A stretch of 34,995 bases of DNA, from positions 1 through 34,995 of the IMG/VR virus record IMGVR_UViG_3300012920_000121; one strand, given 5' to 3'. Shown here one piece after another: positions 1 through 34,995 of the stretch (its first letter is position 1; every line of letters starts with the position of its first letter). The translations under genes were made by a program, and so were the position numbers. The notes beneath the pieces were generated by a model that saw nothing but the letters and a program-made list of their open reading frames with translations, was not told the origin of the DNA and made no database searches. The DNA comes from a virus.

Positions 1-11
1 AATTCGTTAAG

Positions 12-30
12 AGTGGTTCATTACGCCACT
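12..30 (-). terminator. weak hairpin just after the leftward operon end
   Basis: An AGTGG/CCACT inverted repeat (5 bp, 9-nt loop) follows the stop codon of the 38-residue gene on the minus strand. The next minus-strand bases are C, TTAACG and AATT rather than a clear T run. It may contribute to termination, but it is short and close to the window edge. Confidence 0.2.
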
Positions 31-31
31 A

Positions 32-148
32 TTACTCACTAAGATCTCTGTCTTTAAGTTGTGATGCTATTTCCATCACCAACCCTGCGAGTCCCATACA
101 GAAGTATGGAACCCACAAGATTAACATTATACTCAGCACTGCACTCAT
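32..148 (-). CDS. 38-residue single-span membrane peptide
   Basis: This ORF has 38 codons. Its ATG overlaps the stop codon of the upstream 145-828 gene in an ATGA arrangement, which indicates translational coupling. The first 27 residues are hydrophobic (rich in L, I, V, M, W and F) and could form one transmembrane helix. The last part, QLKDRDLSE, is charged. No signal-peptidase site is obvious. Small membrane proteins of this sort are common at phage operon ends, as holin-like or host-takeover peptides. There is no lysin beside it, so no lysis role can be assigned. The coupling is the main support for it being real. Confidence 0.55.
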   Translation of the reverse strand: MSAVLSIMLILWVPYFCMGLAGLVMEIASQLKDRDLSE

Positions 149-828
149 GAACGATAAGGGCTGATGGTGCTGAGACAAGTGCCGTAATTCTTACGGCGAG
201 TAAGCTTAGCTACTGACTTCTTTACGAAACCAATAGCACCACCTGTCTTGTGTTCGTATTGCATCGTTGCAATAACATCATCATCCTTGTCCTCATCAAC
301 AACAGGAAAGTATCTGTCCTCCTCAGGAACGCCGACCAAGTTGTAGAACTCGTTCTCATAATCAGTACGAGACTTGTTATACTTGACCTCAGATGGTACG
401 AAACCATCTTTGGGTTGGTCAGCATCATAATATCGGACAGTCTCGTTACGCTTATCCTCTTTGGTTGGGACAAGCTTGCCATTCCTGTACTGATAACCTC
501 TGAGTTTATTAAACACATCGGCTTTCACCTTGATATACTTGCATGGGATGGGTGGCTCAATGTCACCATCCTCAATCATCTTCTCCCTTATTTCGGGGAG
601 TTGTCGTTCCCATCTAAGATGATTGGCTTCAACAGACTCCGATGCTTGTAGCTGACGGCGTACCGTTACAGGACTGATCTTGAACCGATCAGTCAGCAAT
701 CTAGGTGTCCATGATAACTTGATGCGATTCAATACATGGATAGGTCTCCAATCGGCATCTGCCATTAAAGACGGCGTTTCAATACTTGCGTTAGGTGCTA
801 TTCCGTTAAACATATAAGATTCTTCCAT
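145..828 (-). CDS. uncharacterised phage protein with HTH-like N-terminus
   Basis: The frame is open from 903, but the start at 828 (Met-Glu-Glu-Ser) is chosen because AAGGAGGTCAT lies immediately upstream, an excellent Shine-Dalgarno. That gives 227 residues. Around residues 38-60 the stretch WTPRLLTDRFKISPVTVRRQ reads like a helix-turn-helix: a helix, a turn, then a TVRR recognition-type helix. The middle is rich in charged residues, an acidic patch (DEDKDDD) lies near residue 185, and the C-terminus is basic (KKSVAKLTRRK). It is second in the leftward group 1309-32 and overlaps the next gene by 4 bases. I do not recognise the family. A DNA-binding or regulatory role is an inference from the HTH-like segment only. 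Confidence 0.7.
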   Translation of the reverse strand: MEESYMFNGIAPNASIETPSLMADADWRPIHVLNRIKLSWTPRLLTDRFKISPVTVRRQLQASESVEANHLRWERQLPEIREKMIEDGDIEPPIPCKYIKVKADVFNKLRGYQYRNGKLVPTKEDKRNETVRYYDADQPKDGFVPSEVKYNKSRTDYENEFYNLVGVPEEDRYFPVVDEDKDDDVIATMQYEHKTGGAIGFVKKSVAKLTRRKNYGTCLSTISPYRS

Positions 829-904
829 ATGACCTCCTTGTTGGTTGTTGTTGAATAAAAAAAAGAGATGGGTGACACTCCGAAGAGTGCCACCCTCTGA
901 CACC

Positions 905-1309
905 TTAGCTTAGGCTAAGGATGTCAGCGAAGGGGTTTGCCTTGGCTTGTGCCTTGGCTCTCACCTTAGGCTCACAAACCTGTGGCTTTCCGTCCACTAT
1001 GGTAACACCTCGACTCTCAAGGTCGTTAAGGCTAAGGTAAAAGGATCGACTCCTTCTTGAACCTCTGAACCCTTGACTAGTTAACCAAGATCTGAGAGTC
1101 CTTGCATTATCAGTAGTTCCTGCCACTTCAGTCAAAACCTTCTTTATGACCATTGCTAGGGATCTTTCTGCATCCCATTCCATCAGACCCTTTTCTGCCA
1201 ACTTGGCAAGAAGAGTGATGAGACCTTCTCCCTTAAGGAGAGGTGCGACATTAACTTTCTGTGATTCTACTGCTGATTCTGTGTTTCTGCTCATGAATGG
1301 ATTGTCCAT
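905..1309 (-). CDS. uncharacterised small protein, first gene of leftmost operon
   Basis: The open frame extends upstream to 1402, but the ATG at 1309 follows GGAGG with a 9-base spacer, so I take it as the start (134 residues). The N-terminal 20 residues are polar. A helical middle follows, then a basic Arg/Ser segment near residue 83 (GFRGSRRSRSFYLSLNDL). An Ala/Lys-rich stretch (VRAKAQAKANPF) precedes the C-terminus. The layout could suit a small winged-helix or adaptor protein, but no family is recognised. It is the promoter-proximal gene of the leftward group and faces the divergent control region at 1310-1610. The gap to the next gene's start is 76 bases. Confidence 0.65.
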   Translation of the reverse strand: MDNPFMSRNTESAVESQKVNVAPLLKGEGLITLLAKLAEKGLMEWDAERSLAMVIKKVLTEVAGTTDNARTLRSWLTSQGFRGSRRSRSFYLSLNDLESRGVTIVDGKPQVCEPKVRAKAQAKANPFADILSLS

Positions 1310-1411
1310 GTGTGTTTTCCTCCGATTCGCCTCGACATTTGGCTGAACGATTGGAGAGGCGATCATCCAACGGCTCAGGAGTTTCGAGGAATCAAAACTC
1401 ACCTTACCAAC

Positions 1412-1428
1412 TCGCTGTTATTCAGCGA
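1412..1428. repeat. inverted repeat TCGCTG-N5-CAGCGA
   Basis: A perfect 6-bp inverted repeat with a TTATT loop, about 100 bases upstream of the leftward gene start. It is 14 bases from a second perfect hairpin. It could be an operator half-site pair or part of a structured origin. It lacks the T run expected of a terminator. Confidence 0.45.
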
Positions 1429-1442
1429 TTTACAACTGTTAC

Positions 1443-1466
1443 GCTATACAACTGCACTTGTATAGC
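1443..1466. repeat. perfect 9-bp inverted repeat
   Basis: GCTATACAA and TTGTATAGC flank a 6-base CTGCAC loop, a perfect 9-bp palindrome. It sits directly next to the G-rich tract in a divergent promoter region, so an operator for a dimeric repressor or a replication-origin element are both possible. No run of T follows it on either strand, which argues against a terminator. Confidence 0.6.
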
Positions 1467-1467
1467 A

Positions 1468-1486
1468 GGGGGCAGGGGGAGGGGGG
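1468..1486 (+). other. G-rich tract with three G runs of 5, 5 and 6
   Basis: Three G runs separated by CA and A lie on the plus strand one base after the palindrome at 1443-1466. This is strikingly unlike the A/T-leaning surroundings. Three long runs can form a two-tetrad G-quadruplex, or a stacked three-tetrad form between strands. Only three runs are present, so a classical four-run G4 motif is not met. Confidence 0.5.
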
Positions 1487-1583
1487 AACGCGTGTGCTGT
1501 CCAATCTGTATATATATCCCGTTTCTCTAGTTTCCAGAAATCTCATTTATGTGGAATATATGTGGAGTCGCATATTGTTATAC

Positions 1584-1612
1584 TTGACATTCATGTAGTT
1601 TAAGGGTAAAGT
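1584..1612 (+). promoter_or_regulatory. possible sigma70-like promoter for the 1611-3385 genes
   Basis: TTGACA (1584-1589), a perfect -35 box, is followed after 17 bases by TAAAGT (1607-1612), a 4/6 match to TATAAT. Transcription would start near 1619. That suits translation from the ATG at 1623 better than from the GTG at 1611. Another -10-like TATACT lies at 1579-1584. This is a tentative call. Confidence 0.35.
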
Positions 1613-1934
1613 GATATGCGATATGAAGATATTAGGCTTAAAGCCTGTCAGGTTCCGCGAATGGTGGGCCATCGTCAAACTGGAGGGTGGCACAAACGGA
1701 CTGCTCCCCCTATTGAAGATGCTTCATAAAGGATTTATGCTGGGCGTTGACAGGAAAACATGGCGTACGCGATTGCGAACCTGTATAAAATGCCCGATAT
1801 ATAATGCAAACCTCAGGCAATGCCGTCCCTTATGGAATAAGAATATGGGTTGTGGCTGCTATGTTCCCTTTCTTGCTATGACAAAAGGGGAGTGCTGGGG
1901 TAAAACTAATACTGAAAACCTAGGTTGGAAATGA
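1611..1934 (+). CDS. Cys-cluster (probable metal-binding) small protein
   Basis: This protein has 107 residues from GTG 1611, or 103 from the ATG at 1623; the latter may be correct if the promoter at 1584 is used. The C-terminal half carries a Cys cluster: C-x2-C-P (CIKCP), a further Cys ten residues on, then GCGCY and a last Cys in GECW. The spacing suits a small zinc-ribbon or Fe-S type knuckle. A basic helix (RKTWRTRLRT) precedes it. Similar short proteins with CxxCP...GCGC patterns occur in phages, with no assigned function as far as I know. It is the first gene of a rightward set joined to the next gene by an ATGA overlap. Confidence 0.7.
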   Translation: MICDMKILGLKPVRFREWWAIVKLEGGTNGLLPLLKMLHKGFMLGVDRKTWRTRLRTCIKCPIYNANLRQCRPLWNKNMGCGCYVPFLAMTKGECWGKTNTENLGWK

Positions 1935-2083
1935 TTACACTACAATGGGAAGGAGACGGACAGACTATTGAGCTGTCTGTTGACGACTCTATACCCACCT
2001 GTGACCTGTTAGAGGTCATAGATATATTCATAAGGTTGACTAACCGAACGCCATCTGGTTCATTAGACTATACTCATGCCTAA
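1931..2083 (+). CDS. 50-residue acidic hypothetical protein
   Basis: This small ORF has 50 codons. Its ATG overlaps the stop of the preceding gene (ATGA at 1931-1934), and its own end overlaps the next ATG by 8 bases, a continuous coupled chain. The product is acidic and compact. It has a beta-like start (MITLQWEGDGQTIELSVDD) and an amphipathic helix (LLEVIDIFIRLTNRT). No family is recognised. Its position inside a tightly packed operon and its compatible overlaps at both ends are the main support. Confidence 0.6.
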   Translation: MITLQWEGDGQTIELSVDDSIPTCDLLEVIDIFIRLTNRTPSGSLDYTHA

Positions 2084-2210
2084 GAAGAAAGCTAAATCAA
2101 AGAAGGATGCCTGCTACCGCAAGGTAAAGAAGCAATATAAAGTATTTCCTTCTGCATATGCCTCGGGTGCAATAGCCAAATGCAGAAAGAAGAAAGCTAA
2201 AAAGAAGTAA
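2076..2210 (+). CDS. 44-residue Lys-rich protein (KKDACYxKVKxxYKVFPSAYASGAxxKCR type)
   Basis: This is a 44-codon ORF in the coupled chain. Its start overlaps the previous gene, and its TAA shares its last A with the next ATG (TAATG). The protein is very basic, with Lys/Arg clusters at both ends around a conserved-looking core: a DACYRKVKK helix, FPSAYASGA and a second Cys in AKCRKK. I recognise this pattern from small proteins of aquatic phages and large algal viruses, where it occurs alone or inside larger proteins. Function is unknown; nucleic-acid binding is likely from charge. The two Cys could form a disulphide or bind metal. Confidence 0.75.
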   Translation: MPKKKAKSKKDACYRKVKKQYKVFPSAYASGAIAKCRKKKAKKK

Positions 2211-2506
2211 TGGCTGTACGGAAAACAAAAGCTGGTGCTAACCTAAAGCGATGGTTCAAGGAAAAGTGGAAGGATGAGAAGGGTAATCCCTGTGGTTCTT
2301 CCAAGAACAAAGGAACCAAGAAGTGTAGACCCTCTAAGAGGGTAAGCAGTGAGACTCCCAGGACATGGGGATCTATGTCTGCCAGTCAAAAGAAGAAAGC
2401 TGTTGCCGAAAAGAAAAGGGTAGGCATGGGTAACAGAACCAGTCCCATTAAAAAGAAAAAGAAAAGTGAAAGTAAAGCTAAACGAAATAGAAGACGAACT
2501 GGCTAA
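2210..2506 (+). CDS. 98-residue basic protein, probably DUF5872-like
   Basis: This 98-residue protein has a long basic tail (KKKKKSESKAKRNRRR). The core contains LKRWFKEKWKDEKGNPCGSS, TKKCRPSKRVSSETPRTW, and MSASQKKKAVAEKKRVG near residues 58-75. This is the arrangement of the DUF5872-type family seen in viruses: an RWFKExW helix, a Cys pair, the CRPSKRV motif and a SxSQKKKAV helix. The family name is from memory and unverified. Role unknown; the charge suggests DNA or RNA binding, perhaps genome condensation. It is coupled to the previous gene by TAATG. The next gene starts inside its tail, so 41 bases are read in two frames. Confidence 0.75.
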   Translation: MAVRKTKAGANLKRWFKEKWKDEKGNPCGSSKNKGTKKCRPSKRVSSETPRTWGSMSASQKKKAVAEKKRVGMGNRTSPIKKKKKSESKAKRNRRRTG

Positions 2507-2981
2507 GCAGGTAGCTAAAGCTAGGACAGCAATATCCCGCAAGGACGGAATACCCAACCAGAAAATATCCGAAGAGGATGACTTTGAAGTTGAGTATGTC
2601 GGTATGTCTGGAGAGCTGGCTGTAGCTAAGGCAATGAATGTTTTCCCTGATCTTAGTATAATGTCACGCAGCGGTGGGTATGATCTCAAGTCTGCTCAGG
2701 GAAATAAGGTAGAAGTTAAGACAACTCGCTATCATTCTGGTAAACTTGTAGCTAGACTTAAGGCACGGGTAGAGGACAGCGACTACTATGTACTGGTAAC
2801 AGGTAATCCGCCAAACATGACGATACGGGGCTATATACCCACCAAGGACTTCCTTAAAGAGGTCAACATAGGGAAACTATCAGATGACGCACCTGAAGCC
2901 TATATACTGCCTCAGGAGGCGTTAACGCAATGGAGTTCACCTCAAAGCAAGCAGGAACCCTCTACGAGCAGCTCTTCATAG
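2466..2981 (+). CDS. PD-(D/E)XK-fold nuclease-like protein
   Basis: This protein has 171 residues. The frame's first start is GTG 2466, inside the end of the preceding gene; no strong Shine-Dalgarno decides it. The catalytic pattern of a restriction-endonuclease fold is visible: Glu50 in GELAVAKAM, Asp73 in GGYDL, and Glu83-Val-Lys85 in VEVKTTRY, followed by a basic strand. The C-terminal tail is Ser/Gln-rich and disordered (SKQEPSTSSSS). Such proteins cut DNA with Mg2+ and serve as restriction enzymes, resolvases or recombination nucleases; the specific role is not readable. The next gene also has a PD-(D/E)XK pattern and overlaps it by 52 bases, so the pair may act together. Confidence 0.7.
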   Translation: MKVKLNEIEDELAKQVAKARTAISRKDGIPNQKISEEDDFEVEYVGMSGELAVAKAMNVFPDLSIMSRSGGYDLKSAQGNKVEVKTTRYHSGKLVARLKARVEDSDYYVLVTGNPPNMTIRGYIPTKDFLKEVNIGKLSDDAPEAYILPQEALTQWSSPQSKQEPSTSSSS

Positions 2982-3385
2982 CTGAATCGATTAGGCGAGG
3001 CTTGCAGCCCCATGTGCCGATAGGTGACTACCTACCGCATGATATTGTTGTGTATGGAAAGGATGGCGTTTGCCACAGGGTTCAGGTTAAGGGAACACAC
3101 ACTCATGTATACGACAGAAAGTATAATAAGACAGCACGGTATAGGATTACTGCCGCCACGGGGAGTCTAAGTAAAACTAAGATTAATTGTGAGCAGGTGG
3201 ATGTGTTAGCCTGCTACTTGGCTACTTGGGATATGTGGTATATCATACCATGCATTCATATTAAGAGTGCCTGCGTATGGTTGTACCCAACTGGCAAAAG
3301 AGGTCAGTATGAGAAATACAAGAACAACTGGAATATTTTTGAAAAAGAAAAGGATGGCTCCGAAGAACCATCCTTCAGTGGCTAG
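2930..3385 (+). CDS. second PD-(D/E)XK endonuclease-like protein
   Basis: This protein has 151 residues. The order is an N-terminal helix with Glu13 (GTLYEQLFIAESIRRG), then LPHDIVVYG with Asp38, then HRVQVKGT with Gln52-Val-Lys54. This E...D...(E/Q)xK order matches PD-(D/E)XK families in which Gln replaces the Glu of the third motif, such as resolvase- and group I intron-endonuclease-like proteins. A later KINCEQVDVLACYLATWDMWYIIP segment is the hydrophobic core seen in that fold. It overlaps the previous nuclease gene by 52 bases. Its last codons contain the terminator hairpin of the opposing operon (3341-3375). It is the last gene of the rightward group and faces the convergent operon 14 bases away. 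Confidence 0.7.
   Translation: MEFTSKQAGTLYEQLFIAESIRRGLQPHVPIGDYLPHDIVVYGKDGVCHRVQVKGTHTHVYDRKYNKTARYRITAATGSLSKTKINCEQVDVLACYLATWDMWYIIPCIHIKSACVWLYPTGKRGQYEKYKNNWNIFEKEKDGSEEPSFSG
3341..3375 (-). terminator. intrinsic terminator of the replication operon (UUCG loop)
   Basis: Read on the minus strand, the stem AAGGATGGTTC pairs with GAGCCATCCTT (11 bp, one G-U wobble) around a C(UUCG)G tetraloop. TTCTTTTTC follows, extending the T-rich tract. It lies 25 bases downstream of the last leftward gene (stop at 3400), the right place to stop the replication operon. It sits within the final codons of the convergent 2930-3385 gene. Confidence 0.85.
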
Positions 3386-3399
3386 TAATCTAATTGGTA

Positions 3400-3636
3400 T
3401 TAGAAAGGGATGTCGTCATCGTCATCAACCGATGCCTTGGCTTGCTTAGCCTCTTGAACCATAGGTTCTGAAAATGCTATACTGAGGTACTTCTTGCCAG
3501 ACTTGGCTTCATTGATCCAGGCTGCGAGGCGAAGTTCTTTCCCCTCTATGAGACCCATGCCAGTATAGTCTGGGCCTTTCTCGTTTTTCTTTTCTTCCTC
3601 TTTGAAGAGGGCGGCGGTATTATTTTTTCTTTCCAT
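3400..3636 (-). CDS. small DUF736-like protein with SSB-type acidic C-terminus
   Basis: This protein has 78 residues. The body (NNTAALFKEEEKKN...PDYTGMG...LRLAAWINEAKSGKKYLSIAFSEP) resembles the small DUF736-type phage and plasmid family, a short beta-rich domain; the match is from memory. The end is DDDDDIPF, which is essentially the tail of bacterial single-stranded-DNA-binding proteins, the docking peptide for DNA-processing enzymes. Its ATG shares the A of the helicase stop (TAATG), so it is coupled to DnaB. It is last in the operon. A small ssDNA-binding or partner-recruiting role at the fork is likely; a complete OB fold cannot be shown at this length. Confidence 0.75.
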   Translation of the reverse strand: MERKNNTAALFKEEEKKNEKGPDYTGMGLIEGKELRLAAWINEAKSGKKYLSIAFSEPMVQEAKQAKASVDDDDDIPF

Positions 3637-4925
3637 TAGTTCAATCTCGCTGGTTGAGGTTCTTTTGCTGTGCTATCATATCGTGCGTAGCTACGTGAAA
3701 ATGTCAAGGGTAAAGTGCCAGTCTTGCCATTGCGGTTCTTGATTACTGTAACCTCCATAGTCTCTACAGGCTGGAATGGTTTGTCTGTCATATCCTTGGT
3801 ACGCCTGAGCATTATAAGCTGATCCGCTTCCTGTTCCAAAGAACCCGAATCCCTGAGGTGACTCATCTTGGCGGTGGTGTCCTTCTCTGATTCCCTGTTC
3901 TGTTGGGAGAGTACGACTACAGGAATATCAAGCTTCTTGGCTAACCCCTGCATACCACGGGACAAATTTGTAACCCTCTCATAGATGTCCTTCCCTGGCC
4001 CATTCATTATACCGATGTAATCCACGAACAGTATATCAAGTCCATTCCTTGTTTTCTCAGACATCGCTTTGGCTGTAAGGTAGGGAATCGTCATCCCAGG
4101 TGACTGATCTATCTTTAACTGCCATCCACTAATTCTGTGCATCGCCTCGGTAAGCTTATGCTTGTCATCACCCCTGTAGTGGTTTGATGTGTTAATGATT
4201 GGCACTGATGCCTCGGAGTGCAATAGCCTTTTGCGTAATTGATCTAGGCTCATCTCAAGACTACAGAACATTACCTTGCTTCCCTTAGCTGCAATCTTTG
4301 CAGCCATTGACAAAGATAGTGCGGTCTTTCCATGAGAGGGGCGTGCCGATATACAGGACATCTCTCCCTTCTTGAATCCACCGAGTACATTGTCGAGATC
4401 AGTGAATCCTGTCATTACTCCTGGCTCAATCTTGCCTTCATCCAAATCAAAGCATTCCTGAAGTACCTGTTCCAATCCATCACCCACATCGGTGACCTCA
4501 TTGTTCTGATCGCTCAGGGTGTCCGTAATCCTTTTGCTCGCATTGGCTAAAATGTCATTAGGGTTCTCTTTCTCTCTGAGCTTATCCAGTAGCTCCAATG
4601 CAATGTAGTTTGCCTGCCTGTTAGTCCAACACTTAAGTACTCCTTCGGCAAAGGTGGTTACATAGGTCGATGTCTCGGTACGCTCACACCATGAGAATAT
4701 ATCCATCATGTCTACACCTGACTTATCAGCTAAGACAACTTCATCGGGCGGTTCAGTCAGCTTGCCCATCTCCTCAAACACCTTGCCTTTGTTTGTATCA
4801 GCAAAGTGACTGGGGTTTATTATCTCGCTCGCCCTGCCATAGGCAGTAGGCCAACTTAAATCTTTAAGGCATGAGCTTAGCACGCCACTCTCATAATCAC
4901 TCTCGCTTAAATCATAATAATTCAT
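3636..4925 (-). CDS. dnaB: DnaB-type replicative helicase
   Basis: This 429-residue protein has RecA-fold helicase motifs in order: the entry TGFTDLDNVLGGFKKGEM, Walker A ARPSHGKT at about residues 194-201, MFCSLEMS, Walker B LDILFVDYIG at about 296-305, LSQQNRESE at about 339-347, and the DnaB-typical DSGSLEQEAD at about 359-368 with an Arg pair in MLRRTKD. A reduced N-terminal domain precedes residue 140. It is a hexameric 5'-3' ATP-driven helicase that unwinds phage DNA. The start (Met-Asn-Tyr-Tyr) lacks a Shine-Dalgarno and overlaps the 24-residue membrane ORF by 14 bases, suggesting translational coupling. The upstream initiator is a likely loader. The SSB-tail protein follows. Confidence 0.95.
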   Translation of the reverse strand: MNYYDLSESDYESGVLSSCLKDLSWPTAYGRASEIINPSHFADTNKGKVFEEMGKLTEPPDEVVLADKSGVDMMDIFSWCERTETSTYVTTFAEGVLKCWTNRQANYIALELLDKLREKENPNDILANASKRITDTLSDQNNEVTDVGDGLEQVLQECFDLDEGKIEPGVMTGFTDLDNVLGGFKKGEMSCISARPSHGKTALSLSMAAKIAAKGSKVMFCSLEMSLDQLRKRLLHSEASVPIINTSNHYRGDDKHKLTEAMHRISGWQLKIDQSPGMTIPYLTAKAMSEKTRNGLDILFVDYIGIMNGPGKDIYERVTNLSRGMQGLAKKLDIPVVVLSQQNRESEKDTTAKMSHLRDSGSLEQEADQLIMLRRTKDMTDKPFQPVETMEVTVIKNRNGKTGTLPLTFSRSYARYDSTAKEPQPARLN

Positions 4926-4986
4926 ATAACCAACATATTACTAGCACTGTTAACATAACGAGGCAGAATAATCCTAACATAGTCAT
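4912..4986 (-). CDS. 24-residue hydrophobic peptide between initiator and helicase
   Basis: Its ATG shares an A with the initiator stop (TAATG at 4986), and it ends inside the helicase start region (TGA at 4914-4912). The product (MTMLGLFCLVMLTVLVICWL plus YELL) is almost wholly hydrophobic, enough for one membrane helix. No Shine-Dalgarno is visible for the helicase start at 4925. Reading this peptide could place ribosomes at that start, so it may serve as a coupling leader, a membrane peptide, or both. It is small enough that chance cannot be excluded. Confidence 0.5.
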   Translation of the reverse strand: MTMLGLFCLVMLTVLVICWLYELL

Positions 4987-5726
4987 TAGGCATTCACGCC
5001 CCATGCGGATGGGGTAAACTCTTCGACTTCATCTTCCCATCTGTTTCCATTGAGGAAGGTGGTAGCCATTGGGACAAATCTTCCGTTCTCCTTTGTCCAG
5101 CTTTCGGTATCTTTTAATTTTTTAACCGAGTCAATAATTAAATTTCCTTTTTCCTCCAAGCTTTGGAATACCCAAGTGACGAAAGCCTCTTTCTTGTTTT
5201 GCCTTACGCCATTTCTAGGAGGATAGATTTCCCAAAAAATTTTAAAGTTAGGATAGTGATCATATGAAATACGATTGGAATGAAGTGCATCCTCTACAGC
5301 CCTTTTAGTTTTATATGTTTTATTTACATATTCATCTTCATCTTCCGCCCGCGTGCGCGTACGCGAGGGGGACTTTACTTTATTCTTAGCTTTAGATGTT
5401 TTCGTATCTCCCTCATCATCAACCATCCTACGGGAATATATAACCCCTTCATCGTCCACAGAATAAACCCCTGCATCTTTTAGTTCTGACAGCCAATGAA
5501 GTACTTCATTTTCAGGATTGCCTGCACCGATAAGTCGCACGATTTGTTCTTTATGAAGGGCTTTATTTCCTACCATAAGGTAGCCCCTTTTTTCTGACTC
5601 CCACATATAGCAGAGCATCCTGATCCATAGACCTTGCGCGCATAAACTGCAGGAGTTTAAATTTGGATCCACTAGCCAATCTCGTGGGTAGAATAACATT
5701 GCTGGTCTTTTACCTTTAGTTCCCAT
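4986..5726 (-). CDS. replication initiation/helicase-loading protein (DnaT/O-like layout)
   Basis: This 246-residue protein has two parts. Near the N-terminus, PAMLFYPRDWLVDPNLNSCS...QGLWIRMLCYMWES is a typical opening of phage replication proteins with a winged-helix domain (DUF1376-like or O-like). A basic, disordered linker (SKAKNKVKSPSRTRTRAEDEDE) spans about residues 112-133. After it come FKIFWEIYPPRNG...KKEA near residues 161-181 and the closing PMATTFLNGNRWEDE, typical of the C-terminal helicase-interaction module. The role would be to bind the origin or ssDNA and load DnaB, which lies one gene on. The start at ATG 5726 has GAGAAG just upstream and overlaps the resolvase stop by 11 bases. 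Confidence 0.8.
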   Translation of the reverse strand: MGTKGKRPAMLFYPRDWLVDPNLNSCSLCAQGLWIRMLCYMWESEKRGYLMVGNKALHKEQIVRLIGAGNPENEVLHWLSELKDAGVYSVDDEGVIYSRRMVDDEGDTKTSKAKNKVKSPSRTRTRAEDEDEYVNKTYKTKRAVEDALHSNRISYDHYPNFKIFWEIYPPRNGVRQNKKEAFVTWVFQSLEEKGNLIIDSVKKLKDTESWTKENGRFVPMATTFLNGNRWEDEVEEFTPSAWGVNA

Positions 5727-6068
5727 TTCTTCTCACTTCTATTATCGTTTCCTCTTGCTTGTAGCCCGAGACCTTTTCTTGCGTGATGTCGATTTCGATG
5801 ACTTCTGGAGTATCTTCTGGGATAACGCCAGCATAGCGGAGTTGATCGATGACATCCTTACAGTAGAGGTTGTCTGGGTCGAGTAGCCTGACCCTACGGC
5901 TTCTAATGCTAACAGTATACTCTGCCCGCATTCCTTCTTGGCTTTTACCTTCGCCCACCGATTTGACCCTAACACCACGTTTAGACTTGGTATTCGGTAG
6001 TCCTTCATGGTCAGGGTAAGCACTTGACCTATGTCGAGCAGATGGTTCGGTTCCTTCCTTTTCGTCAT
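5716..6068 (-). CDS. rusA: RusA-like Holliday junction resolvase, split over two frames
   Basis: The C-terminal half (frame ending 5716) has the RusA catalytic segment: a strand YTVSIRS, LLDPDNLYCKDVIDQL with clustered Asp, then AGVIPEDTPEVIEI and a final strand EETIIEVRR. The matching N-terminal half (TMKDYRIPSLNVVLGSNRWAKVK), the usual RusA opening, lies in a different frame that starts at ATG 6068 and stays open to 5742. Joining them needs a -1 shift before about 5925; the only A run in that zone is GTAAAAG near 5941-5948. The joined product would be about 117 residues, close to E. coli RusA (120). Programmed frameshift, a short single-frame protein from GTG 6075, or a sequence error are all possible. 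Role: cut four-way junctions in the recombination/replication operon. Confidence 0.75.
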
Positions 6069-6071
6069 GTA

Positions 6072-7142
6072 TCACTTATCCTTTTGTAAAGAGGGAGACT
6101 TCTCTTTGGCAACAATAACTTCTGACAGCATCTCCTCAACTGCCTTGCGTGATCCCTTCTTATCGCCTGTTCTCTCCTCATACAACTTGGTTATGTCCGA
6201 CAGGTTAATCTTCAGGTATTGCTTAAGATCATCATCGGTTAAACCCATTTTGTCCATAAGTATCTGGATCGCTTTTGGCATATCCTTAATCGACTTGACT
6301 GATCCAGTTTTGCGTAGCTTGTAGTTGGGAAGATATGATTCATCCTCCTGTAACTTTTCCTTGACCCACTTCGTCAACCTGTCTGACCACTTGGATGCGA
6401 TCTGTGCCACACCTATCAGTCTCTCTATCTCGTATGGCTCTTCAAGCTTTTCAAGATCAACCTCCACAATAGTGTCCATCACATTTCTGACTTCAGGACA
6501 ATGGACTAGAGCCTTGCAATACTTACAGGCATTCGGATGTGGACGGCGGGGAGCCGAGGGGTGAAGCGCATCCTTCAAGATTCCAAGCAAGGTTGCTCTC
6601 GCCTTACGCAAGTCTTGCTTGTTGAGCATATCCATAGAATACGCCTCGATCCCCAATGGCTGAATTAGGCAGATATACACACAGTCTAAGTTATGCTTCT
6701 CTGCCAAAAGTACCGCATATGCCCTGAGCTGTAGGTTGTCGTAGGCATTTACTTGATACCCCCCTAAAGTTTTATAGTCGATGACTAGCCCCGTACCATC
6801 CTCATATTCTGCATAATCGAACTTACCGCTGAGGACTCTAGCACCTGCTTCATTTAGTAGCCAGTATCTTTCCTCTTTTCTTATCTCTGAATTATCCGTG
6901 AAGCCTACTTCCTGTCTGGCTTTTTCAGTAAGACTTCTTGCTCTGCTGACAACAAACCTACGCTCAGGCTCAAGGCTATCAACCTTTAGTCCATTGTCAG
7001 CGATAAGCTCATGCCTTATGGTTCCCTCAGTGGCATCAGCGGATTCTACCTCAGGAAACTTTTTTTCGAGATTCCAACTACCAGGACACAACTCTAACCT
7101 ACCTATACCTGACGCAGAAGGTGCATTACCTCTTTCGTCCAT
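6072..7142 (-). CDS. Cas4/RecB-like PD-(D/E)XK exonuclease with Cys cluster (DUF2800-like)
   Basis: This protein has 356 residues. Motifs in order are Cys19 (ELCPGSW), GTIRHEL with His44, LSGKFDYAEY with Asp109, LVIDYKTL with Asp122-Tyr-Lys124, and QLRAYA with Gln138. A C-terminal ACKYCKALVHCPE follows, with Cys206, Cys209 and Cys215. The H...D...DxK...QxxxY order is the RecB/Cas4 nuclease core; the one early and three late Cys match the 4Fe-4S cluster of Cas4/AddB. The enzyme probably resects DNA ends to make ssDNA for the DUF1071 annealing protein in the same operon. The C-terminal 140 residues are extra and rich in Lys/Glu. The start at 7142 overlaps the upstream membrane protein by 17 bases. 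Metal-cluster assembly is inferred. Confidence 0.88.
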   Translation of the reverse strand: MDERGNAPSASGIGRLELCPGSWNLEKKFPEVESADATEGTIRHELIADNGLKVDSLEPERRFVVSRARSLTEKARQEVGFTDNSEIRKEERYWLLNEAGARVLSGKFDYAEYEDGTGLVIDYKTLGGYQVNAYDNLQLRAYAVLLAEKHNLDCVYICLIQPLGIEAYSMDMLNKQDLRKARATLLGILKDALHPSAPRRPHPNACKYCKALVHCPEVRNVMDTIVEVDLEKLEEPYEIERLIGVAQIASKWSDRLTKWVKEKLQEDESYLPNYKLRKTGSVKSIKDMPKAIQILMDKMGLTDDDLKQYLKINLSDITKLYEERTGDKKGSRKAVEEMLSEVIVAKEKSPSLQKDK

Positions 7143-7320
7143 AGATTATATCCCCCGAATCATAGATTACATTGGTACATATTGGGCATGGCCCATGCCC
7201 CTCTTTGGGGCAACAGAGCTTCTTGCAGGTGCTTGAGCATCCGAACACAAGGAACATGATTATCATCATCGCAGCTGTACAAATTAATACTATAATTATA
7301 TCTAAGACTTCCATTTTCAT
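7126..7320 (-). CDS. 64-residue membrane-anchored Cys-rich protein
   Basis: The frame opens at 7335, but ATG 7320 overlaps the stop of the DUF1071 gene (ATGA) and follows GGAGG with 8-base spacing, so it is the likely start. One transmembrane helix (residues about 4-27: VLDIIIVLICTAAMMIIMFLVFGC) precedes a Cys-rich tail: C-x3-C-x3-CC, then GPCPIC. The spacing resembles a small zinc or iron knuckle. It would be membrane-anchored with the knuckle on one side. Sitting between the annealing protein and the nuclease, it may tether recombination proteins to the membrane or act on the host. It shares 17 bases with the nuclease start. No family is recognised. Confidence 0.7.
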   Translation of the reverse strand: MKMEVLDIIIVLICTAAMMIIMFLVFGCSSTCKKLCCPKEGHGPCPICTNVIYDSGDIIYGRKR

Positions 7321-7901
7321 AACACTTTCCTCCACTCCTGTAAGGCACTCATAAAGTCAGGATAATCCTTTACCTTCTCCCTGTGTTCCCAAATGGTTTC
7401 AAGAACTGACTTCTTCAGTTCACCAAGCTTCTTACCCTCATGCCTACCAATCGGAACAACGGCATCATGCCAAGGTGCAACCAAGTCAAGCAGTTCTTCA
7501 CTGGACGATGGTTTATTATCAGGAATATCCTCACCTGCATAGATATACAAACCTAATCCGAATAGAGCTATTGCCTTAACTAGGCAACGCATCTTGGCAT
7601 CATTGAGATCCCTTGCGTTGGGATTTGGTATGGCCTTGTTCTTGTAGTCCATTACTGGTAGCCAGCAAGTTCTAGTTGTTCCAGCAACAGTAAGTGAACA
7701 CCTTACTTCACCCGAGCCGTCAGGCATAGGCCAGAACTCAGAACCCTCGGGGGTTTTTTCAAATTCAAAGGTAGCATCTGGGTAATTGTCACATAGAGTC
7801 TTCCATGCCCAAGCCCATGACAAGTAGGACAGGTTTCCCTTCTTCTCTACATGATCATTACAGTTAACCTTGCTCAGTTTGTTCCACGCTTCCTTGCTCA
7901 T
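7317..7901 (-). CDS. DUF1071 / Rad52-like single-strand annealing protein
   Basis: The frame runs to 7961, but the family usually begins a short distance before the LSYLSWAWAWK motif, so ATG 7901 (Met-Ser-Lys-Glu) is preferred: 194 residues, overlapping the upstream ORF by 38 bases. Visible family features are the N-terminal helix NKLSKVNCNDHVEKKG, LSYLSWAWAW at about residues 24-33, the central beta segment around VRCSLTV, then ARDLNDAKMRCLVKAIALFGLGLYIYAGEDIP. Such proteins form rings on ssDNA and anneal complementary strands (Rad52-like phage recombinases). The last 50 residues (PIGRHEGKKLGELKKSVLETIW) look like a small ExoX-type C-terminal motif. It pairs with the Cas4-like nuclease downstream. 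Confidence 0.85.
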   Translation of the reverse strand: MSKEAWNKLSKVNCNDHVEKKGNLSYLSWAWAWKTLCDNYPDATFEFEKTPEGSEFWPMPDGSGEVRCSLTVAGTTRTCWLPVMDYKNKAIPNPNARDLNDAKMRCLVKAIALFGLGLYIYAGEDIPDNKPSSSEELLDLVAPWHDAVVPIGRHEGKKLGELKKSVLETIWEHREKVKDYPDFMSALQEWRKVL

Positions 7902-8127
7902 TAGACTCGCTTTCTTCAGGGATTTCCAGTTCCATTGGTTCCTCAATTTGAGGCCCAACATTAAATTGACCTAGGGCTTGCTGTAGATCTGCAATCCCAG
8001 TATAGATCCAGCCTCTGCAAATAGTGGCTATGCTTTCATCTCGCTCATCAGACCAAGCCTTCAGGAACTCATGTTTCTCCTTGCTGACCGATACTGACAC
8101 TTGTATCATTTCTTTTTTCTTAGACAT
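7864..8127 (-). CDS. ribbon-helix-helix-like small protein, first gene of replication operon
   Basis: This protein has 87 residues. An N-terminal beta strand (MIQVSVSVS, after a Lys-rich start) is followed by two helices, KEKHEFLKAWSDERDES and IATICRGWIYTGIADLQQAL. That is the size and order of a ribbon-helix-helix (Arc/CopG-like) domain. The C-terminal third is acidic and disordered. As the first gene of the leftward operon beside the divergent promoter, it could repress its own promoter and regulate the switch to late genes. This is inferred from fold and position. The annealing protein starts within its acidic tail. Confidence 0.65.
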   Translation of the reverse strand: MSKKKEMIQVSVSVSKEKHEFLKAWSDERDESIATICRGWIYTGIADLQQALGQFNVGPQIEEPMELEIPEESESNEQGSVEQTEQG

Positions 8128-8156
8128 TTGTTGAATGGGTTAATTTAAATTCAGGT

Positions 8157-8186
8157 ATATTAAGGTATTAATTATATGCTTGTCAA
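8157..8186 (-). promoter_or_regulatory. promoter of the leftward replication operon
   Basis: A perfect TTGACA -35 box (minus strand, 8186-8181) is followed after 18 bases by TAATAT (8162-8157), a 4/6 -10 match; TATAAT itself occurs only 4 bases after the -35. Expected transcription start is about 8150, 25 bases before the ATG at 8127. Confidence 0.55.
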
Positions 8187-8188
8187 GT

Positions 8189-8201
8189 TTCTAAAATAGA
8201 A
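8189..8201. promoter_or_regulatory. possible operator TTCTA-N3-TAGAA
   Basis: A 5-bp inverted repeat lies just upstream of the -35 of the replication promoter. The same half-sites recur upstream of the capsid gene (15966-15984). A dimeric repressor such as the ribbon-helix-helix protein at 7864 could use it. Confidence 0.35.
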
Positions 8202-8220
8202 TATTTTAAAAAATAAAACT

Positions 8221-8583
8221 ATGTGGAAAAACTTAAAAAAATTTTCGCCATCGCTCGTCAGGTTGCTCGCTCGGCGTAGTGTTGACAATTCAAAGTCCAA
8301 GGTCGAAGCAATATCAAATCAAGAGATTGCAGTGCTTGCGCAGATGCCTGTTGATAGAGTAATAGAAATATCAATGACAAGTGAATGGGATAACATAACT
8401 GTTGGTGAAGTGCAATCCTTTTGTAAAGCCTGCTGCTTTGATCCATTTAATTCAGCAGACAGAAACAGGGCATCCGCTTACCTCAAATCTGGTGCAACCT
8501 TTGCATATCTCAAGAAACACCCCCATTGGAATACATTTTTTAAACCCCTAATTCATCATGTACAAACCACCAAAAGGGATTAA
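8221..8583 (+). CDS. HTH-like uncharacterised protein, first late gene
   Basis: This protein has 120 residues. After a basic N-terminus comes a helix-turn-helix-like stretch, ISNQEIAVLAQMPVDRVIEI at about residues 31-50: helix, turn, then a second helix starting VDRV. SEWDNITVGEVQSFCKACCF and a final helix-rich segment follow. The arrangement suits a phage DNA-binding protein, perhaps a late regulator or packaging factor, since it heads the terminase-capsid block. No Shine-Dalgarno precedes the ATG, so the start is less certain. It overlaps the next ORF by 26 bases. Function is inferred only from this layout. Confidence 0.6.
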   Translation: MWKNLKKFSPSLVRLLARRSVDNSKSKVEAISNQEIAVLAQMPVDRVIEISMTSEWDNITVGEVQSFCKACCFDPFNSADRNRASAYLKSGATFAYLKKHPHWNTFFKPLIHHVQTTKRD

Positions 8584-8905
8584 ATATGGAATCATTAGCG
8601 AGCAAGAACTACTCAAAGCTATGGATGAGGACGATATACTAATTGATTTAGCAGCCAAACGTATTGCTTTAAAACAACACATAAAGGATATTAAGAAGGA
8701 TCTGGCTGAAAAGCAGGCGATACACAAGAAATCTTTCTGGAGTCTATACAAGGCAGAGGCTGACCTAGCCAAGGCTAAGATTAGGTGTCAGGAAAAGGAG
8801 ATTAGATTCAAGAACCAATGGACGAAGCGAGTCTGGGATTTATTTAAGATTTTAAAGTTTAAAAAAGCCAAGGATGTCAAAAAGAAAAATATCTATCCCG
8901 AATGA
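8558..8905 (+). CDS. 115-residue coiled-coil protein
   Basis: Residues about 17-95 form a long, highly charged helix (for example DLAAKRIALKQHIKDIKKDLAEKQ) with heptad-like Ile/Leu spacing, and a basic tail follows (KKAKDVKKKN). This is typical of small phage coiled-coil proteins beside terminase genes. It overlaps both neighbours, by 26 and 32 bases, in a continuous late operon. No family is recognised. A dimerising accessory or packaging-related role is possible but not shown. Confidence 0.6.
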   Translation: MYKPPKGIKYGIISEQELLKAMDEDDILIDLAAKRIALKQHIKDIKKDLAEKQAIHKKSFWSLYKAEADLAKAKIRCQEKEIRFKNQWTKRVWDLFKILKFKKAKDVKKKNIYPE

Positions 8906-9524
8906 ATTGATCATGGATGCCATGAGTCAGGTTGGTAGTATATCACTAGCAGCCGAAGTTCTTAATGTTAGCGAAAGCTCTCTGAGAAAAAGAATATCAT
9001 CTGACAGGCAACTCAAGTCCTTGTATATCAAGGAGTCACCAAAGTCTCCAGTGCCTAGTGAGATAGAGGCAATGGTGAGGCAACCTAAGCCTGAGAAGTC
9101 GGACTCTAAGCTTGCAGAGGCGATACAGAAGATGAACTCACAGCTTCTTAATGAGGGTCTGAAGAAGGCTGGTATAAGCGAAGAGACCTGTAAAAAGTTG
9201 GAGCTTTTCTCAAAGATGGATGAGAATGGTTGGCGTATGCTGATAGGTGGACTTGATCTTATGCATCGAATGCTTCTTTATCAAGCCGCAGCTTTATTCC
9301 AGGAGGCAGAGCGATGCAGGAACGAAGAGCTTGAGGATGCTGAAATAGAATGGGATCAGCGTGTGGCTGCACAAAAACATTATAACGATATATGCAAAAC
9401 ACTGATAAACACTTACGACAGAGTACTAAGCGGAACTCTTGCGTCTGTAAAGATGGCGGAGAGTGCGACACCGAAGAAGAAGGCAAAGCCTGGATACGCT
9501 CCATTGAACGAGAAGAAGGACTAG
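8874..9524 (+). CDS. terS: probable terminase small subunit
   Basis: This 216-residue protein has an N-terminal helix-turn-helix (VGSISLAAEVLNVSESSLRKRISSD, about residues 20-44). A long helical middle follows, then a basic tail (TPKKKAKPGYAP). This HTH plus helical oligomerisation layout is that of phage small terminases, which recognise the packaging site and deliver DNA to the large subunit. The large subunit begins about 300 bases downstream with two small ORFs between. Direct family evidence is limited to the architecture and position. The ATG at 8874 lies within the previous gene (32-base overlap). Confidence 0.65.
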   Translation: MSKRKISIPNELIMDAMSQVGSISLAAEVLNVSESSLRKRISSDRQLKSLYIKESPKSPVPSEIEAMVRQPKPEKSDSKLAEAIQKMNSQLLNEGLKKAGISEETCKKLELFSKMDENGWRMLIGGLDLMHRMLLYQAAALFQEAERCRNEELEDAEIEWDQRVAAQKHYNDICKTLINTYDRVLSGTLASVKMAESATPKKKAKPGYAPLNEKKD

Positions 9525-9685
9525 AGATACCCGAGCTGACAGATGATCAGCTTGAGGATATGAATCTTGGGTGGGAATTGTTTGATGAACAGTTCGATGC
9601 ATCGAGTGAGCTTTCGGTAATGAAGATGAGATACTTTGTACGCATGGCATATTTCCACGGATATATATATGGAAAAAACTTATAG
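9392..9685 (+). CDS. acidic small protein overlapping the small terminase gene
   Basis: The frame gives 97 residues from 9392, with 133 bases also read as the terminase tail. A shorter start at ATG 9560 follows GAGGAT and gives 41 residues. The upstream half is still coherent (EEEGKAWIRSIEREEGLEIPELTDDQ), which supports the longer version. The C-terminal half (MNLGWELFDEQFDASSELSVMKMRYFVRMAYFHGYIYG) is aromatic and helix-prone. It overlaps the next gene by 17 bases. No family is recognised. The 3' half is more secure than the 5' half. Confidence 0.5.
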   Translation: MQNTDKHLRQSTKRNSCVCKDGGECDTEEEGKAWIRSIEREEGLEIPELTDDQLEDMNLGWELFDEQFDASSELSVMKMRYFVRMAYFHGYIYGKNL

Positions 9686-9857
9686 TGCTTTTGTTTGCAG
9701 GACTTGTGCGTTGAAGTTAGGCTGGGTTAATCTTGTATATCATAAAAAGAAAGGTCAGTGTCATTGGTGTAGTGGATTTTTCGATGAGCTTGCAGATAGC
9801 CCAAAGATAAGCAGATATGAAAATAACAAACGAAAATCTTCTGGGAAAGCTAAGTGA
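9669..9857 (+). CDS. 62-residue zinc-knuckle protein
   Basis: ATG 9669 (Met-Glu-Lys-Thr) is chosen over 9636 because it shortens the overlap with the previous gene. The protein has two Cys pairs, CRTC and CHWC, separated by 21 residues (GWVNLVYHKKKGQ between). This is a classic four-Cys zinc ribbon. A basic tail follows (NNKRKSSGKAK). Such knuckles bind DNA or proteins and are frequent just before terminase genes. It shares 41 bases with the large terminase start. Function is inferred. Confidence 0.65.
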   Translation: MEKTYSAFVCRTCALKLGWVNLVYHKKKGQCHWCSGFFDELADSPKISRYENNKRKSSGKAK

Positions 9858-11364
9858 GTTAGCTTCAGCTGACGAGGAGGAAACTTCATATGATCCCAAC
9901 TGGACTCCAAGCTTATCGGCAACCCAGAAAAAGATATATGACTCGGATGCAAAGTATATCTTAGCACATGGCAATCGTGGGTCAGGAAAGACCTATGTCC
10001 TTGGTGGTCATAAGCTCGTGAAGCACGCATGGGAAAACTTTAATGCACTATGTTTAATTATAGTAGGAGTAAGATCGCAGGCTGTACTTGGTGGAGTGTG
10101 GCATAAGTTGATTACGGAAATACTGCCTATATGGAAAGAAGGTATAGGCATGGAGTATACGGACGAGAGGCAAGATACTCAGAAGAATATTTATATAGAT
10201 GTGCAAAACAAGTTCGGCAGTTGGAGTAGGATATACCTAATCTCTATCCCGCATGGGACGCTAGTCAGTAACAGGGTAAAAGGTTTTGAGCCTTCGTATT
10301 TATTTGTGGATGAGCTTACCAACTTAGACAGCTCTGTGTACTTTGATGCTATGGTTCAGCAGCTGGGTCGCCGCCCTGGGATTGATGGCGTTCAACAGTA
10401 TGCAGCGGCTTGTAATCCTGCGGGGCCGAATCACTGGGTGTACAAGAGGTGGTGGGAAGCACCACTGGATGAGGAAGGTAATTATAATAAAGACTACGAG
10501 AAGTACTTCTTGGATGTAGCGGAGAACATAGATAATCTACCTGAGGGATATTACGATAGAGTTAAGGAAGCCACCAAGAACAATGAGTTCGAGTATAGGC
10601 GAATGGTCTTGGGTGAGTGGGTTGATGTACCTGTTGGTGACGCTATCTTTAAATCTTACTTCCATGACAACATACATATAGTAGGCGGTGGCAAAGAGAA
10701 GGTAGTTCCTAATCCTGAGTTTCCAATTATCATAGGTTATGACCTGGGTATGGTTAATCATGGTATAGTTTTTATGCAGCAGGTTATTGGTACGGATAAA
10801 ACAATATGGGCTGTCTTTGACGAATTAATAATAAATAATGAAAAAATATCATACGAAGAGTTAGTGATTAGATTGATGCGCAAGATGTCTTATTGGAATA
10901 GAGTTATGAATTGGAACTTTAGCTATAAGCATTACTCAGATAACTCAGCGTTCAATCAGTACAGACCAGGCGGGCAGAATGGTTCTTATGATGTTTTGGA
11001 CATAGAAAGAATATCAAGAGAAAAGGCTGAAACATTTGGATTAGATACTATAAAGATGAAGGCTGCCCCAAAGTTTAAGGGTTCGGTTGAGGCAAGGGTT
11101 AGATTACTGATACAGAAATTACAAGAAGGAGAATTTGTAATGTCCAGAGACTTGAAGGAGGTTAAGTCTATGTTCTACAACTTGGTTTCAGAGAAGGTAA
11201 AATATGGTAAGTATGACCCGACAGTACAGTATAAGCCAAGGAGATCTAGGTACATACACACATTTGATGCCTTGACATATCCAATGATATACCTTGATGT
11301 AGGGCCATCGTACGGAGCTGTAAACTCCGTAAGTGAGATATTTGAGATAGGTGGAGTAAATTAA
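9817..11364 (+). CDS. terL: terminase large subunit
   Basis: This 515-residue protein has an ATPase domain with Walker A GNRGSGKT (residues 52-59), Walker B YLFVDE (161-166) and a CNPAGP motif (about 199-204). A nuclease domain follows, with Asp309 in IIIGYDLGMVNHG, Asp375 in HYSDNSAF and Asp484 in HTFDALTYP, the acidic triad expected for the RNase H-like terminase nuclease. It powers DNA translocation into the prohead through the portal and cuts the concatemer. The N-terminal 35 residues are acidic and Ser/Thr-rich. Its ATG lies inside the preceding zinc-knuckle gene by 41 bases. Confidence 0.93.
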   Translation: MKITNENLLGKLSELASADEEETSYDPNWTPSLSATQKKIYDSDAKYILAHGNRGSGKTYVLGGHKLVKHAWENFNALCLIIVGVRSQAVLGGVWHKLITEILPIWKEGIGMEYTDERQDTQKNIYIDVQNKFGSWSRIYLISIPHGTLVSNRVKGFEPSYLFVDELTNLDSSVYFDAMVQQLGRRPGIDGVQQYAAACNPAGPNHWVYKRWWEAPLDEEGNYNKDYEKYFLDVAENIDNLPEGYYDRVKEATKNNEFEYRRMVLGEWVDVPVGDAIFKSYFHDNIHIVGGGKEKVVPNPEFPIIIGYDLGMVNHGIVFMQQVIGTDKTIWAVFDELIINNEKISYEELVIRLMRKMSYWNRVMNWNFSYKHYSDNSAFNQYRPGGQNGSYDVLDIERISREKAETFGLDTIKMKAAPKFKGSVEARVRLLIQKLQEGEFVMSRDLKEVKSMFYNLVSEKVKYGKYDPTVQYKPRRSRYIHTFDALTYPMIYLDVGPSYGAVNSVSEIFEIGGVN

Positions 11365-11399
11365 CTTGATTTTATAAAATAAAATAGTAGGGTAAAAAC

Positions 11400-11717
11400 A
11401 TGGCACAAGAAAATACAATTTCATTAAACTATGGGGACAACCAGGATATGAGGGCATTCATAGATGCAATGGCTCCTTCTGTAGGAGGGAGCATATCTAT
11501 CAATGTTACGATAGGGGTTCAGGAGTATAACGAAAACAGACTGATGGGAGTCATAACTAATGTGGACAGGGATCCATACTCAGACTACATGGAAACTCCT
11601 GCAGCTGAAGAATTTACTGGAATGACTGAGGAGTCTGTTCCAGATTTTGATGCAAGCGAGCTATCCGAAGACCTGCTCCTTTCCGAGGATAATTATGACG
11701 AAGAAGAGGAAATGTGA
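11400..11717 (+). CDS. acidic 105-residue protein
   Basis: A Shine-Dalgarno-like TAGGG precedes the ATG after a 35-base gap from the terminase. The N-terminal half has beta-like stretches (SISINVTIGVQEY). The C-terminal half is strongly acidic (SELSEDLLLSEDNYDEEEEM). The final GTGA couples it to the next ORF. No family is recognised. Its position between terminase and portal suggests a head or packaging accessory, as such small acidic proteins often are. Confidence 0.65.
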   Translation: MAQENTISLNYGDNQDMRAFIDAMAPSVGGSISINVTIGVQEYNENRLMGVITNVDRDPYSDYMETPAAEEFTGMTEESVPDFDASELSEDLLLSEDNYDEEEEM

Positions 11718-12037
11718 CCTCAGGTAAGTTAGTAGAGAATTATCATAGGAAGAACTTACCTAAATGGAATCGGACAAGGGTAGAAAGATTGTGTGGTTTT
11801 CTGGAAATCACAATCTCGGAACTTGGATCACTTATTCTAGTACCTCCAAAAAGCATGGAGAGATATTTAAAAAGTGGAACTTTCCCTGGGCCAGTAAAAA
11901 TTTTACTCACTCAGATGGAAAGACTTTTCCTCCAAGGCGCTACTGATGACACCGCTGAGGGAAAGGTTATACCACTACATTTATTTGCCTTGCAAGGAAG
12001 GCAAGAATGCCCCGTATGCGGAAAGGAAATGATATGA
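11714..12037 (+). CDS. HTH-like small protein with C-terminal CPVC
   Basis: The GTG start at 11714 overlaps the preceding stop (GTGA). The protein has 107 residues. A helix-turn-helix-like middle (FLEITISELGSLILVPPKSMERYLKSG) is followed by LLTQMERLF, and the C-terminus ends CPVCGKEMI with a Cys pair. The HTH could bind DNA or RNA. It is coupled to the next ORF by an ATGA overlap. No family is recognised; the call rests on architecture and operon position. Confidence 0.6.
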   Translation: MTSGKLVENYHRKNLPKWNRTRVERLCGFLEITISELGSLILVPPKSMERYLKSGTFPGPVKILLTQMERLFLQGATDDTAEGKVIPLHLFALQGRQECPVCGKEMI

Positions 12038-12189
12038 AGAAGGAATTGACAAAAAGACAAAAGGATACCTTAGACAGGCACTCCAAGCATCACACTAGTA
12101 AGCATATGTCTATGATGCGAAAGCTTATGAAGTCGGGCAAGACATTCACTGAGGCACACAAGGCTGCAATGAAAAAGGTAGGGAAGTGA
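12034..12189 (+). CDS. 51-residue basic protein
   Basis: The frame is open from 12007, but ATG 12034 overlaps the preceding stop (ATGA) and is preferred. The product is very basic: MKKELTKRQKDTLDRHSKHH, then TSKHMSMMRKLMKSGKTFTEAHKAAMKKVGK. It reads as two helices rich in His and Lys, a pattern seen in other small aquatic-phage proteins. It is coupled by GTGA to the next basic protein. Nucleic-acid binding is likely; the role is unknown. Confidence 0.7.
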   Translation: MKKELTKRQKDTLDRHSKHHTSKHMSMMRKLMKSGKTFTEAHKAAMKKVGK

Positions 12190-12473
12190 GTAAGAAAGAT
12201 CCAAGATTGGCAAGAGCTGGAGTTAGCGGATTCAATAAACCTAAGAGAACTCCAGGTCACCCAAAGAAGTCGCATATCGTTGTGGCTAAAGAGGGTAACA
12301 AAATAAAAACAATTAGGTTTGGGGAGCAGGGTGCTAAAACAGCAGGAAAGCCCAAGAAGGGCGAAGGCGACAAGATGAAGAAAAAGAGGGCAAGCTTTAA
12401 GGCTCGCCATTCTAAAAACATAGCCAAGGGCAAGATGTCTGCGGCGTATTGGGCGAATAAAGTCAAATGGTAA
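12186..12473 (+). CDS. basic protein, DUF6321-like
   Basis: This protein has 95 residues, starting at GTG 12186 (GTGA overlap). The sequence contains PKRTPGHPKKSHIVVAKEG, KIKTIRFGEQGAKTAGKPKKG, then KKKRASFKARHSKNIAKGKM and SAAYWANKVKW. I recognise this as a conserved small virion-region phage family, DUF6321 from memory. Its function is unknown as far as I know. The protein overlaps the portal start by 7 bases. The Lys-rich middle suggests nucleic-acid contact. Confidence 0.75.
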   Translation: MSKKDPRLARAGVSGFNKPKRTPGHPKKSHIVVAKEGNKIKTIRFGEQGAKTAGKPKKGEGDKMKKKRASFKARHSKNIAKGKMSAAYWANKVKW

Positions 12474-14653
12474 ATTTAAAAATACTTGAGCGTTACGGGT
12501 GTACGCAGCAAAGATTGCGTGAGATATTTACCTGTGACAATATGGAAAGCCCCGATTGGGACATCAAGCAAAAGTTTGAGGAAGAGATAGAGAGTAGAGT
12601 ATATGAGGGCATTAATTGGTCTGCCTCCACCAGCGATCCTTATATGGCTGTGGATCTGGCATGGGATAGTCAGACCATAAATAAGACCACAATTCCGCTA
12701 CTTTTGTATGCCCAAGGAAAGATCTCAATGTCTCAATGCGGAGAAAAGCTAGGCAACCTAAACTGTGCTGATGACTTCTGTGAGAGAGATGAGACAGGCT
12801 CAATAAAAAACATAAACTTAATGCGACTGTATGAGACCTCAATGAACCTCATTAGGTCTTATGTTACAAGGCGTGTCGCTGCTCAAGTTGCTAGGTTTAA
12901 TAATTTATACCCATACTTCAAATACGAAGCAAGGTCTACCTCTCTACCTGCCAAGCTAAGGGGAGACGCACTTAGTCAACGCATAGAGATAATGGTAGAT
13001 CAGTTTGGCATGAGGCATAACTTCTCGCAGTATATCAGAGATTTATTTATGTATGGTCATTCCGTTGTGTTCCCAAGAGAAAGGTGGACTCGCGACTGTC
13101 AATGGAGGTTTGCTCGCAGTGAGTTCGGTGAGACTGATGAGCTTGAAAACTATGTAACGCGAGAAGGTATAGAGTTTATTAACCCACACCCTAGTAGGGT
13201 ATTCAGGGATTTAGCACAACCACTGCCAGGAGTTAATACTGATACAGGCCCACAATGGCTTGGATACTGGGATGTGGTAACATATGGTTCAATCAAAGAT
13301 AATTCTGAATATTACAACCTAGATGATATAGGATACGAGAGTACGCTATTCGGTGTATACCAGCAGTATCAGCAGTTCTTTTCCTACTACTATCCACCTA
13401 CTGTATTGAGGTGGCCTACGCCACAGCAAACCCACGGTCAGTTCACCCCTTTCCAGAACGAAAGAACAAGTAACACTGGATTATATTCGGCTAAAGATTC
13501 AGACAAGGGTGTATTCCTGACTAATCTTTTTATGAAGATCAACCCAAGAGATAGGGGTATAGGTAATTATCCCTATGACATTTGGTTGCGTCTGGTTGTT
13601 GCTAGTGACAGTACGGTGGTATACTCGGAGTTTATGCCAAGCATACCAGCGGTATACGGTGGTTTGAATGAAAACGATTCAAGGGTTCAAAACAATAGTA
13701 TGGCAATGGAGATCATGCCGTACCAAGATCAACTTACAAATCTCTTGAGCCAAATGCTTCTTAACATGAAGATAGGACTCACCCAGATCTGGGCAGTCGA
13801 TAAAGATGCATTGGACGAGGAAGTCAAGGATTACATTGAGCAATCAATGAAAGCAAAAGATTACTATGTTAATCCAAAGCTGTTACTATACTCAGGACAA
13901 AAGATGGGGGATCTGGGTCTTGATGCCAAGAACTTTGTTAATGTGGTGCAGGCTGATATGGGTAGCACTGTTAATCAAAGTCTTCAGGCTATATCTCAAC
14001 TTCTTGGTATAGTGGAGCGTATGCTTGTTCTTTCTCCGCAGGAAGTTGGGCAGCCAGCACCGAGAGAAATATCTGCCACTGAAGTACAGGAGATGAGTAC
14101 CAGTGTTGAATCTATATACTCGTTTGTTTCAGAAGGTATTGATGAAATGCGTTCGGGCATGAAGAAGATGCTATACGAGCATCTAGTGTCCTGCAGCACA
14201 TCAGAGTTCGATGTCCCTGTTAAGAATAGATATTCCACTAATGTTATACAGGAGGCAGGCTTTGAGCCTTCCGATGAGCAGTATGACATATCAGACCCAA
14301 TGGTAAGGAATGTAGTGGGAACTCCAGCGAGTTTAGTCCATGAGTATTTGTTTAGCAGCAGAGACGGGCCAGAGCGTGCGATCAATGTGAAGAGTGCAGA
14401 GACATTAACTGCACTACTGGGACAGATACTTCAGATACAACCTGTCGTAGAGGCAGTCGGAAAGCGTAGGCTTTTCGAGATTATTAATGAGATATTTAGA
14501 AAATCAGGTGCAGGGTTTGATGTTAAGCTGGAGCTTGAAGAGGGTGAAAGTGAAGATTTAGTTACTCAGGAACAGCAAGCACCACCTGGAGCAGTACCAC
14601 CACCTGGAGCAATGCCACCTGAGGCAATGCCTCCGCAACCACCACAGCAATGA
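12467..14653 (+). CDS. portal protein
   Basis: This 728-residue protein lies directly between terminase and scaffold/capsid, the canonical portal slot. The length is close to large podovirus portals (P22 portal is 725 residues). Typical features are an early membrane- or clip-like segment, the ring-forming middle with many aromatic residues (FFSYYYPPTVLRWPTP), a helical C-terminal part (residues about 520-600, from MGSTVNQSLQAISQLLG), and a Pro/Gln-rich tail (PPPGAVPPPG-type). The portal forms the ring through which terminase pumps DNA. The annotation rests mainly on position, size and downstream scaffold. No Shine-Dalgarno is apparent; the start overlaps the preceding gene by 7 bases. Confidence 0.8.
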   Translation: MVNLKILERYGCTQQRLREIFTCDNMESPDWDIKQKFEEEIESRVYEGINWSASTSDPYMAVDLAWDSQTINKTTIPLLLYAQGKISMSQCGEKLGNLNCADDFCERDETGSIKNINLMRLYETSMNLIRSYVTRRVAAQVARFNNLYPYFKYEARSTSLPAKLRGDALSQRIEIMVDQFGMRHNFSQYIRDLFMYGHSVVFPRERWTRDCQWRFARSEFGETDELENYVTREGIEFINPHPSRVFRDLAQPLPGVNTDTGPQWLGYWDVVTYGSIKDNSEYYNLDDIGYESTLFGVYQQYQQFFSYYYPPTVLRWPTPQQTHGQFTPFQNERTSNTGLYSAKDSDKGVFLTNLFMKINPRDRGIGNYPYDIWLRLVVASDSTVVYSEFMPSIPAVYGGLNENDSRVQNNSMAMEIMPYQDQLTNLLSQMLLNMKIGLTQIWAVDKDALDEEVKDYIEQSMKAKDYYVNPKLLLYSGQKMGDLGLDAKNFVNVVQADMGSTVNQSLQAISQLLGIVERMLVLSPQEVGQPAPREISATEVQEMSTSVESIYSFVSEGIDEMRSGMKKMLYEHLVSCSTSEFDVPVKNRYSTNVIQEAGFEPSDEQYDISDPMVRNVVGTPASLVHEYLFSSRDGPERAINVKSAETLTALLGQILQIQPVVEAVGKRRLFEIINEIFRKSGAGFDVKLELEEGESEDLVTQEQQAPPGAVPPPGAMPPEAMPPQPPQQ

Positions 14654-15963
14654 GCGAAGAACAAAGCGAGCAACAAGAGGGAGAAGTAGTAAAAGGCAAT
14701 GCATTAATGAATGCCTTGTTTGAAGCAGCAGAGACCGACTCTGCCCAGCCTGAAGACGCGCAATTACCAAAGATTAAAACCTTGTCTGATATTATGCAGA
14801 CCCTACCTGAGGATGCAGCAAAGGCTGAACAGCAAGATGAGCAACAGCAGCAGTCGGAGCCTGAGCCTGAGCCTGAGCCTCAAGCTGAGCCTGCAACTAA
14901 GGTTGGAGAAAGAGAAGTTCCTTTACAGCCTGTGCAGCAACAACCTGTACAGCAACAACCTATACAACAGGAACAACCTATACAGCCAGTAGAGGAAAAG
15001 CCTGATCCAGAGGAAGGACTACTTGAGGAGCAGAAAGAAAGGTTGAGGCTGGCTAAGCTCGCGGAGCAGTTATACAAGGAAAGCCCTCAGTCAGCACCAG
15101 TTGAGTACAAGGATATGTATTCTAAGTATTTAGATTTCTATAAAAAAGAATCTGACTATGTTAACAAGCAGATGGAAAGCGGTGGTGACCTGGAGTGGGA
15201 TGACAACTACAAGAAGCTCAAGGAAGAGCTTGACCCTAAAGTGTCCGACACAATGATACGAAAGCTTGAGCGTGAAGAGATTAAAAGAGAAATATCAGGG
15301 GAGATAGGCAGGCAGCGTCAGGAAATTAGTAGGCTTAAAAGTCAATTGCATAAGCAAAAGGTTGAACCGCAAGTCACACAAACTTTAAAAGAGTATACCA
15401 AAAGAAATTATGAGGAGTCTGTGCCTGAGGAATTGAGGAAGGAAATGGATGCTGATGAGAAAGCTTTTAAAGAATCGAAGCCTTTTGAGTATGAGGTTAT
15501 TACCAACACATTAAAGAACGCGGAGAGATATGTAGCTCAGTTTGAGAAGGTAAATAATGGACTAGAAAGGTATGACCCAAATAAGCACGGACAGTTGGCC
15601 TCTAGAATCGAAAGCCTAGGTCAAGCACATAAGAAGTCTGCGAAACCAAAGGAAGGGAAGCAGTTCCTAACCAGAAGTGAGTTCTCTAGGCTTCCTGCGA
15701 ACCAAAGGGATAGCTACTATACATGGACTGCTGATGATGTTAAGAAAGCTTTTATCTCAGCATCTAAGGCAACAATCAGCAAAAAGGTTGAAGAAATTAG
15801 GGATAAAGTTTCTAAGTATGGCGTTTCGACGTCAAAACATCAGCCCTCTGCTCCTGCCGTAGAGCCTACTCCACGCACTGCAACTCCACGGACTCCAGCT
15901 CCCGTAGGTGAAAATAAGGGAGAAGAGGTTAAATCTAACTTAGCTTCAATGTTACTTGATTAA
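14650..15963 (+). CDS. scaffolding protein
   Basis: This 437-residue protein is coupled to the portal by ATGA and lies directly before the capsid gene. An acidic N-terminal half (Glu/Pro/Gln repeats, EPEPEPEPQ and QPVQQQP type) is followed by a charged helical, coiled-coil-like middle (residues about 115-250) and a basic C-terminal part with DVKKAFISASKATISKKVEEIRDKV. The tail has PRTATPRTPAP. Such acid-rich, repeat-bearing, coiled-coil proteins are scaffolds that guide capsid assembly and exit before packaging. No protease motif is visible. The (GAGCCT)n tract near 14860-14890 encodes the EP run. Confidence 0.75.
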   Translation: MSEEQSEQQEGEVVKGNALMNALFEAAETDSAQPEDAQLPKIKTLSDIMQTLPEDAAKAEQQDEQQQQSEPEPEPEPQAEPATKVGEREVPLQPVQQQPVQQQPIQQEQPIQPVEEKPDPEEGLLEEQKERLRLAKLAEQLYKESPQSAPVEYKDMYSKYLDFYKKESDYVNKQMESGGDLEWDDNYKKLKEELDPKVSDTMIRKLEREEIKREISGEIGRQRQEISRLKSQLHKQKVEPQVTQTLKEYTKRNYEESVPEELRKEMDADEKAFKESKPFEYEVITNTLKNAERYVAQFEKVNNGLERYDPNKHGQLASRIESLGQAHKKSAKPKEGKQFLTRSEFSRLPANQRDSYYTWTADDVKKAFISASKATISKKVEEIRDKVSKYGVSTSKHQPSAPAVEPTPRTATPRTPAPVGENKGEEVKSNLASMLLD

Positions 15964-16112
15964 TTTTCTATTTTAAAAATAGAATGTAAACGAGTATATT
16001 TAGGGGTTTATAAAAAAGTTAAGGTTTTTTCAGGGGATCTACCTGTTTTGCAGGTTCATATGTTATTATAAGGTTAAATTCATTTTATTAACCTAAATAG
16101 GAAACATTAGAC
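15964..16112. promoter_or_regulatory. capsid upstream region with three inverted repeats
   Basis: This 149-base, A/T-rich spacer before the major capsid gene has no coding content. It contains TTCTATTTT-A-AAAATAGAA (15966-15984), ACCTG-N5-CAGGT (16041-16055) and AGGTTAA-N10-TTAACCT (16071-16094). TATATT (15994-15999) and TATTATAAG are -10-like, without a clear -35. A capsid-specific promoter is likely. A Shine-Dalgarno-like AGGAAA precedes the ATG. Confidence 0.5.
15966..15984. repeat. perfect A/T palindrome upstream of capsid gene
   Basis: TTCTATTTT pairs with AAAATAGAA around a single A, a 9-bp inverted repeat directly after the scaffold stop. It has the TTCTA/TAGAA half-sites seen at 8189-8201. 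No G-C pairs strong enough for a normal terminator are present, so an operator is more likely. Confidence 0.4.
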
Positions 16113-18053
16113 ATGGCAGGAAAAATTGGAAGTCTCTCAGATGGGACATTGACACAAACTGATACTGGTAGGTACGGAACAAGTGGCGTAGGGGCCGATC
16201 CGTTGCTTCCAAATATGATTAACGTGGACAGCTCATGCGGATGCACGCTTACTAAAGCAAAGATCACTGGCATGACTCCAGATACTTTTGAGCAGCTCGC
16301 AATGGTCGAGACCGATCTCGCCCGAGTAATTGCAGGAGCAGCGGAGGCGAAAATCTTGGGGGTGAAAGAAAAGGGTCTCGCGACTCTTCTTAAAAGCTCA
16401 CTCCGTGACATCAAGCCAGCACTTACTACTAGCAAGATAGACGAGCAAAGTATTATTCTGCCATACATCCAACGCCGTCAGCGTGGATACCAGAACTCGA
16501 ACTACTTCACTATCTTGGGAACTGACATCAGTACTGCAGGAAAAATTGGTACTGCAACATCTGGTTGGACAGGAAGCTCTGCATCTACAGTCTCTGGCAA
16601 ATCGCATTATCTTCCAGTTGCCAGCGGAGCTTGGGGTGCGGATAATAGTACGCTAGGCGTTAAAAACACTTATAGAGGTGGGCCTACTAATATTGATCGT
16701 TACTTCCTTCCAGGTATGTCACTTATTGTATATACACTCGGAGGCGATGGTAACAACGAGGCAAAGGTTCTCGATCTGGAAATTGTTGATGCCTTCATAG
16801 TAACTGTGAAGGGAAGTACTACTGAAGTAGGCGATGTTATCGTTGAGGTCAAAGAGCGTACTACAGAATCAGTCGGGGCTATTCGGGGAGGATTCTGCCA
16901 AATCGGAACGAACAATGTTTCCGACTGGGAAGACTGGTGCAGAAATCAACCAACTGATTTCAATCAGCGCATCATTGTTAACTGGTTGCAAACCAGCCGT
17001 GAGACTCGTTGCGTTGACGGAGTATATAAAGATACGCTTCAGAAAATCCTTGATGGTAAGGTTAATCCTTATGCTGCTGGATTTAAGTATCTCCCACTTG
17101 CTGAGCAAAACAAGATTGCTGCAGGTAATAGTGAGAATGCATGGTTGCGTTCGACCTTCTTTGGTCAGGCAATTAGTTCTGCTCAAACTGTTGAGGGATA
17201 CACTGAACTTCCAGCCGTGTATGACCCTGAGTCAGGATCTTCCTACGGCAGTTATCCAGACAGTCAGCCTTCTGGTGAAAGTTGTGTACTTGAGTACAAG
17301 GCCAATGCGATTGGTATCTATACTCAGCTTGTTGAGGCAGCTCGTGTTGCCGACTTCAAGGGTGGACAGCTTGATCTGGATGCACTCTTCCAGTTGATCT
17401 ATTACTTAAAACGCTATCGCGAATCAGATGGTGACTCGATTGATGTCATCGACTGCATGACTGACCGCTACACCGCCGATAATCTAATGGTTGCATTCAG
17501 CCGTTACTATCAGGCTAAGTATGGCGCGCAAGTCAATCGCTTCGTTGATCAAGGTCAAAAGCTTAGCTTTAACAATCAGGTGTTGTTTAACTACAATGTG
17601 TATGACATCCCTGAGATTGGTGTTCAGCTTGCCGTGTTCCACGACCAGTTCTTCGATGACCACTTGAGTGCTGCGAAGCAAGCAGGAGGAAAAGTGCTTG
17701 GAGACGATGATGTTTCCTTTACGGCGGACGGAAACGCCGCTGCTCTTGGTCGCCACTTGTGGTTCCTTGATTGGTCTGACATCAACGTGGGTATTGCAGG
17801 AACCAACTCGGTTACCCGTAAGCATCCTAACGTTGAGGCACAGGAGCTATACAAGTGCCGCATGGAGGCTAATGTTAAGGAGTATCAGCTTAAGTCCACA
17901 CGCTGGACTACGATGGTTGATCGTCCTCAGCGTCACCTTGTGGTGCGTAACTTCAGCGATACGCTTCCAAAGCTCAGCGTCTTCTCCAATGGAGACTTGA
18001 TTAACTCTTCTGGCAAGCTGGATAACGACGACGCTTGGACTAACATCCCCTAA
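16113..18053 (+). CDS. major capsid protein
   Basis: This 646-residue protein follows the scaffold, has its own intergenic region and Shine-Dalgarno-like AGGAAA, and shows codon use that differs from its neighbours: more CGT/CGC Arg and ATC Ile, fewer AGG/ATA. These are the hallmarks of the most expressed virion gene. Sequence features are an N-terminal acidic/glycine start, long beta-rich segments around YFTILGTDISTAGKIG, and a C-terminal part with VLGDDDVSFTADGNAAALGRH. HK97-type fold is expected for tailed phages but cannot be shown by eye. It is larger than a typical HK97 capsid (about 300-430 residues), so an inserted domain is likely. A hairpin follows its stop. Confidence 0.8.
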   Translation: MAGKIGSLSDGTLTQTDTGRYGTSGVGADPLLPNMINVDSSCGCTLTKAKITGMTPDTFEQLAMVETDLARVIAGAAEAKILGVKEKGLATLLKSSLRDIKPALTTSKIDEQSIILPYIQRRQRGYQNSNYFTILGTDISTAGKIGTATSGWTGSSASTVSGKSHYLPVASGAWGADNSTLGVKNTYRGGPTNIDRYFLPGMSLIVYTLGGDGNNEAKVLDLEIVDAFIVTVKGSTTEVGDVIVEVKERTTESVGAIRGGFCQIGTNNVSDWEDWCRNQPTDFNQRIIVNWLQTSRETRCVDGVYKDTLQKILDGKVNPYAAGFKYLPLAEQNKIAAGNSENAWLRSTFFGQAISSAQTVEGYTELPAVYDPESGSSYGSYPDSQPSGESCVLEYKANAIGIYTQLVEAARVADFKGGQLDLDALFQLIYYLKRYRESDGDSIDVIDCMTDRYTADNLMVAFSRYYQAKYGAQVNRFVDQGQKLSFNNQVLFNYNVYDIPEIGVQLAVFHDQFFDDHLSAAKQAGGKVLGDDDVSFTADGNAAALGRHLWFLDWSDINVGIAGTNSVTRKHPNVEAQELYKCRMEANVKEYQLKSTRWTTMVDRPQRHLVVRNFSDTLPKLSVFSNGDLINSSGKLDNDDAWTNIP

Positions 18054-18071
18054 TCTTCTTTCCTTTCTAAC

Positions 18072-18097
18072 CCCTCTCCTCCTTCTGGGGGAGAGGG
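18072..18097 (+). terminator. intercistronic hairpin after capsid gene (possible partial terminator)
   Basis: CCCTCTCCTCC pairs with GGGGGAGAGGG (11 bp, one G-U wobble) around a TTCT loop, 18 bases after the capsid stop. TAAGG, not T's, follows, so intrinsic termination would be poor. It may protect capsid mRNA from 3' decay or partly attenuate downstream genes. The next gene's Shine-Dalgarno (AAGGAGGG) lies just past it. Confidence 0.5.
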
Positions 18098-18113
18098 TAA
18101 GGAGGGAGATAGT

Positions 18114-21100
18114 ATGTCAAGTTACAGCAGTTACGGTGGCGGAGGATCACCAACATACAGCCCGCCTACTAGAGTAACTACCAATGTACCAACATTTAAT
18201 TATAACAACCTAGGGGGTTCAAACTTTAGCAACCTTGGTTCGGGTTCTCGTAGTACAGGTAGTAACTTAAGGAATCAGGCTAGTAATGCATCATCTTCGT
18301 CTTTAGCTACAGCGCTAGGTAATTTATCTGGAGCAAGGTCTAGTTTAAATTCAGCCCAGAATAGAGTTGCCACTGGCCCGAATATGTCCTTATCGGGCCA
18401 ATATTCTTTGGGTGCAAACTCTATTCTAAGTAATGCACGAAATAACCTAGCGAACGCCAGGTCTTCCGCCAATACATATGGGGGAAGCATATCAGGTAGT
18501 CAGGCTTCTAATATACAGAACGCCCAGTCGAATACCCGACGAACCGCTAATAATCTTAGGAATCTTACCCAGCCCACGGGTGGCGGTGGCCGTGGTGGTA
18601 TAGACTTTTCTGCCCAAAGGAATGCACTAGCAAAGGCATCGCAGTCCTATAATCAATTACAGAACATAAGGAACGCCGCACAAACTGGCAACTATACACC
18701 TATGCTTAAGGGTGGAGGTACTACGACAGAGATGATTTCATCTGGTCTTGCTGGAGTATCCTCAGGTACTGAGCAAACATTTAATCAGATGTTGGGTCTG
18801 AAACCCAAAACTGGCAGAGGTCAGCCAGGTCAGTTCTTTGGAGCAGGCGGATCCCCAGCTCGCATATCTAATGCTATTAACAGAAGTCCTATTGCTAATG
18901 CAGCAAGCATAATTCAATCGACTACTAGTGGGAATGTACCTATACTAAACGCAATTGATAATATCTTTGGAACTGACAGCAGTGGAACGGTGTCAAAGAT
19001 AGCAAATAAGACTCCTTTTGTAGGGGCTGCAGGTCGTTACTTTACAAGCACGGGAGAAAAAGCCGCTGCTTTACCAGGAGTGGGAACTGGAGGATATACT
19101 CCTGGAATGTCACCTGGGGCTGTTGAAGCAGGAGCAGGTGGTTCAGATGCAGCGTATTTAGAAAATGAGTATGCCTTAAGGTATCCAAGCTTAAATCAAG
19201 CGAGTTTGCAGCAAGCTAAGCTTTATGAGAATTCAAGGAATGCTTACAATAAAGGTAGACAGAATGTAGCAAATTCAAGGCAAACCTTTGAGAACAACAA
19301 GGCAGTAATGCAGAAGATGCTACAAACTGGCAGGCATCCTAATGGCAACCCTCTTTCACAAAGCCAGCTAAAACAATACCACAATAATCTTCAGAATCAG
19401 GCTAATGAGATAAAGAGAAGAGAGCAGGCTGTTATGGGTAACTATAATGCTGCACAAGGTATATACAACAACCTTCAGAACTCCAATGCTATAACAAAAA
19501 TGAATCAGGACTCCAGGATGTCCGAGGAGGCAAGAAGGAACAAGCTCGCTCAGACAGGAAGAGCTTATATGTTAGCTGATTCAATGCTTCCAGAGGCACG
19601 CAATTTAAGCAAAGGAGAGAAAGCATTAAGATCTGCTGCTCAATTAACTGACGCTTTCGTTCCAGCAACTGGTGGCTTAGCAGAACCTATAGTGCGTTAT
19701 GGACAATCATTGACCCGACTGCCAGAAGAATTAAGACGGACAGGACAAACTGACAGGGCCAGGGGTACAGGGGAAATTGTACCATCCTTAAATCCATCAA
19801 CCAATCCATTGGAGAATTTCGGGGAGATGACAGGTGAAAACCTGAAATCAATGGTTCCTGGTGCTAATCCTTTGACTAGACTCAGGCAGGCAGGGCATTA
19901 TGTAAATGAGCTTGGCGGGTTCGGCGATCCAGGCAGAGCTTTACTTGAGCCAATTAATGCGGGAGCGGGAGCGTTAAACTATGCGACGCGCAAAACAATT
20001 AACCCTGTCGTTGATTTGTTTTTTGATTCAGCCAGAAACCCCAAGGGTACGGGTGAGTTGCGTGGCGGTACTAATGTGGTTCAGCGTGGTTTAGGTAACT
20101 TGGTTGGTGCAGTACCACTCATTGGGCCTTTTGCTCAAAAGTATATAGCGGGTAGCATACCATCTGGTGTCGCTATTAATACTGCATATGAGCAAGCTCA
20201 GCAGGATAAGAGAAACAGGGAACTTTATGGGCAAGACTATGCTGACGCCAGAAACAATGAGGCTGAATTCATATCCTCAAGAACAGCACCTGCACAGAGT
20301 GGGCCACTTACTGACCCGACTTCATTTAGAGAGTATATGGGAGCGGAGACACCTCGCTTTATTCGTAAGCCATCATACTCAGGAGCAACTGGAGTAGTTC
20401 CAGGTATGATGTTAAATGAGCGGGGCAATATGGTTAGAGCTACTCCTGGAAATATTACACAAAGAGCTTCTTACACTCCTCCGAGTATTATCCCTCCAAT
20501 GGCAACCAGCGTTGGGCCTACACCGATGATATATCAACCTGACACAATTAGGTACGGAGGTTTTAATACAGGAACAAAAGGAGGGATTACCATTCCAGGT
20601 AATATGTCTAGGTCTGTTCTTGATAGTGCTTTAAGTTTACCTCCTATGAGTTTTACTCCTAGGGCAATTGGCGTCAAACCTGGAACTAGTCAGTTTGATG
20701 GCACAATGCTGCCAGGAGTTCCTGTCGGGTTTGGTGGCAAAACAACAATGCCATCCCAGCCAATGATGAGCAATCAAGAGCGTGCTGCCTTGCAAAGCAA
20801 TATGGATGCAGCCTTTGCTGGTAGATCTCAGGATAATCGTAATGCACCAATAAAGACGGATAGGGGTTTGAGAAACAGGATGGCTCAAACCCAGAATCAA
20901 GCCGAAGGTCTTACTCCAGCTCAGTACAATCAATTGCTTGAGCGTGAAAGAATGATAATGCATCAAGCCACAAAACGTAGGCTTACAGATGGAGAGAAAA
21001 CAGCTTTGCGTGTGGCAAGACAGCAGCGTATGCAGGAGGATGCATTGCGAGAAGGTCGTATCCCAGCCCAAAGAGAGCTTACCAATAGGGAGCTGGTAAC

Positions 21101-21395
21101 GATGCGTCAGCAGTCAGAACCTGGGTTTATTGAATCAGTGACTCAAGGTGGCCTATTTAATAAGAAATCCAGGGAACAGTTTAACAGATTAGATGCACAA
21201 AGACCTACAGGCATTCAGAGGTTGATTGGTGGAGCCAGGAATACGCCTCAACCTCAGACTCAACCTCAACCTAATATGATTGGCCTAGGGTCTATGGCTG
21301 GCAGGGAATTACCAATTCCCAACCAACCCATGAGGATCAACCGCAAACCCACTGTCGGACGCAAGAGATACGGCAAGGCAGGGAGGAGGTATTAA
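18114..21395 (+). CDS. 1093-residue Asn/Ser/Gly-rich low-complexity virion protein
   Basis: This large protein starts behind AAGGAGG. The N-terminal third is Ser/Asn/Gly-rich and low in complexity: SSYSSYGGGG at the start, then repeated helical units such as NLSGARSSLNSAQNR, ILSNARNNLANARSS and NIQNAQSNTRR. Basic residues are spread throughout, and the C-terminus is strongly basic (RINRKPTVGRKRYGKAGRRY). No catalytic motif is visible. In a capsid-to-tail position it is likely an internal or minor virion protein, perhaps DNA-interacting. No family is recognised. The central part has an RRTGQTDRARGTGEI stretch and Pro/Gly-rich linkers. Confidence 0.65.
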   Translation: MSSYSSYGGGGSPTYSPPTRVTTNVPTFNYNNLGGSNFSNLGSGSRSTGSNLRNQASNASSSSLATALGNLSGARSSLNSAQNRVATGPNMSLSGQYSLGANSILSNARNNLANARSSANTYGGSISGSQASNIQNAQSNTRRTANNLRNLTQPTGGGGRGGIDFSAQRNALAKASQSYNQLQNIRNAAQTGNYTPMLKGGGTTTEMISSGLAGVSSGTEQTFNQMLGLKPKTGRGQPGQFFGAGGSPARISNAINRSPIANAASIIQSTTSGNVPILNAIDNIFGTDSSGTVSKIANKTPFVGAAGRYFTSTGEKAAALPGVGTGGYTPGMSPGAVEAGAGGSDAAYLENEYALRYPSLNQASLQQAKLYENSRNAYNKGRQNVANSRQTFENNKAVMQKMLQTGRHPNGNPLSQSQLKQYHNNLQNQANEIKRREQAVMGNYNAAQGIYNNLQNSNAITKMNQDSRMSEEARRNKLAQTGRAYMLADSMLPEARNLSKGEKALRSAAQLTDAFVPATGGLAEPIVRYGQSLTRLPEELRRTGQTDRARGTGEIVPSLNPSTNPLENFGEMTGENLKSMVPGANPLTRLRQAGHYVNELGGFGDPGRALLEPINAGAGALNYATRKTINPVVDLFFDSARNPKGTGELRGGTNVVQRGLGNLVGAVPLIGPFAQKYIAGSIPSGVAINTAYEQAQQDKRNRELYGQDYADARNNEAEFISSRTAPAQSGPLTDPTSFREYMGAETPRFIRKPSYSGATGVVPGMMLNERGNMVRATPGNITQRASYTPPSIIPPMATSVGPTPMIYQPDTIRYGGFNTGTKGGITIPGNMSRSVLDSALSLPPMSFTPRAIGVKPGTSQFDGTMLPGVPVGFGGKTTMPSQPMMSNQERAALQSNMDAAFAGRSQDNRNAPIKTDRGLRNRMAQTQNQAEGLTPAQYNQLLERERMIMHQATKRRLTDGEKTALRVARQQRMQEDALREGRIPAQRELTNRELVTMRQQSEPGFIESVTQGGLFNKKSREQFNRLDAQRPTGIQRLIGGARNTPQPQTQPQPNMIGLGSMAGRELPIPNQPMRINRKPTVGRKRYGKAGRRY

Positions 21396-21398
21396 TTT

Positions 21399-21659
21399 AT
21401 GATAGCGAGCTACTCAAAAGAAGTTGAAGGCGTAAAGATGCGTGAGTTTAAATTCATGGGTCATGGCTGGATGTATGTGTATAACGGAAATGACCCAGAA
21501 GAACTTAAGAAGGTCAAGGCCAACAAGAATACATTTGAAATACCAGATGTGCCTCAAAAAAAAAATAATCCAAGCACAGTCGTTCTTAGAAGCGGAAGCA
21601 GTTCAGCAGAAAATAAACCTACCAAAACAAGAAGAAGTTGTTGTGGAGGCCGCAAGTAA
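21399..21659 (+). CDS. 86-residue protein with basic Cys-containing tail
   Basis: GGAGGAGG lies 9 bases before ATG 21399 and supports that start; a second plausible ATG lies at 21438 (Met-Arg-Glu-Phe, preceded by GAAGG). The product is basic and short: an FKFMGHGWMYVYNG beta motif, a helix (PEELKKVKANKN), then a Pro/Ser linker and the tail TRRSCCGGRK. The double Cys at the end may cross-link or bind metal. No family is recognised. It lies between the large low-complexity protein and the holin-like ORF. Confidence 0.6.
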   Translation: MIASYSKEVEGVKMREFKFMGHGWMYVYNGNDPEELKKVKANKNTFEIPDVPQKKNNPSTVVLRSGSSSAENKPTKTRRSCCGGRK

Positions 21660-21682
21660 AGTTATGATAATGGAGATTCCTG

Positions 21683-21835
21683 ATGAGTGATGTAAACCAA
21701 TTCTTTTTAGCCACGACTGGCACTGCAGGCACATTTGTTTTGACTGACCTAAATCCTTGGTTAGGTTTTATGTGTGGCATACTTACGCTCATTCATGTAA
21801 GTATAGCTTTGTATAAGCAAAATAAAAAGAAATGA
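21683..21835 (+). CDS. 50-residue holin-like membrane protein
   Basis: An ORF with a Shine-Dalgarno-like GGAGATTCC before its ATG ends in TGA overlapping the next gene's ATG (ATGA), so it is translationally coupled. The protein has two hydrophobic stretches (FFLATTGTAGTFVLT; LGFMCGILTLIHVSIALY) and a positive tail (KQNKKK). This hairpin of two short helices with a basic C-terminus is the layout of small class II holins. No lysin is adjacent in the window, so the lysis role is a hypothesis; a head-tail membrane-contact peptide is an alternative. Confidence 0.6.
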   Translation: MSDVNQFFLATTGTAGTFVLTDLNPWLGFMCGILTLIHVSIALYKQNKKK

Positions 21836-24249
21836 TATGGAGTGAGTTTCAGGAATCAGTCAGGACTTTATTGACTGTTGATGCCCAAAGAAAAGGAGCG
21901 GGCATACAGAACTACATTGACTCAATTATACTTTCAGGTGTCATAGAGCTACAGCAGTATATACCTTCTTTAAGGTCTATGAATAGGGATACATTCTATT
22001 ATGACCAACTGAAGCCATCTAAGCACATTGAGATGCAGGGTATACAACAGGGCTTTACAAACGGCAGAAGTAAAATAACAAAAGCAGTTGTTCTTAAACC
22101 TCAGGGTGAATCTGTTATAGCTATTGAATTAAACAGGTGGCCCTGGGAAAAACGTAACTCTTTGTCAATGGAGTGTTTGTCGGACTGCAGGTCTGCTAGG
22201 TTTCCTGGCAAGATCATGGATTGCAAGAGACATAACAATAGCTTCTATCTATATCCCTCACTAAGTGAAGATGAATTATTAGTTCTTGACTGGGAAGGTG
22301 TTAAGACAAACTTTACAGAAAATGACGAGACACCTTACGATCATAGGGTCATTAAGGTAATATCAGACTATGCGAAAGCACATATAGTTAGGGAGGTAGA
22401 TAAGGATCTTCAGCTATATAAGGAGTACTATGGAATGTATATCAAAGAGAGGTCAGTTCTTTTCTTGGATGAAAAAGATAGCACCCTGTTTGATTTACCC
22501 ACAATTAGTGAGGATTATTACTCAACTTGCTGTATTAAAAGTGATACACTTTCTAGGCTCGTGTCTCCTCCTGAGCCTCCTGAGTTTATAGAAGTAATTA
22601 CCGCTCCTTACTATAAGCCGAGTGGACTTACATATGCATTTGTTACATCTGCTCCAACTGGACTAAGTATACCAAATGCAAGAAAAACACTTTACCATAG
22701 TAATGCTATATCAAACTCTGATGTACAGATACCGCAGATACCAACAAACCTGCAGTTCTTCCAAAGCAATGCTGATGGTACAGAGCTTGCTCCTACTAAT
22801 CTACAGTTTTATGTTGGAGTTGCGACACCACCTTCTGACCTTAGTGCATCTGTTAAGCCTGCTTCACCTAAGAACTTGAGAACTTATGTTGCAACTGCAC
22901 CTGCAGCTCCAACTATACTCGCATTTGGTGGACTTGTTTCATCTGCACCTACCGACCTTGGTGCATACCCAACAGCACCATCTAGGCTTACTGGGCATCA
23001 GACTTTTGCTGACAGTCCTCCAGTTGCACCAACCCTACTAGGTGCTTTTCCTGTATCACCTACAGGACTGGACTTTACATTTACTAACGCATCGGGAACT
23101 ATTGACTTCCCATTCCCACCTGATGAGCTGGAAGCCGTGCATGATGGTTGTGCAGAATCAACACCATCCTCTTATGATATTGATTTCGATCAGTATATCT
23201 TGATGTTGTTTGCCCAGCCTAGTTTAATAGACAGGACTTTCTACGATCATTCCACTCCAGTGCATAGTGATGATATTGGTGATTTCGATGAGAATGATAA
23301 TGATACCTTCCCGCAATTCACTTTTGATGTTGCAGGTATGGTCGCTAAATTTAAAGAGGAAAATCAAATAAACTATGGTAGTGCGATAGAAGATTACTTT
23401 ACATCTTGGGGATCTTCGGCTAGAGCCTTCCCTAGGATTCCACGGATGCCAGCGGCACACTTGCCACCAAATCCATCCTATGGACTTTCTGATGAATCTG
23501 GTAATTCAATAGAGATTGATGAGGAGATATTTATAGTATATGATCCTAATGAAATAACTTTTAATACTGCCTTGAATAGCCCTGATGAACAAGGATTTGG
23601 TACACCAAGAACTTACATTACTAGAAATCTAAGTTCACCGCATTATTCTGATATTGCTGATCGCCGTAATTTTAATGAAACTGGCTTAAGTGATTGGAAA
23701 ACTGGGTCGTTCCCCGATACGCCCCTTGAGCAAAATACTCAGGCATACTCGGGTTTGGAATCGCTTATGATTGGGGGAGAAATCGTCAACGTAACCAATG
23801 TAGTTAATTTTAATGGCTCGGAATATGTGCCATTTGGTTTCTGGAATCGAGACGGTGATGAGGTGTATGGCGGAATCATTGTTTTAGTTCCCCATAAATA
23901 CCTACCTAACAGTGTGGGCATCTATCCTTCTGGACATATTCTTGGCAACAACCAGGGCCTTGGAAATTATTTGGTAATAGGAGATGAAGGTATAGACTCT
24001 GATATTTCGGGAGCTTCTGTAATAAGTGGAGGTTGCATACAGGGTGGAGGATGGATACCCGAGTCTCCTAGTAGTTTAGTTGCAGAAGTCCAAGAGCAAG
24101 CTCCACCTGCCCCTACTGGACTAGAGCAGAGCAACCTATACTTAGTGTGGAGGTATGAATTTGATGGCACAAATTTCGTAAGGAAAGAATTTACTCTTAT
24201 GGATATTGATGCAGAAGATGGTGGTACTGGAACAATAGAGCAATACTGA
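21832..24249 (+). CDS. head-tail/neck-type protein with PTGL repeats
   Basis: This protein has 805 residues. The first 220 (MIWSEFQESVRTLLTVDAQRK, then IQNYIDSIILSGVIELQQYIP) look like the adaptor/head-completion proteins found after capsid genes. Residues about 262-415 contain eleven copies of a short motif of the form P-(T/S/K)-x-L (PSGL, PTGL, PTNL, PSDL, PKNL, PTIL, PTDL, PSRL, PTLL, PTGL) spaced about 10-30 residues apart. These resemble the first beta-strand of fibronectin type III domains without the rest of the fold. The C-terminal part has further acidic segments and an APTGL. It overlaps the holin-like ORF (ATGA). Confidence 0.6.
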   Translation: MIWSEFQESVRTLLTVDAQRKGAGIQNYIDSIILSGVIELQQYIPSLRSMNRDTFYYDQLKPSKHIEMQGIQQGFTNGRSKITKAVVLKPQGESVIAIELNRWPWEKRNSLSMECLSDCRSARFPGKIMDCKRHNNSFYLYPSLSEDELLVLDWEGVKTNFTENDETPYDHRVIKVISDYAKAHIVREVDKDLQLYKEYYGMYIKERSVLFLDEKDSTLFDLPTISEDYYSTCCIKSDTLSRLVSPPEPPEFIEVITAPYYKPSGLTYAFVTSAPTGLSIPNARKTLYHSNAISNSDVQIPQIPTNLQFFQSNADGTELAPTNLQFYVGVATPPSDLSASVKPASPKNLRTYVATAPAAPTILAFGGLVSSAPTDLGAYPTAPSRLTGHQTFADSPPVAPTLLGAFPVSPTGLDFTFTNASGTIDFPFPPDELEAVHDGCAESTPSSYDIDFDQYILMLFAQPSLIDRTFYDHSTPVHSDDIGDFDENDNDTFPQFTFDVAGMVAKFKEENQINYGSAIEDYFTSWGSSARAFPRIPRMPAAHLPPNPSYGLSDESGNSIEIDEEIFIVYDPNEITFNTALNSPDEQGFGTPRTYITRNLSSPHYSDIADRRNFNETGLSDWKTGSFPDTPLEQNTQAYSGLESLMIGGEIVNVTNVVNFNGSEYVPFGFWNRDGDEVYGGIIVLVPHKYLPNSVGIYPSGHILGNNQGLGNYLVIGDEGIDSDISGASVISGGCIQGGGWIPESPSSLVAEVQEQAPPAPTGLEQSNLYLVWRYEFDGTNFVRKEFTLMDIDAEDGGTGTIEQY

Positions 24250-25748
24250 TGACAACAAAAAGAATCACTGCAATACCAAGAACAGAAGTCAGAGGTATAA
24301 ATGTACCTTGGTCGCTTAGTGGAAAAAACCACGAGGGTGTTCCTACTACATGGACTAGAATACAAGAGCAAGGTCAGACTGGCCCAATAGGACAATACTG
24401 GAAAACTGGAGCAGATGGATCATTTGATAAAAGTGTTTGGGTTATTGAGGACAGCACCCCCATATCTCCCACTAATGTATTTTTAACTGAACAATCCCCA
24501 ATAAGAGAGCAAGAGCTTATTGCTACAACTAGTGCTAAACTGCAGGTCAGATTTACAACTAACACTGGAGAGCAGGTGAATGGATGGGATGCCTATGAGG
24601 ACAATATTGTTCTAGGTGAAACACTCACACACTATGTGATGGCAGTTGAGTTTGATGGCTTTAGGTGGGCAGAGTGGGGCAATTACGATGAAAGTTTTCA
24701 ACAGGCATTTGGGACGGGGGCTAATAATGCAGTGCCTAAGGATGGCAACTTATTATTAGGTTGGCGCTTAAACACCAAGAACTCCCCCACCGTAAGCCCT
24801 ACCGCTAACCCTTGGAATCCCATAAAGAATTTAGGTGCGTTTGATATTGAAAGCCAAGCGATGTTTGCTGTTAACGAAGCGTTTGAGAGAAGGCTTGAAG
24901 ATGCACAAGGAAAGAATTATTGGCTAATACCAAAGTCCGCTGTAAGTGAAGCTATACTTATCACAGAGAAACAATCTGTGCTGGGATACAACAAGCCAAA
25001 CATAAACCCAAATCAGGTACTTGAGTTGACATGGATGAGTCCTTTGACGAAGGATCCCGTGCTTGAGAGTATACCTAAGTGTAGAATTAACTTCGTGCAA
25101 GATGGATCCACGATAAGTGATATACTTAACAGGAAAGATATGGCTGGCTCAGTTACCTATACTGAGGCAAAAGGTAGCAGGCCAGCACAGGTTAAGATAG
25201 ATTTTTCAGGAATTTCTGCGGCATTAGCTAAAAGAGCCTTAAGTTCCATTCCAACTCGGTCTGGCTCATACCGAGGTGCTACATATTTTGGTAAAGTGGC
25301 TAGTGCAAGCTATGTAATTGGAGATAGTCCTAATGTAAAAACATCAACAAAAGGAGTAGGATTCGGGTCATCGGTAAGGGTGAGCGGTTATATGCTGAAA
25401 GAAGTGGGCGTTGTTTACAAAGGTGCAAGCCCGCAAAAGATAGGAACAGTTCCAACTGTAGGCGCGCCTTGGCCTGGTGGTGTTTCTGCAGGACTGTCGA
25501 TTCCCAACAACAATAAGCCAAGAGGAACTTGGACTAATGTTGGTGGCACAAGAGTTTACAACGCAGTAGTCACCCCTGCAGTTAGTAAAAAAACTACTGT
25601 GAAAAAAGCACCTATAAACACAGCGGTTGGGACACTTACTATAAACCTAGATGCCATAAGGTATCCGCCAGTTAAACAAAACAAGGGTAATGTTAGGTTT
25701 ATTGACATCGTGGTAGAAGCTAAACGATCAGTAATGATGGCTGCATAA
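24249..25748 (+). CDS. uncharacterised tail/virion protein
   Basis: This 499-residue protein is coupled to the preceding gene by TGATG at 24247-24251. The N-terminal half has beta-rich stretches (SVWVIEDSTPISPTNVFLTE; ETLTHYVMAVEFDGFRWAEWG). The C-terminal half is Gly/Ser/Thr/Lys-rich (KGVGFGSSVRVSGYMLKEVGVVYKG). No enzymatic motif is seen. It is flanked by structural genes, so a tail or baseplate component is likely. No family is recognised. A 43-base gap with TTGACA (25754-25759) separates it from the next gene. Confidence 0.6.
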   Translation: MTTKRITAIPRTEVRGINVPWSLSGKNHEGVPTTWTRIQEQGQTGPIGQYWKTGADGSFDKSVWVIEDSTPISPTNVFLTEQSPIREQELIATTSAKLQVRFTTNTGEQVNGWDAYEDNIVLGETLTHYVMAVEFDGFRWAEWGNYDESFQQAFGTGANNAVPKDGNLLLGWRLNTKNSPTVSPTANPWNPIKNLGAFDIESQAMFAVNEAFERRLEDAQGKNYWLIPKSAVSEAILITEKQSVLGYNKPNINPNQVLELTWMSPLTKDPVLESIPKCRINFVQDGSTISDILNRKDMAGSVTYTEAKGSRPAQVKIDFSGISAALAKRALSSIPTRSGSYRGATYFGKVASASYVIGDSPNVKTSTKGVGFGSSVRVSGYMLKEVGVVYKGASPQKIGTVPTVGAPWPGGVSAGLSIPNNNKPRGTWTNVGGTRVYNAVVTPAVSKKTTVKKAPINTAVGTLTINLDAIRYPPVKQNKGNVRFIDIVVEAKRSVMMAA

Positions 25749-25791
25749 TAAATTTGACACATCAAGTATAACAACTAAATTAAGGTATATC

Positions 25792-26085
25792 ATGGCAAAT
25801 GTAAAATTAACATGGAATGATAACTCAGATAATGAGACTGGGTTTAAGGTCTACAGAAGAGATTCTGCATTAACTGCAGAGCAATTCAATGATGGACTCG
25901 TAGAGTTGTCCCATAGGGTCGACTCTACTGGCACAGCGGGTGTTCAGTCTGACGGATCAACAGCACAGTTTGTTGACACTGAAGTTGCGGACGGGACATA
26001 TACTTATAGAGTATCTGCGTTCAATGATGCTGGAGAGACATTCAGCACATCTCCTTCTGTAGTACAAGTAACTGTAACCAGCTAA
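25792..26085 (+). CDS. stand-alone fibronectin type III domain, N-terminal strand absent
   Basis: This 97-residue protein has a Shine-Dalgarno-like AAGG six bases before ATG. The sequence starts at the second FnIII strand: VKLTWNDNSDNETGFKVYRRD, the classic L-T-W-x-D-N-S-x-N-E-x-G-F pattern. The C/E/F/G region follows, with YTYRVSAFNDAGET and a final STSPSVVQVTV. The usual first strand (with APTGL-like opening) is missing, and no in-frame upstream extension supplies it. FnIII domains in phage virions decorate surfaces and bind carbohydrate or host. Neighbouring proteins carry the missing-strand-like motif in bulk (see findings). Confidence 0.85.
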   Translation: MANVKLTWNDNSDNETGFKVYRRDSALTAEQFNDGLVELSHRVDSTGTAGVQSDGSTAQFVDTEVADGTYTYRVSAFNDAGETFSTSPSVVQVTVTS

Positions 26086-26089
26086 AGCA

Positions 26090-26266
26090 ATGCCAAACGT
26101 AAAGTACAAAGGTAAGGGCGGTAAGATGAAGACCGTCAAAACTGCATACACTAAAGCTGGGAAAGAGAAAGCTAAAAAGCTCGCTAAGAAGTTGGGTGGC
26201 AAGGTTGTTTCAAAGAAACCTGCTGCTAAAAAGAAAACTTCCAAGCGAGGCAAAATGGGTTACTAA
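26090..26266 (+). CDS. 58-residue Lys-rich basic protein
   Basis: This ORF is 58 codons, 4 bases after the FnIII stop. The product is strongly basic (KGKGGKMKTVKTAYTKAGKE, then KKLAKKLGGKVV and KKPAAKKKTSKRGKMGY). This histone-H1-like composition suggests DNA or RNA binding or capsid-internal condensation. It is absent from longer-ORF lists only because of its size. It belongs with the other small Lys-rich genes (2076, 2210, 12034 and 12186). Its TAA at 26264 is followed at once by a GC-rich hairpin and the next gene. Confidence 0.65.
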   Translation: MPNVKYKGKGGKMKTVKTAYTKAGKEKAKKLAKKLGGKVVSKKPAAKKKTSKRGKMGY

Positions 26267-26282
26267 TGGCCCGATTGGGCCA
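26267..26282 (+). repeat. hairpin at the start of the 1050-residue gene
   Basis: TGGCCC and GGGCCA flank GATT (perfect 6-bp stem). The right arm ends in the A of the ATG at 26282. The structure could modulate initiation of the large downstream gene, which lacks a clear Shine-Dalgarno. A stop/start at 26264-26268 (TAATG) also opens a ten-codon overlapping reading frame here. Confidence 0.45.
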
Positions 26283-29200
26283 TGCCTTCCAGATATAAGA
26301 GTGTAGAGCTTAGGCCACCACAGGGTGGTAAGCTCATAGGTGGGCTTGCTGAAGATACAGGAGCAGAGCCTAACTATAGTATAAAGAAAAACTTTAGGCG
26401 CGATCTTGATGTGGAGATGCGGCGAGAGGGTTGGTCTTTGTTTAATCCAAAGTTTGACAAGAACCCCCTCAATATGCCCCTTTATGAGGATGATGATGTA
26501 ACATTGTTCTTTCAGTTCTCTAGACCAAATGGAGACACCGCCCTACTGGCAGCTGCTGGAGACAAGTTGTATAGGCTGTTTGCGGAGGAAAACTTAACTG
26601 ACTTCATTGACAGGGAGTGGGTGGAGCCTGATGCAAATAAGAATGATGGCTATCATAGAGGTGGTGAATTTTCTTTTAGCTGGAAGGTAATTAAGGATGA
26701 CATTACTGTTCCTGGTAGTATTAGGTCTATAGACTTGCTATCAGAGGGTGAGTATTTCACAGAGGGTTCACTTCCCGTTGTGAGTATTGATGGCCTTGGT
26801 GAGGCTACAGCCAACATAGTTCCGCCTGACATAGAGCCACCACAGGGTGTAGATGCACCAATTATATCAGGGATATATACTGGTAAAAGAAGAAGGAATT
26901 ACCAGCTTGATGTGAAGGGAACGAGCTACACGTTATACAGGGGTGCTGGTGAATACAAATATCCCCTCATAGAGAATGGAACTATATCGACAGAGCCAGT
27001 AGGTTTCGACTATGGCATGAGTATAGCATTCACTCAAACATCATATCCTGAGTCTGAGCGTTTTACATGGGTGGCAAAGCCCAGAAGAGTTGGTGAAATT
27101 ATAGTCACCGACAGGGGAAAGAACTACACAAGACCCCCAGAGGTTACTGTAACAGATGCCGCTGATAATGGCTCAGGTGTTTTGGCAAAAGTTAATCTAC
27201 ATGAGATGAGGCGCTGGGAGGCAGTAGCACTCAATGGTTATGCGGTCTGTAATAATGGAATTGATTTACCCTATCTATACAGAGAGGAATGGGAACAGGC
27301 TACGCAGGTGTTTGCATTGCGTGAGCTTGGTATAGTAAGAGTTGGGTGCATAGCTGAACATGGAGGCTATTTGGTTTGCTCTGATTTAACTGAATTTGCA
27401 GAAGGGGAACTTGATAGGTGGGTAAGTATATGTAAGGATAATGGAATAGACCCATATTCTAATGTAACTCCAGAGCTTATTGATGAACACAATCTCAAAG
27501 TGGATGAGACCCAATATGCTGTTATGTGGTCTGCTCCTGGTGATCCAACTGAATGGGGAAGCTCTGTTGTTGGGTCTATACAAGCTGACACCAATAGGTG
27601 GTATCCCAAGTATCCTAATTTAGTTAAGTCTTTTAATGTAGGTGAGCAATTTATTGTTTCTGGAGTCGGCCCATCTGGGGCTAACCTCGTGACCGAGATT
27701 GAAGAGATTGCGTCCAGCGGGGGAGAGGTTATGTACTTCACCCTTAAGGATAACGCATCCCCTCCTGCAACCACTGATGCCCCGCGGTCTCCAACTGGGC
27801 TGGATGCGGATGACCACTTTGATCCTATAGCACCTGATGATCTTGATGCAGACTGGGACATACAGCCCCCGACAGGGCTTAGTGTTGACCCTGAAGAGCA
27901 GTATATCGTGGACACGGACTTCGAGTGGCCCACTGAGGCTAATGGAACACATCCTACCTTTTACGACTACCCCGAAGGATCCCGTCCACTGATCCGTGCG
28001 ATTGGAAATAATCCATTAGCCAATGGGGATTTAGAGGATGGGGAGATCTATGAAGTACAAAGGTATAACACGGATGTACTTGGAGGGAATCGACCTGATG
28101 TTGGTGATGCCCGAATCCATACATTAGACGGAACAAACTTAGGTTTTAATGACAGGCAAGATGATTGGTGGGAAGTAGTTAAACTTGAAACGGTTACTTT
28201 CACTGAAGTTGCGGGTAATGCATATATATCAGTTACCCAAGTTGAGGGAACTCCTACTTCTTTTGTCTCAGCAACAGGAGACAGCACTGGTAATGCTCAG
28301 CCCCCATCTGATTTCATGCATTCAGATGTACTATCTTTCTCAAATACAGTGGGAGGAAGCTCTGTTGAGATACTTGGTGATGGAAGCAGGATACTGAAGA
28401 TGGAGAAGCTTATGGATGTTCTCATTATCTATAGGCAGACGGGGTACTGGATGGCTCAACTTACTCAATCAGCTGATGATCCATTTAGTTTTACAGAAAG
28501 ATATACTGGCAACAGGGCAGCTCTGTTTAGGCATTCCGTTGCCAATATCGTAGATAAGTATCATATATTCGTTGGATTACAGGGAGTATTTAAGGTAGAC
28601 CTGACGGAGGCCGAACCTTCATGGGTTAATTCATTTCAAGTCGGGCCACAGTTTTGGCGTGATCTAAGTTTGTATGACCAGGAAACTGTGTTTGCTTATG
28701 ACAACGCTTTAACTGGAGAGATATGGATGTGCTTACCAAAAGAACTTGGTGAAGATTCCACTCTTGCTTATGATTACAGGACAAACACACTGTCGCATAT
28801 TGATCAACACTTTACTGCGGGCTTAACTATCCGCAGACCTCAAAATCCATTTACTGAACGCAGTGATGATATGGTAATCATATCATATAATGGTATTGTT
28901 TACACATATGGTTATGGTTACGGGGATATACCACCAGTGTTTAATAGGGTAGGAGAGGAGTATACTTCTGTAATATCAAGTACTCTTATGAACTTTAGGG
29001 ATAGATTTAATGAGAAAGACATTAGATCTTATGTGCTTTTACTTGACCAAACTAACCCAGCAATAGGCACAAGGATGGAGTTGTACACACAGGGATCCCT
29101 GCTTGATGAAAAGGTTTTAGTAGTTGACCACTCCATTGATGATTTAGATGACGAGACAATGGTTCCCGTTTGGTCAAGAGCTTTGTTCTATAAGGACAAG

Positions 29201-29434
29201 ATAACAGTTACAGGTAAAGATAATCCACTAAGATTGGCATCAAGAATATTTGAAGTGTCAGATGTTAAGAGTCGTTCGCAAACTCAGGCAACTGGAGAAG
29301 GCTACGGCGGTGGAGGTGGCGGTGGCGGTAGTAGTAGTGGTAGTAGTAGTGGTGGTGGCTTTAGTGGTAGCGGTGGCGGTGGCGGTGCTGCAGTCTCCGC
29401 TGGAACAGGAGGGGGAAATGCCTCGAACTATTAG
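26282..29434 (+). CDS. 1050-residue tail hub/nozzle-like structural protein
   Basis: The N-terminal 350 residues (RPPQGGKLIGGLAEDTG; LNMPLYEDDDVTLFFQFSRPNGDTALL) are followed by WEAVALNGYAVCNNGIDLPYLYR and many beta-rich segments, a layout consistent with a tail-tube or nozzle protein of a short-tailed phage. A PTGL pair lies near residues 502-530 (SPTGLDADD, PPTGLSVDP). The C-terminus is Gly/Ser-rich (GGGGGGGGSSSG-type; about residues 1007-1050). It overlaps the next gene by 17 bases. Function is inferred from size and context; it lacks catalytic motifs. Confidence 0.6.
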   Translation: MPSRYKSVELRPPQGGKLIGGLAEDTGAEPNYSIKKNFRRDLDVEMRREGWSLFNPKFDKNPLNMPLYEDDDVTLFFQFSRPNGDTALLAAAGDKLYRLFAEENLTDFIDREWVEPDANKNDGYHRGGEFSFSWKVIKDDITVPGSIRSIDLLSEGEYFTEGSLPVVSIDGLGEATANIVPPDIEPPQGVDAPIISGIYTGKRRRNYQLDVKGTSYTLYRGAGEYKYPLIENGTISTEPVGFDYGMSIAFTQTSYPESERFTWVAKPRRVGEIIVTDRGKNYTRPPEVTVTDAADNGSGVLAKVNLHEMRRWEAVALNGYAVCNNGIDLPYLYREEWEQATQVFALRELGIVRVGCIAEHGGYLVCSDLTEFAEGELDRWVSICKDNGIDPYSNVTPELIDEHNLKVDETQYAVMWSAPGDPTEWGSSVVGSIQADTNRWYPKYPNLVKSFNVGEQFIVSGVGPSGANLVTEIEEIASSGGEVMYFTLKDNASPPATTDAPRSPTGLDADDHFDPIAPDDLDADWDIQPPTGLSVDPEEQYIVDTDFEWPTEANGTHPTFYDYPEGSRPLIRAIGNNPLANGDLEDGEIYEVQRYNTDVLGGNRPDVGDARIHTLDGTNLGFNDRQDDWWEVVKLETVTFTEVAGNAYISVTQVEGTPTSFVSATGDSTGNAQPPSDFMHSDVLSFSNTVGGSSVEILGDGSRILKMEKLMDVLIIYRQTGYWMAQLTQSADDPFSFTERYTGNRAALFRHSVANIVDKYHIFVGLQGVFKVDLTEAEPSWVNSFQVGPQFWRDLSLYDQETVFAYDNALTGEIWMCLPKELGEDSTLAYDYRTNTLSHIDQHFTAGLTIRRPQNPFTERSDDMVIISYNGIVYTYGYGYGDIPPVFNRVGEEYTSVISSTLMNFRDRFNEKDIRSYVLLLDQTNPAIGTRMELYTQGSLLDEKVLVVDHSIDDLDDETMVPVWSRALFYKDKITVTGKDNPLRLASRIFEVSDVKSRSQTQATGEGYGGGGGGGGSSSGSSSGGGFSGSGGGGGAAVSAGTGGGNASNY

Positions 29435-29663
29435 ACCGCCTGTAAGGAAGTCGGTTTCTAAAACCGTCAACCTTCCGTCAGCTACTGAGCTTCCCATAAT
29501 ACCAGAAGACCAGTATGAGTGGGCTGCTGATTATAACGCAGCTCTTGCAGGATGGTGGGAAAGAGTGAAGGCTGTATTGCAGTTCTCAATCGAAGGGTCT
29601 TTTCAGCAATTAACCCAAGAGCAAGTCGAGTATATCGAAGAGCAAATGAAAAATCAGGGTTGA
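29418..29663 (+). CDS. 81-residue acidic/helical virion accessory protein
   Basis: ATG 29418 has AGGAGGGGG just upstream, and is preferred over the frame opening at 29250, which reads the Gly/Ser-coding tract out of frame. The product starts with basic PRTIRPPVRKSVSK, then an acidic helical part (PIIPEDQYEWAADYNAALAGWWERVKAVLQF) and a Gln/Glu-rich helix. It overlaps the tail-protein stop by 17 bases. No family is recognised. It is likely a small structural accessory. Confidence 0.65.
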   Translation: MPRTIRPPVRKSVSKTVNLPSATELPIIPEDQYEWAADYNAALAGWWERVKAVLQFSIEGSFQQLTQEQVEYIEEQMKNQG

Positions 29664-29700
29664 TTTAAATAGGAATCTATAATTAATTGGAGTATATCAA

Positions 29701-31236
29701 ATGTCATTACCATTCACAATAGACACGATAAGGTTAAAAAACAATAACCCAGGCAATTCACCTGACTATACGGAGCATGACTTCATAACCCTCCGTAGAT
29801 ATAACGGAGAACCCCTAAATCACACTCAGGCTGATGACAACCTAGAGCTTCTAAGGAGAGCATTACTTGGGCTTGATGAGAACACCAGATACCTCGATCA
29901 AGTTGTGAATAATGTGGTGAATAACTTTACAGTCAATGAGGAGTTTATTAACAACCTCTTTGAACACCCATACTTTGATCAAAGGATTAACCAATATTTC
30001 GAAGAGAATATTGAAAACATTATAAACTACATCACGAGCAATGATGTATTTAATAATTATATCACCGAGAATATAACCCAGTTTTTTGAGAACAATTTCC
30101 CGACATACTTAAATGAGTTTTTTGTTACCGAGGAGTTTATTAATAATATAAACCTAACCGAAGTCTTAAATAATTACTTCACTCAGCCTGACATAACAGT
30201 CAATGAGTACTTAGATCAGTACCTTGTTAATGTTGTAAATGAAATAGATATAAATGAGATACTAAGGCAGTTACAAGCTTATGTTGATCAGCAGATAGAA
30301 TTACGCACGCAAGCATTTCAGGTTCAGCTTGATACAATGAATGCAGTGCTTAATAGTATTATGGATATACTAGAGCAAATACAAGATCCAGGGACTGACA
30401 TTGATCTTAGTGGCGTAATACAAGCGATTCAAGACTTGGGTGACGATGTGAAAGAGAATGCTGATAATATTGCTGATCTATCTAACGATATTCAGCAGAA
30501 CGGTGTTGCCATTAATGACTTAAGTAACGCCCTTAATGCCGTCATAGATTCCGTAAACAATATAGGAAACGCTCTTCAAGCATTAACCGCTGCAATGCAG
30601 GCAGGATTTGATGCTCTTAATAATTTTATTAATGGTGTGTTTGGTGATGTGTTTGACGCAATTGCCGCACTCGGTGATCAGATTGCAGCAAACGCACAGG
30701 AGATAGCAGACCTATGGGATTTCGTAGGGCAAATGGCACAGGACTTATGGAACGCCATAGGCCAGATTTGGGATGAGCTGGCAAAGGTGCTTGGGGAACT
30801 AGAAGATTTAGAAGCACTGATATGTGAAGCTGAACTAAGGATCGCAGCACTCAAAGACTATCTAGATACAATAGAAGTTGAGAGCATAAGTATATGCGAG
30901 GATGGTGAGTTAAAAGGTTTAGATGTGGCAACATTCCCAGGCAATATACCACCAACCACAGATCCCGATGCTGGTGAGCTTGCGGGTTGTGGTGGGCCTG
31001 CGTTCAACGCATTAATACAGGCACAACAGAAAGCGAAGCATCCAGCCCGAGCAGCAAGAGAAGAAAGGCGTGAGGCTCAAAGGCAGGCTCGCCAGCAGCA
31101 ACAAGCCAACAGGCAGTTCGTTCAAAATGCAAGGGGGCCAGCCAATAACTTGAGAAATGCTGTGCAGGTTGCCAAAGGTCAAGGATTTCAACCCCCAGTA
31201 ATAGCCCAGTTCATTCATAACTTCTTAACACGATGA
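29701..31236 (+). CDS. Asn-rich fibre-like structural protein
   Basis: This 511-residue protein has GGAG 8 bases before ATG. The N-terminus (FITLRRYNGEPLNHTQADDNLELLRRAL) resembles the opening of phage fibre proteins. Residues about 75-200 are heavily Asn/Phe/Ile-rich (INNLFEHPYF, QRINQYFEENIENII). A long helical, coiled-coil-like region follows (residues about 195-390, ADNIADLSNDI; WDFVGQMAQDLWNAIGQIWDEL). The C-terminus is basic and Gln/Ala/Arg-rich (REERREAQRQARQQQQ). This suits a trimeric stalk or fibre. No receptor-binding domain is recognised. It couples by ATGA to the next gene. Confidence 0.6.
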   Translation: MSLPFTIDTIRLKNNNPGNSPDYTEHDFITLRRYNGEPLNHTQADDNLELLRRALLGLDENTRYLDQVVNNVVNNFTVNEEFINNLFEHPYFDQRINQYFEENIENIINYITSNDVFNNYITENITQFFENNFPTYLNEFFVTEEFINNINLTEVLNNYFTQPDITVNEYLDQYLVNVVNEIDINEILRQLQAYVDQQIELRTQAFQVQLDTMNAVLNSIMDILEQIQDPGTDIDLSGVIQAIQDLGDDVKENADNIADLSNDIQQNGVAINDLSNALNAVIDSVNNIGNALQALTAAMQAGFDALNNFINGVFGDVFDAIAALGDQIAANAQEIADLWDFVGQMAQDLWNAIGQIWDELAKVLGELEDLEALICEAELRIAALKDYLDTIEVESISICEDGELKGLDVATFPGNIPPTTDPDAGELAGCGGPAFNALIQAQQKAKHPARAAREERREAQRQARQQQQANRQFVQNARGPANNLRNAVQVAKGQGFQPPVIAQFIHNFLTR

Positions 31237-34085
31237 CTACAGATTCTAAAGAAAAAGGAATAGGGGATCAAATTATTGATTGGGGCAGATCCATGATGGG
31301 ATTTGTCGAGGATTTAATTGGCAGTGAAACCCTTCAAATGGGCATGGAATGGTGGAAGTCCGAGGAAGGTAAGAAAGTAATAGATGCCTGGAATGCTGAA
31401 GCTGAACGCCTTGCGGATAAAAGAAACAATTTACAGAAGGAGTGGGTCAAGGAGACTCGCGGATATGATACTTCTCTCACAGGGGATGAGGCTGACAGAA
31501 ATGCGTATTTTTACAAGCCTGCTCGTATTGTTGAGAATGGTGACGGAACCTTTGGGGTTGATACCAATGATGATGGTACAGCTGAGAGGCAGTTCAACAG
31601 CAGGGATGCAGCACAAAGCTATGTTGATGAGATAGGCGGAATATCCACCTTTGAGTCGTATGGCGGAGAGGGGTTGTATAGCAGGGAAGTAGAAGATGTT
31701 GTAATTGCAAACCAAAACCAAATAAGAAAGGTTGTTCAGAAGTTACAGTCACCTGAGGATCGCAAGAAGTTACTAGATGCGATTGCTAAGTTTGCAGACC
31801 TGCAGGCAGATAGAACCAGTAGCTTCATAACATCTGCCATGATCGATGAGGATATTGTCGATGATGATGGTAAAGTTATCGAGTCTCTGGAAAAAGCCAG
31901 AACTGAGTTAATAAATAATTTAAATGAGTTGCTTGGTGATGCCGCAGAAGCAATCAATCTCGCAGATGCCATAGGTACTGGCGAAATAAACAAGGCGGAT
32001 TTTAGGCGGGCAGTCGATGTAGGTGATGCACTTAAAGATCAGGCAGGAGATGTTTCGGATCAGGAGTACTATAGGGCAATGGCTGTTGTGGCAGCCAATG
32101 AGGATAAGTATGACCTTCTTCTTGCATCATCCAGGGAAGCACAACTTGATGTGTATAACAAGTTGCAGGCCGAGAGATACCAAGGAGGGTTCCAAGGGCT
32201 TTCGACTAGGCAGACTAGAGATATTGCAAGAGAGTTCCTGGCTAATAATACTTCGCTCGCCAAACAACTTTCAGACATTAACATAGAGAATGCCAAGATA
32301 CTTGGTGATGCCCATATCAGGAGAGCCAAGCTTATGGGTGAGGCAGATGTCAAGTCGGCTCAACTTGAAGGTGATGCTTCTGTTCGCGGTGCAGAAAGAA
32401 CTAGGCAGTCGGAGATGAAGCAGGCTGACAGGACAGGTCAAGCTGCTATATCTGGTGCGACCAACGAGATAAAGAATCAGGATTATATCACCGCCTTGCG
32501 TGATAAACTAAAGTTTGATGGATACAGGCAAGAGCTTTATGAAATAGATAGGGTTGGAAAAAGAGATAAGGCTCTTTCATCGGGAGTGCTTGAGGAGCAG
32601 AAGATGCTGCAACCTTACAGGATGGGGCCAGCTGACTATGGCAGTCCTGATGTTGCCCAGCAATTGTATTCCCCAGAGTTTGACTGGGTAAGTAGTTTGC
32701 TGGACAAAATAGGTAAGGGCGAGGGTGATACTGGTGGTCTCATAGGGACATTGATAAGCACCCTAAAGGATGGATTTGCAGGTATAGGTGGTAAGATAGC
32801 TGGAATGTTTGGTGGAGATGATGAGGATGGTGATACTGGCGATCAAACTGTATATAAATCAAATGGGGATGGTACTTTTACAGGAGATAATGGTACAACA
32901 TTCAACCCTACCTTAGGTGGTGGTGGAAACTTGGGTAACGAGAACCAGCAATCCTCTCAAACGAATGATGGTAGTGGTGTTGTTTTAAACCCCGTACTTC
33001 CTCCTGGTTCTATACTTGATGACGATGGTAATGGCGTTGATGACCGCACCGATATGAATGGTGATGGTGTAATTAATGAACAAGATACTTTATATTACGA
33101 ACCAGAGTCAGGTAGATACTTTAATATAAACCCAATAAATGGTGGCAGGGAGTATCTCGATGGATCCGAGACAGGCTTTTTTGATAACGAAGGTGTTGAC
33201 CTTACTACCTCTGTACCTGGAACCGAAGGGCTTGATATGGATGGAGATGGTGTCATTGATACCTTTTCAGTTGAGGGTATAAATGAACCTGGATTCTTTC
33301 AGAGTGATGAGGATAAAATAAATCAAAACATAGAAACCGAAGTAGGTGACTTTGTAGACGACCTATACTCTGATGTGGACGGCGATTCAGTGCATGGAGG
33401 TGAACTCACCGATGGTACAAATCAAAATGTCGAGGATGAAACTCTGGGAGACAAGTCAGGAATAGGTTATCAACTCGGTGCAGAGCAACAGCTCGGTGGG
33501 GTTGGTGTTGTATATAACCCTGAGACTGGAATGTTTGAGGTTACAGGCCCAGATGGTGTAGTGAATGAGTTCACTTTCGATGAGATGAATGAGTTTGGAA
33601 TAGCTATACCTGAAGCTGAAATGGCTATGTACGAATCAAGCACAGGTAATTTCCAAATGTCAGACGAAGAGCTTGGCTTAGAAGACGATCCATTTGCTGG
33701 ACTAGGAGGTTTTGAACTAGTTGGAGGAGAAGACTTACTCAATCAATCAGACATTCTTCTTGATTCATCAAATGCGATTGGTGGCGGAGCGGCTAGTATA
33801 GCTGGCGGGGGTTCCGCATCAGCACTTGCAGGTTCTGGTGGTACTGGAACTCTGGGCGGTGTCCTGACAGATAGTATTGGTGGAGATGGAGTCACTGGAT
33901 TAGGTGGAGTTGAGCAAGACTTAGGTTACGGATTGAATCCTGACGGGACTGCAATAACGCACGATCAATATATGGCAACCGCCGCAGGTGGTAATAACAT
34001 TAATGACCTAGCTACCAATTATGGCGGCGGCTTCAATATGGACTTTGGCCTCGGTGACTTTAATTTTCAAGATCTACCTGATTAA
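31233..34085 (+). CDS. 950-residue internal-type protein with hendecad and calcium-type motifs
   Basis: The N-terminal 350 residues are helical and charged. Residues about 350-393 contain four near-exact 11-residue repeats (NIENAKILGDA, HIRRAKLMGEA, DVKSAQLEGDA and SVRGAERTRQS). Near residues 596-618 and 668-678, DxNxDGxI-type loops (DMNGDGVINEQD; DMDGDGVID) match EF-hand/dockerin calcium loops; a third is DVDGDSV. The tail is Gly/Asp-rich (GGGAASIAGGGSAS; DFGLGDFNF). It may be an ejected or virion-internal protein that interacts with membranes, or a calcium-stabilised tail part. The start overlaps the previous stop (ATGA). No enzyme motif is seen. Confidence 0.6.
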   Translation: MTTDSKEKGIGDQIIDWGRSMMGFVEDLIGSETLQMGMEWWKSEEGKKVIDAWNAEAERLADKRNNLQKEWVKETRGYDTSLTGDEADRNAYFYKPARIVENGDGTFGVDTNDDGTAERQFNSRDAAQSYVDEIGGISTFESYGGEGLYSREVEDVVIANQNQIRKVVQKLQSPEDRKKLLDAIAKFADLQADRTSSFITSAMIDEDIVDDDGKVIESLEKARTELINNLNELLGDAAEAINLADAIGTGEINKADFRRAVDVGDALKDQAGDVSDQEYYRAMAVVAANEDKYDLLLASSREAQLDVYNKLQAERYQGGFQGLSTRQTRDIAREFLANNTSLAKQLSDINIENAKILGDAHIRRAKLMGEADVKSAQLEGDASVRGAERTRQSEMKQADRTGQAAISGATNEIKNQDYITALRDKLKFDGYRQELYEIDRVGKRDKALSSGVLEEQKMLQPYRMGPADYGSPDVAQQLYSPEFDWVSSLLDKIGKGEGDTGGLIGTLISTLKDGFAGIGGKIAGMFGGDDEDGDTGDQTVYKSNGDGTFTGDNGTTFNPTLGGGGNLGNENQQSSQTNDGSGVVLNPVLPPGSILDDDGNGVDDRTDMNGDGVINEQDTLYYEPESGRYFNINPINGGREYLDGSETGFFDNEGVDLTTSVPGTEGLDMDGDGVIDTFSVEGINEPGFFQSDEDKINQNIETEVGDFVDDLYSDVDGDSVHGGELTDGTNQNVEDETLGDKSGIGYQLGAEQQLGGVGVVYNPETGMFEVTGPDGVVNEFTFDEMNEFGIAIPEAEMAMYESSTGNFQMSDEELGLEDDPFAGLGGFELVGGEDLLNQSDILLDSSNAIGGGAASIAGGGSASALAGSGGTGTLGGVLTDSIGGDGVTGLGGVEQDLGYGLNPDGTAITHDQYMATAAGGNNINDLATNYGGGFNMDFGLGDFNFQDLPD

Positions 34086-34094
34086 GGATTAGCT

Positions 34095-34995
34095 ATGGCA
34101 CAATCAAATTACGTACAACCTTTACTTAACAGACCTCTTGATCCATTCGAGCAACAAAGGATTGCGGAGGAAAGAAGATATAGAGAAGCTCAACTGGAAA
34201 AGCTAAGGCAAAACCAGATGGAAGACTTCCAGGCTCAGCAGGCTATGCGTGACGAATCTGCTATGCGTAGACTGCAGATGCAGTTAGATGCTCAGCAAAA
34301 AGCAGCTCGCAAAAGGGCGAAGATGCAGAGGGGTTTTGCACAGCAAGACATGGAGGCAGAACTCGAAAGAGCTAGGCTGCAGTCTCAAGCAATGGCTGGT
34401 GAGATACCACGACTGAATGAGTTAGTTTCTGCCAAAAAGAACCAGCTCAACGATTTGCAAAACTCTATATTTATTTCTGATCCAACAACTGGTGGGGATC
34501 AAAATGCTGCCAACAGAACTAGAACTATGATTCTAAACTTTGCAGGTGCATATGATCTTCCTACACCTCCGCCACAAGTTCAGACCATATCTGATATGCT
34601 TGGGTATCTGAGTCAACAAGCTGTGGCTCAACCTAATAATGAGAATATACAGGAAGCATTAGGACGCTTTGAGACTCATGTTGTTAATGAGCGTAGTCGC
34701 CTTTTAAAGAATGACGATAATCTAAGGACACAGTTCTCGACATTGCAGACTGAGTTAAGCGGGTTAGAGCAACGCAGAAGTACTATACTTAGTAATGTGC
34801 GAGGCGGGGATATGTTATATGATCAGTATTCATCAGGAGTTCTTGATCCAGGAACACCATATACTAGGATTGAACCACTGACATCGGAAGAGTCTGATGA
34901 GGTCATAGACGACTTAATTAGTCCAACCATAAAACCTAAACCTAACGATCCAGAAGTAAACCCAGAGCAGACTTCTAGGGATATAGCTAATATAT
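34095..34995 (+). CDS. coiled-coil virion protein (3' end beyond the window)
   Basis: AAGGA precedes ATG 34095, 9 bases after the previous stop. The frame stays open to the last base, giving 300 complete codons, so the gene is truncated by the window edge. Residues about 18-115 form a long charged Gln/Glu/Arg-rich helix (RIAEERRYREAQLEKLRQNQ). A more mixed segment follows, with GDQNAANRTRTM and AYDLPTPPPQVQT, and a second helix (EALGRFETHVVNERSRLLKN). No catalytic motif is seen. As in many short-tailed phages, coiled-coil internal virion proteins lie here. Confidence 0.7.
   Translation, partial: MAQSNYVQPLLNRPLDPFEQQRIAEERRYREAQLEKLRQNQMEDFQAQQAMRDESAMRRLQMQLDAQQKAARKRAKMQRGFAQQDMEAELERARLQSQAMAGEIPRLNELVSAKKNQLNDLQNSIFISDPTTGGDQNAANRTRTMILNFAGAYDLPTPPPQVQTISDMLGYLSQQAVAQPNNENIQEALGRFETHVVNERSRLLKNDDNLRTQFSTLQTELSGLEQRRSTILSNVRGGDMLYDQYSSGVLDPGTPYTRIEPLTSEESDEVIDDLISPTIKPKPNDPEVNPEQTSRDIANI

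Follow-up and report, generated by a model that had tools for sequence, protein, structure and literature searches.

The locus lies on the minus strand of a 34,995-nucleotide viral sequence (IMG/VR record IMGVR_UViG_3300012920_000121; hereafter, the window), where two reading frames overlap almost completely. Frame B runs from an ATG at 6068 to a stop codon at 5742 (108 codons) and includes the sequence DYRIPSLNVVLGSNRWAKVKAKKECGQSILLALEAVGS. Frame A, which is the −1 frame relative to frame B, runs from a GTG at 6075 to a stop codon at 5716 (119 codons) and includes the sequence GMRAEYTVSIRSRRVRLLDPDNLYCKDVIDQLRYAGVIPED. Both frames, with their near-coincident starts, are confirmed at the coordinates given by a first-pass annotation of this DNA. 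On one side, the pair is adjacent to a phage exonuclease gene (6072–7142, phrog_69), and on the other side, to a gene for a replication initiation protein (4986–5726, phrog_270) that is followed by a DnaB-type helicase gene (3636–4925, phrog_19). This recombination-replication module is a setting that suits a junction resolvase. The features of the locus are listed in Table 1; relative positions in the text are counted from the DxD motif, with zero at the first base of its first Asp codon, such that relative position r corresponds to window coordinate 5880 − r.

Table 1. Features of the two-frame locus in window coordinates, with their predicted roles.
Feature	Position	Strand	Description or basis
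Gene B, predicted RusA N-half chain	5742–6068	−	First strand, P-S-L-N...R/H-W loop, helix 1, basic tail
Gene A, predicted RusA C-half chain	5716–6075	−	Open but unconstrained leader/linker, then catalytic half
Frame-B-constrained stretch (RusA N-half proper)	5898–6023	−	Substitutions on B third codon positions; match to single-frame RusA N-terminus
Frame-A-constrained stretch (RusA C-half proper)	5719–5922	−	Substitutions on A third positions; phrog_34/phrog_1682; AlphaFold pLDDT 92
Dual-coded zone, end of B helix 1 and start of A strand 2 on the same bases	5898–5922	−	Two-way codon resampling; column profiles
D-P-D codons of chain A, equivalents of E. coli RusA D70 and D72	5872–5880	−	Invariant in 53 sequences; alignment to 1q8r
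Lys of chain A, equivalent of RusA K76	5857–5859	−	Invariant in 53 sequences
Asp of chain A, equivalent of RusA D91	5812–5814	−	Invariant in 53 sequences
AAGGA, Shine-Dalgarno-like	6079–6083	−	10 nt 5' of the gene B ATG, 3 nt 5' of the gene A GTG
In-frame A ATG just 5' of the C-half, possible alternative chain A start	5929–5931	−	Kept in the four close relatives of the window

Comparison to protein families and to single-frame relatives places different parts of a RusA-like resolvase in the two frames, as the first-pass annotation had proposed. The second half of window frame A matches phrog_34 (E = 2.2 × 10−4, residues 50–116), and of 12 diverse C-halves, 11 match phrog_34 and 10 match phrog_1682 (best, 3.8 × 10−7). 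The Pfam RusA model (PF05866) is matched by no C-half, and even a single-frame relative falls below its cut-off. Aligning each frame separately to RusA families, which had been suggested as a check, thus succeeded for frame A, whereas frame B of the window, taken by itself, matched no family, and the N-halves in general matched no Pfam model and no informative PHROG model. Profiles of the RusA N-terminus were built from the single-frame relatives L128, L129 and L185, which are identified as RusA by phrog_34 and phrog_1682. With these profiles, the B-frame N-halves of 23 of the 39 representatives scored above 5 bits, compared to 0 of 39 in each of the other frames and 0.6% of shuffled sequences, and a profile-profile comparison of the N-half to the single-frame RusA N-terminus gave P = 1.9 × 10−4. 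The RusA opening therefore lies in frame B, the single-frame N-terminus match, and the catalytic segment lies in frame A, the phrog_34 match. In these single-frame proteins, the closest single-chain relatives found, the N-half (PPTLN...HW) aligns with frame B and the C-half (LLDGLRYAG) with frame A, but both are in one frame. The distance between the N-half and C-half profiles is 147 nt in the single-frame form vs. 95 nt in the window type, a shortening of the RusA core by 52 nt.

The equivalents of D70, D72, K76 and D91, which we take to be the catalytic residues of E. coli RusA, are invariant in 53 sequences, and all catalytic residues reside on chain A; the N-terminal strand, the P-P-S-x-N loop and helix 1 are found in frame B only. 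The AlphaFold model of the window C-half is a strand-helix-strand-strand unit with a pLDDT of 92. Among the structural matches listed for this model, the best TM-score was that of RusA 1q8r (0.64, probability 0.82, E = 0.61), and none of these matches was significant. The model of single-frame L128 is poor (pLDDT 42) and serves only as an indication that strand 2 begins after helix 1 has ended; the split point is the loop between these two elements. Compared to the RusA family (E. coli RusA; PDB 1q8r, 2h8c and 2h8e; phrog_34 and phrog_1682; PF05866), the locus has in common the D-x-D-N...K...D motif, the order of strand, loop, helix, strand and catalytic half, and the setting in a phage recombination/replication module, but differs in that the predicted product consists of two chains from overlapping frames, with a core spacing 52 nt shorter and with the helix end and the strand start co-encoded. 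No member of the group encodes RusA as one polypeptide of ~120 residues, the halves lying in two frames in every one of them.

The same two-frame layout, which the first-pass annotation had proposed to seek in related phages, was identified in ~116 IMG/VR contigs besides the window (distinct contigs, counted by hand), in the methanogen virus vir555 and in a few bacterial genomes. When profiles of both halves were scanned over all fetched loci, the C-half was located in the −1 frame of the N-half in 123 of the 126 scored loci (which include contigs found more than once), far more than chance would give, bearing out the claim that the RusA halves occupy two frames. The N-to-C spacings in the two-frame loci are 92, 95, 107 or 140 nt, every one of which is 2 modulo 3, and the sole in-frame locus has a spacing of 147 nt. 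An N-half match was absent at the threshold in two loci, L022, where a weak match again shows the −1 relation, and L048, which is cut off by the end of the contig. A later scan added nine two-frame contigs, a few bacterial copies and one more single-frame relative (L185); since split sequences served as the search seeds, the relative numbers of split and single-frame loci are no estimate of their frequencies. In four IMG/VR contigs with ~70–84% DNA identity to the window, both frames are kept and the core contains no indels. The layout in vir555 is the same, with a C-half that is merely 37% identical; here, vir555_00024, annotated as ‘hypothetical protein’, is frame B, and the catalytic half in the −1 frame has no annotation. 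The vir555 deposit (BK063671.1, 12539–12837; L010:1391-1692) names the N-half alone, as a hypothetical protein. Searches of annotated phages other than vir555 found no further case. In Verrucomicrobiota and relatives, 6 of the 388 genomes contained matches, a few of which are split.

Comparison of independent sequence pairs shows that the phase of substitutions flips along the locus, with changes falling on B third positions upstream and on A third positions downstream. Substitutions at the first, second and third positions of frame A numbered 164, 57 and 40 in the B-only zone, and 106, 63 and 239 in the A-only zone. Both frames are nevertheless kept free of stop codons where the other frame is the constrained one. 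Under a null that preserves the protein of the constrained frame and the pooled codon usage, frame A upstream (−143 to −59) contained 2 stops vs. 13.4 ± 3.5 expected, and frame B downstream (−18 to +129) contained 4 stops, all from one sequence, vs. 33.1 ± 5.3 expected, whereas the third frame was not depleted of stops (94 vs. 82.8 expected and 99 vs. 107.8 expected). Avoidance of stops thus extends the claim that both frames stay open through the join to frame A upstream and frame B downstream. Consistently, four-fold degenerate B codons that precede AA, AG or GA ended in T in 0 of 112 cases, compared to 39 of 419 elsewhere; downstream, there is no such bias. As in an overlapping gene pair, selection is detectable in both frames and both are kept open. 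The basic tail of gene B shows no constraint except for this openness.

To test the conservation of residues in each frame, null expectations were generated by resampling synonymous codons of the other frame. Residues of frame A are conserved above the B-only null from −42 on (z = 7.0 at −42 and 8.7 at −33) and scarcely earlier, and residues of frame B are conserved above the A-only null from −41 to −20 (z = 3.6–6.8 at six positions) and essentially nowhere later; the representatives are related to each other, such that these z-scores overstate independence. The clearest column is a frame B Leu at −26, present in 36 of 38 sequences (null mean 7.2, maximum 15). The same ~25 bases (−42 to −18) therefore encode the B helix A-L-L-S-A-L-x-A and the A strand R-F-x-V-R-V-x-S and, because the end of the helix and the start of the strand are on the same bases, no single −1 slip can yield a complete RusA. 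The pairwise substitution rate is not lowered in this zone (0.222 per site vs. 0.179 and 0.168 elsewhere), which sits oddly with a strict double constraint; the double constraint is visible in the residues retained over long times and not in a slower rate. Conservation of frame B as a by-product of frame A was rejected by codon resampling. Also rejected by resampling was the idea that frame A encodes a conserved single-frame protein 5' of the C-half. There, residue conservation is essentially limited to that imposed by frame B, although the openness and the short N-terminal motifs are real; a single-frame homologue conserved at the N-terminus of the 119-residue frame, which would have spoken against the two-frame reading, is accordingly not what the sequences show.

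The frame A start is located near −180 to −220 in most representatives, and the frame B start lies inside frame A, near −137 to −200. In many loci, the starts are good and accompanied by Shine-Dalgarno sites, and some of the B starts are preceded by strong ones (AGGAGG in L010, GGAGGT in L074 and AAGGAG in L176). In L059, L069, L125 and L029, the ideal site for the B start has no ATG, GTG or TTG, so that B in these loci would need upstream or unusual starts. The pattern expected of separate chains is seen in three natural variants. Frame A of L076 and L082 is not open upstream but has an ATG at −51/−60, just 5' of the C-half, and frame B of L033 terminates at −2, directly after the helix. Motifs at the N-terminus of frame A (FPNASxSF, LGYxxxPDGxY, DLPxxY) were found in 28 of the 48 representatives and in none of the other frames, and look like docking tags. 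Such motifs, in the longer forms FPNASxSFxxxN, LGYxxxPDGxY, DLPxxYxxQ and WTxEExxAYxxRR, recur at A starts in L015 (−177), L026 (−189), L041 (−192), L173 (−174) and others. In several loci, the AAT-G of ‘PNA’ in frame A also provides frame B with an ATG.

As far as can be judged from the sequences, the locus probably encodes a split RusA-type Holliday junction resolvase, the product of two genes in different frames with almost complete overlap. The chain encoded by gene B would contribute the first strand, the substrate loop and helix 1 of RusA, and the chain encoded by gene A would contribute strand 2, the D-x-D-N...K motif, the second helix, the D91 equivalent and the last two strands. Both chains would be translated from separate starts on one message and would associate, restoring the RusA fold as a heteromeric resolvase. 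RusA acts as a dimer, and the heteromer would therefore probably contain two copies of each chain. Such an enzyme could resolve branched intermediates that the products of the neighbouring exonuclease and replication genes generate during recombination or replication.

The first-pass annotation offered four readings of the two frames, namely, a programmed −1 shift, overlapping genes, a broken gene and an assembly error, of which overlapping genes is the one that stands. A programmed −1 frameshift, with translation starting in frame B and slipping to frame A near the Lys-Lys codons (approximately −59/−56) to produce one fused RusA, is unlikely. The coding phase does change from B to A in the right order, and the B frame at the Lys-Lys codons reads A_AAA_AAG in L027 and A_AAA_AAA in L015; however, a search for slippery heptamers and tetramers in the 39 representatives found classical ones only in these two, and no slippery motif is conserved, the window included, in agreement with the earlier remark that a classical heptamer is missing. 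The GTAAAAG that had been suggested as the slip site is not conserved either, the relatives having GTCAAGG, GTCAAAG, ATGAAGG or GTGAAGG. A fusion would lack ~17 residues of the helix and loop, and the B helix is conserved past the slip, through the A strand. The ~117 residues that result from joining the frames at that site, which had been considered the normal size of RusA, are a coincidence, given that gene B has a leader of ~25 residues and the core is 52 nt short. In a frameshift gene, frame A could contain stops upstream of the slip site, but stops are avoided in this region, and frame B is open downstream as well, which favours two translated genes.

A backward re-reading, by a hop of ~25 nt from the end of the B helix to the start of the A strand, would yield a full-length single chain that takes in all the conserved residues, those of B as far as about −18 and those of A starting at −42, but such re-reading leaves unexplained the selection for open frames on either side, the independent starts and the changed spacings. 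We know of no precedent for such a hop and consider it highly improbable. It is also very unlikely that only gene A is functional and that B is a relic with conservation imposed by A. All catalytic residues are on chain A, and the C-half folds alone in the prediction, as this explanation would have it; against it, upstream of −45, substitutions fall on B third positions and A residues are conserved no more than B imposes, and frame B matches single-frame RusA. For a pseudogene or an assembly error in the window contig, there is the two-frame appearance itself and nothing more. Both are excluded by the presence of the layout in ~116 independent contigs and in vir555, the lack of indels, including frame-restoring ones, among close relatives and the purifying selection on the locus.

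The putative split resolvase likely originated by a deletion of ~52 bases between the helix and the strand of a single-frame RusA, which would have shifted the two halves into different frames. Expression of both frames would then have been maintained from starts that already existed or arose anew, and selection would subsequently have fixed the ends of the two halves on one shared stretch of 25 bases. We infer, with somewhat less assurance than the split itself, that this viral enzyme family is now an obligate two-chain complex with superimposed halves, in which the same 25 bases specify a helix of one chain as well as a strand of its partner, and that it is old enough to be present in viruses of bacteria and of methanogenic archaea. 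As in the overprinted gene pairs reviewed in PMC8227390, two frames of one stretch are selected; there, an old gene is paired with a de novo gene, whereas here the constrained parts are halves of one ancestral enzyme. The programmed frameshift genes of phages and IS elements (PMC5009743, PMC10885494) likewise have an N-terminal part in one frame and a C-terminal part in the −1 frame, but at the present locus, there is no conserved slippery site, both frames are open throughout and the core is dual-coded. In the literature searched, from which most subscription papers were missing, we found neither a split nor an overlapping RusA described; a paper on a frameshift predictor merely lists RusA/RuvC among the flagged genes. 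Gene finders should overlook one half of such a pair, as in vir555, where the catalytic half is unannotated, so that the resolvase is probably present but unrecognised in many viral and prophage genomes. The family would be an unusual test case of an enzyme cut in two without loss, with halves of one fold on common coding bases.

Two long-spacer split RusA copies were found in the LW23 genome (Verrucomicrobia), on contigs C56 and C11 (L131 and L137), and probably belong to two related prophages. Their spacing is 140 nt, the spacer exceeding that of the main class by 45 nt, and the helix and the strand have no bases in common, the A codons being ATC rather than the ATT needed for the B Leu. Given this nearly full-length spacing, a frameshift in the LW23 copies could yield an ordinary RusA. 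Some C-halves also have matches, at 3 × 10−4 to 6 × 10−3, that cover much of phrog_1532, a family of unknown function with 80 positions. This family is possibly a PHROG of RusA C-halves alone, in which case there may be another set of split resolvases. In another contig (L150:1-460), a partial tandem duplication of the split RusA locus leaves frame A with two copies of the strand and DPDN segment.
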